DNA from: Cryomorphaceae bacterium
GTDB lineage: Bacteria > Bacteroidota > Bacteroidia > Flavobacteriales_D > Cryomorphaceae
Assembly (NCBI GenBank): GCA_003565555.1
Contig: PXBH01000126.1
Span: 1 to 64,000, forward strand
Direction: 5' to 3'
DNA length: 64,000 bases
Shown: piece by piece, positions 1 to 64,000 of the stretch
Layout: the number at the start of each line of letters is the position of its first letter
Position numbering within the stretch: the stretch's first letter is position 1
Program-made: the position numbers and the translations under genes
The notes under the pieces: model-generated
Told to the model about the DNA's origin: nothing
The model's input: only the letters and a program-made list of their open reading frames with translations
Database searches by the model: none

Positions 1-200
1 GGCATTAAGAGGATTAAGAGAAGGGCGTGACAGGGCGCGGTGGGTGAGTCACAGGCTTAATGTTCCTTAATGCCTTAATGTTTCTTTTTTACGCCCTTCA
101 CGTAAAGCGCCTTCGGCGCCTCCTTTTTCCTAACATTGAGGCATTAAGGGAATGATGAGAAGGGCGTGAAAAGGCGCCATCGTTGAGTCACACCTTTTAC
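1..200. repeat. 137-bp repeat family, one partial and one diverged unit
   Basis: The stretch holds one unit cut by the window edge and the start of a second, diverged unit at about 133. Each unit has an AT-rich arm (ACATTAAGGCATTAAG), a conserved palindrome GTGAGTCAC (44-52 here), the reverse complement of the first arm, and a GCGCC-TTC-GGCGC hairpin (107-119) followed by T-rich sequence. The same unit recurs near 37.9 kb and 54 kb in the same orientation. It lies just downstream of the 3' end of the minus-strand gene that follows. Confidence 0.8.
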
Positions 201-333
201 GTCCCTAATTTCTTCATGTTTTTTTCGCAACGGACGGGTGAGGTGCCGGGGCTGAAGCAGGATATGCAACTTTCGGCGCAGGCTTCCTCGGGCATTGAGA
301 CACGATGTGAACAGGGAAAACAAAGTGCGCGAC

Positions 334-1128
334 TTATTCCTTGCCGCCGCTTTTGGTTTCGGCTGCATTCTTTTTGTCTTTTTTTCCTTTGTGCGCTTGG
401 GCTTTTGCGGCTTTTTTGGCCTCGCGGGCCGCACGTTTTTCGGCGCGGAGGGCTTCCCGGGCTTCGCGCTTGGCTATTTTGGCCTCCTCACGGGCTTTTT
501 TTTGCGCGCGCCTCTCGAGTTGCAGGGGCGTCAATTCACCCGGACGTCCTTTGGCTTGTCGGGTGTCGCCTTCGGTTCGGTTTGTTTCGTGTACGTCCGC
601 ACCCCCGGCAGGATAGCCTGCCTTCGGCTTTCCCGATTTGCTTCGCGCCGCCTTTTCGGCGCGTTTCGCCTCCCGCAGGGCTTTCTTGCGTTCGCGTTCG
701 GCGTTGATGGCTTCCGTTTTGGCCTTCCGCGCCGCACGCCGTTCTTCGCGCAGTGCTTCTCGGGCTTTGCGCAGCTCATCCGATTTCTTTTGCTCCTTTT
801 CGCGCTCTTTCGTCTTGGCAGCGTGCAGGGCTTTAAACTCACCTACGATTTCCTTTCCGTAGAGCGGCTGTACGTCTCGTCCTTGGCGTTTAAAGGTCTT
901 GCTCACCGTATACCCGAGGATATAAATGGCGTGTCGAATGGCCTGAAGCTCTTCATCACTCCGCGCGACAAAGCGCACTTCCCAACCTTTTTTGTACACA
1001 TCGGGGCCCTTCGCACGGAATTTACTCGGATTTTGTCGGCGCATATAGCCCACAGCCTTAAACTTCTCTTTGAGAAAGTTAAGGGCACGGTCCTTCTCGG
1101 GGTTACTGTTTTCGTCGGTCAATGCCAT
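334..1128 (-). CDS. Lys/Arg/Ala/Glu-rich protein with a small N-terminal domain
   Basis: The 264-residue protein is not recognised. Residues 1 to about 95 look like a folded domain with ordinary composition (GWEVRFVARSDEELQAIRHA and a conserved-looking GYTVSKTFKRQGRD stretch). From about residue 100 to the end the sequence is almost entirely K, R, A and E, with repeated variants of REEARKAKREAREALRAEKR; this should be a long charged helix or disordered tail able to bind nucleic acid or acidic partners. There is no signal peptide or membrane segment. The gene starts with ATG and has no obvious Shine-Dalgarno site. A binding role is inferred from composition only. Confidence 0.6.
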   Translation of the reverse strand: MALTDENSNPEKDRALNFLKEKFKAVGYMRRQNPSKFRAKGPDVYKKGWEVRFVARSDEELQAIRHAIYILGYTVSKTFKRQGRDVQPLYGKEIVGEFKALHAAKTKEREKEQKKSDELRKAREALREERRAARKAKTEAINAERERKKALREAKRAEKAARSKSGKPKAGYPAGGADVHETNRTEGDTRQAKGRPGELTPLQLERRAQKKAREEAKIAKREAREALRAEKRAAREAKKAAKAQAHKGKKDKKNAAETKSGGKE

Positions 1129-1403
1129 TTCTGCAATCAGCGGGGGAGATGTACTGCACCTGAACCCGGCCGCGGATCGAAATTAATATATTTTTCGCAC
1201 GACAAGGGGGGGCGCACCGAAATTAAACGGGAAGGGTCCGGTTGATTCACCCGCCTGCGGAATTTCCGAAGCGCCCGTAATGAAAAATATTCTTCAGGAT
1301 TTCACCTCTCGCGGCCCTCACCTCGGTTATGACATCCGCAATGAAAGCCTGATGCGCTGTGAATCTGCATCACCTGAGGTGGGATTCAGGCCTATTGCTG
1401 TGC

Positions 1404-1778
1404 TTAGTTAGATCTGAATAAGGGATGGAGGTAAGCGCAAATTCCGTCCACTGCAATCACCGCTGCGACAACGGTATTTCTACCTGATAGCCGGCCGCCA
1501 ATGGCGCGGAGTACGTTTAAAATCGTATCCGGGAGCGGTTGAGCATCTTGCGCAAGGGCTTTATAGAGTCTTGGGCGGCTCATTACGGTTTCTTCGGCGA
1601 TTTTTGACATGCCTCCGGCTTTGGCAATGTGTCCCAAATCCACAACCAAATCCTCAGCACTGCCATCCTCAAGTACTGCGTTGAGATAGCTTGCCATCAT
1701 GGCGTCGCTATCGAGGGATGCACTGAGGTCGAATTTTTTAGTTGTTCTATTGGTCATGGATTCGATGAAAGTATCCAA
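1404..1778 (-). CDS. Antitoxin-like HTH protein, dnstrm_HI1420 family, orphan
   Basis: Residues about 15-100 match the putative addiction-module antidote family (dnstrm_HI1420): an initial FDLSASLDSDAMMASYLNAV, a GHIAKAGGMSKIAEETVMSR helix-turn-helix, then RLYKALAQDAQPLPDTILNV. Such proteins normally pair with a HigB/RelE-type toxin encoded just upstream. Here the upstream neighbour is a membrane protein and no RelE-like gene is visible on either side. Length (124 residues) is slightly above the family norm because of extra residues after the HTH. Translation may instead start at the internal ATG seven codons in (MTNRTTKKF), which resembles family N-termini better. Confidence 0.75.
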   Translation of the reverse strand: MDTFIESMTNRTTKKFDLSASLDSDAMMASYLNAVLEDGSAEDLVVDLGHIAKAGGMSKIAEETVMSRPRLYKALAQDAQPLPDTILNVLRAIGGRLSGRNTVVAAVIAVDGICAYLHPLFRSN

Positions 1779-1813
1779 CCGGATACATTGCGAGAATTAA
1801 ATGCAATAAGGTT

Positions 1814-2458
1814 TCATCTTCGACATTGTTCACCACAAAACGTTCTAATCTTCAAGCCCAAATGAGCTGCAATATTTTGGGCCACTTGGTGTACTGATTG
1901 AAAATTATCCTGTTCTAAGTGAATATGCATTGCCCTTAAATCGAGGTTTCGAATGCTCAATACTTCTTCAGTCCTGTCATTCATCATAAGCACAATCCCA
2001 TAATGTTCTTTTACTCCATCCTTGTGAAAAGGCCGTTTCATGAATATCGGATTGAAATAGGACAAGCCGATTTTGTAGCACAGCACAGTGGTATCACCTG
2101 AAATATCACTCCTACGGATTGATTTGATTATTTGTCGGTTTTGAATCACATCTATTGCTTTTGAGTCGGTGCTGATACGAATACCTAAATCGGTGAAAAT
2201 ATCTGAATGGACAGGCTGAGGTATTGCAGGCACCAGCTCCGAAATCGTTTCGCCGGCATTTTTCAGTAAAAGCCAATTGTCGTAAAGCTGTTTTTTGAAA
2301 GCAAAGACGTAAGTGAGAAGAGCGAAAACGGAGAAAACTAATAGGAATAGATTGTAAAACAGCACAGAGCTCACAATGAACAAAACAGCAAAAAGCCCTG
2401 CAAATGAAAGCAAGGCAACATTATTTCTAACGTAAATTTTGAAAAGGAGCTGTTTCAA
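1814..2458 (-). CDS. Small two-helix membrane protein of unknown function
   Basis: Two adjacent hydrophobic segments lie at about residues 15-35 and 37-54, followed by a soluble domain of about 150 residues (including IDVIQNRQIIKSIRRSDISG and YGIVLMMNDRTEEVLSIRNL). It resembles small membrane-anchored proteins with a PH-like cytosolic domain, but I do not recognise a family. It sits between two antitoxin-like genes, 22 bp after the upstream one and 35 bp before the downstream one, so it may be co-transcribed with them. Whether it takes part in toxin-antitoxin function is unknown. Confidence 0.55.
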   Translation of the reverse strand: MKQLLFKIYVRNNVALLSFAGLFAVLFIVSSVLFYNLFLLVFSVFALLTYVFAFKKQLYDNWLLLKNAGETISELVPAIPQPVHSDIFTDLGIRISTDSKAIDVIQNRQIIKSIRRSDISGDTTVLCYKIGLSYFNPIFMKRPFHKDGVKEHYGIVLMMNDRTEEVLSIRNLDLRAMHIHLEQDNFQSVHQVAQNIAAHLGLKIRTFCGEQCRR

Positions 2459-2480
2459 ATGGCTTTTGCATTCATGGATA

Positions 2481-2714
2481 TTACAGCCACTTCATGTCTT
2501 CTGAATCCATCTCTTCCTGCGAGATTATCCTGCCGTACTTAATGTCATCCTCACTCATCTCGAGCATGCGCCGCTGAGCCGGGCTTATTTTCACCTTCTC
2601 GAGTGTATCTGCTTTGGATACCGGGATTTTATCCAGGGCTTCCGGCAATTCCTTGTCATGAATGGTGAGCAACTTGTCTATAAGCCTATCCCTGAGCAGA
2701 TCTACCGTGTTCAT
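2481..2714 (-). CDS. Small antitoxin-like protein of Bacteroidota
   Basis: This 77-residue acidic protein has the layout of small Bacteroidota antitoxins that accompany RelE/ParE toxins: an N-terminal MNTVDLLRDRLIDKLLTI helix and a C-terminal ISPAQRRMLEMSEDDIKYGR-IISQEEMD-KWL tail that would wrap the toxin. In that family the toxin gene normally follows directly. Here a two-helix membrane protein follows 22 bp downstream, so it is an orphan or paired with an unrecognised partner. Assignment is from remembered family patterns, not a search. Confidence 0.6.
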   Translation of the reverse strand: MNTVDLLRDRLIDKLLTIHDKELPEALDKIPVSKADTLEKVKISPAQRRMLEMSEDDIKYGRIISQEEMDSEDMKWL

Positions 2715-2792
2715 TTGAAGCGATGTTTACTCAAAGATACGATTTTTCGACTGACACTATTCACAAGCCGAAGGTTTGAGCTTCACTCTCAT

Positions 2793-2874
2793 CCCTCCAC
2801 CTTCACACTTTTCACATTGTCGTTAATCACCCTTTCAATCAGCATCCTGCGGGGGTCGAGAGCGGTTCTTGCCG
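2793..2874 (-). pseudogene. Duplicated 3'-end fragment of the M1 peptidase/ABC permease gene
   Basis: About 80 bases match the last 27 codons of the ABC permease/M1 peptidase gene that ends at 3942, with roughly five mismatches. Read on the minus strand it still encodes an RMLIERVINDNVKSVKVEG end, followed by a TGA instead of the TAA of the intact gene. The fragment and the intact gene end bracket the UPF0175/DUF3368 pair in the same orientation, as expected if the toxin-antitoxin block was inserted or the locus was rearranged by recombination at this gene end. Confidence 0.85.
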
Positions 2875-2961
2875 ATGAGCAGGTGCATGAGGAGACTATT
2901 CAACGCACGTATTTGGTATACGCTCGTAAAAGTGATCGGAAATATTTACTAAATTTGATTC

Positions 2962-3189
2962 ATGAAGCAATTGACCCTGAATATTCCTGAGGCTTTGGAT
3001 TTGAGCGAGCATGAAGCTAAGCGTTTTCTTGCCGCCAAATTGTACGAGACAGGAAGACTGTCATTGGGTCAGGCCGCGGTACTTGCCGGTCTGAGTAAAA
3101 TTGCTTTTTCTGAAATTCTGGCTGATTACGGCGTGTCTTTAATCAACTATCCCGATTCAGATATTTCAAGGGATGCTGCCAAGCTCTGA
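2962..3189 (+). CDS. UPF0175-family antitoxin
   Basis: The 75-residue protein has the UPF0175 core: AKRFLAAKLYETGRLSLGQA-AVLAGLSKIAFSEILADYGV, a winged-helix-like DNA-binding segment, and a short C-terminal NYPDSD motif. UPF0175 proteins are established antitoxins partnered with DUF3368 PIN-like ribonuclease toxins. The toxin gene starts 17 bp before this one stops, the tight translational coupling usual for these modules. Autorepression by the complex is expected from the family but no operator was identified. Confidence 0.85.
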   Translation: MKQLTLNIPEALDLSEHEAKRFLAAKLYETGRLSLGQAAVLAGLSKIAFSEILADYGVSLINYPDSDISRDAAKL

Positions 3190-3640
3190 AATTGTCATTG
3201 CTGACACAAGTTGTCTTATTTTGTTAAGCAAGATTGACCAATTGGATTTGCTTAACGTTTTGGGTCGACAAGCAGTTGTGACCGATATTATTGCAAATGA
3301 GTTCGGTCATGTTTTGCCTCATTGGATTTCGGTTGCTAAGGCGGCTGATGTTTACTATCAACTCATATTAGAAATGGAATTGGATGAAGGTGAAGCCAGT
3401 GCAATTGCCTTGGCACTTGAAAAACCAAATTCCGTACTCATCATAGATGACCTGAAAGGCAGACGAGTAGCAGAACGGCTCCGCTTGGATTACTCGGGTA
3501 CTTTTGGCCTTATCTTGAAAGCTAAGCAGAGCGGCGCGTTGAAGTCTATTCGACCCCTTATCGAAAAGATTGAACGAACCGATTTCAGATTCAGTACCAA
3601 ACTAATTGAAACTATCTTACGCGAGGCAGGTGAACTCTAA
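3173..3640 (+). CDS. DUF3368 PIN-domain toxin
   Basis: This is a PIN-fold protein of 155 residues. It shows the acidic residues expected in the active site: Asp in VIADTSCLILL near residue 11, Glu/Asp around MELDEGEASAIALAL near residues 75-82, and Asp in VLIIDDLKGRRVAE near residue 100. DUF3368 proteins act as VapC-like RNases, neutralised by the UPF0175 antitoxin encoded just upstream with an overlap. The frame is intact and all signature motifs are present, so the module is likely functional. It lies between a duplicated gene fragment and an inverted-repeat element. Confidence 0.85.
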   Translation: MLPSSEIVIADTSCLILLSKIDQLDLLNVLGRQAVVTDIIANEFGHVLPHWISVAKAADVYYQLILEMELDEGEASAIALALEKPNSVLIIDDLKGRRVAERLRLDYSGTFGLILKAKQSGALKSIRPLIEKIERTDFRFSTKLIETILREAGEL

Positions 3641-3652
3641 GAAGTGTCTGTC

Positions 3653-3802
3653 CATAATGTCCGCTATCTGCGTTGCACTTGGTCTGAAAACCCGCCTGCG
3701 GAAGTCGGGCAGGCTGTCATCCGTAGGTACGGGACTCCCCGCCGTACCGGTCGGGCGGGCTTGCTTTTCAAACCTGCGTGCGCCTTGCTATCGAACATTA
3801 TG
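3653..3802. repeat. Imperfect inverted-repeat element, possibly MITE-like
   Basis: The 150-bp stretch starts with CATAATGTCCGCTATCTGCG and ends with the complement of CATAATGTTCGATAGCAAGG. The arms continue to pair loosely inwards as far as a shared CTGAAAA/TTGAAAA. Short open frames inside look like chance. It lies just after the PIN toxin gene and before the 3' end of the ABC/M1 gene. It could be a degenerate non-autonomous element, but only one copy was found here. Confidence 0.4.
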
Positions 3803-3941
3803 ATCCAGCCACTTGACCTAATGTACAAACTCTAAGAAGAACTTGTCAACATAGATATCGCGTCAGGAAGATGTAATTCCATAATTCGCATGTGCCTAAG
3901 AGTCCCATGTTCCATTCAGGGAAGTAAGGGTTTTCAGTTCT

Positions 3942-6900
3942 TTACCCCTCCACCTTCACACTTTTCACATTGTCGCTAATCACCCTTTCGATCAGCATCC
4001 TGCGGGGGTCGAGAGCGGCTTTCGCCGGAAGGCTGTCCACAGTCATGGTGAAGCGGGCGGGGCTCTCGGTGAGGTGCACGCGCTTCCAAGCGCTGAGGCG
4101 TTTTTCGTCCTTGTCGTTGTAAACGCCTATGTCGATCCACTCGTGGAGGGGCTGCTCGGTTTCATTGCCGAGGCTGTCGGCGTAGAGCTTGCGGGCTTCG
4201 AGTTCGAAGCTCACCTCGTACATGCCGTCGGGCAGCCGGGTGGCGGTGGCTTCCTTGAGGCGGAGGTCGTAGAGGGTGATTTGCTTGATCCAGTCTTCTA
4301 CGAGGTAGGCCAGGCTATCGGGTACGCGGGGCTCGAGGTGGCGCAGGTAGTCGAGAGAAGTGGGGTAAGGGGGCTCGGCGTAGGCGTACTCTTCGAGGAA
4401 GCTGCGCAGTGAGGCATTCACGCTGTCGGCGCTGATGTAGTCTTGCAGGGCATAAAGTATCACTGAGCCTTTGCCATAGTGGATGTACTGCTGATTTTCA
4501 ACTTTGTAAAGCGGCAATTCCTTCTCGCGCTCTCCGCTGCGGCCGCGCAGGTAGCGGTCGTAATCGTACTTTAGGAAGTTCTTCATTTTCATGTCGTCAC
4601 CTTTCAGGTCCTCCTTCATCACCATGAGGCTGCTGTATTCTGCAAAACTCTCTGTGAGCATGGTGCCGCCTTGCATAAGCGCCGGGATTTCCTGGTGGGC
4701 CCACCACTGGTGCGCCATTTCGTGGGCGATCACGGCGTCGATCACATTGTTTTCGTTTTCATCTTCCAGGTTGATGATGAAACCAAAACTCTCAGAATAA
4801 GGCATGGTGCCCGGGAATGCTTGCGCAAAATTGGCGTACCGTGGAAACTCCAATATGCGTGCCTGCTTGTGGTAGTAAGGCCCGAAATGCTTTTCGTAAT
4901 AGGCAAAGCTGCGGCGCACGGCATCGATCATCATGTCCACATTCTTGTGGTGCGCCGGGTGATGGTATATTTCGATGTCGATATCGCCGTATTTCTCGCG
5001 GGCCACTTCGTAGCGGGCGCTCATGAAGTTGTAGAAATTTTGCGAAGGCTGGTCGAGTTCGTAGCGGAAGTAGCGGCGGTCGCCTTCCGTCCATTCCCTG
5101 ATGAGTGAGCCCGGTGCCACTGCGATTTGGTCAGGGCTGGTGGAAACTTCTGAGGACACATTCACCCAATCGGCAAGGCCCTCGGTGAGGTAGTTGGCCA
5201 TGCAGGTGTGTCCGCAGGGGTACTCCAGTTTGGGCATGCGCTGCTTTTCCGGAAGGTCGTACTTCTTGCGGTCGTTCTTATCGCTGAGCTCGGCATTCGC
5301 GCTGTAGCCGAGGGTAGGGAGGATCTCAAAATTGTTGAGGAATGTCCCGTTGCGCACGATGTTGGTATTGCCCAAGCCGTTCTGGAATCCCTTGGTGATG
5401 TAGGCCGTTTTGATCTCCATCTCAATGCTGTCGCCGGGCTGCAGGGTGCTGCCGAGGGCGTAAATGCGGAAGCCGAGGTCTTCATCGTCGAGCACGAGGG
5501 AGGAATTGGCGATGTTGATTTCATTCTCCCAGCTTTGGTTGTAGTTGAAATACAGCGTATCGATGGCCTTGCCGCTTTTGTTGGCAAATTTGGCGGAAGC
5601 CTTCACATAGACATCCCGCTGCTCGGGAAATATGTCAATGTCATAATGAATATCCGTGAGCACGGGCAGGGGCTTGCCTTCGTGCTGTTTGTACTTTTTC
5701 TCGTAATCCACCGCCTCGAGTTCATACTGCTTGGACGATTTGTACGGGTTGAGGATGATGGTGTTGTAATAGACCCACCCGCCGATGAGCACCCACACCA
5801 CGGCTGTAATGGTGAAGCCTCTTTTGGCGCTTCCCGCAAAATTAGCGCGTGCCACCTGCCATTTTTCGCGAAAGCTGCTCACCACACTGCGGGGCCAGAA
5901 AAAGCCGGCGATGAAAATGAGCAATACCGCAAATGCCAGCCAATAGGCGTCAAACCACAGCGTGCCGAGCATTCCCGGCCCGAAGCCGTTCATGTCGGAA
6001 TAGAATATGCCCGGTGAGGCGCCCGGGTTGAGCATATTGCTCTGCCAATAGACCACGCTGAGCAAGATGCTCCAAACGGTAATAAAAAGTATACCAATGA
6101 AGTAACCTACGTAGCGGTTGCTCACCAGCGTTTGCACCAGCACGAAGAGGGCTGAGAGCACAATGTAGCCGGGAAGGGTATCCACGAAAAAGTCGATGAG
6201 ATATACATCGAGCTCAATAGTGGTATAGCCGCGCAAGAGTTGAGAAATGATCCCCATGGCGATAAATACAAATTGGAGCAGGACGGCCACGCTCACCAGG
6301 CTGGCCACTTTTGCAAAAATGCTCACAAAGCTGCCGTGTGGGGTGGCATTGATCACCTCGTGGATGTGGCTCACACGGTCGCGCCAAACGAGCTCGCCGC
6401 TGAAGAAAATCACCACGATGAGCACGAACAGACCCGTGGAACCGGCGATATCATCGATGATTTTGTAGGTCACTGGATAGCTCTGCAGACCGTAATATTC
6501 ATAGCCTTCGATGAGGCTGATGCCGAGCAACAGAATGCCGAAAAGCGCAACGATTTTGAACACCACATTCTTGGTGATGCTGCGCAGGTTGGCCATAAAG
6601 AAGCTCTTGAATTGTAGCCGGCTCAGGCTTCCGCCAAAATAGGTGGTAGCAATGGGTCTCTGTGCATCCGGAGCCGCAATAGGCGCATCATCTGCCTGTT
6701 CGCCACGGCGCTTCTTCTTGAACCTCAATTTTTCCTGAAAAGAGAAAGTCCAATAACTCAGGAAGGAAAGGACTAATCCCACACCCACCCACAGCAGGCG
6801 GTTGTAGAGGATAATGTCTTCGAGTACAGGGCTCAGGGTATTGCGCTCCATCGGCGTCCAGTAGCGCGAATACACGCTGTAGGTGCGTATGCCGAATACG

Positions 6901-7538
6901 TCGGTGATGGCCGCAATGGTCTCATTTTCAATATCGCTGAGAAAAGTTCCTGAGGCGAAGTAGGCCACGATGATGGCCAGTGCCCCCACGAAGCTGATGA
7001 TGGTATTTTTGAACTTATGGGCCAGGAAGAAGATGATGCTCCCGGCAAAGAACATGTTGGGCAGCACGAAGATGAAGTAATTGCTCAGCAGGGTGCTTGC
7101 GTAAAATGGGCCTATGCGGTCCCCGTCTATCCAACCCGCCGGCGGTCCTATGACGGCACCCAGCCATGCTCCGAAAAACACCCCCAGGAGTGGGATGGTG
7201 GCCAGCAGCCATGCCCCAAGGAAGCGCCCCCAAAAGTAGCCCGTCTTGCGGATGGGCAGGTGGTACATGATTTCGTTAAACCGGTTGTTGTGGTCCCTGA
7301 GGGCGGCATTGTTGTAAAAAGCGGCCGCGAAGAGCAATCCGAAAATGCCCAGGATAAGTGTAAACTGTGTGAGCACATCCGGTGCATTGCGGTACACATT
7401 GCCTATGGCACCGCCTATTTGCACATTGTCGCTCGCTACTGCGGCAAATGCGAACAGCGCCACCAGGCCGAAAAAGATGTAGAGCATGGGGCTCTTGAAG
7501 GCCGTGCGCAGCTCTAATTTGAAAAACTCGCCAAACAT
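3942..7538 (-). CDS. ABC transporter permease fused to M1-family aminopeptidase
   Basis: The protein has about 1198 residues from the ATG at 7538; the longer upstream reading frame overlaps the ATPase gene and looks non-coding. The N-terminal half has two ABC-2-like permease blocks of about six membrane helices each (first from FGEFFKLELRTAFKSPMLYI, second from LQFKSFFMANLRSITKNVVF). The C-terminal half is an M1 peptidase with the zinc motif VIAHEMAHQWWAHQE and the downstream ligand Glu in LTESFAEYSSLM. A GAMEN-like exopeptidase loop is not evident (nearest is GTMPYSESFGF). It follows the cognate ATPase gene by 14 bp. The substrate is unknown. The arrangement is recurrent in Bacteroidota and suggests peptide export or processing at the membrane. 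Confidence 0.9.
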   Translation of the reverse strand: MFGEFFKLELRTAFKSPMLYIFFGLVALFAFAAVASDNVQIGGAIGNVYRNAPDVLTQFTLILGIFGLLFAAAFYNNAALRDHNNRFNEIMYHLPIRKTGYFWGRFLGAWLLATIPLLGVFFGAWLGAVIGPPAGWIDGDRIGPFYASTLLSNYFIFVLPNMFFAGSIIFFLAHKFKNTIISFVGALAIIVAYFASGTFLSDIENETIAAITDVFGIRTYSVYSRYWTPMERNTLSPVLEDIILYNRLLWVGVGLVLSFLSYWTFSFQEKLRFKKKRRGEQADDAPIAAPDAQRPIATTYFGGSLSRLQFKSFFMANLRSITKNVVFKIVALFGILLLGISLIEGYEYYGLQSYPVTYKIIDDIAGSTGLFVLIVVIFFSGELVWRDRVSHIHEVINATPHGSFVSIFAKVASLVSVAVLLQFVFIAMGIISQLLRGYTTIELDVYLIDFFVDTLPGYIVLSALFVLVQTLVSNRYVGYFIGILFITVWSILLSVVYWQSNMLNPGASPGIFYSDMNGFGPGMLGTLWFDAYWLAFAVLLIFIAGFFWPRSVVSSFREKWQVARANFAGSAKRGFTITAVVWVLIGGWVYYNTIILNPYKSSKQYELEAVDYEKKYKQHEGKPLPVLTDIHYDIDIFPEQRDVYVKASAKFANKSGKAIDTLYFNYNQSWENEINIANSSLVLDDEDLGFRIYALGSTLQPGDSIEMEIKTAYITKGFQNGLGNTNIVRNGTFLNNFEILPTLGYSANAELSDKNDRKKYDLPEKQRMPKLEYPCGHTCMANYLTEGLADWVNVSSEVSTSPDQIAVAPGSLIREWTEGDRRYFRYELDQPSQNFYNFMSARYEVAREKYGDIDIEIYHHPAHHKNVDMMIDAVRRSFAYYEKHFGPYYHKQARILEFPRYANFAQAFPGTMPYSESFGFIINLEDENENNVIDAVIAHEMAHQWWAHQEIPALMQGGTMLTESFAEYSSLMVMKEDLKGDDMKMKNFLKYDYDRYLRGRSGEREKELPLYKVENQQYIHYGKGSVILYALQDYISADSVNASLRSFLEEYAYAEPPYPTSLDYLRHLEPRVPDSLAYLVEDWIKQITLYDLRLKEATATRLPDGMYEVSFELEARKLYADSLGNETEQPLHEWIDIGVYNDKDEKRLSAWKRVHLTESPARFTMTVDSLPAKAALDPRRMLIERVISDNVKSVKVEG

Positions 7539-7552
7539 CGCTTCCTGTAGAT

Positions 7553-8434
7553 TTAAGCCGTTACGGCGGGGTTGATTTTCACAAAGAATACATCCTCCAG
7601 GTTGGGTGCCACGGCCACAAAGCCATCGCCGGGGTCGGTATCGCTGAGCACGTGTATCTGTGGGCGGCCTGCCACCATCTTGTCGCTGATCACGTGGTGG
7701 GTGCTGCGGTAGCTGTCCACCTCGTCGCGCTCTATGGCCTTCATCCACACCTTGCCTTTCAACTCTTCGAGCACGGTCACAGGACTGCCGCTGTACACAA
7801 TGCGTCCCAGGTTCATGATGGCCATGGCCGAGCACAGCTCGCGCACATCGTCCACAATGTGTGTGCTGAGGATCACGATCACCTCACGGCCCACATCGGC
7901 CAGGAGGTTGTGAAAGCGGTTGCGCTCACCGGGGTCGAGGCCGGCCGTGGGCTCATCCACAATGATCAGGCGGGGATTGCCGATCAAGGCCTGGGCGATG
8001 CCTACCCTTTGCTTCATACCTCCTGAGAAGCCTTTCACGCTTTTGGTGCGCTTGTCGAAGAGGTTCACCTTTTGGAGGAGGTAGTGCACCAGCTCCTTGC
8101 GCTCTTTGCCGTTGGCGATGCCTTTGAGTATGGCGATGTGGTCGAGCAATTGCTCCGCCGTGATGCGGGGGTACACGCCGAATTCCTGCGGGAGGTAGCC
8201 CAAAGTCTTTCGGAGCTCGGCAGGCTGATTGAGTATGTCAATGTCGTCGAGGTGAGCGGAGCCATTGTCGGCTTCCTGCAAGGTAGCCAGGGTGCGCATG
8301 AGGCTGGACTTGCCGGCGCCGTTGGGGCCCAGCAGGCCAAACATGCCGTTGCTTATTTCAAGACTTACATTGTCAAGGGCTTTCACCCCGTTGGGGTAGG
8401 TCTTGGAGAGGTTTTCGATGCGCAGTGTTGCCAT
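7553..8434 (-). CDS. ABC transporter ATP-binding protein
   Basis: The 293-residue ATPase has Walker A GPNGAGKSSL, Q-loop YLPQEFGVYP, signature FSGGMKQRVG, Walker B LIIVDEPTAGLD and an H-loop in STHIVDD. It matches the CcmA/multidrug-type ATPases that serve ABC-2 permeases. The start is set at the ATG beginning MATLRIENLSKTYPNG; the upstream extension is arginine-rich and implausible. The C-terminal 70 residues (VEDSYR... LEDVFF) form the usual accessory domain. The permease/M1 fusion follows immediately and is the obvious partner, so the two form one operon. Confidence 0.93.
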   Translation of the reverse strand: MATLRIENLSKTYPNGVKALDNVSLEISNGMFGLLGPNGAGKSSLMRTLATLQEADNGSAHLDDIDILNQPAELRKTLGYLPQEFGVYPRITAEQLLDHIAILKGIANGKERKELVHYLLQKVNLFDKRTKSVKGFSGGMKQRVGIAQALIGNPRLIIVDEPTAGLDPGERNRFHNLLADVGREVIVILSTHIVDDVRELCSAMAIMNLGRIVYSGSPVTVLEELKGKVWMKAIERDEVDSYRSTHHVISDKMVAGRPQIHVLSDTDPGDGFVAVAPNLEDVFFVKINPAVTA

Positions 8435-8652
8435 GGTTGATAGGTTTAAATGACGTGCAATATAGCCCTTTGACGAACAACGGAGGCAAATTACTACACG
8501 GGTGGTAGGAATAGGGGGTGGGCGAAGTTTTCTCAGAAGCTTTTGACGGCTCCGTCCATCCTGCACAAAATGCGTGTCGTTTTAAAACCGTTGAAACGGT
8601 CGGGAGGGCGTGAAGCCTTCCCCTGAACCGCCCAAAAACACCCCGCGTACCC

Positions 8653-8686
8653 TGTCATATTGAGCGAAGCGAGATATCTCATCCGG
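8653..8686. repeat. TGTCAT-GAGCGAAGCGA type dispersed repeat
   Basis: The sequence CTGTCATATTGAGCGAAGCG followed by AGATATCTC matches a short palindromic motif (GAGCGAAGCGAG) that, from memory, is scattered through intergenic DNA of many Bacteroidota. No function is known to me. Confidence 0.5.
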
Positions 8687-8852
8687 GCTTGTGCTGCATC
8701 AGGGAGCACCACATGCGCCGTTTGGCCTTGGTTTTTTTTCGGTTGTACGCCCTGCCCGGTAGGGCGATGACAGTTGCTGAAAGGGCTGAGACCCGGCAAA
8801 TGATTGATAAGAACAAGAGACGTTGGCGCCCCGGTGAGCTGACTGGTTTCCA

Positions 8853-8942
8853 AAACCTGTAAGGTCTAAGCCTTGGCAGGTGCGATGGCCTTTTACACGT
8901 TTGAAATATTAGACCTTACAGGTCTCGAAGACCTGTAAGGTC
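8853..8942. repeat. GACCTTACAGGTCT hairpin with an extra flanking half-site
   Basis: A perfect 14-bp inverted repeat (GACCTTACAGGTCT at 8912-8925, loop CGA, complement at 8929-8942) forms a strong hairpin. A third copy of one arm, AACCTGTAAGGTC, lies about 65 bp upstream at 8853. There is no T-run, so it is not a standard terminator. Similar palindromic units are common intergenic repeats in Bacteroidota. Confidence 0.75.
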
Positions 8943-9262
8943 GGGCATTTGCGAATGTCAGGGGGCCTTGCGGCGCTGAGGGCTCATGCGGGCTGTTTGC
9001 GTGCTGCTTCAGGGCCCCGGCCTCCGCGCCCGGGCGAGCTGAAGGGTAAGGTCTGAGCTTCGGCAAAGGAAAGGAGCATTCCGGTGGGTTTCCGGATCAT
9101 CTGCGCACCGCCTTCTTCGCCGCCTGCAACTTGCCGTATGTCAATAAAGCTGCGTTTTGACGGCCCACAACCGGCCCACATCTGATTTTTTCAGCAGACC
9201 CCACGTACTTATAGTGATTTGCGGAATACCGAACCGGTATTTCCCGCTGCGGACGGCGTCAC

Positions 9263-9685
9263 TTATTTGGGTACCCGACGGGTCTGTTCTCCTTCAGCAC
9301 GTATTTTGTGCAGCATTAGCTGAGCGAGATTCCCGGCTCGTACTTTAGCTTCTTCCGCCTTATTTCCCGAAAAATGCGCATCGACCGTGGCGTTGAACAG
9401 GTCAAGCCACCGCGCAAATTCGCGCTCGCCCATATCCGTTTTCTCGCTGAGCAGGAAGTGCTTCCGCATGGGATTGCCGCGGTAATCCGAAGGGCCGAGC
9501 AAGATTCCCGACCAAAATTCATGCATCACGGGCAGGTGGGCTTCCCAATCCACTTTGACCACTTATGTAAAAATCGGAGCCAACAGCGGGTCCTTGAGCA
9601 CCTTCTCGTAAAAAGCATTGACGAGAAGTTCCACGTCCTCCCGTCCGTTGATATCGCTTTCAGAGGTATGGGGTTCGGTGTGCAT
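9263..9685 (-). pseudogene. Group III truncated hemoglobin with an in-frame stop
   Basis: Read from the ATG at 9685, the frame encodes MHTEPHTSES... EDVELLVNAFYEKVLKDPLL-APIFT, then a TAA codon (9563-9565), then VVKVDWEAHLPVMHEFWSGI and RGNPMRKHFLL in the same frame. Both halves match group III truncated hemoglobin, including the HLPVMHEFW helix and the distal MRKH segment. The 140-codon total equals the normal family length. One base change (for example CAA or GAA to TAA) explains the break. Either it is a recent nonsense pseudogene, or a sequencing error, or the downstream GTG restarts translation; a restarted 99-residue protein would lack helices A-B. Confidence 0.88.
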
Positions 9686-10294
9686 CAGTTGGTTTTACGT
9701 GGGGTTCAGAAGCTCTTGTAAGTGCGAAGACAGGGAATTCAACGGAGGAGGTGCGGCGGTGCCTCCTTCATTCGCGCCGGGAAATAAGCCGTTCTGCTGC
9801 CGTGCAGTCAGTGTGGCAGCGGCTCAGATATACCACATGTCGCGTCCCGATGGTGTCAATGCAAGGTATTTCTTCTCCATCGGTGTCTGTCCATACAGTC
9901 AAGCGGGCATATCATGGCGGTAGGCAGAAAGTTACTGTTCATGTCCTCAGATCAAGTGCTCAGATCAAGCCCGGGGCATGACCGAAGGTAAAACAGTAGT
10001 CAGTATGGACAGATCCCGGGTATCCGGGAGGCGGGTACTTTGTTTTAATGCATGGGCCGTTCAACTTTGACAGGCAATGAGGGGCCTGATGAATTTTTCG
10101 CAAATCGGCCACGGTGTTTTCGCAGCTGGTTGTAAATAATTTTTAATCAACGACCTCATCGCTTTATGGCAGACCCCAAATATGTCTCCGGCGGTATCCT
10201 GCGGTATCCGAGAGCCCGTCGTCTCGGCTGCGGCGAAAAAGGTGATGCTCAGCGGTGGTTTTATTGCGAAAAAAACACGCTTACTCGGAGCCGC
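9686..10294. other. Intergenic stretch without recognisable genes
   Basis: Short open frames on both strands show no family resemblance. The stretch contains a possible inverted-repeat element (listed separately); otherwise I see nothing in it. Confidence 0.6.
9886..10013. repeat. Element bounded by 11-bp inverted repeats (TCTGTCCATAC)
   Basis: TCTGTCCATAC at 9886-9896 is matched by its exact complement GTATGGACAGA at 10003-10013, bounding 128 bp. The same 11-mer occurs again at 22080-22090, and a related TGTCTGTCCATA is found at 3646. Inside is a short direct repeat (CTCAGATCAAG, twice). It may be a small non-autonomous element or its remnant. Confidence 0.4.
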
Positions 10295-13200
10295 TCACCG
10301 CAGCACCGAGACATGCCCTTTGATCTCCTTATTTTCGACGAGGCCGTTGAGCACTTGCCCGTAGCGAATGAGGTAGATGTAAAGCTCGTTTTCGCCGTAG
10401 TAATCACTGTTTGTCACAGCGCCGTTCCAGCCCTCATTCACATCATTTGATTCAAAGATGAGCTTACCCCAGCGGTTGAATAACTGCATCCTGAAGTTGA
10501 CCACAGGACAGTCGACCACGGGTTTGAAAATCTCATTGAGCCCGTCGTCATCGGGGGTGAAGGCATTGGGCACCCACATGGGGCAAAGACAATTGTTGAG
10601 TTCCACAAACACCTCATGTTCGTAGGTGTAGCATTGATCGCTGTAGGTCACCGAGACCAAGCCCGAGTTCTCTACCGTGTAGTTAAAGCCTACACTGCCA
10701 TCGGGAAAGGTGTAGGGGTGTCCGACAAATCTCGGATTGAGGGTTCGGGGGCCTTCTTCGCATATCACCAATCGCTCATCGGGGAAAACAATTTGGTCAT
10801 TGGGCGCAATAGCTTCTACCGAAAAGCTGAAATCGTGGCTGCACAAGCCCGTGCTGTCACTGACATTTACCGCAAAGGTGCCCTCCGTGCTTACCGTGAT
10901 GTCTGGTGAAGTGCTACCCGTGCTCCATTGAAACATATAGTGATCGCTGCTGAAAGCAAGTGTGAGCGTATCCTTTCCGGGACAAAGACTGCGCATTAAT
11001 CCGTTGGGCAGCGGATTGAATTCCGTAACCGAGAGTACCACCATTTGCTCCACGACACCGCACACTCCCTGTGCTGTGAAGGTGTAAATACCGGGGTTGC
11101 CTGTTTCAAACGATGAAAGGGTACCGCCCTGTGCATCAAAAATCTGAAAATCAAATGCGACAAAATCAAGGGCAAAGGTTTCTCCCGAGCATATTTGGGC
11201 TGCGGGTTCCAAACTGAAGTCGGGAAGGCCCTCCTCGATGAGTATCTCGGCCGATCCGAAGACCTCGCAGTCCCCGGCGAGGCCGCTTACTTCGATGGTA
11301 TATGATCCCGGGGAAGTGTATTCGGTACTCAGCGCACCTCCCGTATACTCTTCCGTGCTGCCGTTGCCGAAATCCACTGTCCACGGCGTACCTTCTGCGG
11401 CGGCAGTCCATTGGGGTACGCTCACGGACACAGGCGTATCTGTGCAGGCCGCTTCCTCAGAGATCACACCGACTTCTGTGATAAATTCTTCCACCTCTAC
11501 GGAATAGGTGTAGCTCGCACATTCACTTTCGAACGTGAAGGTGTAGGTGCCCGCTCCGGGAAAGACATATTGCGGGTTATCCGCCACAGTTCCTCCGTTT
11601 ACACTGATATCGAAGATGTTGGTATAGGGCTCCAGATCTAGGCTGACTTCCTCGCCCTCGCAGTAGCCCAACTGTTCGGGCAAATCGGGCGGGAGAGCTG
11701 AGGAGGCCACAAACAATTCACCCTCATAGAAGTACTCACAACCATTGGCGAAAATCACTTCCAAGGTAAAAGAGTAAAAGCCTTCAGAATCAAAAGTGAT
11801 ATCCAATTCCTCTCCCTCAAATTCTCCGAGGTCAAAAAAGTTCCAAACCACAGCTGTCGGCTCCCCGCCCGTGTTGTTTAGTTCGGCTTCCAGCACACCT
11901 GCAGTTCCTACACAGAAATCGGGAACGGCGGCAGACACTTCACCGAGACATTCTGTGCATTCAAAATCCGGTACGATGGTGCTTACCTCTGTCGAGAAAG
12001 GTGTGACAGGCTCCATATCCGGACATGAGAAAAAAGGCATCGAATATGTCACCTTACTGTATGTGGAATTGAGGACATCAAAGTCCATACTTCCTTCACA
12101 ATCATACTCAAAGCAAGTATCGATTCCGATCAATGAGAGATTGCCTGCATCTGTACCTACGGAAAGGATAGATCCGTCTGTTTGCATCACAATATTTTGG
12201 GAAGTCACTTCGGTAGCATGAGCGGCATCCAAATCGGGGTTTATCACATCGATGAGCGCCCCTGTGGCATAATCGTACCGAACGATTCCGAAACGATCTG
12301 TGGCAGCATTATTATTCGAAATACTGTAAAAGGCCAAAGCCTCGCCTGACGGTGCCTGATGTACATCCGTCACCCTGTTGACCTGCCCCTGATGAAACTT
12401 TTGTTGCCAAACAATTTCGAAAGTCGGACTCAGTTTCATAACAATACCGAATCTATTCGCACCGGAGTGCTGCTGCGCACCGAGGAGGTAATGGCTGTCG
12501 GAAGTACGATTGATGGCCTTAATCTGGGTAAGCAATCCTTCATTGTACGTGTGTTGACCCACTACGGTGCCGTCCTGGGTAAATTCCACAACCATTCCGC
12601 TGTGGTTGCCGTCGAATCCGACGCTGGCTCCCGCCACCACCAAATTTCCGTCAGGGGCGTCGGTAATGCCGAAAAAATGGTCATTGCCTACACCGGAATC
12701 AAAGCGGTGAGACCAAAGAATGCTGCCCGTTTCATCGAGCTTCATGATATAGGCATCCTCCGAGGCTCCCTCAGGCACATTGATGGTGCCCACCACAATA
12801 AAAGTACCGTCAGCCAAGGCCATAAAATCTCGGGGCACGGAGTAGAACTGTTGAACCTGACGGGCCCAGATCAGATCGCCTTCCGGATTGAACAACCCCA
12901 CCACCGCTCTCCTCGTGGGATTGAGCCTGAACCCGCCGAGGATGAAATTACCGTTGGGCAGCTCCTTGAGGATCGCATCTCTGCCACCTTCATTGGTCCC
13001 GGGGAATCCTACGGCCTTTGCCCAAACTACGTCAAGATTTGCATCTAAGCGCAAGAGCACCCAGTCGTCATCATTTCCTTCGAAAGCGCCGCTCACACTT
13101 ATGGTCGCGAAACCTCCGTCGGCAGTGGAAATAATGGAATGACCCGTTCCCGTTCCTCCTTCAAAAATGACTTTTCCGTTGAATCCGCTGCATTGGGCAT

Positions 13201-13342
13201 GTGCAGCACCTGACGACAGATAAGCAAGCACGGCAAGTAACGGCACGGTCTTCGACGTTGATGCCCGCAGCAGATATAGCCAAACTTTTACAATTAAAAC
13301 GACACGTTTTCGCGGTCCTCTTTCACAATATTCGGATAGCAC
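10295..13342 (-). CDS. Large secreted protein with gliding-associated C-terminal domain (T9SS cargo)
   Basis: This 1015-residue exported protein has a hydrophobic signal ending AHAQC near residue 50. Residues about 50-400 are repeats of a beta-propeller type (ADGGFATISVSG, LRLDANLDVVWAKAVG, KLDETGSILW). The middle holds several Cys-containing Ig/PKD-like modules. The last 95 residues are the CHU_C gliding-motility-associated domain (CPMWVPNAFTPDDDGLNEIF ... MQLFNRWGKLIFES ... WNG), a known type IX secretion signal. No ATG precedes the signal peptide in frame; the GTG at 13342 is the best available start and is uncertain. It is likely a surface or extracellular protein; substrate unknown. Confidence 0.85.
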   Translation of the reverse strand: MLSEYCERGPRKRVVLIVKVWLYLLRASTSKTVPLLAVLAYLSSGAAHAQCSGFNGKVIFEGGTGTGHSIISTADGGFATISVSGAFEGNDDDWVLLRLDANLDVVWAKAVGFPGTNEGGRDAILKELPNGNFILGGFRLNPTRRAVVGLFNPEGDLIWARQVQQFYSVPRDFMALADGTFIVVGTINVPEGASEDAYIMKLDETGSILWSHRFDSGVGNDHFFGITDAPDGNLVVAGASVGFDGNHSGMVVEFTQDGTVVGQHTYNEGLLTQIKAINRTSDSHYLLGAQQHSGANRFGIVMKLSPTFEIVWQQKFHQGQVNRVTDVHQAPSGEALAFYSISNNNAATDRFGIVRYDYATGALIDVINPDLDAAHATEVTSQNIVMQTDGSILSVGTDAGNLSLIGIDTCFEYDCEGSMDFDVLNSTYSKVTYSMPFFSCPDMEPVTPFSTEVSTIVPDFECTECLGEVSAAVPDFCVGTAGVLEAELNNTGGEPTAVVWNFFDLGEFEGEELDITFDSEGFYSFTLEVIFANGCEYFYEGELFVASSALPPDLPEQLGYCEGEEVSLDLEPYTNIFDISVNGGTVADNPQYVFPGAGTYTFTFESECASYTYSVEVEEFITEVGVISEEAACTDTPVSVSVPQWTAAAEGTPWTVDFGNGSTEEYTGGALSTEYTSPGSYTIEVSGLAGDCEVFGSAEILIEEGLPDFSLEPAAQICSGETFALDFVAFDFQIFDAQGGTLSSFETGNPGIYTFTAQGVCGVVEQMVVLSVTEFNPLPNGLMRSLCPGKDTLTLAFSSDHYMFQWSTGSTSPDITVSTEGTFAVNVSDSTGLCSHDFSFSVEAIAPNDQIVFPDERLVICEEGPRTLNPRFVGHPYTFPDGSVGFNYTVENSGLVSVTYSDQCYTYEHEVFVELNNCLCPMWVPNAFTPDDDGLNEIFKPVVDCPVVNFRMQLFNRWGKLIFESNDVNEGWNGAVTNSDYYGENELYIYLIRYGQVLNGLVENKEIKGHVSVLR

Positions 13343-13596
13343 AGCCGCAAGATACTAAAAATAAGTGCGCACTCCTAATTGGGCAACTCAGGTTTTTGGT
13401 GTTGAAAGTACTTGGAGGTGTAGGGTTTGCGGTCATTTCCCGGTCTGATGCCTGCCTTTTTCGATTTACTATTTTGAGGCCCGCAGATTCGTCTGCCGCC
13501 CATTCCCATACCCTTTAACGCATGTGAGTAAAGACATCGGAAGAGTAGTACTGCGTTCATCCGGCCACGTGCTGTGGGCAATACACCCGATTTACC

Positions 13597-15312
13597 TCAC
13601 TCCAATATCTGCCCGACTTCCGTCAATTCCCTTTTTAATACCGCGTAGTCAAGCGCCTGCACATCACGCTCGGTATCGATGGCCATCGCGGCGATCATTG
13701 CGGCACTCTGACCCAAGATCATAAAAACCGGCTCCATGCGAATGCTCCCGAAGGCGATGTGGGAGGCGCTCAGGCACACGGGAACGATCAGGTTGGTGCA
13801 CTCATCATCTTTGGGTACGATGCTCTGATAGCTTACGGGATAGGGGCCGGGCACGGAGGCTTCTACGTTGCCCTCATTGCGCACGTGGCCGTTTTCATCG
13901 ACGTAGCGCTTCACGTGGTGGGAATCCATCCCGTAGGCCGCCATGCCCACGGGATCGCTCACCACGGTTTTTCCCTCGCAGTGGTGCTGGGTCATAACGT
14001 AATCGCTTACCATGCGCCGCGCTTCGCGCACGTAGAGGGCTTCGGGCCACCCGCCGTTATCGGTAAATTCGTCCTTGCATATGCCCCATTTTGAGACTGC
14101 GTCGCGCACCTTCTCCGGGGTGCGGGGGTGGTAGGCCAGCGTCCACATGAGTCCTTGCTGATAGCGTCGATGTGCGTCAACGATGGCCTCGCGCTCGGCA
14201 TAAGAGCCGTCGGGGTAAGCATAGTTTTGGCCGATGAAGTCGGTCGAAAAGCCCTTTTGGTTGTTGGTATCTGTCTTGCGGTTGGGCATTTCGGAATTGA
14301 TCCAAGGCACCAGCGGGTCGCCGTACCAATACATTTTTTCAATCGGACCTTCCGCGGCTTCGTAATTTCTGAAAAGGAGCTCGTAGTCGAGGTCGCGGTA
14401 GCCTTCGGGCTTGGCAAAGGGTATCCGATTTTCGGGATGGTCGGTGAGGGTCATCCTGAAGCAGTACGCCTGCACCCCGTCGTCGCCTTCGCCGTCTGTA
14501 CCCGCTCCGCCCTCGGCGATGAAGGGGAGGAGACCGCTCGCGGAATCGCCTTTCACGGTGTAGGGGTCTACGCCTCGGACGAAGTTGTGGTGGACGCTGT
14601 TGTTCGACCGACCCCCGCGCAGGGTGGTGCCGTGCTTCCCGGCCTGTATGCCGTTCAGGGTTTCCCCGTAAAGGGAATTCGGCTCGCGGCCCACCGTGTA
14701 GCTCACCCCGGCCGCCGCCATGAGGTCGCCTTCGTAGGTGGCGTCGATGAACACTTCTGCGCTGTATTTCTCGCCGCTTTCCGTGGCAATGGTGTGTATG
14801 CGGGTCCCTTTCATCGCCGTCCCGCCTCGGCTGCGGTCGAGGCGCCGGCCGTACACCACCTCCACATTGTGGTCTTCGAGCATGGCCTCGTAAACGCGCT
14901 GCGCCGCCGAGGGCTCAAAGGTCCACATGGCGTCCTCGCCCTCGGCCGTGCGTGTTTGTCCGCCGTCGCGGTATTCGGCAGGGTCTTGCCGGGTCCAATT
15001 GGCCGGGGAGGCGTAGTGCTTCTTGATGTTCTGATAGAACTCCCGCGATATGCCCCCGATCACCTGCTTATTGCCGATATCGGTTTGGCCGAGTCCGTGG
15101 GTGGTCATACCGCCCACACGTTTGCCCGGCTCGATGATGACCACCGATTTGCCGAGCCTCGCCAGCTGTATCGCCGCGGCCACACCCGCCGAAGTCCCTC
15201 CGTAAATCACCACATCGCGGGCGGTAATCTCTGCGGATTTCCGGCCTTGAGCAAAAGCCCCCGAAAGAAGGAGGATGAATGCGAGGGAAGTTAAAGAGCG
15301 GCTTATTTTCAC
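13597..15312 (-). CDS. Secreted FAD-dependent oxidoreductase (FAD_oxidored family)
   Basis: The 571-residue protein begins with a clear signal peptide (SLAFILLLSGAFAQG). A dinucleotide-binding fold follows: VVIYGGTSAGVAAAIQLARL, then VVIIEPGKRVGGMTTHGLGQ. The family motif FIDATYEGDLMAAAGVSYTV and the C-terminal LIVPVCLSASHIAFGSIRME place it in the FAD_oxidored (PF12831) group, often found with polysaccharide catabolism genes and sometimes labelled xanthan lyase-related. The substrate cannot be deduced here. A periplasmic or lipid-anchored location is inferred; there is no lipobox. It stands alone on the minus strand. Confidence 0.88.
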   Translation of the reverse strand: MKISRSLTSLAFILLLSGAFAQGRKSAEITARDVVIYGGTSAGVAAAIQLARLGKSVVIIEPGKRVGGMTTHGLGQTDIGNKQVIGGISREFYQNIKKHYASPANWTRQDPAEYRDGGQTRTAEGEDAMWTFEPSAAQRVYEAMLEDHNVEVVYGRRLDRSRGGTAMKGTRIHTIATESGEKYSAEVFIDATYEGDLMAAAGVSYTVGREPNSLYGETLNGIQAGKHGTTLRGGRSNNSVHHNFVRGVDPYTVKGDSASGLLPFIAEGGAGTDGEGDDGVQAYCFRMTLTDHPENRIPFAKPEGYRDLDYELLFRNYEAAEGPIEKMYWYGDPLVPWINSEMPNRKTDTNNQKGFSTDFIGQNYAYPDGSYAEREAIVDAHRRYQQGLMWTLAYHPRTPEKVRDAVSKWGICKDEFTDNGGWPEALYVREARRMVSDYVMTQHHCEGKTVVSDPVGMAAYGMDSHHVKRYVDENGHVRNEGNVEASVPGPYPVSYQSIVPKDDECTNLIVPVCLSASHIAFGSIRMEPVFMILGQSAAMIAAMAIDTERDVQALDYAVLKRELTEVGQILE

Positions 15313-15663
15313 GGTTCTGCGGGGTATTTGTTCGGGGCGGCTTACCCCAAAATTGAACAGCCTAAGTTAGGGCTTTCCGCAAAATACGGATCTGTGCCGC
15401 GGGAGGGCGGAGCAGGAGGGATCACGGAGATGCGGGAAGTTCTCGATCAGCACTTCACTGAAGTTTGACGGGGTTCCGGAGCGGTTTTGCCGAAAGGAGA
15501 GGATGCTTGTGCAGGCGGGTGAGGCGGGGTGATTTTTTGGGCTAAAAGCACTGAAAAATGCCGGCAGGAGATTCTTCGGCGGTGCTGACCCACCGGGCTT
15601 ATTCCGATCTGCAGACTGTCCGCGACACTCCCGAAACTGCACAGCGCACTTCGGTATCGGCGT
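15313..15663. other. Intergenic stretch, nothing recognised
   Basis: The gap separates two minus-strand genes. Short arginine/proline-rich open frames on the minus strand do not resemble proteins, and no hairpin or repeat stood out. Confidence 0.6.
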
Positions 15664-16179
15664 TCACAGCATGTCAATACCGGCGCGGAGCCATTCCGAG
15701 GTTTCGCCTTCGGGCTTCAGGCTGCCGTCGTCGCCTTCGGGAACAGCGTTTTGGTAGAGCGGCAACTCGACAACGATGCGTGCATCGAGGGCTTTTAGAC
15801 TGTTTACGAGGCTTTTCATGGCGTATTCGCCCCGCGGAGGGTGGGGCGCGAAGGTGATGGGGAGAACCGCTTTGCCCCGCAATTCTCCCGAACTTTTGAG
15901 CCATTCAAGCCCGTTTTTGAGTACGGCGGGGATGTTGTGCAGGTATTCGGGGGTGGAGATGATGACGGCCCGGGCGCCCGCCATTTGCCGGCGCCATGCC
16001 TCAGCCGAAGAGGGCAGGGGAGCCTTGTCGAGCTCGGGGCGGTAGAGGGGCAATTCGCGCAGCAGGACATCGGGGCGAATGTTTTTTTCCGGAAAGGAAG
16101 CGGCTACAGCCTCAAGCAGCCGCGCATTGCTGCTCGGCGAGGAGGCGGAGCCGGATATGGCCGAAATATAGGGGTGCAC
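15664..16179 (-). CDS. NADPH-dependent FMN reductase family protein
   Basis: The 171-residue flavodoxin-fold protein has the FMN phosphate loop ISGSASSPSSNARLLEAV at the N-terminus and the family motif VIISTPEYLHNIPAVLKNGL followed by EWL near residues 95-115. Such enzymes (NADPH_FMN_red, related to azoreductase and chromate reductase) use NAD(P)H and FMN to reduce quinones or similar acceptors in the cytoplasm. It ends about 350 bp before the secreted FAD oxidoreductase gene, and a functional link is not evident. Start chosen at MHPYISAISGS. Confidence 0.9.
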   Translation of the reverse strand: MHPYISAISGSASSPSSNARLLEAVAASFPEKNIRPDVLLRELPLYRPELDKAPLPSSAEAWRRQMAGARAVIISTPEYLHNIPAVLKNGLEWLKSSGELRGKAVLPITFAPHPPRGEYAMKSLVNSLKALDARIVVELPLYQNAVPEGDDGSLKPEGETSEWLRAGIDML

Positions 16180-16242
16180 ACGGACAGTTTTGCTGTAAAG
16201 ACAAAGCTAAACGAAATTGTCGAGATGCCGTGCCTGAGCGGC

Positions 16243-18849
16243 CTACTCCTTGATCACCCGCACACCGGGACCGCCGAGCGCTGTGCTGTGCAAAATGTAA
16301 AGGCCCGCTGCAAGTTCCGAGATCGGGAGTACGGTGTCGGCACCGGTATGCAATATGCTTTTCATCGGCCTTCCCGCAGCGTCGTACAGTACAAAAGTGA
16401 GGGCTCCGGACCGACCTTCGGTACGGATGTAGATCTCTTCGCGGGCCGGATTGGGAAAGCAAATAAAGCCGGGTTCAGCTGCATTTTCGGTATTTACCCC
16501 CGAAAAAAAGGTGCATTCGCTCGTCTCCGTACATCCGTTCACGCTTACCTGCAATGCGTAGAAGCCTACAGAGGCGGGTATGAATTCGTTTTCGGTAGCT
16601 CCCGGAATCAGTGTGGTTTCGTCGCCGTCACATTCCAGCCATTGGTATTCAGCATCTTCCTGGATGGCTGTGAAGCCGCCGTCGATGACCGGGTGAAACT
16701 CAGCGGTGATATGGGTGACGGTCAGGTCGAGGGTCACCGTGCTGTCGCAGCCGTTTGCCGCCCCGCCGATGATGACGAATTCGGGCTGGTCGGTGCTTTC
16801 CGTATAGGTTTGCCCGTCAATCCAGCTGTGCGCATTGCAGGCGTCCACCACATCGATGCCCGGGGGCGGCGGCAGTCCGAAATTTAGCGAGACCGTCACG
16901 GTGCTGTCGCAGATCGCATTGGCACTTTGCGGTAAAATGACGGTTCCCTCCGGATTCGCTTCGTCAAAGACGGTGCTCCCCACGGTTACGCTGTATCCGT
17001 CGCCGGTGCATCCGTTGTACACTTCTTCCCCGAACGCGGGTTCACAGCAATTGTACAAGCGAATGTCGAGCCCACCCGCTGCGATGCCCTTGCCGGCATT
17101 GCGGAAGTCGACACCGTAGTACGGTTGGTTTGAAACGGGAGGGATGACCTCCCAGGACGCCCCGCCGTCTTCGGTGGAGCGAATAAGGCCGGAGGTTCCT
17201 ACGACCCACCCTTGCTGCGGTGTAATGAAGTAGAGATCGTACAGCCATAAGGTCGTATTGATGCTCAGCTCTGTCCAGGTTTCGCCGCCGTCCACGGTAT
17301 TGCTCATCACTCCGTTGGTGCCGGCGGTAAATCCGATGTCCTGATCGGCAAAACGGATGGCCATGACGTTTTGCGGGTAGCCCGGTGATATCGGGGTCCA
17401 ATTCTGCCCTCCGTCAGCGGTGCGAAGCATTACATTGCCGAAGCCTCCCGCGTAGCCGATGTTTTCCGAAAGGAAGCGCACGGCCTGAAGTTCCTGCGTG
17501 GTGCCCGAGGCCTGTTGGGTCCATGTCTCGCCCCCGTCGTCGGTGTGGCGAATCATGCCCGTGCTGCCTACTGCCCACCCTTTGAGCGGACCGAAGAAGT
17601 CTACCGCGCGCAGGAAGGAGTTGGTGCCGGTTGTCGCGCTTTCCCAGGTGAGGCCGCCGTCGGTGGTGTGCAGTGCAGTTCCGATATTGCCCACCACCCA
17701 TGCTTCATTTTCCGACAGGACTTTGATTGCGGTGAGCTCGCGGGTGGTGCCGCTTTCGCGGGCGGTCCAGTGAATGCCGCCGTCATCACTCGCGAAGATG
17801 GTCCCGTCGGTTCCTACCGCCAGTACGCTGTTGTCGCTGAGGTAAGCCACATCGCGAAAGTTATCGGCGGCGAGCAGGCTGTATTCCCAGGTAAGCCCGC
17901 CGTCGGTCGATTTGAGGATTACCCCGCTTTGGCCTGCGGCCGTCCCGTTCAGTTCATCGGCAAAGTGAAGGGCGCTTAGTGTCATTTCCGTCGGATTTTC
18001 GGCCTCCTCCCAGTCGTCTCCGCCGTTGAGGGTGTAAAAGATGCGTCCGTCGTTGGAGGTAATCCAGCCCTTGTTTTCGTCGTGAAAGTAAACGGACAAC
18101 AGGGCCACGGAAATTCCGGCGAGGGTGGTTTCAGTCCATGTAGTCCCGCCGTCGACGGTGCGGCGCACGCGTCCGCCGCTGCCCACGGCAAAACCCGTGG
18201 TGCTGTTCACAAAAACGATTGCCTGAAGGCTTCCCGTGCCCTCCATATTCCCGGTGGTCCACGTGGTTCCGCCGTCGGCAGTCACGAGGTTTGTCAGGCC
18301 GTTGCCTACCACATAGCCGTTCAGGCTGTCGAGGAAGAAAACCCCGTTGAGAATGGCCGTAGAGCCCGAGGGCTGAGCTTCCCAAGATTCGCCGCCGTTG
18401 TCCGTGCGCAGTATGAGTCCTCCGCTGCCCACGGCCCAACCTGCGGTGTCGTTGATGAAGTGAATTCCGTTGAGGAAGTTGTTCGTACCTGTTTCGAGAA
18501 TTTCCCACGAGATACCCCCGTCTGTGGTTTTTTGGACCCGCCCTTGAGCGCCCGCCGCATAACCTAAATTTTCCGAAAGGAAGGAGTACGCATTAATCTG
18601 AACCCCGGTCGGGTCTTCGATGTCTTCCCAAGATTCACCGCCGTCGGCAGTCAATCGCGTGATTCCTCCGCCGGCGGCCACTGCGGCGGTTTGGGGGTCA
18701 AACATGTGTACGGCCCGGCTCGCGGAGGCATCTTCGGAGAGGTTTCCGCCGAGCGCACGGGAGGTTGTCCATTCGCAGTCCTGCGCGGACAGGGCAGGGA
18801 TGAGTATCAATAAAATTACGGCAGTGAGGCAGCGGGTCAATGGGTACAT
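16243..18849 (-). CDS. Secreted YCF48/BNR-repeat protein with T9SS type A sorting domain
   Basis: The 868-residue protein starts with a signal peptide (AVILLILIPALSAQDC). About thirteen Asp-box-like repeats (T-DGG-xxW) recur every 42 residues or so between residues 70 and 600, each followed by a GYAAGAQGRV- or GWAVGSGGLI-like strand. This is the YCF48-like beta-propeller family, enough for two propellers. A Cys-containing linker follows, then a C-terminal type A sorting domain beginning ICFPNPAREEIYIRTEG and ending GLYILHSTALGGPGVRVIKE. It should be secreted by the type IX system and anchored or released at the surface. Ligand unknown. Confidence 0.9.
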   Translation of the reverse strand: MYPLTRCLTAVILLILIPALSAQDCEWTTSRALGGNLSEDASASRAVHMFDPQTAAVAAGGGITRLTADGGESWEDIEDPTGVQINAYSFLSENLGYAAGAQGRVQKTTDGGISWEILETGTNNFLNGIHFINDTAGWAVGSGGLILRTDNGGESWEAQPSGSTAILNGVFFLDSLNGYVVGNGLTNLVTADGGTTWTTGNMEGTGSLQAIVFVNSTTGFAVGSGGRVRRTVDGGTTWTETTLAGISVALLSVYFHDENKGWITSNDGRIFYTLNGGDDWEEAENPTEMTLSALHFADELNGTAAGQSGVILKSTDGGLTWEYSLLAADNFRDVAYLSDNSVLAVGTDGTIFASDDGGIHWTARESGTTRELTAIKVLSENEAWVVGNIGTALHTTDGGLTWESATTGTNSFLRAVDFFGPLKGWAVGSTGMIRHTDDGGETWTQQASGTTQELQAVRFLSENIGYAGGFGNVMLRTADGGQNWTPISPGYPQNVMAIRFADQDIGFTAGTNGVMSNTVDGGETWTELSINTTLWLYDLYFITPQQGWVVGTSGLIRSTEDGGASWEVIPPVSNQPYYGVDFRNAGKGIAAGGLDIRLYNCCEPAFGEEVYNGCTGDGYSVTVGSTVFDEANPEGTVILPQSANAICDSTVTVSLNFGLPPPPGIDVVDACNAHSWIDGQTYTESTDQPEFVIIGGAANGCDSTVTLDLTVTHITAEFHPVIDGGFTAIQEDAEYQWLECDGDETTLIPGATENEFIPASVGFYALQVSVNGCTETSECTFFSGVNTENAAEPGFICFPNPAREEIYIRTEGRSGALTFVLYDAAGRPMKSILHTGADTVLPISELAAGLYILHSTALGGPGVRVIKE

Positions 18850-18998
18850 GGTCTGAGCATTTTTTGCGGCAGTTCGAGGGACTGAGGCCGGTTTTGCGCC
18901 GCCGTTATGCTACAAAGATGATAAAAACGTTTGCATCGAAAGGCCGCGCCGGCTGACTTTCGGCGAAGGGCAGCATCAGAGCTGCATGCGTACACTCT

Positions 18999-19937
18999 TT
19001 AATACCTCAACTTCACTTTCGGTTCCCTCTCCCCGCCGCGCTTCGCCAAGCCGTAGCCCAATTTCACTTCCAAAAAGTGGAAGCGCCGCTGCATCGGAAG
19101 GTCGTTGAGCACAGTTTCAGCGGGTAGATTACTTCGGCGGCGATCGTAGGACATGTCAGCCGTGCCGAGGTAATGCCAAGTAAGGCCTACGCTGAGTTGC
19201 TGCTGAAACCGAAGCCCGAAAGATGCGGATATGCCCGAGGTGATTTGCACATCCGAATGAAACTCTCCGCCCTGTGCCCTCAAGCTCTGCGCCGTGCCGT
19301 CTGTTTCCAAAAGGATGCGGTTCAGATGTATAAAATTCAAATTCAGCATGAAGCTACCGTAGGCCGATATCCGCTGATCGCTGCCCTCAAAGCCAAATCC
19401 GGTTCGCAGGCTGAATACGTCATAGCGCGACCGGAAATCGTCGGCTACAGACAATGTGCCCTCTTGGCTTTCGCCTTCATCCGGTTCGAATGCGTCAAGC
19501 ATCGAACGGAGCGTGTCAGTGAATGCAGGTGACTTTCTGAAGGTGGTGTAGGATGCACCGAAATGCCAGCCCGCTTCGCTGCTCCCGGTAAAACCCATGA
19601 ACAAGCTTGTACTCAGGGAGTACCCCTGAAGCGCGTATCCCGCAAATTCATTGCCCGGATCGCTCGCGTGAAAATCACGAAGCGGAAAGGCCAAGCCGAA
19701 ACCGAACTCCGCCACGTAGTTGTAGAAACGGGGAACGGTATCCGCTGGGATCGGATCGACATCCTGCTGTGTAGCTCCCGATACGGGCCCCACGATATAG
19801 GCCGGCGATTTGGGCCGCTCTCCTTCATTTTGGCCGAAGGTATTTCCCGAAAGGAAAGAAAGGATGAGCAGTAAAAAGCCTGCAGATAAGGTGGATGGAG
19901 TGAAGGCCTTTCGGCAAAACAGGTTGGAGAAAGTCAC
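18999..19937 (-). CDS. Probable outer-membrane beta-barrel protein
   Basis: About 312 residues follow from a GTG at 19937. A hydrophobic signal (LSAGFLLLILSFLSGNTFGQ) precedes a mature chain of alternating strands with aromatic ends (FGFGLAFPLRDF, GWHFGASYTTFR, ISASFGLRFQQQLSVGLTWH) and a C-terminal strand ending KVKLRY. The strand pattern and terminal aromatic residue suggest a small outer-membrane barrel. No named family was recognised. The start is uncertain: no ATG lies near the signal peptide and a longer upstream frame begins with implausible sequence. Confidence 0.65.
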   Translation of the reverse strand: MTFSNLFCRKAFTPSTLSAGFLLLILSFLSGNTFGQNEGERPKSPAYIVGPVSGATQQDVDPIPADTVPRFYNYVAEFGFGLAFPLRDFHASDPGNEFAGYALQGYSLSTSLFMGFTGSSEAGWHFGASYTTFRKSPAFTDTLRSMLDAFEPDEGESQEGTLSVADDFRSRYDVFSLRTGFGFEGSDQRISAYGSFMLNLNFIHLNRILLETDGTAQSLRAQGGEFHSDVQITSGISASFGLRFQQQLSVGLTWHYLGTADMSYDRRRSNLPAETVLNDLPMQRRFHFLEVKLGYGLAKRGGEREPKVKLRY

Positions 19938-20579
19938 GTTATCTGCAATTGTCGCGGACAAGGATAGTGTTTTACAGCGGCATAACAAAATGATTATGTG
20001 ATTCACAGACCGAGATATCCGGCAGCTTCGCAGATGAAGGTCTCCGGGGTGAACCGGAAAAGGGTTTTGCTCTTGCAGAGAATCTGACGGGGGGTGAGGG
20101 GCGGAATCAGGTCGGAGCGCTGAATTCGCAGGCTGATGACGCTGTGAAATAGGATATTTGAGCCTGAGAAAGGTAGAAGGGTCCGTTGTCGATCCGAAAG
20201 AATCGGTTTCTAAACCGATATCGGACCCGTATCCGGTGTATTGTGATTTCATAAAGCCCGGCACAGTCCGGGTGGGCTCCGCTTGTTTTGCTAAAATACA
20301 GAAATTCAGTTCTGCTCGGGCCCCGCTTAACCCGCATTATTCCGCAAGCCGTAAATCGTTGTAAGGTCGCGGCGGCAAAATCTCTGAGATGCAAGCAAAC
20401 CCGCACCCTGCAGAGCACTTTTTGTAAAAACCAATTTGAACAATTGCGGGATGCAGAAAGAAATCCGCATGTTTGGCAATGAACAACCTGTTGATATCTT
20501 CTGCGGGTTTCGGAAACGCGTACACCTGAGGGACGCAAATATGCGGCTGCTTTCTGAGCGGCAGATCCGAAATCTCTCG
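19938..20579. other. Intergenic stretch, no supported gene
   Basis: Open frames here (up to 143 codons, minus strand) have no family resemblance, are rich in Cys and Arg, and overlap the upstream region of the outer-membrane protein. Nothing else was recognised. Confidence 0.55.
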
Positions 20580-20867
20580 CTACTTCACCAAGAGCAGCCT
20601 CGTATCAGTTTGCGCCGTTACGGAGTGTTTGAGCATCGGCGCAATTTTTATGTAAACGCCCGATTTCATCGGGGTGTGGATGTCCTCGCCTTCGCGGTAG
20701 GTGCACTCGCCTTCGATGCAAATGAGTATGGCGGGCACCTTGCTCACGTGTTCTTTCAAGGTTTCGCCGGCCATGATGCGCAGGCTCACGGCGGTGCCTT
20801 CGCCGCCGGTAAAAAGTGATTTTGACGATACCGGCTTATCATCTTCATGCAGATCGGAAAATTTCAT
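20580..20867 (-). CDS. Small cupin-domain protein
   Basis: The 95-residue single-domain cupin shows the expected pattern: LRIMAGETLKEHVSKVPAIL, ICIEGECTYREGEDIHTPMK, GVYIKIAPMLKHSVTAQTDT. Candidate metal ligands are His in LKEHVSK and His in MLKHSVTA; the usual first-motif HxH pair is reduced to one His. Small stand-alone cupins bind ligands or metals and their function cannot be predicted. No operon partner is evident, as the J-domain gene lies about 150 bp upstream. Confidence 0.82.
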   Translation of the reverse strand: MKFSDLHEDDKPVSSKSLFTGGEGTAVSLRIMAGETLKEHVSKVPAILICIEGECTYREGEDIHTPMKSGVYIKIAPMLKHSVTAQTDTRLLLVK

Positions 20868-21014
20868 CGGTCACAGGTTTTTCGACGGATGCTATCAACC
20901 GTCGGGTTCATACAAATCAGGTCAAAGTACGGCAATTTTGTTTCGGTACACAGGCCCTTGCGGTCGGTCGCCGCGAGGCTGCAGATGCCCGGCCCCCGGC
21001 TTCCTCGGGTTCGA

Positions 21015-21644
21015 TTATCTCGGTCGCCCCTGATACGCTTCCTTTGCTTTTCGCTCTGCCAGACTTTTCGGGGCTTTGTCGGTCATCACGCTCCACGCTG
21101 AGAGAAAGCTGAGCAGAAATGCATTGAATGCAAACAGGCTTCTTTCGTCCGTTGCGGCAATTATGATGCAGAGCATGAGCATGGCCAAGCTCAGCACCAA
21201 ACCCCACCGATGGCGGCGTCTTCCTTCGCGTGCGAGTTCCGCAAACCTCTCGCGCCAGATTTTTCGGGGGATTCTTAATCCTTTGATTGTGAATATCCGA
21301 TATTCTTGCAGGAATTTTTCGTAGCGTCGTTTTTGTTCGGCTGCGGTAGGAGGCGGATTGGTAAATTTGTGGCGGGTGCCGTATTTGCGGTCATCTTTCG
21401 GCGGAGTTCGGCCTTGGGAGCGCGAAGCACTTTTGCTGTATCCCGGTTGGCTGTATTTCACGCGGTGCTTTCCGGGCTTGGTCAGTACTTCATAGGCCCT
21501 TTGGATACGGAGAAATTGCCGTGCCGCTTCGGGAGAAGGATTGCGGTCGGGATGGTACTGCAGCGCCAGCCGGCGGTAGGCGGCTTTCACGGCTTCCGGC
21601 CCCGATCCGCTGGCTACTCCGAGTATTTGGTAGGGGTCGCTCAT
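21015..21644 (-). CDS. Membrane-anchored J-domain protein
   Basis: Residues 3-65 form a DnaJ domain with the HPD motif at 31-33 (RRLALQYHPDRNPSPEAARQ). A basic linker (residues 66-145) follows, then two hydrophobic helices (about 148-166, WGLVLSLAMLMLCIIIAA, and 172-190, LFAFNAFLLSFLSAWSV) and a short basic tail. The protein should recruit and stimulate an Hsp70 (DnaK) at the cytoplasmic membrane. It lacks the G/F region and zinc domain of DnaJ itself, so it is a specialised co-chaperone. The client is unknown. Confidence 0.88.
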   Translation of the reverse strand: MSDPYQILGVASGSGPEAVKAAYRRLALQYHPDRNPSPEAARQFLRIQRAYEVLTKPGKHRVKYSQPGYSKSASRSQGRTPPKDDRKYGTRHKFTNPPPTAAEQKRRYEKFLQEYRIFTIKGLRIPRKIWRERFAELAREGRRRHRWGLVLSLAMLMLCIIIAATDERSLFAFNAFLLSFLSAWSVMTDKAPKSLAERKAKEAYQGRPR

Positions 21645-21761
21645 GGGCTTGTCGCGGCGGGTTTCTCTTTGGTTCCGAGAACTGCCCGCCGGGCTGTGGG
21701 CTGTAAATGTAAAACTTTGCGGGATTTTCGTGCGGGGGCGGTCTGTGCTGAAGAGGGACGG

Positions 21762-21812
21762 ACGCCTTCGGCGCCGCTTTTTCTGACATTAAGGCATGGA
21801 GAAAATGAGGGG
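21762..21812. repeat. Degenerate copy of the 137-bp repeat family
   Basis: ACGCCTTCGGCGCCGCTTTT is followed by TGACATTAAGGCATGGA and GAAAATGAGGGGCAGG, matching the hairpin and first arm of the 137-bp unit. The second arm and the GTGAGTCAC core are missing. Confidence 0.6.
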
Positions 21813-22037
21813 CAGGAAGTAAAAGACGGCCGGATAGAAAGAGTTGCACCCCCTGTCATTTCCTTCCTTTACAACACGCTGTCCTTGCTTCCTTTGCATG
21901 GAGCATTTCTGAAAAATGCAGATGCACATGGGATTTCAAGACCGTCTTGCTCAACTTTCAGAATTCAAAAAATACAAACCGGATCGGCGCGGATACACAC
22001 TGCGTATCCCGGAAAATCCTCAGATACTACAGCAATA

Positions 22038-22067
22038 AAAAAGGGCTGTCTATTTCAAGACAGCCCT
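22038..22067 (-). terminator. Rho-independent terminator of the downstream-lying secreted gene
   Basis: On the minus strand AGGGCTGTCT-TGAAAT-AGACAGCCCT is followed by TTTTTTATT. The perfect 10-bp stem with a T-run lies about 70 bp after the stop of the T9SS protein gene that begins at 23563. Confidence 0.9.
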
Positions 22068-22138
22068 CCCTGAGCGGTATCTGTCCATACTGTTCGCTTG
22101 ACTGCAGTGACAGATCTAAATAGTTGAAATCAATAAGG

Positions 22139-23563
22139 TTAACGCACGACGAGTTTTTTCACCCCGCGGCGATCATCTACTGTGACTACGGTAAAGTACA
22201 TCCCTGCCGGGAGCCCTGCAATGTTGATTTCGATTTGCTGCCCGCTTTGGGCCGGACGCGTGAACGAGCGCACTGTTTGCCCCGCTTGATTGACAATCAT
22301 AACGGCTGCATTCCCGAAAGGAACCTCGCCGAAGCGCAGGTAAGTCACGTCTTTGGCCGGATTAGGAAAGAGCTGAAGCTCGTTACTGAATTCGGTGTTG
22401 TTCAGGCTCAGCACCTCACCTTTTGCGATGTCGATGTCAAAGACATTTGAAACGGCACTTTGCCCGCCCGAAGAGGCCTCAACCCTCCAGATGGCTTCTA
22501 CTGTTTCGCCGATTTCGACACCCAGAGATGCGAGCAAATCTGAGAGCGCACCGAAAGTTACGGTGAGGCTTGTGGCCGATCCGCCGTCATCGCTCGGGAG
22601 AACGACCAAGGGGTCGTCAAAATTTCCGGCTGATCGCAGTGCAAGCTGCCATTCGTAATTGACCGGCCCCGTTGCATTTCCTGCCTCTGTCCATGTGATC
22701 TCAGCTTGGGTGTCGGGATCACCTTCTACTTCGAGAAGGGTGCCGTCAGCGGGCCCGATGAGCTCGGGACCTGTCAGCGGCGGCGCCGTCATTACCCACG
22801 AATCTTGCGCAATGATACCGTCTACCACGATATTTTGCTCGGGAGTGTATTGCCTGAGGGCAACAAGCTGAACTGCAGCAAGGTCGCCCGCAGTTCCTCC
22901 GATAGGACCGATATCTGCTACGGCAGGTTCCGAAGAGATATCATCCCCGTCAGAAAAAATGTAAATGCTCACCAGATCATTGTCTTCTCCTTCAACCACT
23001 TCATATTTCAAAACGGCGAGGTACGTTTCATTGAGGTTTAATTCTGCCGTCAAATTTGCAGGATCTGTAGGCACGGCCGCAGCATTAAAGTTGAGCCCAA
23101 CCCTGTAGGTATCCGGGCTGCTCCCGGGCGCTACGAATGTACGGCCTCTGAACATGTTGCTGATATTGGTCAGATCGGGATCTTGGACATTGTTGTATTG
23201 TCCCAAGTGGAAGAAAAAACCGGCATTTGATTCGTTTACTTCTTCCGGCACCATCATCAGGAAAGAGGCGTACACGCTTCCCGAGGTTACGTCTTCGCTA
23301 AAGGGCTTATTTTCATCACTGCCCGTATTGTCGATGGCCACAGCATTTCCGATTCCGCTGCCGAGGTAGGGGGTCTGTTCCAATGAAAGTCCGAAGTCGG
23401 TTACAAGCAGGGGATTTGTATTACCGGCGCTGTGCGGCGTCCAGCCGTGGTCTCTGATTTGATCGCCGGCCGGATAGTCAAAATTGTCAGACATGAACAC
23501 GGTTTGCCCCTGCAGCGAAGTACAGGCAAAAACCAATGCTGCAATAGGGTATAGCTTCTTCAT
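22139..23563 (-). CDS. T9SS-secreted protein with one copy of a repeated 240-residue domain
   Basis: The 474-residue protein has a signal peptide (MKKLYPIAALVFACTSLQGQ). Residues about 20-265 form a domain (FDYPAGDQIRDHGWTPHSAG, YLGSGIGNAVAIDNTGS, NAGFFFHLGQYNNVQDPDL, RVGLNFNAAAVPTDPANL, VQLVALRQYTPEQNIVVDGI) that occurs three times in the neighbouring gene. A fibronectin-like module follows (VNYEWQLALRS), then a C-terminal type A sorting domain (LQLFPNPAKDVTYLRFGE ... GLPAGMYFTVV). The fold looks like a lectin/laminin-G-type beta sandwich, but I do not recognise the family. It ends at a clear terminator. Confidence 0.87.
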   Translation of the reverse strand: MKKLYPIAALVFACTSLQGQTVFMSDNFDYPAGDQIRDHGWTPHSAGNTNPLLVTDFGLSLEQTPYLGSGIGNAVAIDNTGSDENKPFSEDVTSGSVYASFLMMVPEEVNESNAGFFFHLGQYNNVQDPDLTNISNMFRGRTFVAPGSSPDTYRVGLNFNAAAVPTDPANLTAELNLNETYLAVLKYEVVEGEDNDLVSIYIFSDGDDISSEPAVADIGPIGGTAGDLAAVQLVALRQYTPEQNIVVDGIIAQDSWVMTAPPLTGPELIGPADGTLLEVEGDPDTQAEITWTEAGNATGPVNYEWQLALRSAGNFDDPLVVLPSDDGGSATSLTVTFGALSDLLASLGVEIGETVEAIWRVEASSGGQSAVSNVFDIDIAKGEVLSLNNTEFSNELQLFPNPAKDVTYLRFGEVPFGNAAVMIVNQAGQTVRSFTRPAQSGQQIEINIAGLPAGMYFTVVTVDDRRGVKKLVVR

Positions 23564-23866
23564 AAGTTTAGGAGTTTTTAGGTTTGGGTTAAAGTTGGCG
23601 GTAATGCTGCGATTACAGCAATACCGATTTTAAATTTTACAGCAGTCCAATTTATCGGCATTGCAATCTTTTCGGATACATCAATTTTTATTTCGGAGCG
23701 CACGAAAATCTTGCAGTTGCAGCTTCGGATTTGAGACGGATCCGGTTCGGGAAACGACCGAATCTTGTACCGATAGACAGATGGTTTTCATGGTCCGCTG
23801 CACCGAACTTCACCGCAAAAAAAAGCCCCCGAAAATCGGGGGACTTTTCAGGCAGTTTGCCGCGCA
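23564..23866. other. Intergenic gap between two related secreted genes
   Basis: The first half is AT-rich and should hold the promoter of the gene that reads leftwards from 23563; no consensus promoter was clear. The second half carries the terminator of the neighbouring gene. No gene is supported. Confidence 0.6.
23817..23842 (-). terminator. Rho-independent terminator
   Basis: On the minus strand CCCCCGA-TTT-TCGGGGG is followed by CTTTTTTTTGCGG. The 7-bp GC-rich stem with an eight-T run lies about 25 bp after the stop of the large triple-domain secreted gene. Confidence 0.9.
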
Positions 23867-26800
23867 TTATCTGCTGATCATGAATTTTTCGGTAATCGTT
23901 TCAGATGCTGTGGTAAGGCGGTAGAGGTACACGCCGTTTGGCAAATGCGCGCCGTCAAATTCGATGCGGTAGGCATGATCTGCCGCGGTTACTTGTTGAA
24001 AAATACGTGCTATCATGCGTCCGCTCATGTCGTAGACCTCGAGGGTTGCATACTCATCGCGCGGATTTGTGAAAGTCACATAGGACTGTGCCGATGTGGG
24101 GTTCGGTGATGAGGATATGGTAGCCCCGCAGTTTACGATTGATACGTTCACACCGTTGGAGATGTCAAAACATCCCTTCAGGTCTGCGGCAGTTTCAATG
24201 TCAGTGAGGCTCACTCCTTGTTGGTAGGAGAGGTGGCGAACTTGATAAGTTCCCGGGCTGAATGCATTGAGGTTAAAGGCACCCGAGCTGTTGTTTGCCA
24301 CAACGGGATTTCCCGGCAGGGATGAATTGACGAGAAAAAATCTGCTGCCGAATCCGGTGGCTCCCGTCAATTCCGTGGTGATCACGGTTTGGCTGCCCGA
24401 CGCCGCACAAACGATCGTGGGAGAGGTGGCAGTCAGCGTTCCGCCCTCCGGTTCTGTGCTGAGAAATACATTGACGGTATTGGATGAAGCCCAGCACCCT
24501 TCTACATTGGCGAGCTGCGAGGCGTTCGTCAGGGAGGCCAATTCAGCTGCGTTCACGTCTGACTCGTACCGAAGGTGACGGATACGGTACTGCCCCGGAG
24601 GGTACACGTCAAGGTTGAAATTGGCATTCCCCGCCCTTACTTCCAGTACGTTGTTGTCGGTATCGAGCAGTCCGAAGCGTCCGAATTCGCCTACCGCACC
24701 GGTGAGTTGAATGTTCACTCCCTGCGGTTCTCCCGAACCTGTGCAAAGGCTGACAGGCGAGAGTGCCGTAAGTGTACCGCCGTTTGCCAAGCACTCGGGA
24801 AGCGGTTCGCCCTCCAAGTCCCAGCCGTTCCGGGCGATGATGCCGTCTACGGTGATATTTTGTGTTTCGCTGTATTGGCGCAGCGCCACCAACTGCACCT
24901 CTTCCAAGTCCCGTGCAGTACCGCCTATGGGTCCTATGTCAGCTGCCGCAGGCTCGGTTGAGATGTCATCTCCGTCAGCGAACACATAAAGGCTCACCAA
25001 GTCATTGCCGGGGCCGTCAATGATTTGGTACTTCACCACCACGAGATAGGTTTCGCCCGCATCCAGCTCGTCCGTGAGGTTGTTCTCATTGGTGGGCACT
25101 GCCGCAGCGTTAAAATTGAGACCCAGCCTGAATTTATCGGGGGTGCTTCCCGGGGCCGTAAAAGTACGCGCCCTGAAAGCCGAAGCTATGGAATTGAAAT
25201 CGGGGTTGTCCACATCGCTGTATTCACCCAGGTGAAAAAAGAAGCCTGCATTGGAAGCATCCACCTCCGGCGTATTCATCAGAAAAGAAACGTAAACAGC
25301 TCCCGAACTTACCCCGTCGCTCAAGGGCCGGTTTTCATTGCTCCCGTTGTTGTTTACCGCAGCGGCTTTCCCGATTCCGCTTCCGGCATAGGAGGTTTGG
25401 TTCCACGAAAGCCCTTCTGCAGCTACCGCAATGGGGTTAATCGTGTCTGAACTGTGCGGGAACCAGCCGAAATCTCTGATCAATTCTCCCGAAGGATAGT
25501 CGAATTGTTCCTCCAAAAATGTAACGAGGGGCAATGCCTCACATTCGCAGTTCTCATTGACTTCTCCGGGAAGTCCGTCGGCATCACAGGCATCTCCGAA
25601 GTCGGCCTCGAGTGCTTCACAATCAAAGGTCTGTTCTTCTTCCTCCATCAACCAGACATCACGGGCCACAATGCCGTCTACAATAATATTCTGATCGGCA
25701 CTGTACTGACGCAGTGCTACAAGCTGCACAGCTTCAAGGTCGCGCGCAGTACCGCCGAAGGGGCCGATGTTCGGAGTTTCCGGCTCTGAAGTGATGTCGT
25801 CACCGTCTTCAAAAACGTAAAGGCTCACCAAGTCATTTCCCGAACCGGGTACAATCTCATATTTCACCACGACGAGATAGGTCTCGTTGAGATTAAGTTC
25901 GTTCGATAAATTTGCAGCATCCGTAGGAACGGCCGCGGCGTTGAAATTCAAACCGAGACGGTACTTGTCAGATGCCGTTCCCGGAGCTACAAAAGTTCTC
26001 GCCCTGAAAGCATTTGAAATAGAAGTGAAGACCGGCGAATCCACGTTGCTGTACTCTCCGAGGTGGAAGAAAAATCCCGAGTTATTCTCGTCCACTTCTT
26101 CGGGCACCTCCATCAGGAAAGACACGTACACGCTTCCCTCCGTCACGGATTCATTGAGCGGTCTGTTTTCATTGCTTCCGCTGCTGCTTACTGAGGCGGC
26201 ATTTCCTACCCCGCTTCCCAAATAAGCCGTCTGACTCCAGGACAGACCGAAGTCATTGACCTGAATCGGATTGGTATTGGCCGCGGAGTGCGGAAACCAC
26301 CCGAAATCTCTGATGAGTGCACCCGCGGGGTAATCGAATTGCTCTGTGAGTAATGTAGAAGCTTGCGTGGCTTCGCATTCACAGCTCTCATTGATTTCAC
26401 CGGGAGCGCCGTCCGCGTCACAAGCATCGCCGAAATCGGCTTCGAGTTCCGGGCAATCGGGTGCGGTCAATTCGGGCTCCATGTCCCACACATCCTGAGC
26501 GATGATGCCGTCCACGATAATGTTTTGATCGGAATCGTACTGGCGCAGAGCAACGAGTTGCACGGCCTCAAGATCTCGAGCCGAGCCGCCGAACGGACCT
26601 ATTGCTGCCTCAGCAGGCTCTGTGGAGGCGTCATCACCGTCGGCGAAAACGTACAGGCTTACGAGGTCATTTCCGGGCCCCTCTATGATTTCGTATTTCA
26701 CCACTACAAGGTAGGTCTCATTAAGGTTGAGGTCATTCGACAAATTTGCGGAATCACTCGGTACCGCCGCAGCGTTGAAGTTCAGTCCCAGCCTGAAGTG

Positions 26801-27253
26801 ATCGGAAGTGCTCCCCGGAGCTACAAAAGTGCGTGCCCTGAAGGCACTCGATATAGACGTAAATACCGGCGAATCCACATTGTCGTACTCCCCGAGATGA
26901 AGAAAAAATCCGGCATTTTCCTCGGTTACTTCGTCGGGTACTTCGATCAGAAAGGAGAGGTAAACACTACCTGATTCGGCGTAAGTATTGAACGGGGTAT
27001 TTTCATTGCTCCCCGTATTGCTCACCGCCGCAGCATTGCCGATGCCGCTTCCGGAATAGGGGGTCAGGTCCAAAGAAAGACCGCCGTCGGTGGTCTGAAT
27101 AGAGTTTGTGCCTGCCTTGCTGTGTGAAAACCAGCCGTGATCGGTGAGTGGGGCATTGGCGGGATAGTCGAATTGCTCTGCCAGATAAACATTCTGCGCT
27201 TGCAATGCGGCGCAAAACAGCACTGAGAATGCGAAAGCATAAAGTGGTTTCAT
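23867..27253 (-). CDS. T9SS-secreted protein with three tandem copies of a 240-residue domain
   Basis: The 1128-residue protein has a signal peptide (MKPLYAFAFSVLFCAALQAQ). Three near-identical domains at about residues 20-265, 305-545 and 585-825 each start EQFDYPAG and end VQLVALRQYxxxQNIxVDGI. Linkers 1 and 2 are repeats of ALEADFGDACDADGLPGEVN-ENCECEA, a calcium-binding-like Cys motif common in Bacteroidota secreted proteins. Two roughly 100-residue modules beginning GGTLTALSP/GGTLTATSP follow, then a type A sorting domain (SSPNPTSAQSYVTFTNPRDE ... LPNGVYLYRLTT). Together with the single-domain neighbour this indicates tandem duplication of a putative binding domain. Confidence 0.9.
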   Translation of the reverse strand: MKPLYAFAFSVLFCAALQAQNVYLAEQFDYPANAPLTDHGWFSHSKAGTNSIQTTDGGLSLDLTPYSGSGIGNAAAVSNTGSNENTPFNTYAESGSVYLSFLIEVPDEVTEENAGFFLHLGEYDNVDSPVFTSISSAFRARTFVAPGSTSDHFRLGLNFNAAAVPSDSANLSNDLNLNETYLVVVKYEIIEGPGNDLVSLYVFADGDDASTEPAEAAIGPFGGSARDLEAVQLVALRQYDSDQNIIVDGIIAQDVWDMEPELTAPDCPELEADFGDACDADGAPGEINESCECEATQASTLLTEQFDYPAGALIRDFGWFPHSAANTNPIQVNDFGLSWSQTAYLGSGVGNAASVSSSGSNENRPLNESVTEGSVYVSFLMEVPEEVDENNSGFFFHLGEYSNVDSPVFTSISNAFRARTFVAPGTASDKYRLGLNFNAAAVPTDAANLSNELNLNETYLVVVKYEIVPGSGNDLVSLYVFEDGDDITSEPETPNIGPFGGTARDLEAVQLVALRQYSADQNIIVDGIVARDVWLMEEEEQTFDCEALEADFGDACDADGLPGEVNENCECEALPLVTFLEEQFDYPSGELIRDFGWFPHSSDTINPIAVAAEGLSWNQTSYAGSGIGKAAAVNNNGSNENRPLSDGVSSGAVYVSFLMNTPEVDASNAGFFFHLGEYSDVDNPDFNSIASAFRARTFTAPGSTPDKFRLGLNFNAAAVPTNENNLTDELDAGETYLVVVKYQIIDGPGNDLVSLYVFADGDDISTEPAAADIGPIGGTARDLEEVQLVALRQYSETQNITVDGIIARNGWDLEGEPLPECLANGGTLTALSPVSLCTGSGEPQGVNIQLTGAVGEFGRFGLLDTDNNVLEVRAGNANFNLDVYPPGQYRIRHLRYESDVNAAELASLTNASQLANVEGCWASSNTVNVFLSTEPEGGTLTATSPTIVCAASGSQTVITTELTGATGFGSRFFLVNSSLPGNPVVANNSSGAFNLNAFSPGTYQVRHLSYQQGVSLTDIETAADLKGCFDISNGVNVSIVNCGATISSSPNPTSAQSYVTFTNPRDEYATLEVYDMSGRMIARIFQQVTAADHAYRIEFDGAHLPNGVYLYRLTTASETITEKFMISR

Positions 27254-27362
27254 GACGTGTGGTTTTTAAATTGGTCTTGCTAATTTGAGCCAATTCAAAA
27301 TCGAATGTCTAAACCAATTTAAAATAAAAATGCATACCGATTTTGCGGAATCCGTATTGTGT

Positions 27363-28259
27363 TCAGTAGAGCAGCCGTGAAGAAAACCGGGCCATCCCTC
27401 CCGAGTTGTGGCCTGTAGCGGGCGCTGTGTGAAGTGACCACCTAAAATCGAGGGAGAGGCTGTCTGCGATGGCCTGAGAGCGTTCGAAAAAATATGCGGC
27501 GCGTTCTGCCCTGTGGAGTCCTTGCGCATCGGCACCGAGGGTGTGGCGCAAGTTGAAGGAATGGAGGTCAGTATCATCCTCACCGACCGTGATATAAACA
27601 AGTCGTTCGAAATAATGGGCGGGATTTACCTGCGCTGCCGGGCTGATGCCTTGGCCGTAAGGAAAATCGATTTGAGGATCGGGAACCATATACCACCCGG
27701 CTGCAGAAGAAATCACACGGTTGAATCCCGCGTCGGGATCGAACTGAACGAAACGGTGAACAAGCTGCGCCCCCGCTGAATGCCCGAAAATATCATAACG
27801 GGACTCCGCGGTTCCGACAAAATTTTTGAAATCAAGAAAAAGCGGGTCAAAGACCCGAAACGTTTGTTCCTCCTCCGGCCGAAGTGATTGGGGCGAAGGG
27901 TTGTCGCCGTTTGCGAAAATATTGGCCAAATTGAATGCGTTTGATCCGGGAAAATAATCGACGGAAAACTGCGGTGCCAATACAATGAAGCCTCTTTGGT
28001 CAGCTTCCTCAATGAGTGCGTTACGCAAACCGGCACCGTTTCGGCCGGCACCGTGCACCGCCATAAAGACGGGCGAGTCGGGCCCCGCATTTGGCGGAAT
28101 GTAGTAGAAACACTTCACCGGCTTTTGTACAAATGGCGGATACCCGTTGTAATTATAATCACCGGAACCGTATACCCTTAATTCTCCGCGATCACTGTCA
28201 TCATTGCTGCAAGCGAGGATAAGGCAAAGGCCGGCAAACAAAAGTAACCTGAGCATCAT
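27363..28259 (-). CDS. Lipoprotein alpha/beta hydrolase
   Basis: The 298-residue protein starts at the MMLRLLLFAGLCLILACS lipoprotein signal, with the lipobox Cys near residue 18. The mature part has an esterase-like fold: oxyanion-hole segment VFMAVHGAGRNGAG and nucleophile elbow DIFGHSAGAQLVH (Ser in GHSAG). A candidate acid and the catalytic His are in GEDDTDLHSFNL and TGHNSGGMARF. It resembles secreted poly(3-hydroxybutyrate) depolymerase or feruloyl-esterase-like hydrolases, but substrate is not deducible. The longer upstream frame overlaps the MocR gene end and was not used. Confidence 0.85.
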   Translation of the reverse strand: MMLRLLLFAGLCLILACSNDDSDRGELRVYGSGDYNYNGYPPFVQKPVKCFYYIPPNAGPDSPVFMAVHGAGRNGAGLRNALIEEADQRGFIVLAPQFSVDYFPGSNAFNLANIFANGDNPSPQSLRPEEEQTFRVFDPLFLDFKNFVGTAESRYDIFGHSAGAQLVHRFVQFDPDAGFNRVISSAAGWYMVPDPQIDFPYGQGISPAAQVNPAHYFERLVYITVGEDDTDLHSFNLRHTLGADAQGLHRAERAAYFFERSQAIADSLSLDFRWSLHTAPATGHNSGGMARFSSRLLY

Positions 28260-28345
28260 TGTCAGACCGCAATTTTTTTTTTCAAAGTTAATTCGCCTTG
28301 CTTGATTTTCAATCGAAACGGGAGCAGCATTAAAGGGGTGTACGC

Positions 28346-29830
28346 TCAAAATTTCCTCAAAATGCCTGTCAACCTCTTCAATATGGGTCTCATATGAATC
28401 GGGTGCACACCTGAATATCCGAAAATGAGACCGTCCTTTACGGGAGCTTCGATGTAGCACTTACTGAGGGCATGCGCGATGATGCCTTTCTCGGCGAGAG
28501 CCGAGGTGACTTTGGTATCACGGACATCGCTTTTCAGCAGTGTCGTGATGTGAAGTGACGGTCGGTTGCACGGCAGCGGGGTGAGGTAGTCTGAGAGCTC
28601 CGCCTCAATAAATTCAGAAAACAGGGCATGGCGTTCACTTGCTTCTCTCGCCACTGTTTCCAGATGTTCATGGAGATAGTTTTTCTCAATAAAGCCGCGC
28701 AGTACTACTTGGACTGTGGGTGAAACAAACCTGTGAGAATGCATCACCATCGCGTGAAATTCCTTGACAAGGTGCATGGGTACGATGACGAAGCCCACAC
28801 GGATACTCGGGTGCAAAATACGGTTAAAGGTGCCGAGATAGAAGGTACGGTCTGCTCTGTCGAGCCCGAAGATCGGCTTGCCGTCACGACGGGGATAGTT
28901 GATCTCATTCTCGTAGTCGTTTTCTATAATGTAAAGCCCTTTTTCATCTGCAAGTTCCAAGATTTCCGCTTTTCGCTCATCGCTCATGGGGGTTCCTGTA
29001 GGGTAGTGCTGAGAAGGGGTGAGATGAATGAGTTTTGCTTGCGGTGTGATTTTGCGGCGTATTTCTTCTGTCATCATTCCGCTCCCGTCGACCCCTACAC
29101 CTGTGACATCCGCCCGCAGACCTTTGAACACGGAATGTGCATTGGGAAAAGTGGGGTTTTCAAGAAAAACCTGATCGCCGGGGTTGAGCATCAAATTGCC
29201 GATAAGGTAGAGCGATTGCAGCGAACCGCTTAAGATGAAAACTTGGCGGTAATCACATTTTACGTTGCGCCGCAAGTTGAGGTAATTCGAAATGGTCTTC
29301 CTCAGTACCTCTACACCCGCACCGGCGTAGTAAGAGAGCTCTGAAGCCCGAACAAATTTCCAATATTCATCCGATAGCTTTTTCCAACGTGTGATCGGAA
29401 AAAGGTCCAAAGGAGGAATTCCCGGCCTGAAAGCAATCCCGGGGTCATCTGTGGCATTGATCAAACCCAAATTTTGCCGAAAGGCACAGGCAGCCTCCGA
29501 TACAGAAACATAGTTCGTGCCCGGAGCCCTGTTGTCTGTTGCGAAGTAATCCGCATTGCCCGGTGATACGACACGGTGTCCGGAACCGACCACGGAATCG
29601 AGCAGACCCTCCAGTTTCAGCAAATCATACACCTTTACAATGGTACTCCGCGATACCCCGAGACTGTCCGAAAGCGCTCGGGTGGGCGGCAGTTCGCATT
29701 CGTCAGGCAATTCCCCTGAGAGAATTTTTTCCTTTATAGTGCTGTAAATCCGCCGGTACTTGGCGGTTTTCGTGCCACCTGCAGCGGGGCTTATCGGAGC
29801 GGGGCAGATTTTTTCGGGTGCGATCTTCAT
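28346..29830 (-). CDS. MocR-family regulator (GntR HTH + aminotransferase fold) lacking the PLP lysine
   Basis: Of 494 residues, residues about 25-95 are a GntR winged helix (IYSTIKEKILSGELPDECEL-PPTRALSDSLGVSRSTIVKV). Residues 125-494 are a fold-type I aminotransferase domain with the YPTGTPMSDERKAEILELAD and IIENDYENEINYP segments. The PLP Schiff-base lysine lies in a GTFSK motif in this family; here the aligned sequence is FYLGTFNRILHPSIRVGF, with Arg for Lys (codon CGT). Aldimine chemistry should therefore be lost and it may sense ligand otherwise. It is divergent, 91 bp away, from the DcuC-IadA operon, which it probably controls. Confidence 0.9.
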   Translation of the reverse strand: MKIAPEKICPAPISPAAGGTKTAKYRRIYSTIKEKILSGELPDECELPPTRALSDSLGVSRSTIVKVYDLLKLEGLLDSVVGSGHRVVSPGNADYFATDNRAPGTNYVSVSEAACAFRQNLGLINATDDPGIAFRPGIPPLDLFPITRWKKLSDEYWKFVRASELSYYAGAGVEVLRKTISNYLNLRRNVKCDYRQVFILSGSLQSLYLIGNLMLNPGDQVFLENPTFPNAHSVFKGLRADVTGVGVDGSGMMTEEIRRKITPQAKLIHLTPSQHYPTGTPMSDERKAEILELADEKGLYIIENDYENEINYPRRDGKPIFGLDRADRTFYLGTFNRILHPSIRVGFVIVPMHLVKEFHAMVMHSHRFVSPTVQVVLRGFIEKNYLHEHLETVAREASERHALFSEFIEAELSDYLTPLPCNRPSLHITTLLKSDVRDTKVTSALAEKGIIAHALSKCYIEAPVKDGLIFGYSGVHPIHMRPILKRLTGILRKF

Positions 29831-29836
29831 AAAATG

Positions 29837-29875
29837 GGTATGTAAAAATACAGATAATCGGTATGCTTTTTACAT
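29837..29875. promoter_or_regulatory. Candidate MocR operator: direct and inverted repeats between divergent genes
   Basis: GGTATG occurs twice 23 bp apart (29837-29842 and 29860-29865), about two helical turns. A perfect 9-bp inverted repeat, ATGTAAAAA (29840-29848) and TTTTTACAT (29867-29875), overlaps them. The site lies just upstream of the regulator start codon and 50-80 bp before the DcuC gene. Known MocR regulators such as GabR bind direct repeats near divergent promoters; assigning this as the operator is inference. Confidence 0.5.
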
Positions 29876-29921
29876 CTCATTTCTGAATTATTTTGACCTT
29901 ACGCCTGTCAGATAAAATTTC

Positions 29922-31289
29922 ATGAGCATTGCGGGTCCCATACTATCTGTTGTTTTTATCGCTGTTGTAGCGTTTATGCTTTTGAAAAAGTATTACCCAC
30001 ATGCGGTATTGCTTTTGGCAGGGCTGCTTATGTATGTCGCGGCTCACCTGCTCGGATACCAAACTGTACCGCTTTATGAAACGACGGGCCACATCGGATT
30101 CGACCTATTCGCGCTCATCAGGGAATCATTTGCGCAGACCAATGCCGGCGTTGGGCTGCTTATCATGGCCATCGGAGGATTTGTGGCCTATATCAATGCG
30201 ATCGGTGCGAGCCGGGCCTTGGTCAATGTGGCCGTGAGACCGCTGAATCTGCTCAGGAAGTATCCCCTTGCGGCGGCTTCGGCAGTGATTCCCATCAGTC
30301 AGGTACTTTTCGCAGCCATACCGTCGGCAGCGGGATTGGGTTTGCTTCTGATGGCGTCGGTCTTCCCCATTTTGGTCACCTTGGGGGTGAGCCGTCTTTC
30401 TGCTGTATCCGTGATTACTGCGTCCACGGCAATGGGCTTGGGTCCCGCTTCAGCCATTACCGTAAGGGCATCGGATATTGCCGACCTTCCTCCCGTAGAA
30501 TATTTCGCTGCAAGCCAATTGCCTTTGTTTATACCCCTATCAGTTTTTTTGAGTGTGGTTTATTTCATCGTGAACCGTCACTTCGACCGCACGTCACCCC
30601 CCGAAGCTCCCTCAAAAACCTATGACGAGAAATCTGCCCATGAACAGGCCCCGCCCGTTTACGCCGTTATCCCTGTTCTGCCCATATTGTTGCTGCTGAT
30701 TTTTTCCGAAGTCACCGGAATAACGGACGGGGCTGTGACCCTCGATACCACCACGGCTATGTTTGTGAGTCTGGCTCTTGCTATGGTTTTCGAGTGGATC
30801 CGCAAGCGAAAATTCGGTGCCGTTCTGGCCTCCCTGAAGGAATTTTGGAACGGCATGGGAAATATTTTCAAAACAGTGGTGACCTTGATCATCGCTGCCG
30901 AGATTTTTTCCGGAGGGCTCATAGCTCTGGGATTTATTGACGGGATGCTGCTGCTTTCCGACAATTTCGGATTCGGATATGTCGGTTTCGGGATCGTGCT
31001 TTCCGCCATGATTTTTCTTTCTGCCATGCTCATGGGAAGCGGCAATGCGGCCTTTTTTTCCTTCGGCCCGCTCGTGCCTGACATCGCTGCCAAGCTCGGG
31101 GTCAGTTCCGTTTCCCTCATCTTACCCATGAACTTTGCCGCCTCAATGGGTCGGACGGTTTCCCCCGTGGCGGGGGTGATTATTGCCACGGCAGAAATTG
31201 CTGAAGTTAATGTTTTTCAACTCGTTAAGCGTAATTTGGTGCCGGTGATTTCCGCTTTTCTATTCATGTTAATCATTCATTTTTTATGA
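29922..31289 (+). CDS. dcuC: DcuC-family C4-dicarboxylate transporter
   Basis: The 455-residue inner-membrane protein has about 12 hydrophobic helices. It aligns well, from memory, with E. coli DcuC: GGFVAYINAIGAS, AGLGLLLMASVFPILVTLGVSR, MGSGNAAFFSFGPLVPDIA and GRTVSPVAGVIIATAEIAEV. Family members transport fumarate, succinate, malate or aspartate. The stop codon overlaps the start of the isoaspartyl dipeptidase gene, so the products should be made together. Here the substrate may be aspartate or an aspartyl dipeptide. It begins the operon downstream of the MocR divergent region. Confidence 0.88.
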   Translation: MSIAGPILSVVFIAVVAFMLLKKYYPHAVLLLAGLLMYVAAHLLGYQTVPLYETTGHIGFDLFALIRESFAQTNAGVGLLIMAIGGFVAYINAIGASRALVNVAVRPLNLLRKYPLAAASAVIPISQVLFAAIPSAAGLGLLLMASVFPILVTLGVSRLSAVSVITASTAMGLGPASAITVRASDIADLPPVEYFAASQLPLFIPLSVFLSVVYFIVNRHFDRTSPPEAPSKTYDEKSAHEQAPPVYAVIPVLPILLLLIFSEVTGITDGAVTLDTTTAMFVSLALAMVFEWIRKRKFGAVLASLKEFWNGMGNIFKTVVTLIIAAEIFSGGLIALGFIDGMLLLSDNFGFGYVGFGIVLSAMIFLSAMLMGSGNAAFFSFGPLVPDIAAKLGVSSVSLILPMNFAASMGRTVSPVAGVIIATAEIAEVNVFQLVKRNLVPVISAFLFMLIIHFL

Positions 31290-32428
31290 TGCTTTTGATA
31301 AAAAATGCACAGGTTTTTGACCCCGAGGAGCGGGGTCTCAAAGATATTCTCGTCGCGGCGGGGCGCATTATCGCCGTTGAAGGGCGAATCGACCCTCATC
31401 CGCTTTTTCAAATTTGGGATGCCGAAGGGAAAACCGTCACCCCGGGCTTTATCGATCAGCACATCCACATCATCGGGGCGGGCGGAAAGCGCGGCTTCGC
31501 CAGCATGACCCCCGAAATTCCCATGACGGAGCTGATTGCCTGCGGTACAACCACGGTGGTGGGTCTCCTCGGTACAGATGCATCAACGCGCAGCATTCAT
31601 ACGCTCTATGCGAAATGCAAAGCACTTGATGCGGAGGGCATCACGGCCTACATGTACACGGGATATTTCGGTCTGGAGCCGAAGCACATTTTGGATAATG
31701 TACAGGATGAAATGATCTTTATCGATAAGGTGCTCGGGTGCAAAATTGCCATCAGCGATGTACGCTCTTCTTATCCGACCGACCTCGAACTGCTCCGAGT
31801 GCTCAGGCAGGTACGGGTAGGCGGCATGATCGGCAATAAAAAAGGAATCATGCACATTCACCTCGGCGCGCTTGAGGCCAAAATCGACAGCCTGATTCGC
31901 ATTGTAAAGGACCACGGATTTCCGATTGCCAATATTTCCCCCACGCATATGGGCCGCACGAAAGATCTTCTGGAGCAGGGGGTGACTTTCGCAAAAATGG
32001 GCGGTATGATCGACATATCCACGGGCGGCACGAACTACACTGAACCCTGCGAAGCCATTATGCACGCATTGGATCTGGGTGCCTCCATTGATAAAATTAC
32101 CCTGAGCAGCGACGGGTATACCTGCCTTGACAGGAAAGATGAAAACGGGAAGGTAATCGGTATTCGCAAGGCTCCCTTTGACCAAAACATCGTGCAGGCG
32201 CTGAAGTTGGCACAAAACGGATTGTCCCTCACCGATGCCCTGAAGACGGTAACCCTGAACCCCGCGACCAATCTCGGCCTGGAAGGAAAGGGACGCATCA
32301 CCGCGGGGGCTGACGCCGATTTCTGCTGCTTTGACGAGGGTTTGAATCTCACCGATGTCTTTGCCCGCGGAAAAAAAATGATGTCTGAAGGAAAAGTCAC
32401 TGCTGCAAACTCATTCGACGCACCGTGA
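31286..32428 (+). CDS. iadA: Isoaspartyl dipeptidase (beta-aspartyl peptidase)
   Basis: The 380-residue amidohydrolase lacks a signal peptide, so it should be cytoplasmic. Motifs: metal ligands in GFIDQHIHIIGAGGKRGF (His59, His61), carboxylated Lys in LGCKIAISDVRSSYP (near 153), further His in MHIHLGALEAK and SPTHMGR, and catalytic Asp in ITLSSDGYTC (near 276). This matches E. coli IadA, which hydrolyses beta-aspartyl dipeptides including those from damaged proteins or cyanophycin. The ATGA overlap with the transporter gene upstream and GTGA overlap with the porin downstream mark a translationally coupled operon. Length is close to the family norm of about 390. Confidence 0.93.
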   Translation: MMLLIKNAQVFDPEERGLKDILVAAGRIIAVEGRIDPHPLFQIWDAEGKTVTPGFIDQHIHIIGAGGKRGFASMTPEIPMTELIACGTTTVVGLLGTDASTRSIHTLYAKCKALDAEGITAYMYTGYFGLEPKHILDNVQDEMIFIDKVLGCKIAISDVRSSYPTDLELLRVLRQVRVGGMIGNKKGIMHIHLGALEAKIDSLIRIVKDHGFPIANISPTHMGRTKDLLEQGVTFAKMGGMIDISTGGTNYTEPCEAIMHALDLGASIDKITLSSDGYTCLDRKDENGKVIGIRKAPFDQNIVQALKLAQNGLSLTDALKTVTLNPATNLGLEGKGRITAGADADFCCFDEGLNLTDVFARGKKMMSEGKVTAANSFDAP

Positions 32429-33759
32429 GCCTGAATACCTCGCATATCAGATGCTTCCTGCTGCTCTCGACCGTTGTTGTCGCTGCAACGGCTGCTTTTT
32501 CTCAGGAAGGCGTGATCGTGAACACATACACGCACGGCGAAGGCTATAATTTTACCACCTATGACGATGACGATTACAGTATCGCCATTTCAGGATTCGT
32601 GCAGCCGTCATACGAACGGAAGTTCTACACCGACCACGATTTTGATGAACCCGCGCAGCGTTTCAGAATGCGCAGGTTACGCTTGCGCTACACGGGCAGG
32701 GCAGCACAGGAAAGGATCATCTGGCGGCTTCAGGGCGAGTTCAGCGGAAACCTCGAGGGCGATGCTACCATTGCTCGGTTTTTGACCGATGCATGGGTGG
32801 GATACCGGCTTAACCGCAGATGGATGCTTCGTGCAGGTCAAAAGAACACACCCACGGACAACCGTCAGCTCCTCATACGTTCGCACTCTCTTCAGCTCGT
32901 TGAGCGCAGCAGAATCACCGGCGCTTTCAGTACCATCCGTGAGTTCGGGATGTTTCTCGACGGTACCGTGCCGATGGGGCGGGGGATGTATATGCGCCCG
33001 AGTGTGGTAGTGACCAACGGAGACGGGCCCAATGCCTTTGATGCGGATTTCGGAGGACTTAAGTACGGCGGCCGCCTCGATTTTTTGCCCTTCGGACTTT
33101 TCACCAACCTCGGTCAATTTCACGAAATGGATATGATGCGCGAACAGGTGCCGCGTTTGGTATTCGGTGTGACCTACAGCTACAACCAAGGCGTGAGCAG
33201 CCGCAGGGGCCGTGAGAGCGGAAGCATTCTTTACCTGAATGACGCCAATGAATTTTCCCTGCCCGATTTCGAAAAAATCGGTGCTGACTTCCTCTTTAAA
33301 TACCGCGGGTTTTCTGCGCTCGGTGAGTTTGTGACCACCCGCGCCTACGTGCCTTCAGACATCACCCAACGCATTAGAAACGACGGCTCGATTACGGGTA
33401 CTTTTCCCGTGGGCGACACCGATGATATGGTGAACTATGTGAAGGGGCGGATGATGCTCGGCACCGGAATTATGGTGCAGGCAGGCTATCTTTTCAAAAA
33501 CCGCTTTTCTGTGGATGCACGCTACACCAATCTGGATGCGGATGCACATTCTTTCCTGAACAACGGTACTTTTTACAACCGACCGAACTACTACACCTTC
33601 GGAGTCGCGCAGCATTTCGGCAAATTTTACGGTGCCAAGATACAGGCTTCAATGACCTTCGTCGATGTGAATCCGGGGTCCAATGACATCAACGGCGCAG
33701 GCAATCCCATGACGGGAAATGAATGGATATTCCGTTTTATCACCTCAATTGCATTTTGA
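32425..33759 (+). CDS. OprO/P-type outer-membrane porin, copy 1
   Basis: The 444-residue protein starts at a GTG overlapping the iadA stop. A signal peptide (CFLLLSTVVVAATAAFSQEG) precedes a barrel of the phosphate-selective porin O/P family: SIAISGFVQPSYERKFYTD, RFRMRRLRLRYTGRAAQERI, LTDAWVGYRLNRRWMLRAGQ, FGGLKYGGRLDFLP, ending NEWIFRFITSIAF with a terminal Phe. Bacteroidota members are not confined to phosphate; context suggests uptake of anionic peptides or aspartate. A related porin gene lies two genes downstream. Confidence 0.87.
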   Translation: MSLNTSHIRCFLLLSTVVVAATAAFSQEGVIVNTYTHGEGYNFTTYDDDDYSIAISGFVQPSYERKFYTDHDFDEPAQRFRMRRLRLRYTGRAAQERIIWRLQGEFSGNLEGDATIARFLTDAWVGYRLNRRWMLRAGQKNTPTDNRQLLIRSHSLQLVERSRITGAFSTIREFGMFLDGTVPMGRGMYMRPSVVVTNGDGPNAFDADFGGLKYGGRLDFLPFGLFTNLGQFHEMDMMREQVPRLVFGVTYSYNQGVSSRRGRESGSILYLNDANEFSLPDFEKIGADFLFKYRGFSALGEFVTTRAYVPSDITQRIRNDGSITGTFPVGDTDDMVNYVKGRMMLGTGIMVQAGYLFKNRFSVDARYTNLDADAHSFLNNGTFYNRPNYYTFGVAQHFGKFYGAKIQASMTFVDVNPGSNDINGAGNPMTGNEWIFRFITSIAF

Positions 33760-33760
33760 T

Positions 33761-35320
33761 ATGAAGCGCCTTCTTACACTCCTGTTTTCTGTCGCAGCGA
33801 TTATTCTGTTCGCCCAGCCCAATCCGCAGAGCAGAAAGGTGACGGAGAAATTCTTCCCTGATTTCGACATTTATATGCCCACACCGGCATTTTCCGCTGT
33901 CAACCGACAGAATGATTTTCGGGCCTTCACCGATCATGAGGCAATGATGGAATACATCACCCGAAAGCACGCGGAGCATCCTGAATTTCTCAGTTACACC
34001 TACATCGGTGAATCTCAAAAAGGAAAGTCCGTGCCTATGCTCACGCTGACCAACAAGGCCGTGCGCAGCGATAAAATACGCGTATGGATGCAGGGCGGCC
34101 TGCACGGCGATGAGCCCGCAAGCACTGAGTGTCTTCTTTATCTGATCCACATGTTGTTAGAAACGGATAGCTTACGTCCTTTACTCGATCACGTTGAGCT
34201 CAGAATGGTTCCCATGGCCAATGTAGACGGCTGCGACAGACTCCACCGTCATGCGGCCAACGGACTCGACCTCAATAGGGACCAAACCAAATTGGATGCA
34301 CCGGAATCCGTTTTCCTCAAGTGGGCCTTCACTGAATTCAATGCCGAAGTGGCGCTTGATTTCCATGAGTTTCGCTCCTATCGCCGCCATTTTGCCAAGC
34401 TCAGCGATTGGGGTGTTACCACGAAGTACGATGTGATGTTTCTCTACAGCGGAAACCTCAATGTGGATGCAGGTCTTCGACAACTTACCAAGTCGCATTT
34501 TGTTGAGCCTGCAAAGTCCGCTCTGGATACCTATGAGTTGCGACACAGCGATTATTTTACCTCTCGGGAAGTGCACGGAGAAATTCAGTTTAACCGCGGA
34601 GCCACCAATCCCCGTTCGAGCGCCACTTCTTACGCCTTGACCAACTGTGTATCCTCGTTGATTGAGGTGCGCGGAGTGGCCCTGGGCCGCACCTCCTACA
34701 AGAGACGTGTTTTTACTGGATATGCCATTGCTATGTCCTACCTGCGCTCGGCGGTAGAAAATGTCGACGCGGTAAGGGCAGCCATCGTCGAGGCCGATCA
34801 AAATACCGCACCGCCGGTAGTGAAGGCAACGCGTACCTTGGTGGGAGAAGAGGTTCCCTTTATTGATTTGGCCCGAAATGAGTACGTCTCGCTGCCTTCC
34901 GTGGTGCGAGATGCATGGCTTTCGAAACCCTTGCTGGTAAGAGATGAGCCCGAAGCCTACCTTATTCTGCCCGGACATGACAAAGCTGTTGCCAACTTGC
35001 GCGTTCTGGGCCTGGAGGTCGAAGTATTAGCAGCGGAAGCAGAAGTTTCGGTAGAATCCTACAAGGTGACCCGGTACCGCAGGAGTCCTTTCAAATACGA
35101 AGGGGTTCATCTGCAAACGGTTGAAACGGACACAGAAGAAATGCTCCGACGCTTTCCGCCCGGTACGAGCCGCGTTCGCGTCAATCAGAAGTACGGCAAT
35201 ATGCTCGCCGAACTGCTGGAGCCTGAAGCGGGGAGCAGTTTTGTGTTTTTTGAAGTGATCAAAACACGGCTCGGGGCCGAATTGCCCGTGTTCCGTGAAG
35301 TTAAAAGTAAGAATCCCTAA
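33761..35320 (+). CDS. Exported M14-family zinc carboxypeptidase
   Basis: The 519-residue protein begins at the ATG one base after the porin stop codon; signal peptide LLTLLFSVAAIILFAQPNPQ. The M14 zinc ligands are visible: HGDEPAS (His115, Glu118) and DFHEFRS (His202), plus substrate-binding NR in LDLNRDQTK (172-173) and a catalytic Glu in CVSSLIEVRG. The C-terminal 150 residues (from APPVVKATRTLVGEEVPF) form a separate beta domain. It should act in the periplasm or at the surface, trimming C-terminal residues from peptides before uptake. Overlapping stop/start (TAATG) links it to the next porin gene. Confidence 0.9.
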   Translation: MKRLLTLLFSVAAIILFAQPNPQSRKVTEKFFPDFDIYMPTPAFSAVNRQNDFRAFTDHEAMMEYITRKHAEHPEFLSYTYIGESQKGKSVPMLTLTNKAVRSDKIRVWMQGGLHGDEPASTECLLYLIHMLLETDSLRPLLDHVELRMVPMANVDGCDRLHRHAANGLDLNRDQTKLDAPESVFLKWAFTEFNAEVALDFHEFRSYRRHFAKLSDWGVTTKYDVMFLYSGNLNVDAGLRQLTKSHFVEPAKSALDTYELRHSDYFTSREVHGEIQFNRGATNPRSSATSYALTNCVSSLIEVRGVALGRTSYKRRVFTGYAIAMSYLRSAVENVDAVRAAIVEADQNTAPPVVKATRTLVGEEVPFIDLARNEYVSLPSVVRDAWLSKPLLVRDEPEAYLILPGHDKAVANLRVLGLEVEVLAAEAEVSVESYKVTRYRRSPFKYEGVHLQTVETDTEEMLRRFPPGTSRVRVNQKYGNMLAELLEPEAGSSFVFFEVIKTRLGAELPVFREVKSKNP

Positions 35321-36555
35321 TGCCCGTCAGTATGGTAACGCGAAGAGTACTCTTATTTTTGGCCGTGACGGCCGCATTTCATGTCTCCGGGCAAATCAGG
35401 CCTGCTCAAAATACCGCCGATTTCGAACTGGGTACGGGACTGAACTTTATGTTTAATGACAGTACCTATCAATTTCGGATGAGCGGCATGGTTCAGCCTT
35501 ATTTCGGCGCGGAATGGGTACAGGGTGAATCTCCCGACTATTTCCTCAATCCGAAGCGGGCCTATCTGAACTTTTACGGAAAGGCAGCCAAAGAGAAAGT
35601 CAGTTTCTTTTTTCAGCTTGATTTCAGCGACCTGAATTCTCTGTTGGATGCATGGGTAGCCTTTCATCCCACAGACGGACTCAATATCACCCTGGGGCAG
35701 AAGCAAACCATTGCCAACAACCGCGAAATGATGATGATGGAAGACCGTCTCGTATTTGCCGACCGCAGTCTGCTGAGCACAGCCTACAGCCGCACGGGTC
35801 GAGAGTTTGGCGTGTATGTGGATTATTCCGTCGCCATCGACCATGTGGTACTTGTGCCCCAAGCAGCGATAACAAGCGGGGACGGAAGAAATTCCTTCGG
35901 CGCAAATTCACGCGATGTGGATTTCGGAGGTGTGAAGTATGCAGGCCGTCTGGACGTGTACCCGATGGGGATGTTTGCCCCCGGAAATAACGGTCAGGTA
36001 GCCGACCTTGCACATGAAGATCGGATTAAAGCCGTGATCGGCGGTGCCGCATCGTATAATGTCGGGGCTACCGACGCGGTGGGAGAGGGCCACGGCAATT
36101 TTTTCCTTTTTGACCGTGACGGCAACCGCTCATTGGGGGATTATCGGCAACTATTTGCCGATGTGTTGATAAAGTACAGAGGGTTTTCCTTCTTGGGTGA
36201 ATATGCCGTGGCCACTGCCACGGGGCTCGACGAGGTTTTTCCGACCGAGGCAGGAGTCAACCCGCTTTTCCCTACCGAAATAGCACGGTATTTTGCCCTG
36301 GGAACCGGGTTCAATTTGCAGGCGGGATACGTAACGCACTCGGGGTACGGATTGGACGGCAGGTTTTTCGGGGTGTCCCCGGAGTATAATCAGAATCCCG
36401 AATCCTTGATCAGGCAGCAGACGGGTTGGTCCATGGGCTTTTCTAAATATTTCAAAGGTCAAGCGGCAAAAGTATCCCTGGCCTACACCGCCCTCGACCG
36501 CCCCGAAGGCGGTACAACGAGCATCGGCGAATTGCTCTTTCAAGTGATTTTTTAA
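35320..36555 (+). CDS. OprO/P-type outer-membrane porin, copy 2
   Basis: The 411-residue protein has a signal peptide (RRVLLFLAVTAAFHVSGQIR). Barrel strands are FRMSGMVQPYFGAEWV, KRAYLNFYGKAAKEKVSFFF, LLDAWVAFHPTDGLNITLGQ, and FGGVKYAGRLDVYPMG, closely paralleling the other porin in this operon. The terminal strand ends LLFQVIF. Two different porins around one exported carboxypeptidase suggest differing outer-membrane substrates or sites, for example peptide entry. Substrate specificity cannot be read from sequence. Confidence 0.85.
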   Translation: MPVSMVTRRVLLFLAVTAAFHVSGQIRPAQNTADFELGTGLNFMFNDSTYQFRMSGMVQPYFGAEWVQGESPDYFLNPKRAYLNFYGKAAKEKVSFFFQLDFSDLNSLLDAWVAFHPTDGLNITLGQKQTIANNREMMMMEDRLVFADRSLLSTAYSRTGREFGVYVDYSVAIDHVVLVPQAAITSGDGRNSFGANSRDVDFGGVKYAGRLDVYPMGMFAPGNNGQVADLAHEDRIKAVIGGAASYNVGATDAVGEGHGNFFLFDRDGNRSLGDYRQLFADVLIKYRGFSFLGEYAVATATGLDEVFPTEAGVNPLFPTEIARYFALGTGFNLQAGYVTHSGYGLDGRFFGVSPEYNQNPESLIRQQTGWSMGFSKYFKGQAAKVSLAYTALDRPEGGTTSIGELLFQVIF

Positions 36556-36597
36556 TCCGGAAAATCAATGTTTATAAGAATTCAAAAACACAGAACG

Positions 36598-37608
36598 ATG
36601 ACCAAGATGCGCAATTTCATTTTCATTTTTTCCTCAGTTGCGGCGCTATCGGTTTTGTTTACCGCATGTGAGACCGACGATGTCACACCTATTGTAACAT
36701 TGGATGCCTTTGAGACGTCCGTCGATGTGGCGGGAGGTACGGCGGATATCACCGCTCGACTGAACGGCCCTGTGAATGATGAGGTGGCGGTTACCCTCGG
36801 CTATTCAGGCACGGCAACCCTCGGTGAGGATTTTCTGGTGTCAGCCGATGAGATATTAATATCACCGCGTAGTATGGCAGGCACGCTTACCCTAACCGGC
36901 GTGGAAACCGGTGATACCGCCGTCAAGTCGATTACGGCCACCATCGTTTCTGCTCGGAATGCCGTGACAGGCGAGCCTGCTTCCGTCACTTTTGACTTGA
37001 TTGATTGCTTCGGAGATTTCGACGGTGACGGAATTCCGAATTGCGAAGACGAGTGTCCCTTTGAGCCGGGCCCGCCCGAAAACAACGGTTGTCCGTGGCT
37101 CGGTTTGATTTTTAATGAAGTCCTTTATGATCCTCCGCAAGGAATTGCGGGCGACAGTAACGGTGACGGGGTGCGACAACCGCAAGAGGATGAATTTGTG
37201 GAGTTTTACAATTCGAATTTTGAGCTCGATATCAGCGGCTATACGATTTCCGATGATGACATGGTGCGCCATGTCTTCCCTGAAGGTACCATCGTGCCCT
37301 CCAAAGGCGTGGTAGTCGTTTTCGGCGGGGGAGAGCCCACCGGCGATTTCGGAGGAGCCATTGTCCAAACAGCATCAACCGGCCGCCTTAGCCTGAACAG
37401 AGACGGAGATACGTCGACCCTGCGCGACACGGAGGGAAATGTTCTGGATGTTTTTGACATCAATCTTTTTGACAACCGCGCGGGACAGGCATACACGCGA
37501 AATCCCGATATCACGGGCGATTATGAAAAGCACACAGAAATCCCTGAGGCCGAGGGCGCTTTTTTTAGCCCCGGCACACGACTGGACGGAACTGTTTTTG
37601 GACAATGA
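36598..37608 (+). CDS. Lamin-tail-domain lipoprotein
   Basis: The lipoprotein has about 336 residues; the ATG at 36568 would add ten residues before the signal. The lipobox is SVAALSVLFTACETD. A Calx-beta-like domain (ETSVDVAGGTADITARL ... NGPVNDEVAVTLGYSGTATL) comes first. Then a calcium-binding CFGDFDGDGIPNCEDECPFE (thrombospondin type 3-like) leads into an LTD lamin-tail domain (LGLIFNEVLYDPPQG ... DEFVEFYNSNFELDISGY). Such proteins are cell-surface exposed in Bacteroidota. As the last gene of the operon, followed by a terminator, it may bind the peptide substrate, though that is inference. Confidence 0.8.
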   Translation: MTKMRNFIFIFSSVAALSVLFTACETDDVTPIVTLDAFETSVDVAGGTADITARLNGPVNDEVAVTLGYSGTATLGEDFLVSADEILISPRSMAGTLTLTGVETGDTAVKSITATIVSARNAVTGEPASVTFDLIDCFGDFDGDGIPNCEDECPFEPGPPENNGCPWLGLIFNEVLYDPPQGIAGDSNGDGVRQPQEDEFVEFYNSNFELDISGYTISDDDMVRHVFPEGTIVPSKGVVVVFGGGEPTGDFGGAIVQTASTGRLSLNRDGDTSTLRDTEGNVLDVFDINLFDNRAGQAYTRNPDITGDYEKHTEIPEAEGAFFSPGTRLDGTVFGQ

Positions 37609-37691
37609 ACAACGGAGAAGGAGCCTCGCAGTTTTAGGTTTTACAGCTCTATGTGTTAGTGGTGAAGAGGCACTTTTTCGTGTTTGAAAGA

Positions 37692-37728
37692 GGAGCGGGC
37701 GATCCGAAAGGACGCCCGCTCCTTGCTT
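37692..37728 (+). terminator. Rho-independent terminator of the aspartyl-peptide operon
   Basis: GGAGCGGGCG and CGCCCGCTCC form a perfect 10-bp stem around an 11-base loop, followed by TTGCTTT. It lies 84 bp after the lamin-tail gene stop. Confidence 0.85.
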
Positions 37729-37835
37729 TAGCTATGGGCGGATTGATTTCCGCATTTTCCGAAAACCGAAGGGTGTGCTGAGGGTTTGGTAATAATGAGG
37801 ATGCCTTGATATTCCTTTTTGCTCCCTGCGGGTTA

Positions 37836-38024
37836 GGTGCCTTCGGCGCCTTTTTGTCTAACATTAAGGCATTAAGGAAATGATGAGAAGGGCGTGGCAG
37901 GACGCAATGGGTGAGTCACACCCTTAATGTTCCTTAATTCCTTAATGTTTCTTTTTTCACGCTTTGGGTGAGGCGCCTTTGGCACATTTTTATCTCACAT
38001 TAAGGAAATGATGAGAAGGGCGTA
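37836..38024. repeat. Two units of the 137-bp repeat between convergent genes
   Basis: One unit begins at 37861 and a partial second unit at 37997, 136 bp apart, preceded by a GGTGCCTTCGGCGCC hairpin and a T-run. GTGAGTCAC is present at about 37911. The gap also contains the operon terminator. The partial unit runs directly into the stop codon of the convergent TonB receptor gene. Confidence 0.8.
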
Positions 38025-40118
38025 TCAGAATACCACCCGGAGCCCGCACCAAAACGACCTCGGCTCGCCGGGGTAAAAATACCGCGGGGCATTACCGCCG
38101 AAGCCCTGTGCATTGGGCAGAATACTTGCCGCGTAATGCGTGTCGGCCGCATTGTTGATACCGGCTTCTGCAGTCAGGACGTACTTTTGAAAGAGTTTTG
38201 TTTCGTATGCTAAGCGGAGATTGATCAAAGTGTAGGGTGCAGACTGCGCGGTATTTGCATCGTTCAGGGGTATGGCACCTACATGCAGAGCATTCACGCG
38301 AAAATGCCAGCCGCCCGACCGCTCGATTTCAATGCCGAGATTGGCCGTTCGGTCCGGAACGCCCGTCACGGGATTTCCGCTGTAATTCGCGTCGCCGTCG
38401 ATGAAATCGGTGAAGCGAAACCTGTGAAGCGACCCTGTGAAGTACGGTCGGAACAACCACATTTTTCCGGCGGGGATTTTTCCCGATACATAGATCTCCA
38501 CTCCCGTATGGCGCACCGCCCCGGCATTGATCCCGATGAATCTGTCGTCGCCGATGCGGCGTGCCACCAGCAGGTTTCGGATGTCTGCCGTGTACAGGGC
38601 CGCTTCTGTATAGAGCCTTTTGTTGAGCCATTCCGCTTTTATGCCTGTTTCGTAATTCACCCCTGTTTCGGGACGCAGGTCGGTATTGACCTCACCGGAC
38701 GGGGTAAGGGTTTCTTCCACACCCGGTGCTGAGAAGCCGTGGCTCACGGTGGCATAGAGCACGCGTCCGCGCGCCGCTTCGAAAGACAGGCCTGCACGCG
38801 GTGAGAGCACTGCTCCGTATCGGTAATTACCGCTCTGATCGAGGCTGTCGGTGGCGAAAAGATCCTCGAGGCTGTAGGCCGTACTGTTCAGGTTCAGGCC
38901 GACTTCGAAATGCCACCGCTCGGAGAGCTCCGTGCCGTGTTGAGCAAACAGGTTCAGGTTATCGCGTTGCTGCCTGTTGCCGGTGAGCACCTCACCCGGT
39001 ATGCTTCCCCTTCCGGGAAATTCACGATACCTGTTCTCAATGGTGCCTCCGCGGTAGTGCTCGCCGATGTATTCACCTCCCACGGTGAGCTGAGCCGCCC
39101 GTCCGCCGATGCGGTGCATATTGTGAATCAACGTCCTGCTTCCGAATCCCGTACGTGATTCGTCGAGAATGTCAAAAGGACGCGGCTCATAGGAATCCGC
39201 AATATGGGTAAAAAAGGTTGTTTCTCCGTGCCATGCGGCATTGAACCGGTGAGAGAGGGTGATCCCCGCGATGAGGCGGTCGTAGGATTCAAAGCCCGCC
39301 GCCGCATTCCAGTTTTCGTCCGCTTTGTCCGGCCGCAGATTAAAATCGGTTTCATTCAGCGAGCTGGGAATGAAGCCTTTCATACGGGTAAGGATGGCCG
39401 AGGCACGCAGGTCTGTTTTTTCCCCGATCCGGTAGCCTCCGTTCAGGGTCAGCGACTCACGGTCATAAGCCATATTTTCGCGAAAGCCGTCGCTGCGCAG
39501 TCTTTGGTAAGCGGCGCGGACGTCTGCGTGCTCTCCGCGCATACCTGCGCTCAGCGACTGCTTCACCAGACCGAAACTCCCCACGGTGATTCCCGCGCTT
39601 GCGGCGGCGGGGCGTTCGGATTTCTTCGTGAAGAGATTGATCACCCCGCCCAATCCCGTGCCGTAAATGCTCGAAGCGGGACCTTTGAGTATTTCTACAG
39701 ACTCCGTCACTTCGAGGTCAATATCTTCAATGACAGTGGTCCCGGCCGCCGTAGATACGGGAATTCCGTCTACATATGCCTTTACTCGGTTTGTGCTGTA
39801 CTGCGACCGTGCCCCGATGCCGCGCACCGTGATCCGGTTGGTGTTCAGGGCGCCCTGCTGCATGTACACCCCCGGCACCTGATTGATCAGAGAGGTGATC
39901 ACGGTACCGTCATTTTGGCGAAGCAATTCGGCATCGAGCACCGCCACCGATGCGGGTACCCTGCGCAGGGTGTCTTTTTTCAAGGTGCCGCGAATGACCA
40001 CCTCGGGGATTCCTGCGGTGTCTCTGTAGGCACTTCCCTGGGCCTGCAATGCCTTTCCGGCAAAAATAGAGATGCAGATCGCCGCTATTTTCAGCAGGGG
40101 CAGGGCGTCTGCCTTCAT
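38025..40118 (-). CDS. TonB-dependent outer-membrane receptor
   Basis: The receptor has about 697 residues from the ATG at 40118; ten extra N-terminal residues are possible from a GTG within the upstream gene. Signal peptide: LKIAAICISIFAGKALQAQG. Plug domain: PEVVIRGTLKKDTLRRVPAS, VAVLDAELLRQNDGTVITSL, YMQQGALNTNRITVRGIGAR and VTESVEILKGPASSIYGTG. The barrel ends GEPRSFWCGLRVVF with terminal Phe. There is no SusC-style N-terminal extension. It resembles siderophore or vitamin receptors; the substrate is not known. The gene lies directly behind a PQQ/sorbosone-type dehydrogenase gene on the same strand. Confidence 0.93.
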   Translation of the reverse strand: MKADALPLLKIAAICISIFAGKALQAQGSAYRDTAGIPEVVIRGTLKKDTLRRVPASVAVLDAELLRQNDGTVITSLINQVPGVYMQQGALNTNRITVRGIGARSQYSTNRVKAYVDGIPVSTAAGTTVIEDIDLEVTESVEILKGPASSIYGTGLGGVINLFTKKSERPAAASAGITVGSFGLVKQSLSAGMRGEHADVRAAYQRLRSDGFRENMAYDRESLTLNGGYRIGEKTDLRASAILTRMKGFIPSSLNETDFNLRPDKADENWNAAAGFESYDRLIAGITLSHRFNAAWHGETTFFTHIADSYEPRPFDILDESRTGFGSRTLIHNMHRIGGRAAQLTVGGEYIGEHYRGGTIENRYREFPGRGSIPGEVLTGNRQQRDNLNLFAQHGTELSERWHFEVGLNLNSTAYSLEDLFATDSLDQSGNYRYGAVLSPRAGLSFEAARGRVLYATVSHGFSAPGVEETLTPSGEVNTDLRPETGVNYETGIKAEWLNKRLYTEAALYTADIRNLLVARRIGDDRFIGINAGAVRHTGVEIYVSGKIPAGKMWLFRPYFTGSLHRFRFTDFIDGDANYSGNPVTGVPDRTANLGIEIERSGGWHFRVNALHVGAIPLNDANTAQSAPYTLINLRLAYETKLFQKYVLTAEAGINNAADTHYAASILPNAQGFGGNAPRYFYPGEPRSFWCGLRVVF

Positions 40119-40125
40119 GCGCAGG

Positions 40126-41415
40126 TTACTTTCCGGATTTGGTAACACGCCAGATCACATCTGCACCGTCGTCCACCGTGAGGAGTGAGCCGTCACTGAG
40201 CACCGTCACGCCGACGGGTCTTCCGTATACTTTGCTCGCGTCACCGTCGGCGATGAAGCCGGTGAGAAAGTCCTCGGGTGTGCCGGGCTTTCCTTTTTCA
40301 AAGGGAACGAAGACCACCTTATATCCCGCAAAGTTTGACCGGTTCCACGAGCCGTGTTGCCCGATGAAAGCTCCGTGGCGGTATTTTTTCGGAAACTTTT
40401 TCTCGGTGTAGAATGCCAGTCCGAGCGATGCCGTATGGTTACCGAGGGGCACATCGGGCACCAAGGCATTTTTCACCAGATCTTCGTGCGGATCCTCGTG
40501 CCACCGCGGGTCTTTCACCTGACCGTAGTAGGAGAAGGGCCATCCGTAAAATGCTCCGTCCTTTACGCTTGTGATATAGTCCGGTACCAGATCATCGCCG
40601 AGTTTGTCACGTTCGTTTACGGCCGTCCACAATTCCCCCGATTCCGGATGGAATGCCAGGCCTACGGGATTTCTCAATCCGGAGGCAAAAATGCGCTCAC
40701 CGCTTCCGTCGGGGTTTATTTCGATAATGCAGGCGCGTCTTTTTTCTTCATCGAGCCCGTATTCCCCCACATTGCTTGCGGAGCCTACGGTCACGTACAG
40801 TTTTTTTCCCTCGGGCCCGGCGATGATGTTGCGAGTCCAATGGTGGTTGTAACCGCCCGCGGGCAGGGAAAGGATTTTTTCGCCGAAGCCCTGCAGGGTT
40901 TCCGTACCCTCGCGGTATGCGTACCGCGATACGCCGTCCTGATTGGCCACATAGAAGTACCCGCCGTGAATGAGCATACCGAAGGGACGGTTGAGTCCGT
41001 CTTTGAACACGGTGCGGTAATCTGCTTTTCCGTCGCCGTCGGTATCGCGAAGCAGGGTGATGCGGTCGGCGCTGTTGCGCGTGTTGCTCTCGGCAACGAA
41101 AACATCTCCGTTGGGTGCTTCATAAAGCCAACGGGGGTGTTCCAGTCCGTCGGCGAAGCGTTCAACCGTAAACCCCTCGGGAGCTGCGGGTTTGCGCCCG
41201 TCTTTCCACCCGATCACCTTGCTGATATTTCGGTGCGACTCCCCGGCGTAGGGTGAGGGCAGGGTGAGGGGACCGATGGCCGTTTGGACGACGGTTTCGC
41301 GGTCGTAGGATTTGATGTATTCGGGTTCACCGCCCGTTTGTGCCGTGCATACTGCGAGCACGGAGGCCGCCAAAACAGCACCGGCCGATTTTAAAGTAGG
41401 GGAGTGGAATTTCAT
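40126..41415 (-). CDS. Glucose/sorbosone dehydrogenase-like exported protein
   Basis: About 429 residues from the ATG at 41415, with a signal-like start (SAGAVLAASVLAVCTAQTGG). It is a six-bladed propeller of the GSDH family (PF07995): LEHPRWLYEAPNGDVFVAES, RITLLRDTDGDGKADY, NHHWTRNIIAGPEGKKLYVT, ASGLRNPVGLAFHPESGELW, KYRHGAFIGQHGSWNRS. Members oxidise sugars with PQQ or act as secreted aldose dehydrogenases. It stops 8 bases before the TonB receptor start, so they are probably co-transcribed. A role in substrate oxidation linked to import is inference. Confidence 0.88.
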   Translation of the reverse strand: MKFHSPTLKSAGAVLAASVLAVCTAQTGGEPEYIKSYDRETVVQTAIGPLTLPSPYAGESHRNISKVIGWKDGRKPAAPEGFTVERFADGLEHPRWLYEAPNGDVFVAESNTRNSADRITLLRDTDGDGKADYRTVFKDGLNRPFGMLIHGGYFYVANQDGVSRYAYREGTETLQGFGEKILSLPAGGYNHHWTRNIIAGPEGKKLYVTVGSASNVGEYGLDEEKRRACIIEINPDGSGERIFASGLRNPVGLAFHPESGELWTAVNERDKLGDDLVPDYITSVKDGAFYGWPFSYYGQVKDPRWHEDPHEDLVKNALVPDVPLGNHTASLGLAFYTEKKFPKKYRHGAFIGQHGSWNRSNFAGYKVVFVPFEKGKPGTPEDFLTGFIADGDASKVYGRPVGVTVLSDGSLLTVDDGADVIWRVTKSGK

Positions 41416-41667
41416 TTTGATTTCATTTTTCGGTAGGCTTCGAAGGTAAGCGGAAGCGGGAATATACGGACAAATGCAGTTGTCCTGATGACCAAACCTT
41501 TCGGGTTCCGGGTTTGTTCGCCTCAGAAGCGCTTTCGCAAACGACAAAGGGCGGACGTTTCTTCCTCCTCGGGGCTTTGTCGGTTTTGGTCGGGGTCCCG
41601 TTCGGGGATCAACTTTTCCCGATCGCCACCGCTGTTATCGGCTTAAGTCCTGTGAAAAGCAGCTCAT

Positions 41668-42237
41668 TTATTTCTCAGATTTCATCAAAAACCACTGCAC
41701 GGCGATCAGCGTTTTGGCGTCACGGAAGTTGCCCGAGCGGTACATTTCCCGCACTTTCGCCGTGGTGTATTTCACCGTTCGTATGTCTTCGCTTTCCGCT
41801 TTTGCCCCGCCGCCTTCTCCGCTTCGGTCTGCCGAAGTACAGGTGGCGAAATAGATAAATATACGTTCCGAACTTCCGCCCGGAGAGGGGAAAATATCGG
41901 CGACAGCGCGCACCGAGGCGGGTCGATACCCCGTTTCTTCCTCGGCTTCGCGCAGGGCTGCGGCTCGGGGATCTTCTCCGGGATTTACGGCACCGGCGGG
42001 AATTTCAAGGGGCCGCGCGCAATCTTTTTTTCCGGAAGGGTAGCGGTACTGCTCGGTAAATATCAGCCGGTCCGTATCGGTCTCACGGATGAGCACCGCG
42101 GCGGAATCGCCGCGGTCGAAGCTGAGTCGGGTGATCTCCTCCGCTCCGCCCCCGTAATTTTCACGGTCAATCCGCCCTTCGGTAATTTTAAAAAACCCGT
42201 CGAAAAGCGTCTTTTCCTCCTTGATTTTATCTTTCAT
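41668..42237 (-). CDS. NUDIX hydrolase, ADP-ribose/sugar-nucleotide type
   Basis: The 189-residue protein (start at MKDKIKEEKTLFDGFF) contains the NUDIX box GAVNPGEDPRAAALREAEEE followed by TGY (metal-binding REAEEE). The preceding strands LIFTEQYRYPSGKKD and LEIPAG, and the later FPSPGGSSERIFIYFA, match ADP-ribose pyrophosphatase/GDP-mannose hydrolase relatives. Such enzymes hydrolyse nucleoside diphosphate sugars in the cytosol. The gene is divergent from the channel gene with about 150 bp between them. Specific substrate is not deducible. Confidence 0.88.
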   Translation of the reverse strand: MKDKIKEEKTLFDGFFKITEGRIDRENYGGGAEEITRLSFDRGDSAAVLIRETDTDRLIFTEQYRYPSGKKDCARPLEIPAGAVNPGEDPRAAALREAEEETGYRPASVRAVADIFPSPGGSSERIFIYFATCTSADRSGEGGGAKAESEDIRTVKYTTAKVREMYRSGNFRDAKTLIAVQWFLMKSEK

Positions 42238-42384
42238 TCGAATGGTGGTTTGCTGTAAATGTAAAAAAGCAAGGATAAGCCGCCGAGAAAAAAAATGTGG
42301 CGGGGGCATGTGGAGTTCCCTTTTTGCGAGCCGTTCGCGCATTTGTGAAATGCTTACCTTTCGCGTCATGACAAGGTAAGAACC

Positions 42385-44352
42385 ATGCCCCGAAGTAAAT
42401 TTCGTTTGCGCCAACGTCTGCTCTACGTGTTGGAGCGCCAATTCGTAAAAGGGCCGCATTATCAGCTGCTTTTTGTGGCGGCATTGATCGGTTTATTGAG
42501 CGTTGCAGGCGGATTGTTGGTTTGGCCGGGGGGCGATGTCGACGAGACTGCCGGAGAGGCCATTTGGTGGGCTTTTCTGAGGCTCAGCGATCCCGGGTAC
42601 CTCGGAGACGATGAAGGACTGTGGCGGCGGTTGATCTCCACACTCCTTACCGTCGCGGGATACGTGGTCTTTCTCGGATCGCTCGTAGCCATCATAACAG
42701 CCTGGCTCAACAGCAAAATACGCCGCTTAGAGCAGGGCTTTACGCAGGTGGCGGCAAAAAATCATGTGGTGATCCTGGGCCGCACCAACCGCACGGTGCA
42801 CATTGTGGCCGAATTGCTCCTGTCGATCGGTCGAGTGAAGGGTTTTTTGAGGCGTCAGGGCGCGCAGCGGCTCAATGTCATGGTCTTGGCTGAAGAAGTC
42901 TCTCACGCACAGGTGCGCGAATTTTCCGAGCACCCGGGTATCGGAAGCAGAGCGGGGGAGGTGGTGTTTCGCTCCGGTCAGTCCATCGATCGCTTGCACC
43001 TGCGGCGGGTGGATGTGGTGAATGCAGCGGCGGTCATCATTCCCGCCCAAAACACATCGGTCGACGGCCTGCTCACCTCGGATGTGCATACCGTTAAGAC
43101 CCTGCTTTCGCTCAACGCGGAGACATCGGGCAGGGCGCGCATGCCTTTCGCAGTGGCGGAGGTGCTGAACGAGAACATGCTCAAGGCCGCCGCCCGAGCC
43201 TATTCGGGTCCGCTCGAAGTGGTCGCTGCCGATACCATCATCAGTCGATTGGTGGCGCAAAACATTCGGCACCCCGGCCTCTCACTCGTGTATAACGAAT
43301 TGCTTTCCCGCCGGGTGAGCAACAATATTTACGCTGCTGAAATGCCCGAAGCGGTGGGAAAAACTTATGCTCAAATCTCGCGCATGTTGCCCCGCGCGGT
43401 GGTTGTCGGAGCAGTCTCGACCGTCGAGGACGGATTTCGCACAGCGCTGAATCCCGCTCCTGACCAAGTGTTCCGTCTCGGGGATCGGCTCGTTTTGGTC
43501 GCGCGCGACTCATCAGACATTGTACCGCTAAAACGCCCTTCGAAGCTTCCCCCGCAGACGGCCGTCGGGAGCACAAAGCCCGAGACTACATTCCGGTCGC
43601 GCAAAATTCGACTGCTCATATTGGGCTGGAACCAACACATCCCCGCACTGATCCGTGAGTTGAATACCTACCGCGATGAGCATTATGATGTGACGGTCCT
43701 GTCGCTCAGAGACATTGGCTTTCGAGAAAAAACCCTTGCGCCGTATCTTGCGGAAGGCGGTCCCGTATCCTGTCGCCACATCCTTGCCGACCATTTGGAC
43801 GAACACGATCTTCGGCGTGCGAACCCGGCTTCGTTCGACCACATTTTGTTGGCGGGCAGCGACCGCCTGTCTGACAGCGAGGAGGCTGATGCGCGCACCT
43901 TGGTGGGCTACATGCTGCTGGAAGACGTTTTGGAAAATGCTTCCGAGCGACCGCAGATTCTCACCGAATTGAGCGATCCGAACAATGAATCGCTACTGCG
44001 CCGGTTCGATTGCGAGCGGATTACCGGTCCCCTCATTCTTTCTCACCTTCTGGCCCAAATTGCCCTGCGCAGGGAGCTGCATGCAATTTTTACCGAGCTT
44101 TTTACGGTGGGCGGAGCGGAAATCATTTTCAGGCTGCCCTCAGATTTCGGTGCTGCGGATGATGCGGAGTACACCTTCGCCGCAATTGAGGAATTGACCG
44201 CCTCAGCGGGAGATAGGGCACTCGGCCTGTATTTGCCGCCCGGCGCAGGCCGCACTTCTCCTTCCGTAGCGCTGAATCCTTCGCGCGAGCGGAAGTTTAC
44301 CATGGGCCCCGGGGTGCGCGTCGTGGTGCTGACCACGGTGTACCGAAATTGA
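42385..44352 (+). CDS. CASTOR/POLLUX-like putative ion channel
   Basis: The 655-residue protein has hydrophobic segments at about 25-47 and 88-110 around a pore loop AIWWAFLRLSDPGYLGDDEG. Two RCK-like cytosolic domains follow: VVILGRTNRTVHIVAELLLS near 128 and RLLILGWNQHIPALIRELNT near 412, both with Rossmann G-motifs. This layout matches the plant CASTOR/POLLUX nuclear ion channels and their bacterial relatives (PF06241). The N-terminus is basic and the pore motif differs from potassium TVGYG. It is probably a gated cation channel of the inner membrane; ion selectivity unknown. Confidence 0.88.
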   Translation: MPRSKFRLRQRLLYVLERQFVKGPHYQLLFVAALIGLLSVAGGLLVWPGGDVDETAGEAIWWAFLRLSDPGYLGDDEGLWRRLISTLLTVAGYVVFLGSLVAIITAWLNSKIRRLEQGFTQVAAKNHVVILGRTNRTVHIVAELLLSIGRVKGFLRRQGAQRLNVMVLAEEVSHAQVREFSEHPGIGSRAGEVVFRSGQSIDRLHLRRVDVVNAAAVIIPAQNTSVDGLLTSDVHTVKTLLSLNAETSGRARMPFAVAEVLNENMLKAAARAYSGPLEVVAADTIISRLVAQNIRHPGLSLVYNELLSRRVSNNIYAAEMPEAVGKTYAQISRMLPRAVVVGAVSTVEDGFRTALNPAPDQVFRLGDRLVLVARDSSDIVPLKRPSKLPPQTAVGSTKPETTFRSRKIRLLILGWNQHIPALIRELNTYRDEHYDVTVLSLRDIGFREKTLAPYLAEGGPVSCRHILADHLDEHDLRRANPASFDHILLAGSDRLSDSEEADARTLVGYMLLEDVLENASERPQILTELSDPNNESLLRRFDCERITGPLILSHLLAQIALRRELHAIFTELFTVGGAEIIFRLPSDFGAADDAEYTFAAIEELTASAGDRALGLYLPPGAGRTSPSVALNPSRERKFTMGPGVRVVVLTTVYRN

Positions 44353-44500
44353 TTTAAGGAAGAGCCCCGCAGCGGGATTAGGATGTACCTGCCTGTTTTC
44401 GCATTAAAAATCTGACCGGATTCACCTTCGGACGTACCCGCCCGGCACGTTTTTCTTGAATTTCTGCTTGGTGAAATTCGGAATACGGGGGGTGCAAAAC

Positions 44501-45886
44501 TCACTCCGAGCAGCCGTGGTCGATCATCGACTGCGCATCCGCATTGGGGAAGCACATGCCGGAGGGCAACTCGGCAGGCACATAGCGCTCAAGGTGCGGG
44601 TCGTTCAGCCCGTTTTCCAGAAAAGCTACCAAGTCATCGACCTCTTGCTGCGTGAGAAACAGCGGGGTGAATTCCGGTGCGATATGCCCGGCATCCACCA
44701 TCGGATTCTGAGGGATGCCTTCGTTCTTGTATTCCACTACTTCGCGGATGCTTGAAAAGGAAGCTCCGTGGCCCAAGAGCCGAGCTTCGCGCAGGTTGTA
44801 AAGCTGCGGAACTTTGAATTTAAAAAGGTCTGCGGGGTCTTTGCTGAAAGCGGCCCTGCCCAAGTTTTCGGGGCTTGTGGGCGCAGCACCGATCACGCCG
44901 CCCTGCATAAAGAGGTCGTTCATACCGTAGGCATGAAATTCCATGCTGTTCAGCGCAGGCCCCGTATGGCAGGTCGCGCATTCTGCCTTACCGAAAAAGA
45001 TCATTGCACCGCGTTTTTCCGCATCGCTCATGGCCCCGTACGCGCCGGAAAGCCATTTCTGAAAGGGGGCTTCATTGGCCAGCAGGGTCCGCTCGTAGGC
45101 AGCGATGGCCAGTCCGGAATAGATGCGCAGCTCGTCCACAGACTCGGGCACTTCTCCGAAAGCATTTTCAAACAAAGTCATGTAGCCGCTGTACTCCGTG
45201 CAAAAATCTTGGTCCACCAATTGCCGGTGCACCTCCTGAGCGGCGATAGCTTGCGTCTCCACACCTTCAAAGCCGAGGTGGTTAAAGGCCAGCGGCGTTC
45301 CCGCAGTCCAGAGGCGGTCGGTTCCTTCATTGACCCCGGTAGCACCGAACTGACCGTTCCAGAGCATGTTTTTCTGGAAAGCTACATTCAAAGCGGAAGG
45401 GGAGCGGATGGGCTGCACATCCACGGAGTCTTTCCATATCGGATGGTCAAAGTACTCGGGGTGAACTGTTCTTCCCTCTCCGGCAAATCCGAAACCCGTA
45501 CCGCCCTCGCCGATGCCCTGGGCAATGCCGGCCTGAAAACCGGCGCCGGCGTGGTGACAACTCGCGCAGGAATATTGCTCGGCAGAGGTGAAGAGCCGCG
45601 GATTCTTTCCGATGCCTGTTTCGTGAAAGAGAAATTTACCCAGCTCTACTTTCGATGAGGTGAGGGGATTCTCGGGGTCTTGAGGAATCTCAGAATAGGC
45701 GTTTGAGGCGGGGAGCTTGAAATATCCCGGGCCGGCGCCGTTTGAAGCCGACTCCAATATTTGGAGCAATTCGGTATCCAAATCATCAGACGACCGGGGA
45801 GTATCCTCATCAACATCCTTGCGGCACGATCCGAACAAGACGCACACGGCAAGCAGGGTGAGCAGATAACGGGCGTCCTTATTCAT
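44501..45886 (-). CDS. MauG/cytochrome c peroxidase family di-heme lipoprotein
   Basis: About 461 residues from the ATG at 45886. Lipoprotein signal YLLTLLAVCVLFGSCRKDVD. Two heme c sites: YSCASCHHAGAGFQAG and AECATCHTGPALNSM. Motifs of the family include PLTSSKVELGKFLFHE and RSPSALNVAF-QKNMLWNGQF. These proteins reduce hydrogen peroxide or modify partners at the periplasmic side of the outer membrane. A third, His-lacking region precedes the C-terminal PPGMCFPNADAQ-like end. There is no partner gene adjacent. Confidence 0.93.
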   Translation of the reverse strand: MNKDARYLLTLLAVCVLFGSCRKDVDEDTPRSSDDLDTELLQILESASNGAGPGYFKLPASNAYSEIPQDPENPLTSSKVELGKFLFHETGIGKNPRLFTSAEQYSCASCHHAGAGFQAGIAQGIGEGGTGFGFAGEGRTVHPEYFDHPIWKDSVDVQPIRSPSALNVAFQKNMLWNGQFGATGVNEGTDRLWTAGTPLAFNHLGFEGVETQAIAAQEVHRQLVDQDFCTEYSGYMTLFENAFGEVPESVDELRIYSGLAIAAYERTLLANEAPFQKWLSGAYGAMSDAEKRGAMIFFGKAECATCHTGPALNSMEFHAYGMNDLFMQGGVIGAAPTSPENLGRAAFSKDPADLFKFKVPQLYNLREARLLGHGASFSSIREVVEYKNEGIPQNPMVDAGHIAPEFTPLFLTQQEVDDLVAFLENGLNDPHLERYVPAELPSGMCFPNADAQSMIDHGCSE

Positions 45887-46253
45887 AGCTTGTGAGCGAT
45901 ACAAGAGACAAAAATATCTAAATTACCGTTAAAATCAATTTTTATCGACAATAAACAGATATTCATCGACGAAAAAATGCGGTAATTCGTCGGGGGCGGG
46001 AGGTGTGAACCGTGCGGAAGTCCGCGCTCATGACCAGCCTTGATCGGCCCTAAATCGCGGGAAGAGTGGGATTTGGATGACTTTGTTTGCCCCGATACCC
46101 GACGGCGGGTGCTTTCTGTGCTGCATTTTCCCGGCGCTGAATCCTTTTCTGCGATTCAGCGTTCTGCTCCATCCCGATTCTGCATTTCGATGTGCCGAAC
46201 GCCTGTCCGGGCCCGGCCGCAAAATTCGGCGCAGGGAGCCTTACGCGCAGGGT
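45887..46253. other. Intergenic stretch, nothing recognised
   Basis: AT-rich sequence next to the peroxidase start presumably contains its promoter. The rest has only short arginine-rich open frames without resemblance to known proteins. The uvrA stop marks the right edge. Confidence 0.6.
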
Positions 46254-49070
46254 TCAGAACTTTTCTCTCAGGTATTTTCCCGTCAGGGAGGCTTCACATT
46301 TTATCAGGTCTTCCGGCGTGCCCGCAAAAACGAGATTGCCGCCGTGCTCGCCGCCCTCCGGCCCGAGGTCGATGACCCAATCGGCGCACTTGATCACATC
46401 TAAATTGTGCTCGATGACCATGACGCTGTGTCCCTGATAAATCAGTTCTCGGAAGCTGTCCAGCAACTTGGCTACATCGTGAAAGTGGAGCCCTGTGGTG
46501 GGCTCGTCAAAGATGAAGAGGGTGTTCGGTTCTTTGTCGCCTTTCGCCAAAAAAGCAGCGAGTTTGGTGCGCTGGGCCTCCCCGCCGCTCAGGGTACTCG
46601 AGGCCTGCCCGAGCTGTACGTAGCCCAGTCCGGTCTTTTCGAGCGGGGTGAGTTTCTCGGCGATTTTTGCGGCGGTTTTGTTCTTTTCGTCTTCGCGAAA
46701 AAAGGCCAGTGCTTCGCTCACGGTCATGGACAGAATGTCGGCGATGTGCTTGCCGCGGTACTTCACTTCAAGGGTATCTGCTTTGTACCGCTTGCCCTTG
46801 CAGTCGTCGCAGGTGAGGACGATATCGGCCATAAACTGCATTTCGATGGCCACGGTGCCTTCACCCTCACAGGTCTCGCAGCGGCCGCCCTTCACATTGA
46901 AGCTGAAGTGCCCGGGCTTGTAGTTTCTGACCTTTGACATTTTCTGCGCGGCGAAAAGCGCCCGGATTTCATCAAATGCCTTTACGTAAGTCACGGGATT
47001 CGAACGCGAACTTTTCCCGATGGGGTTTTGGTCTACAAACTCGACGGCTTTGATGGCTTTCAGGTTACCCGTCAACTCATCGTGGTCGCCGGGCTTATCA
47101 CCGAAACCTCCGAGCTTTCGGTTCAGCGCGGGATAGAGAATGTTGCGCACGAGGGTGCTTTTACCACTTCCGCTTACGCCGGTTACGGCCGTGAGGCATT
47201 CGAGGGGGAAATCTACGTCGACGTTCTTGAGGTTGTTTTCACAGGCGCCTTTAATGCTGAGGAAGTGTTTGCTCTTTCTCCGCTTGGCGGGAACGGGGAT
47301 TTCGGCCCTTCCGGTGAGATAATCGGCCGTGAGGGAGTTGCCCGCCGTGAGCAGGTCTTCGTGGTTTCCCTGAAACACAATTTCACCGCCGTGGGTGCCC
47401 GCACCCGGACCGATGTCGATGATCTCGTCGGCGGCCTGCATGATTTCTTCGTCGTGCTCGACCACGATCACCGTATTGCCGAGTTTTTGGAGGCTGCGCA
47501 ATACCCCGATCAGGCGCCGCGTGTCGTGGCTGTGCAGCCCGATACTGGGTTCGTCGAGGATGTACATGGATCCCACGAGGCTGCTTCCGAGGCAGGTGGC
47601 CAGTTTGATGCGCTGAGATTCCCCGCCCGAAAGGCTGTTGCTCAAGCGGTCGAGGCTGAGGTAGCCCAGTCCTGTTTCATTGAGAAAGTGCAGGCGCGAA
47701 TCGATCTCGGTGAGCAGGCGTCGGGCGATTTGACGGTCGGTATCATCCAATTTCAGCTCACGCAAAAGATTCAAACTCCGGCCTACGGGCATTCCGAGGA
47801 TTTCCGTCAGGGTGTGGCCGTCGATTTTCACGTATTCGGTCTCTTTTCGCAGCCGGCTTCCCTTGCAGTCGGGACATTTGGTCTTGCCGCGGTACCGGCT
47901 CAGCATCACCCGGTATTGAATTTTGTACGACTTTGCTTCGAGGTGTTTGAAGAAAGCGTCGAGTCCGCGGAAGTGCTTGTTGCCCGTCCACAGCAGGTTC
48001 TTCTGCTCGGCCGTGAGGTCGCGGTAGGGGCGGTGAATCGGAAAGTCGAATTTCTCTGCAACGGAAATCAAAGCCCGTTTCCACTCGCCCATGGTCTCCC
48101 CGCGCCAGGCGGCTACGGCATCTTCGTAGATGCTCAATTTTTTGTCCGGAATCACGGCATCGGGATCAATACCGATTACGCTCCCGAATCCTTCACAGGT
48201 GGGGCAGGCGCCGAGGGGATTGTTGAAACTGAAAAAGTGGTCAGAGGGAATTTCGAATTCGATGCCGTCGCGTTCAAATCGATTGGTGAAGGTGCGTGTT
48301 TCCTCACCGCCGTCGGCAATTACGGTGACGCGGCAGGTGCCGCGACCTTCGAAAAAAGCGGTCTCGGCAGAATCCGCGATCCGAGCGGCATTCTCCTCGT
48401 CGCCGGCTTTACGGACTACGCGGTCAATGACCACTTCGAGTTCAGCCTCATCAGGCAGGGTATCGAAATCCACGACGTCGATACGTTCCGTTTTGCCGCT
48501 GAGGCGCACCCGGGCATAGCCTTGCTGCTTGAGGACTTCGAGCTGCGCTGCAAGGGTGCGGTCTCGACCCGCTTTCACGGGCGCAGTGATCAGGCAGCGG
48601 GTATTTTCCGGAAGGGAAGCAATAAATTCGCTCACATCACCCACGGTATCCCGCTTCACCTCCTCGCCCGAAACGGGGCTGTAGGTTTTTCCGATTCGGG
48701 CAAAAAGCAGGCGGAGGTAGTCGTAAATTTCCGTTGAAGTTCCTACGGTGGATCGGCCGGTACGCGTACTTACTTTCTGCTCGATGGCCACGGCAGGTGA
48801 GATGCCTGTGATAGATTCTACGGGAGGCTTGTCCATTTTTCCCATGAACTGCCGCGCGTAGGCGCTCAAACTTTCCACATACCTGCGCTGCCCCTCGGCA
48901 TAGAGGGTGTCGAAGGCCAAGGAAGATTTTCCCGATCCGGAAAGCCCCGTGATCACGATAAACTTACCCCGCGGGAGGGCGACTGTGACCCCTTTCAGGT
49001 TGTGGGTAAATGCTTTGGTGATGATGATGTGGGTCTTGGCAGAGACCGGGGGAGAAGCCGTTTTTGGCAT
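46254..49070 (-). CDS. uvrA: Excinuclease ABC subunit A
   Basis: The 938-residue protein has two ABC modules: Walker A GLSGSGKSSLAFDTLYAEGQ and GVSGSGKSTLVRNILY, signatures LSGGESQRIKLATCLG and LSGGEAQRTKLAAFLA, Walker B MYILDEPSIGLH and LFIFDEPTTGLH. Zinc/Cys motifs: CPTCEGFG, CPDCKGSR, and CETCEGEG with CDDCKGK. Length is normal. UvrA recognises helix-distorting DNA damage and loads UvrB in nucleotide excision repair in the cytoplasm. The gene stands alone, divergent from an ECF sigma factor gene. Confidence 0.98.
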   Translation of the reverse strand: MPKTASPPVSAKTHIIITKAFTHNLKGVTVALPRGKFIVITGLSGSGKSSLAFDTLYAEGQRRYVESLSAYARQFMGKMDKPPVESITGISPAVAIEQKVSTRTGRSTVGTSTEIYDYLRLLFARIGKTYSPVSGEEVKRDTVGDVSEFIASLPENTRCLITAPVKAGRDRTLAAQLEVLKQQGYARVRLSGKTERIDVVDFDTLPDEAELEVVIDRVVRKAGDEENAARIADSAETAFFEGRGTCRVTVIADGGEETRTFTNRFERDGIEFEIPSDHFFSFNNPLGACPTCEGFGSVIGIDPDAVIPDKKLSIYEDAVAAWRGETMGEWKRALISVAEKFDFPIHRPYRDLTAEQKNLLWTGNKHFRGLDAFFKHLEAKSYKIQYRVMLSRYRGKTKCPDCKGSRLRKETEYVKIDGHTLTEILGMPVGRSLNLLRELKLDDTDRQIARRLLTEIDSRLHFLNETGLGYLSLDRLSNSLSGGESQRIKLATCLGSSLVGSMYILDEPSIGLHSHDTRRLIGVLRSLQKLGNTVIVVEHDEEIMQAADEIIDIGPGAGTHGGEIVFQGNHEDLLTAGNSLTADYLTGRAEIPVPAKRRKSKHFLSIKGACENNLKNVDVDFPLECLTAVTGVSGSGKSTLVRNILYPALNRKLGGFGDKPGDHDELTGNLKAIKAVEFVDQNPIGKSSRSNPVTYVKAFDEIRALFAAQKMSKVRNYKPGHFSFNVKGGRCETCEGEGTVAIEMQFMADIVLTCDDCKGKRYKADTLEVKYRGKHIADILSMTVSEALAFFREDEKNKTAAKIAEKLTPLEKTGLGYVQLGQASSTLSGGEAQRTKLAAFLAKGDKEPNTLFIFDEPTTGLHFHDVAKLLDSFRELIYQGHSVMVIEHNLDVIKCADWVIDLGPEGGEHGGNLVFAGTPEDLIKCEASLTGKYLREKF

Positions 49071-49120
49071 GAAAATTTCAGGAAAAATGGTTCGGAACGG
49101 AGCGGCAAAGAAACCAATAA

Positions 49121-49152
49121 TTTGGTAGTTCTGTTAAAATAACATATCTTTC
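49121..49152 (+). promoter_or_regulatory. Candidate Bacteroidota-type promoter for the sigma factor gene
   Basis: TTTG at 49121-49124 and TATCTTTC at 49145-49152 are separated by 20 bp, close to the Bacteroidota -33/-7 pattern (TTTG, about 19 bp, TAnnTTTG). It lies about 110 bp upstream of the sigma factor start. The last base of the -7 box deviates. Confidence 0.35.
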
Positions 49153-49263
49153 GGCTCTGTTGTTCGTAGTAGAGTGCGAACCACTGCTTGAAACAAACCA
49201 AAAAACGACTGCCTATAGCGTACACATCTACTCCTTAAGAATACACCTTAACACAGGAGAAGT

Positions 49264-49848
49264 ATGCGTAATAATTCAACCTCCGATCAGGAGCTGGTAC
49301 AGTCGTACCTCAGCGGGAATGATGCGGCTTTTGAAGTGCTTTTAAAACGACACCAAGAGCGTATTTTTACCCAAATCGTCCTTTTGGTCCGCGACAATGA
49401 AGTGGCCGATGACATTTTTCAGGAAACATTTGTAAAGGCGATCCGCACCCTCAAGCAGGGCAAGTACAATGAAGAGGGGAAGTTTCTCCCTTGGATTTTG
49501 CGGATAGCGCACAACCTGAGCATCGACCATTTCCGAAAGGCCAAAAAAATGCCCGCTGTGCGGAGCGACGAAAATTATGATGTTTTTGCCACCATCGCCC
49601 AAGACGATATGAATGTGGAGGAGCGCTGGGTTACGGACATCATTCACAGTGATGTGCGTAAGCTTGTAGAGCACCTCCCGCCAGAGCAGCGAGAGGTGGT
49701 GATGATGCGCCACTACGACGGACTGAGCTTTAAAGATATTTCCGAAAAGTGCAATGTGAGCATCAATACATCGCTCGGCAGAATGCGCTATGCTTTGATC
49801 AATATGCGCAAGATGATCGACCGAAAAAACATCACATTGACAAAATAA
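49264..49848 (+). CDS. ECF RNA polymerase sigma factor
   Basis: The 194-residue sigma factor has region 2 (FEVLLKRHQERIFTQIVLLV, VADDIFQETFVKAIRTLKQG, FLPWILRIAHNLSIDHFRKA) and region 4 (LPPEQREVVMMRHYDGLSFK, ISEKCNVSINTSLGRMRYAL). A good AGGAGA Shine-Dalgarno site precedes the ATG by 5 bp, unusual here. No anti-sigma gene with a membrane helix follows; the next gene encodes a 65-residue soluble protein. Its regulon is unknown. It is divergent from uvrA. Confidence 0.93.
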   Translation: MRNNSTSDQELVQSYLSGNDAAFEVLLKRHQERIFTQIVLLVRDNEVADDIFQETFVKAIRTLKQGKYNEEGKFLPWILRIAHNLSIDHFRKAKKMPAVRSDENYDVFATIAQDDMNVEERWVTDIIHSDVRKLVEHLPPEQREVVMMRHYDGLSFKDISEKCNVSINTSLGRMRYALINMRKMIDRKNITLTK

Positions 49849-49914
49849 TTCGGATCTGAAAAAATAAGAAGGTCCGCGCTGCGTTATAAGGGTCAAATCA
49901 ACACAACGCAGCGT

Positions 49915-50112
49915 ATGCAAAATTCTACTTTTTTTTCTTTTCGTTCAGACAACCGCAGCGATGCTGCAGCCGACACGGTAAATGAGGCGAAAGCTTCCGG
50001 CTTTCGTTCTCAGCCCTCCCGCGCGACTGTTCGCAATATTTTGGCCTTCTCTAAGGCGATGGAAGTGAACAATGCCGAGTCAGGGCTGCAGTGCGAAGTG
50101 GTTCTGAACTGA
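49915..50112 (+). CDS. Small conserved protein downstream of the sigma factor
   Basis: The 65-residue protein has a C-terminal half (ATVRNILAFSKAMEVNNAES followed by CEVVLN) that I recall as a conserved small ORF accompanying such sigma factor genes in Bacteroidota. The N-terminus is polar and phenylalanine-rich (STFFSFRSDNRSDAAAD). There is no membrane segment, so it is not a classical anti-sigma protein. It ends before a strong terminator, in an apparent two-gene operon. Confidence 0.7.
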   Translation: MQNSTFFSFRSDNRSDAAADTVNEAKASGFRSQPSRATVRNILAFSKAMEVNNAESGLQCEVVLN

Positions 50113-50135
50113 ACATTACACCATATTTCTCACCG

Positions 50136-50164
50136 GGCGGTCTCAGCAGACCGCCTTTTTTTTG
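50136..50164 (+). terminator. Rho-independent terminator
   Basis: GGCGGTCT and AGACCGCC form a perfect 8-bp stem around CAGC, followed by eight or more T residues. It closes the sigma factor operon about 25 bp after the small downstream gene. Confidence 0.92.
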
Positions 50165-50312
50165 CCTTAAATTTCGTGCCTCAAGTCCGTAAGGGGCGGG
50201 CAGTGCAGAGATGTTCATACCGGTAAGGCAAACAAAGGTTGCCGCCCTGAAAATTCCTCTTCCCCGATTCGCCTGACTTTACTAAATTTACGGCAAACCT
50301 ATACCATCGACT

Positions 50313-50672
50313 ATGAACTTAGTGGTTCGCTTGCTTGTGAACGCCCTGATTGTTTTCGGACTCGCTTGGGCACTGCCGGGGATTGAGATCGGCACCTTTT
50401 GGACAGCCATCGTGGTGGCCGTAATTCTGGGTCTGCTCAATGCTTTTGTACGCCCGCTTTTTATCCTCCTGACCATACCGGTGACCATCCTCACCCTCGG
50501 GTTGTTCATCTTTGTCATTAATGCCCTGATTGTTCTGCTCACCGATTATATTGTGGCGGGTTTTCACGTGAAAGGGTTCTGGTGGGCCTTGCTGTTCAGC
50601 ATCCTGATGGCGGGACTGAACAGCGCGTTTATGCGTCCGCCGAGAGCGGGTGATCCGGAATATCGCGGGTAA
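50313..50672 (+). CDS. Phage_holin_4_2/YvlD-family membrane protein
   Basis: The 119-residue protein has four hydrophobic helices (at about 3-22, 25-52, 56-80 and 88-106), with the family-typical LNAFVRPLFILLTIPVTILT segment and an Asn/Pro-containing centre. These small membrane proteins are widespread and not phage lysis proteins; YvlD is linked to cell-envelope stress in Bacillus. Function here is not known. The gene stands alone. Confidence 0.85.
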   Translation: MNLVVRLLVNALIVFGLAWALPGIEIGTFWTAIVVAVILGLLNAFVRPLFILLTIPVTILTLGLFIFVINALIVLLTDYIVAGFHVKGFWWALLFSILMAGLNSAFMRPPRAGDPEYRG

Positions 50673-50759
50673 ATCGACCGCTTCGATGAGCCTTGCACCC
50701 CGCGATTTCTCCTGATCCGGGCACGCAGACTTGCTGAACGGACATTTTTCAGTGGGACT

Positions 50760-51218
50760 TTAATTCACCAAAACATTGGCGGCCCAGGTGGCCATCAGCA
50801 GGTCAGGTTTGGTTTTGGCCTTGTAGCCCAAACTCTGCGCATAGCCCACGGCTGCTTGAAACACCTTATTCGATGGGTACTCGGGATCGCTGTTTACGTC
50901 GAGGTCGATCTGCTCAATCGGCACGTCACACTCGAATTTGAGAAATCCCGCAACGTCGATGCTGCGCTGGAGTTCGCCCCAAAGGCGGGTCCACATGTCC
51001 GTGACAAGCGGCGTGGCTTCTTTGTGATAGATCACATGCGCTCCCGCATTTTCAAATCGAAATACCACCGTAGTCGCGTAGAGGGTCTTCGTCGAATAAT
51101 TTTGGCTGTCGCTGCCCACGTAAATTTTCACTTCGGGAAATTTCCTTTTCATTTCTGCTGCGTAGTCCGCAAGATGCACCTTGGCTCCGTCCCCCATTTT
51201 TCTGAATACCCTCGTCAT
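50760..51218 (-). CDS. YkuK-like ribonuclease H-fold protein (DUF458)
   Basis: The 152-residue protein carries motifs of the YkuK family: KIYVGSDSQNYSTKTLYATT (an RNase H-like strand with the first Asp in GSDSQ) and IDLDVNSDPEYPSNKVFQAA (second Asp in LDVN). The family has an RNase H-like fold and unproven enzymatic activity. The gene is flanked by plus-strand genes on both sides and stands alone. Confidence 0.85.
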   Translation of the reverse strand: MTRVFRKMGDGAKVHLADYAAEMKRKFPEVKIYVGSDSQNYSTKTLYATTVVFRFENAGAHVIYHKEATPLVTDMWTRLWGELQRSIDVAGFLKFECDVPIEQIDLDVNSDPEYPSNKVFQAAVGYAQSLGYKAKTKPDLLMATWAANVLVN

Positions 51219-51321
51219 GACCCTTGTTTTTTTGTCAATTTACGCCCTTTCAGCAGCAATTTCATTCCTTCCTTAAACAAATATTCACAACCGCGGTTTT
51301 AAAAATCGAAAAACGAAACCC

Positions 51322-51852
51322 ATGATCGCAGTTCTTATCTCCGCCGTTTTGGCCTTGGCACCGCTATCCGAAAGAAATCCCGACCCCATGAGCGTACACG
51401 ATTACACCATTTCCTCCATCGACGGAGGCACCATAGACCTGAGTTCATTTAAAGGCAAAAAAATTCTCATCGTCAATACCGCGAGTAAGTGCGGCTACAC
51501 CCGGCAATATGCGCAGCTGGAAGACCTATACAAAAAGGAAAAAGACCGGTTGGTCGTGGTGGGATTTCCCGCAAATAATTTCGGCGGTCAGGAGCCCGGC
51601 ACGGACAGCGAAATCGCAGAATTCTGCCAAAAGAACTACGGCGTGACCTTTCCCATGGCCGCCAAAGTGTCTGTGAAAGGAGGGGATCAGCACGCCCTTT
51701 TCGCCATGTTGACATCTTCCGATAACCCAGACTTCAAGGGTGATATCAATTGGAATTTTGAGAAATTCCTCATCGATGAAGATGGGAAATTAATTCGACG
51801 CTTCCGCTCGGGTGCCGACCCGATGGGAGAGGATATCCTCGGTGCACTGTAG
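51322..51852 (+). CDS. Glutathione peroxidase family (thiol peroxidase)
   Basis: The 176-residue protein has the GPx catalytic set: Cys in VNTASKCGYTRQY, Gln in FPANNFGGQEPG, and Trp/Asn in INWNFEKFLIDEDG. It also has a Cys in AEFCQKNYGVTFP, the resolving Cys of thioredoxin-dependent members. It should reduce peroxides, probably via thioredoxin. The N-terminal MIAVLISAVLALAPLSERNP may be a signal peptide, so export is possible. A palindromic terminator follows. Confidence 0.93.
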   Translation: MIAVLISAVLALAPLSERNPDPMSVHDYTISSIDGGTIDLSSFKGKKILIVNTASKCGYTRQYAQLEDLYKKEKDRLVVVGFPANNFGGQEPGTDSEIAEFCQKNYGVTFPMAAKVSVKGGDQHALFAMLTSSDNPDFKGDINWNFEKFLIDEDGKLIRRFRSGADPMGEDILGAL

Positions 51853-51873
51853 TCTTGTTTCGTGTGTAAACCC

Positions 51874-51913
51874 TCAAACGGCCGATGTCATGTGACATCG
51901 GCCGTTTGATTTG
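51874..51913 (+). terminator. Long palindromic terminator-like hairpin
   Basis: The two 17-base arms TCAAACGGCCGATGTCA and its exact complement, around TG, make a 36-bp perfect palindrome followed by TTTG. It lies about 20 bp after the peroxidase gene and could stop transcription from either side, though the T-run is short. Confidence 0.7.
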
Positions 51914-51961
51914 TAGCATACCGCTGCAGGTGGTACATTCGCCACGCCTAAACCACTGTCC

Positions 51962-53644
51962 ATGCAGCGCACGCTATCTTCTCCCAAGTTTTGGTACTTG
52001 CTTTTTGCGGTGCTTTTGCTGCCGGCCCTGCTCATCAATCTGGGAACGCACCATATATTCGTTCATACCGACGAGAGCCGCCGCGCGCTGGTGGCCCTTG
52101 AGATGATCCTCAAAAACGAGTACCTCGCGCCCACGCTGAACGGAGAATTTTACTACGAAAAACCGCCCCTCTTTAATTGGCTCATCGTGCTGTCGTTTAA
52201 AGCTTTCGGTGCCTATTCGAATTTTGCCGTACGCTTTCCCGTTTTTCTTTTTGTGCTGACCTATGCCTTCCTGATTCACCGCCTCTTGCGCCCCGTTATC
52301 GGCAATGCAAAGGCCTGGCTCGTGCTCATGCTTACCGTCACATCGGGACGGATGCTTTTCTACGATTCCTTCCTGGGGCTTATGGATATCGGGCTCGGCC
52401 TCTTGGTCTTTACCAATTTTATGCTCTTTTACCGGCTCGGCAGGCAGCGGCGGTATTTTTTGCTCTTTGTCTCCACATACGCCTTGGTTGCCGTGGGCTA
52501 TCTGATGAAGGGCTTGCCCTCCGTGGTATTTCAGTTTTTCACCATTTTGGCTTGGGCTGCTCATACCCGCGATTGGAAATTCATCTTCCACAAGTTCAAC
52601 TTTCTCGGCACCCTTGTCTTCATTATTCCCGTGGGGCTCTACTATTATTTTTACGAGAAGGTCAATCCCGATTCCCTCCTCACCGTGTTCGAATACACCT
52701 GGCATCAGAGCAGTCAGCGCACCGTTACTGAGTACGGGATTTGGGATACCGTCTTGAATATTTTCATCTTTCCTTTTGAAAACCTGTACCACTTCGCCCC
52801 GTGGACTTTGCTCACTGCTTGCCTTTTCGGTAAAGGGGTTGTGCGCAAGATTTGGGCGAGCGATTTTCATCGGTATGCCATCATCGCCTTTGCCCTGAAC
52901 ATCTGGGTGTACTGGACGGCGCCGGGTGTTCACCCGCGGTACCTTTTCATGTTTTTGCCCCTGTTTTTCGCCGTGCTCTCGGAGGCTTACTTTTTGCAAG
53001 CCGACCGACTGCGCAGGGCTACAGACTACATCCTCGGCGGGGTCATGGCGGCCGTTTGTCTTGCTCCCGTTGCAGTGGTATTCCTCCCGGAAAAATTCGC
53101 ATCAGTGCCGAATTCCGCTTTGATCGCGGGGGGAGTTGCCGCCGCGGGCGTCCTGCTGACCCTTGCCTATTTTAAATTGCAGCCCCTGCGCCTCGTCATT
53201 CTCGCTGTATTTCTTTTGGTGCTGCGCATCGGGTTTAATTTTTTCATCCTTCCGGAAAAGAGTTCCCGCGGCAAGGCCAATGCGGCATCCGCAGAAGCTG
53301 TGATCGAGATCACAGCGGGCAGCCCCTTATACGTGCTCAGCCCTTCCTATTGCCATGATGCCACGACATTTACCGTGAGTAAGGCGAGGGGAGAGGTACT
53401 CCGCATCCGCGACCGTGCAGAACCGGATGTTTTTTACATCATTCATGACGGGGCCTATGATCCTGAGGTGTTTCACTCTTATCTCGAGTTTGGCACTTCC
53501 GGTACCGACCGCAGGCTCCACCTTGTACAATTGCTTGATGGCGCCGAAGCACTCACCCCCGTTCGGAAGGTCGAAGTAAACGATTACCTGACTCAGCTGT
53601 TACCATTGAACCAAAACAAGCCCCATGAGCGAAGAGAAAAATAA
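51962..53644 (+). CDS. ArnT-like membrane glycosyltransferase (GT39/GT83 type)
   Basis: The 560-residue protein has about 12 membrane helices in its first 420 residues. The first periplasmic loop carries HHIFVHTDESRRALVALEMI and YLAPTLNGEFYYEKPPLFNW, with the Asp-Glu-x-Arg and EKPP motifs of ArnT/PMT_2 lipid-dependent glycosyltransferases. They transfer sugars from polyprenyl phosphate donors to lipid A or proteins on the periplasmic face. The C-terminal soluble domain of about 130 residues (PLYVLSPSYCHDATT) is of unknown role. The final 20 bp overlap the next gene. Confidence 0.9.
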   Translation: MQRTLSSPKFWYLLFAVLLLPALLINLGTHHIFVHTDESRRALVALEMILKNEYLAPTLNGEFYYEKPPLFNWLIVLSFKAFGAYSNFAVRFPVFLFVLTYAFLIHRLLRPVIGNAKAWLVLMLTVTSGRMLFYDSFLGLMDIGLGLLVFTNFMLFYRLGRQRRYFLLFVSTYALVAVGYLMKGLPSVVFQFFTILAWAAHTRDWKFIFHKFNFLGTLVFIIPVGLYYYFYEKVNPDSLLTVFEYTWHQSSQRTVTEYGIWDTVLNIFIFPFENLYHFAPWTLLTACLFGKGVVRKIWASDFHRYAIIAFALNIWVYWTAPGVHPRYLFMFLPLFFAVLSEAYFLQADRLRRATDYILGGVMAAVCLAPVAVVFLPEKFASVPNSALIAGGVAAAGVLLTLAYFKLQPLRLVILAVFLLVLRIGFNFFILPEKSSRGKANAASAEAVIEITAGSPLYVLSPSYCHDATTFTVSKARGEVLRIRDRAEPDVFYIIHDGAYDPEVFHSYLEFGTSGTDRRLHLVQLLDGAEALTPVRKVEVNDYLTQLLPLNQNKPHERREK

Positions 53645-53888
53645 AAAGGAAAAGAACGAAAATCCCAATTTAGACCGCACCGAGCAACGGCTTGAAGCGA
53701 AAAAGGTCTATAAGGACAAAGAGAAATACAGCGACGGCTCACATGTCGAGAACCGCAACAGCTATAGCCCGGCCGACGTGGACAACCCCGATTCCGAAGT
53801 GCCTTTACTCGATCGACGAAAGAAGAAGGAGCAAAATCTCGATGTGAACGAAAACGAGGATCCTTCATTCGATAGGGGCGAAAAGTAA
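53625..53888 (+). CDS. Small charged disordered protein, copy 1
   Basis: The 87-residue protein is almost entirely polar: ENPNLDRTEQRLEAKKVYKD ... SPADVDNPDSEVPLLDRRKK ... NENEDPSFDRGEK. The start overlaps the glycosyltransferase end by 20 bp. A related small protein lies about 700 bp downstream on the other side of a repeat array, sharing ENPN(L/I)DR-EQR. It has no known family and no membrane segment. Confidence 0.6.
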   Translation: MSEEKNKKEKNENPNLDRTEQRLEAKKVYKDKEKYSDGSHVENRNSYSPADVDNPDSEVPLLDRRKKKEQNLDVNENEDPSFDRGEK

Positions 53889-53929
53889 GCGATGCGCTCA
53901 GAGCGCATTGTGTTGTTTTTTCGCCATTC

Positions 53930-54425
53930 GGTTGAGGTGCCTTCGGCGCCTTTATCACTAACATTGAGGCATTAAGGGAATGATGAGAAGGGCGTGGCAG
54001 GGCCTCGGGTGAGTCACAGGCCTAATGTTCCTGAATGTTTCTTTTTCATCCCTGCACGTAAGGCGCCTGCGGCGCCTTTTTTTCTAATATTAAGGCATTA
54101 AGAGGATGAAGAGAAGGGCGTGACAGGGCGTATTGGGTGAGTCACAGGCTTAATGTTCCTTAATGCCTTAATGTTTCTTTTTTACGCCCTGCACGTAAAG
54201 CGCCTTCGGCGCCTTTTTGTCTAACATTAAGGCATTAAGAGGATGAAGAGAAGGGCGTGGCAGGGCGTATTGGGTGAGTCACAGGCTTAATGTTCCTTAA
54301 TGCCTTAATGTTTCTTTTTTACGCCCTGCACGTAGGGCGCCTGTGGCGCCTCTTTTTCTAACATTAAGGCATTAAGGGAATGATGAGAAGGGCGTGGCAG
54401 GGCGAGGTGGGTGAGTCACACTCAG
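53930..54425. repeat. Tandem array of four 137-bp repeat units
   Basis: Units begin at 53961, 54087, 54224 and 54361 (spacings 126, 137 and 137 bp). Each has the ACATTAAGGCATTAAG arm, a conserved GAAGGGCGTGGCAGGGCG stretch, GTGAGTCAC, the CTTAATGCCTTAATGT arm and a GCGCC-TTC-GGCGC hairpin followed by T-rich DNA. The two 16-bp arms are exact complements in the middle units. The last unit breaks off after GTGAGTCACA. Confidence 0.9.
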
Positions 54426-54576
54426 CATGCTGCACCCGGGCGAAACATGAAATGAGGTAAATCCTTGCCCCCTTGTGGTGATGATGCCACAGGTGAAATT
54501 TCGCTAAGGGCTGAGCGCTTGCGGCCTGAGACGGGGAACGGTCTTTGTGCTTTTTTCGGAAACAAATTTGAAACTT

Positions 54577-54804
54577 ATGTCAACCGAAAATCCGAACATC
54601 GACAGAGAAGAACAAAGGCGCAAGGCGGAGGCCGAAGCCGAGAAGAGAAAATTCAAAGAAGGTTCCCATACGGAGAGCGCCAATAAAGCCTACAAAGACG
54701 AGGAAGCCCGTCTGCGAAAAATTCGGGACGAACAAACGCCCAATCTTCCCAAGGACAAAAAGAATGCCCAAGACGTGGACGAGCAAAAGCCCCGGAAGGG
54801 CTGA
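54577..54804 (+). CDS. Small charged disordered protein, copy 2
   Basis: The protein begins MSTENPNIDREEQRRKAEAE and has 75 residues, all strongly charged (KDEEARLRKIRDEQTPNLPK). It resembles the small gene on the other side of the tandem repeats (ENPNLDRTEQRLEAKK). The ATG at 54577 was chosen over one ten codons upstream because it aligns with the relative's start. It has no known family; probable function is unknown. Confidence 0.6.
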   Translation: MSTENPNIDREEQRRKAEAEAEKRKFKEGSHTESANKAYKDEEARLRKIRDEQTPNLPKDKKNAQDVDEQKPRKG

Positions 54805-54965
54805 GCCGGCGCGGTGGTGCACCCGCGCGGACCGCTCCCGCAATGAGGCGAAGCCCGGATATGCGGATCAGCGCGGCAAACTCCCGTATGTTCTTGCACA
54901 GGAGACCTGCGACAGCTTAATGCAGTCAATGCGTACATTTACCCCCGAATAAACGGTGCGCAGCT

Positions 54966-55877
54966 TTGGATTCCTCTCCTGAAAAGAAAAAAAGGAAAAT
55001 CAACCCCTACCTCAAATTGGCCGTCAAGCTCGGACTCTCGGGTCTGGCTATGTGGATTGTTTTCCGGAAGGTAGAGCTCGCGGAGGTTTGGGCCCTGTTT
55101 AAGCGTTCGAACCTGATTTATCTGCTCGCGGCCCTTCTGCTCTTCAACGTGTCCAAGTGGCTCAGCGCATACCGCTTGCGCGCCATTTTGCGGGCCTTGG
55201 GCATCGACCTCAACATGGGCTTTCACTTGAAGCTCTGCTATGTGGGCATGTTTTACAACCTCTTTCTACCCGGCAGTGTAGGCGGCGACGGGTACAAAGT
55301 GGTGTACCTCAACAAGCGCTTTTCCGGCAAACTGAAACTCCTCGTGGCCTCCATGCTCTACGACCGTGCCGCCGGAGGCGCGGTGCTCCTCGCCATGGCT
55401 TTTGCTTTCAGCGTGTACGCCTTGCCTCATATTGACTTTTTGCCGGAATACGGAAATTTCCTTGTGCTCGGAGCTGCAGTGTTCTGCATACCCGCACTTT
55501 TTCTCGGCACCAAGTTGGTCTTCCCCTCATTTTGGTCGGCCCGGTATCCCGTACTGGGGTGGAGTATCGGTGTGCAGTGTGTGCAAGTGGTGTGTGCGTT
55601 TTTCATTCTGCGCGCATTCGGGGTTACGGGGAATTATATGCTCTATTTCGTCCTGTTTCTCGCTTCCTCATTGGCCTCCATGCTGCCGCTGAGTTTCGGC
55701 GGGGTAGGGCTGCGGGAATTGGTTTTCGTCTACGCCGCACAGTTTTTGCCCATCGAGCAGACACCGGCCGTTTCGCTGGGCATCATGTACTTCGTGGTGA
55801 TCGCGCTTTCCTCCTTCGCCGGTGTCTTTGTCAAGCTTCCCGAGGGCACCCCCGAAATGCAAACGGTGAAAGCCTGA
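54966..55877 (+). CDS. Flippase-like membrane protein (LPG_synthase_TM family)
   Basis: The 303-residue protein has about 8 membrane helices and the family motifs LRAILRALGIDLNMGFHLKL, YNLFLPGSVGGDGYKVVYLN and MLPLSFGGVGLRELVFVYAA. This is the UPF0104/LPG synthase transmembrane domain family, proposed to flip or synthesise lipids and glycolipids. A TTG start precedes a basic cytosolic lead (SSPEKKKRKINPYLKLA); no better start was seen. It precedes mutS2 by about 75 bp, probably independent in function. Confidence 0.85.
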   Translation: MDSSPEKKKRKINPYLKLAVKLGLSGLAMWIVFRKVELAEVWALFKRSNLIYLLAALLLFNVSKWLSAYRLRAILRALGIDLNMGFHLKLCYVGMFYNLFLPGSVGGDGYKVVYLNKRFSGKLKLLVASMLYDRAAGGAVLLAMAFAFSVYALPHIDFLPEYGNFLVLGAAVFCIPALFLGTKLVFPSFWSARYPVLGWSIGVQCVQVVCAFFILRAFGVTGNYMLYFVLFLASSLASMLPLSFGGVGLRELVFVYAAQFLPIEQTPAVSLGIMYFVVIALSSFAGVFVKLPEGTPEMQTVKA

Positions 55878-55952
55878 CCGCCCCGCTGAGGTCGGCTGAG
55901 AAACTTCGCACCGATTGATGTGTTATCCTCCCGCAAGCCCTAATTTTGCCCT

Positions 55953-58067
55953 GTGAAACTCTACCCGAAAGACACTCCCGAGCGTTTTGAATTTCAGAAA
56001 GTCCGCGACAAAATCGCGGGGAGCTGTCAAACCGACCGCGCCCGTGATTTTGCCGCAGCGCTCGCGCCCGTCAGCGAGATCGATACCATAGACCGATTGC
56101 TCGGGCAGACCGATGAGGCGCTCAATGTACTCGACACGGGGGTATACTTTCCGGATTACGCTTTTCCCGCAGTGGGGCACGAGCTGGGAATGCTTCGCGT
56201 GAGCAATGCCGTGCTCGAAGGTGCGCAGGTGATCAAGCTCCGCAGGGTGGCGGAGGTCGCTACGTCGGTGATTCGGTTTCTCGGTGAAAAGCGGGAGGTT
56301 TTTCCCCGCCTTCGCGAGATTACCGACGGCCTGCACGCGTCGAAGGACCTGCTCGCCCTGATCGACGGGTTGATCGAGCCCAACGGTTTTGTGAAATCCT
56401 CCGCGTCGAAAGAGCTCTCCGCGGCGCGAAAACAACTCGGCGAGGCCAGGCAGAAGGCCAACAAGGCCTTCGAAGCAGCCGTCCGAAAATTCAAGCGGCT
56501 CGGCTGGCTGCGGGATTACGACGAGACTTTCTACAACGATCGGAGAGTGCTTGCCGTTACGGCGGAACACAAACGCAAAATTGACGGTACCCTGCACGGC
56601 AGCTCGGAGACGGGGGCCACGGCTTACATCGAGCCTTCCAATCTTGTGGCGCTCAACAATGATGTGGCCGAAGCTCTCCAAAGGGAAAGCCGCGAGGAAT
56701 ACCGTATTTTGCGGAAGCTCACCGAAGACTTGCGCAGCTACCTGCCCATTCTCGAATCATACGAAAAGGCCCTCGGCTTTATTGATTTCACTTTTGCCAA
56801 AGCGCGCTATGCCCGGCAAATCAACGCGAAGAAACCGGGCATCAGCACGGACAGAACCGTCGTGCTCATCGATGCCTTCCACCCGGTGCTTTTGCTGCAA
56901 AACGCCGCCGAAGGGAAGGAGACCGTACCGCTCACCCTTGAACTCGACGCCGAGAAGCGGATTCTCGTCATCAGCGGGCCGAATGCGGGCGGAAAGTCGG
57001 TTTCCCTGAAAACCTTCGGGCTCCTGCAGATCATGTTTCAAAGCGGATTGCCGATTCCCGCCGCCGACCACAGCCGCATGGCCGTGTTCAGGCAGCTCTT
57101 TGTGGACATCGGCGATGATCAGTCCATTGCCTACGAGCTGAGCACCTACAGCTCACGGCTGGTGAAAATGAAGCACTTTCTGCTGCAGGCCAACAAACAG
57201 ACCCTGTTTTTCATCGACGAGTTCGGAACCGGTTCCGACCCCGAATTGGGCGGGGCCATTGCCGAGGCCATTCTCGAGGAGCTCGCCGCCACGCGGGCTC
57301 AGGGGGTGATTACCACCCACTACGGCAATATCAAAATCATGGCGGAGGAGTCGCCCGTGATGCAGAACGGGTGCATGCTCTTCGACGAGGAAACCCTCCT
57401 GCCCAAATATAAGCTCCACACCGGGCACGCCGGCAGCTCGTACACCTTTGAGGTGGCGCAAAAGATCGGATTGCACAGATCGGTGATCGAAGCGGCCAAA
57501 TCGAAGCTCGATAAGCGGAAAGTGCATTTGGATAAATTGCTGAACACCTTGCAGGCCAAAAAGAACCAATTGAACAGGGAGACGAGCACCCTTCAGCGGG
57601 AAAAGTCCAATATCCGCAAGGAAATCGAGGTGTACAAACGCGAATCGGAGGCATTTAAGCAGAAGCAGGAAGACCTGAATTTTCAGGACAACAAGCGTCT
57701 GATCGAAAAAGGCAAAAAGTACGAAAGCCTGCTGGACACCTGGCAAGACAAGAAGCAGCGGAAAGAGCTGATCCGAAAGATGACCCTTGCCGCGGAAAAA
57801 GAAGCCGCGCGAAAACGCGACAAAGATGCGGCCGCAAAACTGAAGGAAAAGCAAGAACGGATCAGGAAGCAAAAAGAAAACGCCCGCCGGAACAAGTCAA
57901 AAAAGAAAACTGCGGCCCTCAAGCCTTTCAAATCGGGGGATCGGGTAAAAATGCGGAGTTCCCGTCAGATCGGCGAGGTAGAAGAGGTGCAAAAAGACAA
58001 AGCCACCGTGGTATTCGGAATGATGCGCACCATCGTATCTACGGATAAGTTGGAGCATGTGGGGTGA
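55953..58067 (+). CDS. mutS2: MutS2-family ATPase without a visible Smr domain
   Basis: The 704-residue protein (GTG start) has a MutS core with ISGPNAGGKSVSLKTFGLLQ (Walker A), LFFIDEFGTGSDPELGGAIA (Walker B) and GVITTHYGNIKIMAE. An extended lysine/glutamate coiled coil follows (about 520-660) and a short KOW-like C-terminus (FKSGDRVKMRSSRQIGEVEE). Classical MutS2 ends in an Smr nuclease domain of about 80 residues (motifs LDLRG and HG), which I do not see, so endonuclease activity may be missing or lie elsewhere. MutS2 acts in recombination control or ribosome rescue in other bacteria. Confidence 0.92.
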   Translation: MKLYPKDTPERFEFQKVRDKIAGSCQTDRARDFAAALAPVSEIDTIDRLLGQTDEALNVLDTGVYFPDYAFPAVGHELGMLRVSNAVLEGAQVIKLRRVAEVATSVIRFLGEKREVFPRLREITDGLHASKDLLALIDGLIEPNGFVKSSASKELSAARKQLGEARQKANKAFEAAVRKFKRLGWLRDYDETFYNDRRVLAVTAEHKRKIDGTLHGSSETGATAYIEPSNLVALNNDVAEALQRESREEYRILRKLTEDLRSYLPILESYEKALGFIDFTFAKARYARQINAKKPGISTDRTVVLIDAFHPVLLLQNAAEGKETVPLTLELDAEKRILVISGPNAGGKSVSLKTFGLLQIMFQSGLPIPAADHSRMAVFRQLFVDIGDDQSIAYELSTYSSRLVKMKHFLLQANKQTLFFIDEFGTGSDPELGGAIAEAILEELAATRAQGVITTHYGNIKIMAEESPVMQNGCMLFDEETLLPKYKLHTGHAGSSYTFEVAQKIGLHRSVIEAAKSKLDKRKVHLDKLLNTLQAKKNQLNRETSTLQREKSNIRKEIEVYKRESEAFKQKQEDLNFQDNKRLIEKGKKYESLLDTWQDKKQRKELIRKMTLAAEKEAARKRDKDAAAKLKEKQERIRKQKENARRNKSKKKTAALKPFKSGDRVKMRSSRQIGEVEEVQKDKATVVFGMMRTIVSTDKLEHVG

Positions 58068-58315
58068 ATCCCTCAGAAGCTTTTATAAAGTGATCCGTGT
58101 TAAGCAGGCAGGAGCTTCGTTTATGTTCGGGTAGCTTCATGATATCGTGCAGGCGTTGAAGCATTCTTTTGTCTTTACGGTTTACGGCAAATTCGATTTC
58201 GGTGAATTCACTAAATTTGAAGAAAAGGAGCGCCATGAATTTTGGCGCAGGCCTCAGAAGAATATTTAAAAAGCTGCATGATGTGCTATCTATGCATGAA
58301 ATAAGAATTTGAAAA

Positions 58316-58552
58316 ATGGAATACATATTCGATCGCATAACGGTAGATGACGAACTGTGCAATGGGCAACCAACGATTAGGGGGATGAGAATCACGGCCA
58401 CCACCATTCTCGAATTCTTGTTTAACGGCAGCACTGAGGAAGAGATACTGGCACAATATCCCGATCTGGAGCGGGATGACCTGCAGGCTTGCAAGCAGTT
58501 TGCCCTGGCCCTGATGAGCAAGAATTTCCGCATTCGCGGTTCAGCAGCTTGA
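58316..58552 (+). CDS. DUF433-family antitoxin
   Basis: The 78-residue protein matches DUF433: FDRITVDDELCNGQPTIRGM, RITATTILEFLFNGSTEEEI, LAQYPDLERDDLQACKQFAL. The IRG motif followed by a two-helix DNA-binding segment is typical. DUF433 genes stand directly upstream of DUF5615 PIN-like toxin genes and act as their antitoxins. The toxin start codon is 6 bp after this stop. Upstream 250 bp has no gene. Confidence 0.88.
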   Translation: MEYIFDRITVDDELCNGQPTIRGMRITATTILEFLFNGSTEEEILAQYPDLERDDLQACKQFALALMSKNFRIRGSAA

Positions 58553-58557
58553 AAGTA

Positions 58558-58899
58558 ATGGCGAAGTATTTGATCGATGTCAATTTGCCCCGTCGTTTCG
58601 GCCTTTGGAATAAAGAAGAATACTTGCACCAAACGGACATTGACGCCAGAATGAAAGATAGACATATTTGGGAATATGCTGAAAATAACAATTTGACAAT
58701 CATCACAAAAGATAGTGATTTTGGGCATAGAATCATGTTTTCAGAGCCCCCTCCGCGGGTGATACATATTAAGTTTGGAAATATGGGAATGGCGCAATTT
58801 TATGACAAAATACATGAGGCTTGGGACGAAGTTTTGGCCATGAGCGATGAATACAAATTGGTGAATGTATACCGTGATCGCATTGAGGGATTGAAGTAA
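58558..58899 (+). CDS. DUF5615 PIN-like toxin
   Basis: The 113-residue protein begins MAKYLIDVNLPRRFGLWNKE, with the first active-site Asp in LIDVNLP. Additional family motifs are KDRHIWEYAENNNLTIITKD-SDFGHR (Asp pair) and RVIHIKFGNMGMAQFYDKI. DUF5615 proteins are Mut7-C/PIN-like RNases paired with DUF433 antitoxins. The frame and motifs are intact, so this module should work, unlike the neighbouring broken PIN gene. Confidence 0.87.
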   Translation: MAKYLIDVNLPRRFGLWNKEEYLHQTDIDARMKDRHIWEYAENNNLTIITKDSDFGHRIMFSEPPPRVIHIKFGNMGMAQFYDKIHEAWDEVLAMSDEYKLVNVYRDRIEGLK

Positions 58900-58960
58900 A
58901 CGTATTCTGATTTGGCTGTGATTGCCGATAAGAATCCCTTTTCTGACACCGCAACCCACT

Positions 58961-59516
58961 ATGAAATATTTTAAACACCACAGCTGCCGTGACAAAACCC
59001 GCGACGACCTCCCCGCCGGCTACCCCCTCGATGCTTCAGTGGAGTTCAACGAGCAAACCGCCTGCCTCATCACTGAGAACCGGTTAAAGATAGGCCCGGC
59101 CAAGCTCCCGGAAATAAAAAAAAGGCGTCCGTGTGCAAGATTCGGTCAGCTATTTCTACACCGAAGATGCCCCCGGCATTACCTATGACAATTTCGGTGT
59201 CATGGTCAGCGAAATCCTCTTGAGCATCGCCGCAGCCGGAGCAGGTACCCTGCCTCTCACGGAGGCCCGATTGATGCAAGTTGCCAACGGCAATACGAGT
59301 GCAGGAGGGGACATCTTTAATTTCTTGGCAACCGAGATGGATACGACCACCTTAGACCGACCTCAAGGCTATTTGGTGTATTTGGCTTATAACAACCAAC
59401 TCAACCTCGTCCCGTCAAACTCCGGGGCCTTGCAGGTAGAAAACCCCACGACCGGCAGGGAGTCCCATACGTGCACGGCCGCCCGGAAGGAGCAGTTCCT
59501 GATAGAGGTCCCGTGA
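58961..59516 (+). pseudogene. Frameshifted fragment, possibly of an RHS/YD-type secreted protein
   Basis: An ATG at 58961 opens a frame ending in LKIGPAKLPEIKK, which breaks at an A-run near 59109-59117. The neighbouring frame then continues GVRVQDSVSYFYTEDAPGIT, MVSEILLSIAAAGAGTLPLT, YLVYLAYNNQLNLVPSNSGA-LQVENP to a TGA. The second part resembles N-terminal parts of large Bacteroidota RHS/YD-repeat-like proteins I recall (QDSVSYFYTE ... FLATEMD). Only a fraction of such a gene is present, so it is a decayed fragment. The family label is tentative. Confidence 0.5.
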
Positions 59517-59602
59517 TTCTATAAGCGCGCGGTTCATTATTTCTCTTTCACTTCAGGTTGATTTTGACCGTAATGCTTAAATTTGACTTAAACTGAATCA
59601 AA

Positions 59603-59818
59603 ATGATCGTCTTAAAGCTGAAGGGGAAAGTGCCTGAGTCGCGCCTTAAATCGGTCATGGATTTTTTGAAGTCTCTCAAAATAGAAGTTGAAGTGACTGA
59701 TTCAAGTGCTGAAGCACCTAAAGAGCCTGCTGAAGGGCTTACCCTGCATACCGGACTTTGGAGAGACCGGGATATTGATGCCGCTGATTTGCGAAGAAGT
59801 GCATGGAAGTCCACATGA
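59603..59818 (+). CDS. Antitoxin-like small protein (VapB-type)
   Basis: The 71-residue protein has a C-terminal toxin-binding-like tail (GLTLHTGLWRDRDIDAADL) and a short N-terminal fold (MIVLKLKGKVPESRLKSVMD-FLKSLK). Its stop overlaps the start of a PIN-domain gene by ATGA, the arrangement of a vapBC operon. The partner toxin is broken (see next entry), so this antitoxin may now be useless or neutralise other PIN toxins. The family was not named. Confidence 0.7.
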   Translation: MIVLKLKGKVPESRLKSVMDFLKSLKIEVEVTDSSAEAPKEPAEGLTLHTGLWRDRDIDAADLRRSAWKST

Positions 59819-60187
59819 GCAAAGTATTGTACGATACCAATATTCTGATTGAATTGTACAAGGGCAATGAAGCCGTTTTCAATGAAATGAATCTGATCGG
59901 AAATGCGAATATCTGTATATCAGATGTTACAGCGGAGAGTTGTTGTTTGGCGCGAGAAATAAGAGGGAGTTGGAAATTCTCAAAAGCGACATCACAAAAA
60001 TAAATCGTTTGCCTATTGATGCCGGAGTTTCGAGCCACGCCATAGAACTCATTTCACAGTACACACTATCGCACCGCCTTTCATTGCCCGACGCTTTGAT
60101 TGCAGCAACTTCGTTTTTGCATGTTTACCGTTATACACTTTGAATAAGAAGGATTTTCGATTTCTGAAGCTGAAACTGTATAAGTGA
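59815..60187 (+). pseudogene. VapC PIN-domain toxin broken by two single-base deletions
   Basis: From ATG at 59815 the frame reads MSKVLYDTNILIELYKGNEA ... ISDVTA, a VapC start with the first active-site Asp. Near 59932-59937 GCGGAG appears where GCGGGAG would read ...TAGELLFGARNKRELE in the next frame. That frame continues LPIDAGVSSHAIELISQYTL, SHRLSLPDALIAATSF. Near 60123 CATGTT appears where CATGGTT would restore HGLPLYTLNKKDFRFLKLKL-YK to a TGA at 60187. Each break is explained by loss of one G, so the toxin is inactive unless the calls are sequencing errors. Confidence 0.9.
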
Positions 60188-60540
60188 ATGGGTTTAAGAC
60201 ATGCTTGTATAACTAATGGACATCCTAAACCTTTGTCTTCACATCAGTAAGCACGGTAAGCTTCCAAGTAAAACACCTTACCCGCCCCCTCATCGCTTTA
60301 CCAACCTGCGTTCCAAAAATAAAGGCCTCACAAGAAGCAATGCGAATGCATCGCAAGGCTCATGCGGGCGTGGGTGCTACTTTAGGGCGGTGACGGGGAT
60401 ACTGAGACCGATCTGCCCATTCACTGTCGCTGCCGGTATTATCCGTTCCGCCGAATCAAATCCCGCCGCCGAATTTCATCCGCGCCGGTCGCCATTGTTA
60501 TGCGGGAATGTGTACTTTTGAATCCGTAATGATGAACCAT
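60188..60540. other. Intergenic stretch, nothing recognised
   Basis: Short open frames have no resemblance to known proteins. No hairpin with a T-run and no repeat shared with the rest of the window were seen. Confidence 0.6.
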
Positions 60541-60936
60541 ATGGAAGCCACGCTCAACAAAGAAACCATCGAACGCATCGACGCGCTGAAGAAAATAGTT
60601 GATAAAAAAGGAGTTGTAAAAGAAGAGGTGGTCAAGCATCTCAGCGAATTGCGGCCTTTCCTCATTGAGCAAAACGAACCCCTGCTCACGCGGGTGGCGC
60701 GCCTTACCGCAGAATACGTGGAAGAACACGGCTACTTCGATCTCAACCTCCTCGCCGATGAAGACGAAGAGGGCAATATCGAAGAGGAAATCGATATGGA
60801 AGGTGAGGACAGCTTCAACGAGAGCAAGGAAAACTTTCTCTATCTCCTCGACCTGATGCAACACCCCGACAATCAGCTTAACAAAGAAGAACTCACCCGC
60901 GTCAAGTTCCTCTACCTTGACAGAGACCTTTTCTAA
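60541..60936 (+). CDS. Acidic helical protein of unknown function
   Basis: The 131-residue protein (start MEATLNKETIERIDALKKIV; upstream in-frame ATGs are possible) is helical and acidic, with a strongly acidic linker DEDEEGNIEEEIDMEGEDSF in the middle and a C-terminal LLDLMQHPDNQLNKEELTRV. No family was recognised. It overlaps the next lipoprotein gene by 20 bp, so the two are probably co-translated. Confidence 0.65.
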   Translation: MEATLNKETIERIDALKKIVDKKGVVKEEVVKHLSELRPFLIEQNEPLLTRVARLTAEYVEEHGYFDLNLLADEDEEGNIEEEIDMEGEDSFNESKENFLYLLDLMQHPDNQLNKEELTRVKFLYLDRDLF

Positions 60937-61681
60937 AGTCTGCCTCATTTTTGTGCTGTTTTGCGTGACGGCTTGCGCGGAAAATCCTCCTCCGTCCGAA
61001 AGCCCGAAGCGCAGCAAAGCAGAGCAAATCGCACACGCTGCCGTTCGCGCACACGGCGGGCATGTGGCTGATTCCGCAAAAATCTCTTTCAGACTCCGCG
61101 ACCGCGTGTACACCGCAACCCGCGCCGGCGGCATCTTCTCCTACACTTCCGAGCACAGCGACAGTTCAGGCGTTATTCGCCGCAGCCTCACCAATGAGGG
61201 CTTCACCCAAACAATCAACGGCGTCCCCGTCCCGCTTTCCGCAAAAGACAGCCTCGCCGGGGCGGAAGCGGTCAATTCCGTGGTATATTTCACCTTGCTC
61301 CCCGCCTTTCTCAAAGATCCTGCGGTCTTCATTCACGAAGACGGTACTGATACCCTCGACGGCAAGGCTTACCATCGGCTCAAGGTGACCTTCGATCCCG
61401 TGGGCGGGGGCGTGGATCACGATGATGTATTTCTTTATTGGATTGATCGAGAGACTTCAAAAATGGATTACCTCGCTTACTCCTTTACGGTAAACGGTGG
61501 CGGGTCGAGGTTCAGAAAAGCCTACAATACCCGACGCATCAACGGCATCGTTTTTCAGGATTACGAGAATTACAAGGGCCCCGCACCCGACTCGCTCCGC
61601 CACATTTCCGACCTGTACAGAGCCGGCCGGCTCAAGCTGCTTTCGAAGGTCGAGGTCACCGAAATCGCCGTTTCACGGTAG
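60917..61681 (+). CDS. DUF6503-like lipoprotein
   Basis: The 254-residue protein has a lipoprotein signal ending LFCVTACAENPPP. The mature part begins AEQIAHAAVRAHGGHVADSA and continues KISFRLRDRVYTATRAGG, with later KVTFDPVGGGVDHDDVFLYW and MDYLAYSFTVNGGGSRFRKA. It recalls the DUF6503 family of Bacteroidota lipoproteins, related to LolA-like beta folds. Its TTG start overlaps the previous gene. Probable outer-membrane-anchored; role unknown. Confidence 0.75.
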   Translation: MTETFSKVCLIFVLFCVTACAENPPPSESPKRSKAEQIAHAAVRAHGGHVADSAKISFRLRDRVYTATRAGGIFSYTSEHSDSSGVIRRSLTNEGFTQTINGVPVPLSAKDSLAGAEAVNSVVYFTLLPAFLKDPAVFIHEDGTDTLDGKAYHRLKVTFDPVGGGVDHDDVFLYWIDRETSKMDYLAYSFTVNGGGSRFRKAYNTRRINGIVFQDYENYKGPAPDSLRHISDLYRAGRLKLLSKVEVTEIAVSR

Positions 61682-61687
61682 CGGTCT

Positions 61688-62857
61688 ATGGCGGCACGGA
61701 GGCTACGTGTATTGCACCTCGTTCGCTGGTATCCCCACGAGGCCGACCCCCAGATCGGATATTTTCTGCAAAAGCAGATCCGCGCAGTTTGCGCACATAC
61801 CGAGGGTACGGTCATCTTCGTTTGGCCGGTACGCGGGCAGGCCGCACCGGAGAAGTCGGTGCACACCGAGGCCAACCTCAAAGAAATACGGATTACCTAT
61901 CCCGCCCGTAACTTCGCTCCGGCAAATATGCTTACCCTGATGAAGCTGATGTGGAAAGCAGCCCTCGAGGAGCACAAAGCCGCGCCTTTTGACCTGATTC
62001 ACGCCCACATCCTCACACGGGTAGGGGTGGTGGCCGAATGGCTCGGGAGACACTTCGGCGTGCCTTACCTGATCTCTGAGCACTGGTCGCGTTACTACCC
62101 CGAGAACGACGGATTTCACGGCTTTTGGCGCATGCATTTTACCGCAAAGGTGATCGGAAGGGCGGCTGCGCTTACCACGGTTTCCGAGCGGCTGAAAAAT
62201 GCGATGGAACTCCGTGGCCTTCGACATCCCTTTACCCGCACCGTTCCCACATTGGTCGATACTTCGGTATTTCGTCCTTCCGGCGAAGAGAAAACCGGCC
62301 CGCTGCGCTGGATCAGCATCAGCTGCTTCGAGGAGCGGCCCAAGAACCTGTTCGGCCTCATTCGCGCGGCCGCCGTGCTCAGGGAGGAGGGGGTCCGTTT
62401 CACGCTCGTTTTCGTGGGCGACGGACCGGACAGGCGCACCGTTGAAGCGGCAGCAGAAGCCGCCGGTCTTTCCGATTGCACCCGATTTACAGGCATGATC
62501 ACACAGGAGGAAGTGGCCGCAGAACTCACCCGGGCCGATTACCTCGTGCAGCCCAGCCGGTATGAGACTTTCGGCACCCCGATCATTGAGGCTTGGGCTT
62601 GCGGTGTACCCGTGATTTCCACCCGTACCGGGGTATTTGCAGAGGTCGATTCCGAGCCTTTGGGCATCACCGTAGCTTCCGAGGAAGTCGCAGACATCGC
62701 CGCAGCCCTGCGCGAGAGCATCTCCCTCAGAGGCAGCTTTTCTGCAGCAACCCTTCGGGAAATCGCCGAAACCCGCTACGGAACCGCCGCCGTCGGGAAG
62801 CAACTCTTTGATTTGTACAGCGAAGTGTCAGCGCGCGCCGGAAATCGCCGGGTATAA
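61688..62857 (+). CDS. Glycosyltransferase family 4
   Basis: The 389-residue GT-B enzyme has the N-terminal RVLHLVRWYPHEADPQIGYF, the acceptor-domain HAHILTRVGVVAEWLG, and the donor-site EERPKNLFGLIRAAAV, FVGDGPDRRTVEAAAE and YETFGTPIIEAWACGVPVIS (the E-x7-E motif). It should transfer a sugar from a nucleotide donor in the cytoplasm, for example in polysaccharide or lipooligosaccharide synthesis. The gene follows the lipoprotein gene by only 6 bp, but a common role is unclear. Confidence 0.92.
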   Translation: MAARRLRVLHLVRWYPHEADPQIGYFLQKQIRAVCAHTEGTVIFVWPVRGQAAPEKSVHTEANLKEIRITYPARNFAPANMLTLMKLMWKAALEEHKAAPFDLIHAHILTRVGVVAEWLGRHFGVPYLISEHWSRYYPENDGFHGFWRMHFTAKVIGRAAALTTVSERLKNAMELRGLRHPFTRTVPTLVDTSVFRPSGEEKTGPLRWISISCFEERPKNLFGLIRAAAVLREEGVRFTLVFVGDGPDRRTVEAAAEAAGLSDCTRFTGMITQEEVAAELTRADYLVQPSRYETFGTPIIEAWACGVPVISTRTGVFAEVDSEPLGITVASEEVADIAAALRESISLRGSFSAATLREIAETRYGTAAVGKQLFDLYSEVSARAGNRRV

Positions 62858-63816
62858 GATAGCCTAAGCCGCAAGCCATGGGCTTATGTACGTCACCTCC
62901 CTCGACTACGCTCGGCACGGCGCCTTCGTGGTGAATCGGCGATGACTATCAGACCACCGTTATCTGTTTGTGACCTTCCGTTTGCCAACCGCGATTGCTT
63001 GACACAAGAGGACCTGACTTAGCGGATGCGATCTCATTCATTCGAACTTGTTTCGCAAGGTGAATAATTTTAAAAATCAGCAATGATCGAAAAAGCCAAG
63101 GTTGTTCGCTATATATAAAAATTTGTCTATCAGTTCCTTTACAGAGCCGTCTGAGAAATTTCACCGGCTGATAAAGTCAAAAACATCCCCGCCGCGCCGC
63201 CCGTTTCAAAATATCCCTGCCGATCGTTGCGCGTGGCCCGCGATTGGCACAGCGATAAGCCTCCCCCTGAGGGGACAGGGGTTTTTTGACTTGACAATTT
63301 TGCTATTTCTGAAACCATTTATGGGTCGGAAAAGCCATTTAACTAAAAACCGAGTCAAAAAATCATGGGTGGTTTGGCCGACGAGAAGTTGATTAGGAGC
63401 ACCCCGGCAGCTGCCAAAATCGCCTTGTCAATCGCTTGACTTTTTACTCAGTCCTTGTTTGCTTTTCAGCGGTCTTCGTGAGATCGCTATCGCTAAGTTG
63501 GTCCTTTTGTGTTAAGACAAAAGGACGAAAGGTCTCCTTTGATGCCGCGGGTGCCGCGGCTCTGCTTCCATCTTATCTTGCTAACTCAAAACGAAAAGAA
63601 TATCCCGCTCAACAGTATAGTCTGAATACGCGCAGGCTCAAATTTGGGAATTCCGATGTTTCCCGTATCGGAATCAGGTGTTTCCGCCCCGGTTGATCAC
63701 TCGAAATAACCGATTTCACTCGTCTTGATCGTTGAATTCCAATTATTTTTATTAACCGCTCGGAAGCTGTGCGGAAGGCAGCATAAACCGCCCGCAATAG
63801 CTATATTCGGTCCGTT
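62858..63816. other. Long gene-poor stretch with hairpins
   Basis: About 960 bp carry no open frame with family resemblance. Features are a possible weak hairpin with T-run (CCCCTGAGGGGACAGGGG then six T, near 63265-63285) and a strong hairpin at 63501. Composition is AT-richer than neighbouring genes. The region may hold decayed genes, but none could be identified. Confidence 0.55.
63501..63526. repeat. GTCCTTTTGT hairpin, a recurrent Bacteroidota intergenic motif
   Basis: GTCCTTTTGT, loop GTTAAG, ACAAAAGGAC gives a perfect 10-bp stem. From memory a very similar motif (TTGGTCCTTTTGT...ACAAAAGGACGAAA) is scattered in Bacteroidota genomes. Its role is unknown to me. Confidence 0.55.
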
Positions 63817-64000
63817 TTGAACATACTGCGCACCATACTCGCGGTCATCCGCCTTCTGCTCTTCGCTTGCATTGCGGTCCTGATGATTGTCTATATTTTG
63901 GGAGCAAGCCTTTTGCGCCTGCCTCACAGGCACATCTACCGCGCATTCACGGCTACCTGCGCCGCTGTCCGCTTTGTGCTCAACATTCGGCGGCGCGTAA
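63817..64000 (+). CDS. Probable acyltransferase, N-terminal part (cut by window end)
   Basis: A TTG start opens a frame that runs to the window end: a hydrophobic helix (TILAVIRLLLFACIAVLMIV, YILGASLL) followed by RLPHRHIYRAFTATCAAVRF-VLNIRRR. This matches the N-terminal membrane helix and the lead into the catalytic domain of bacterial 1-acyl-glycerol-3-phosphate acyltransferases (PlsC-like). The active-site HX4D motif would lie beyond the window, so the call stays tentative. Confidence 0.55.
   Translation, partial: MNILRTILAVIRLLLFACIAVLMIVYILGASLLRLPHRHIYRAFTATCAAVRFVLNIRRRV

Follow-up and report, generated by a model that had tools for sequence, protein, structure and literature searches.

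A branch of MocR-type regulators has replaced two residues of its cofactor pocket together: the aspartate that partners the pyridine nitrogen of pyridoxal phosphate (PLP) is asparagine, and the lysine that forms the Schiff base is arginine. Judged from aligned homologues, the two swaps are coupled, conserved and of single origin. The member described here lies in the window, the whole 64,000-nucleotide stretch of Cryomorphaceae DNA that was analysed, and its locus is summarized in the table. With somewhat better than even confidence, we propose that it is a MocR-derived regulator that would work without covalent PLP chemistry and directly sense a C4-dicarboxylate or aspartyl breakdown product. 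More tentatively, the branch may be the first natural MocR lineage to abandon PLP, its pocket re-used for an unmodified C4-dicarboxylate or beta-aspartyl ligand in the control of a regulon for beta-poly-aspartate, or a similar polymer, in marine Flavobacteriales.

Table. Features of the regulator locus (positions in the window)
Feature	Position	Strand	Basis
MocR-architecture regulator, GntR winged helix–turn–helix (wHTH) plus aminotransferase-like domain	28346..29830	-	Pfam, GabR alignment, AF2
Arg337 codon CGT, GabR Lys312 column	28820..28822	-	alignment; clade 39/39 Arg
Asn304 codon AAC, GabR Asp279 column (PLP pyridine-N partner)	28919..28921	-	alignment
Lipoprotein alpha/beta hydrolase, PahZ1 (poly(aspartic acid) hydrolase-1) homologue	27363..28259	-	PDB 6ve6 E 2.8e-51, 9o7u E 3.2e-48
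DcuC-family C4-dicarboxylate carrier, first gene of divergent operon	29922..31289	+	Pfam; NCBIfam NF037994 above cut-off
Isoaspartyl dipeptidase IadA	31286..32428	+	TIGR01975 349 bits vs cut-off 331; PDB 7cdh E 4e-79
Outer-membrane porin-like protein	32425..33759	+	Pfam Porin_O_P
M14-family zinc carboxypeptidase-like protein	33719..35320	+	Pfam Peptidase_M14; weak carboxypeptidase matches
Probable second porin, without Pfam match	35320..36555	+	look of the sequence
Secreted lamin-tail-domain (LTD) protein, conserved in related loci	36568..37608	+	Pfam
T9SS-secreted repeat protein, predicted regulon member	23867..27253	-	Por_Secre_tail; operator 27311-27342
T9SS-secreted SusE-domain protein, possible regulon member	22139..23563	-	weaker operator 23621-23652
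Predicted operator, ATACCGATT + ATACCCATT, 23 bp start to start	29833..29864	-	adjoins regulator ATG, 57 bp from dcuC ATG
Second predicted operator, AAACCAATT + ATACCGATT, 23 bp	27311..27342	+	57 bp upstream of T9SS gene starting 27253
Weaker third operator candidate	23621..23652	+	2 mismatches; 57 bp upstream of gene starting 23563

The regulator is encoded by an uninterrupted open reading frame of 494 amino acids. Its N-terminal wHTH was recognized by Pfam (PF00392, 47.3 bits against a cut-off of 27), and its C-terminal fold type I aminotransferase-like domain by PF00155 (Aminotran_1_2), by the GabR profile match and by Foldseek. GabR was matched over the whole length of the protein (profile, E 1.2e-61), and an AlphaFold (AF2) model computed from a diverse alignment (pLDDT 87.8) had GabR and PdxR as its best structural matches, with an effector-domain TM (TMt) of up to 0.90; structure models were used for confidence and fold only. 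Scores fell below the curated NCBIfam cut-offs for rhizopine MocR (NF052281, 321 bits against 650), PdxR (NF052282, 303 against 320) and GabR (NF052285, 178.8 against 600). These domains and the matches of the adjacent genes bear out the first-pass annotation, which had called the gene a MocR-like regulator beside iadA and dcuC. By the measure of its sequence, it is a MocR protein by descent and architecture that fails the subfamily's defining PLP site on two cofactor features, and is a variant form set apart from the ordinary members.

In descriptions of the subfamily, dependence on PLP belongs to the definition of a MocR protein. The two residues at issue, Asp279 and Lys312 in GabR, are reported as conserved across all MocR clusters (PMC6677901). 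In our alignment the segment YLGTFNR337ILHPSIRVG of the regulator falls on YMGTFSK312SLLPGLRIS of GabR, which puts Arg337 in the Lys312 column, as the first-pass annotation had it. Its reading of AAC CGT as Asn-Arg stands as well, at 28825-28820, with the same Asn-Arg pair in 39/39 clade members from independent genomes; the preceding Asn336 (AAC, 28825-28823, GabR Ser311 column) is older than the arginine swap, being present also in a Lys-containing sister group. What did not hold was its statement that the other parts of the aminotransferase domain were intact: IIEN304DY aligns with IIED279DY of GabR, and Asn304 is invariant in the clade (39/39), as is Arg337. The coupling of this change to the loss of the lysine makes a stronger case for altered PLP use. 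Positions 304 and 337 are among the most clade-specific of the distinguishing columns, which also include 205, 201, 229, 307, 329, 366 and 458.

Normal MocR chemistry could in principle be supplied by another lysine or by a PLP-loaded partner protein, a reading for which we found no supporting point and which we hold to be very improbable. Arg337 aligns gap-free in an otherwise conserved loop, and no second MocR was found at the search threshold in this 96.7%-complete genome, making a Lys-bearing heterodimer partner unlikely.

The homologue set came from scanning one-genome-per-species contigs and from searches made separately for order, phylum and class. Asn304 and Arg337 occur together in 39 of 122 distinct homologues and Asp and Lys in 78 (78/83 outside the clade), the remaining five being one-off combinations, among them that of a truncated member which bears Asn. 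All 39 belong to one clade from Flavobacteriales and related orders, at 40-74% identity to the query, and no intermediates (Asn with Lys, or Asp with Arg within the clade) were seen among the 122. In a maximum-likelihood tree the Asn/Arg sequences form one clade with one origin (support 100/99), and they still do so when the diagnostic columns are removed (SH-aLRT 99). In their closest relatives (L045-L047) Asp and Lys are both retained, with EDDYDHE and an otherwise near-identical motif, GTFNKLLHPSIRLGY. A check of 32 genes found every one of the six arginine codons, CGN and AGR, in use for Arg337, which indicates that the residue is held by selection. The comparison proposed in the first pass, an alignment of homologues adjacent to iadA and dcuC, thus finds Arg conserved throughout the 39 members; the Lys homologues it had named as a threat to its reading all fall outside the clade, where both the neighbouring genes and the predicted operator differ. 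A sequencing error, which it had also named, or a decaying gene finds no support, is refuted by the conservation across 39 independent sequences that differ in their synonymous codons, and has a negligible probability. A natural Lys-less MocR clade was not found in the open-access literature.

Three further departures from the usual residues were seen as single sequences. L062:1267-2799 (genome G756) has an independent Lys312-to-Arg change (GSFGR) with Asp279 kept; we set it aside, since it is a singleton and those same-genus orthologues that could be read have Lys. The distant MocR-like protein L035:4935-6380 (Selenomonadaceae) has Asn at Asp279, Thr at Lys312 and Lys at Arg319, and was likewise set aside, being a singleton on a long branch whose searched relatives keep Asp and Lys. 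In the MocR-like L141:593-2089, also a singleton, Gln replaces the PLP lysine (NTFSQ).

Much of the pocket around the two substitutions is kept. The phosphate-cup residues Thr334 and Arg344 are retained in the clade, as are Tyr276 and the aromatics at 228 and 306; counted against their GabR equivalents, Arg344 (Arg319), Tyr or Phe at 306 (Tyr281) and Phe228 (the position 205 aromatic) are each present in 39/39 members. Because this cup is kept, the main rival to our reading is that PLP or PMP sits there non-covalently, that it joins with the effector amine in an external aldimine without prior transimination, and that Arg337 serves only as its anchor, a possibility that we consider rather unlikely. 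The conserved Thr334, Arg344 and aromatics at 228, 276 and 306 would suit such a ligand, and Asn can hydrogen-bond an unprotonated pyridine nitrogen; both points count against our preferred explanation. Type I enzymes with a mutated Lys, such as the AspAT Lys258 mutants, are still able to take up PLP and to make external aldimines with it, and since the phosphate cup is kept here, such chemistry need not stop with the loss of the lysine, as the first-pass annotation had supposed. Against non-covalent PLP stand the simultaneous loss of the pyridine-N aspartate and the precedent of EnuR, in which Lys302His abolished PLP binding and left a constitutive repressor (PMC8739950), so that lysine loss is destructive in an ordinary MocR.

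That locked repressor, together with the loss of both PLP residues here, also lends some weight to the view that the effector domain is a mere dimerisation scaffold and the regulator a ligand-blind or constitutive DNA-binding protein. We regard this as distinctly improbable: positions 228, 230, 276, 304, 334, 337 and 344 are invariant across proteins that are only about 40% identical, which argues that the pocket is under selection.

The neighbouring genes point to what the pocket might sense. The PahZ1 homologue lies downstream of the regulator on the same strand and is homologous over its full length, the 6ve6 match covering residues 32-298. Across the clade, relatives of PahZ1, dcuC and iadA lie adjacent to or near the regulator at 28/31, 25/31 and 22/31 loci, where many absences reflect short contigs or short flanks, and a DASS-family transporter is added in other clade loci. 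IadA cleaves beta-aspartyl dipeptides, and DcuC and DASS proteins are C4-dicarboxylate carriers. PahZ1 enzymes cleave the beta-amide bonds of poly-Asp (PMC4456602). Because of these family functions, the pathway is best read, by PahZ1 and IadA homology, as use of a beta-linked aspartate polymer. Cyanophycin, which iadA might suggest, was set aside as a less likely substrate since the S51-family matches in this genome lie on other contigs and the adjoining hydrolase is PahZ1, not cyanophycinase; the M14 protein, with only weak carboxypeptidase matches, is not recognizably PahZ2 and was dropped in that role. The larger T9SS-secreted protein (23867-27253) consists of three similar repeats of roughly 300 residues each, with the sorting tail as its sole Pfam domain. 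Lys-type sister regulators (L072-L074) sit with DAP-dehydrogenase-like, class IV aminotransferase and M20/amidohydrolase genes of an amino-acid pathway, and relatives of PahZ1, dcuC and iadA were absent near the Lys-type loci compared, many of which have short flanks only. A PahZ1-IadA(-DcuC) regulon with its own regulator was not found in the open-access literature.

The intergenic regions carry a predicted operator with a fixed geometry. The half-site ATACCAATT recurs as a direct repeat exactly 23 bp apart in 57 pairs from 30/31 loci, against 2 occurrences of the next commonest configuration and 0-1 in shuffled sequence, and the same repeat was present in 7/7 held-out loci fetched afterwards. 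As a prediction, this spacing would set the half-sites at about whole helical turns, as in repeat operators of the MocR/GabR subfamily. The first operator guess, an inverted repeat ATGTAAAAA/TTTTTACAT between the genes, gave way to the 23-bp direct repeat once the latter was seen to be conserved. A single pattern search of this genome, with up to two mismatches allowed, gave four matches, of which three are at this locus; a control pattern gave two, so that the third operator is not significant by number alone and is kept as a candidate because of its exact 57-base spacing, each of the three locus operators leaving exactly 57 bases to its target start codon. In two of three Lys-type sister loci the same half-site occurs as a divergent pair 40 bp apart. 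In Polaribacter sp. BAL334, an isocitrate/isopropylmalate dehydrogenase-family gene (PF00180) is likely an extra regulon member; the stretch that separates it from the PahZ1 gene holds two operator pairs of opposite orientation (L021:2343-2539).

The same geometry hints at how the sites act. On one side, TAnnTT[TC] precedes the first half-site by exactly 10 bp in 30/72 cases, which is where it should stand were the regulator's own start site covered by the operator. On the target side, TTT, the central part of the Bacteroidota -7 element TAnnTTTG, is found at exactly offset 28 in 86% of cases versus 7% elsewhere. This fixed promoter geometry suggests autorepression together with activation of the targets, and GabR is reported to act in both ways (PMC6522883). 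Direct repeats are favoured by PLP-free PdxR and inverted repeats by the PLP-bound form (PMC5320631); by analogy with apo-PdxR, the direct-repeat operator fits a PLP-free clade, a suggestive parallel only.

Taken as a mechanism, our preferred reading of a pocket without covalent PLP chemistry would run as follows. By exchanging the aspartate and the lysine together while retaining the wHTH, the aminotransferase fold and the aromatic and phosphate-cup residues, the clade would most likely have ceased to carry PLP covalently. The old cofactor pocket, now apparently lined by Arg337, Arg344, Lys457, Asn230 and Asn304, could take an underivatised acidic effector of the controlled pathway, such as aspartate, a beta-aspartyl dipeptide or another C4-dicarboxylate. 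A regulator dimer is predicted to bind the 23-bp direct repeats; it may repress its own promoter, whose predicted start site the operator overlaps, and may activate, from a fixed upstream position, the PahZ1, IadA, DcuC, porin and secreted-protein genes, putatively for beta-linked poly-aspartate-like polymers.

This clade lacks both key cofactor residues, with no intermediate seen, yet its fold is kept, its operator is clear and its regulon coherent, and so it lets one ask what PLP adds to a sensor and how an enzyme pocket turns into a plain receptor, with the Asp/Lys sister group as a natural before-and-after pair. The signal is probably sensed in a new, B6-independent way, and this regulator family appears to turn on genes by which poly-aspartate-like polymers are consumed, the regulon pointing to an environmental route, so far undescribed, for the use of polymers of beta-linked aspartate.

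Among known systems, GabR of Bacillus subtilis shares with the clade whole-length homology, domain order, fold, aromatic residues and the phosphate arginine, and the operator geometry suggests the same pairing of autorepression and activation (PMC6522883). Unlike GabR, the clade has Lys312 changed to Arg, Asp279 to Asn, Tyr205 to Phe, Arg207 to Asn and Arg430 mostly to Lys, and is predicted to regulate poly-aspartate-type catabolism instead of GABA genes. PdxR of B. clausii and rhizopine MocR give the regulator its best NCBIfam scores; PdxR binds both direct and inverted repeats, whereas the clade is predicted to use direct repeats. EnuR Lys302His is likewise a MocR protein without the Schiff-base lysine, but it is a non-inducible laboratory mutant (PMC8739950), whereas the lysine loss of the clade is natural, conserved and coupled to the Asp-to-Asn change. 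Finally, the neighbouring hydrolase is homologous over its length to PahZ1 of Sphingomonas KT-1 and Pedobacter KP-2.
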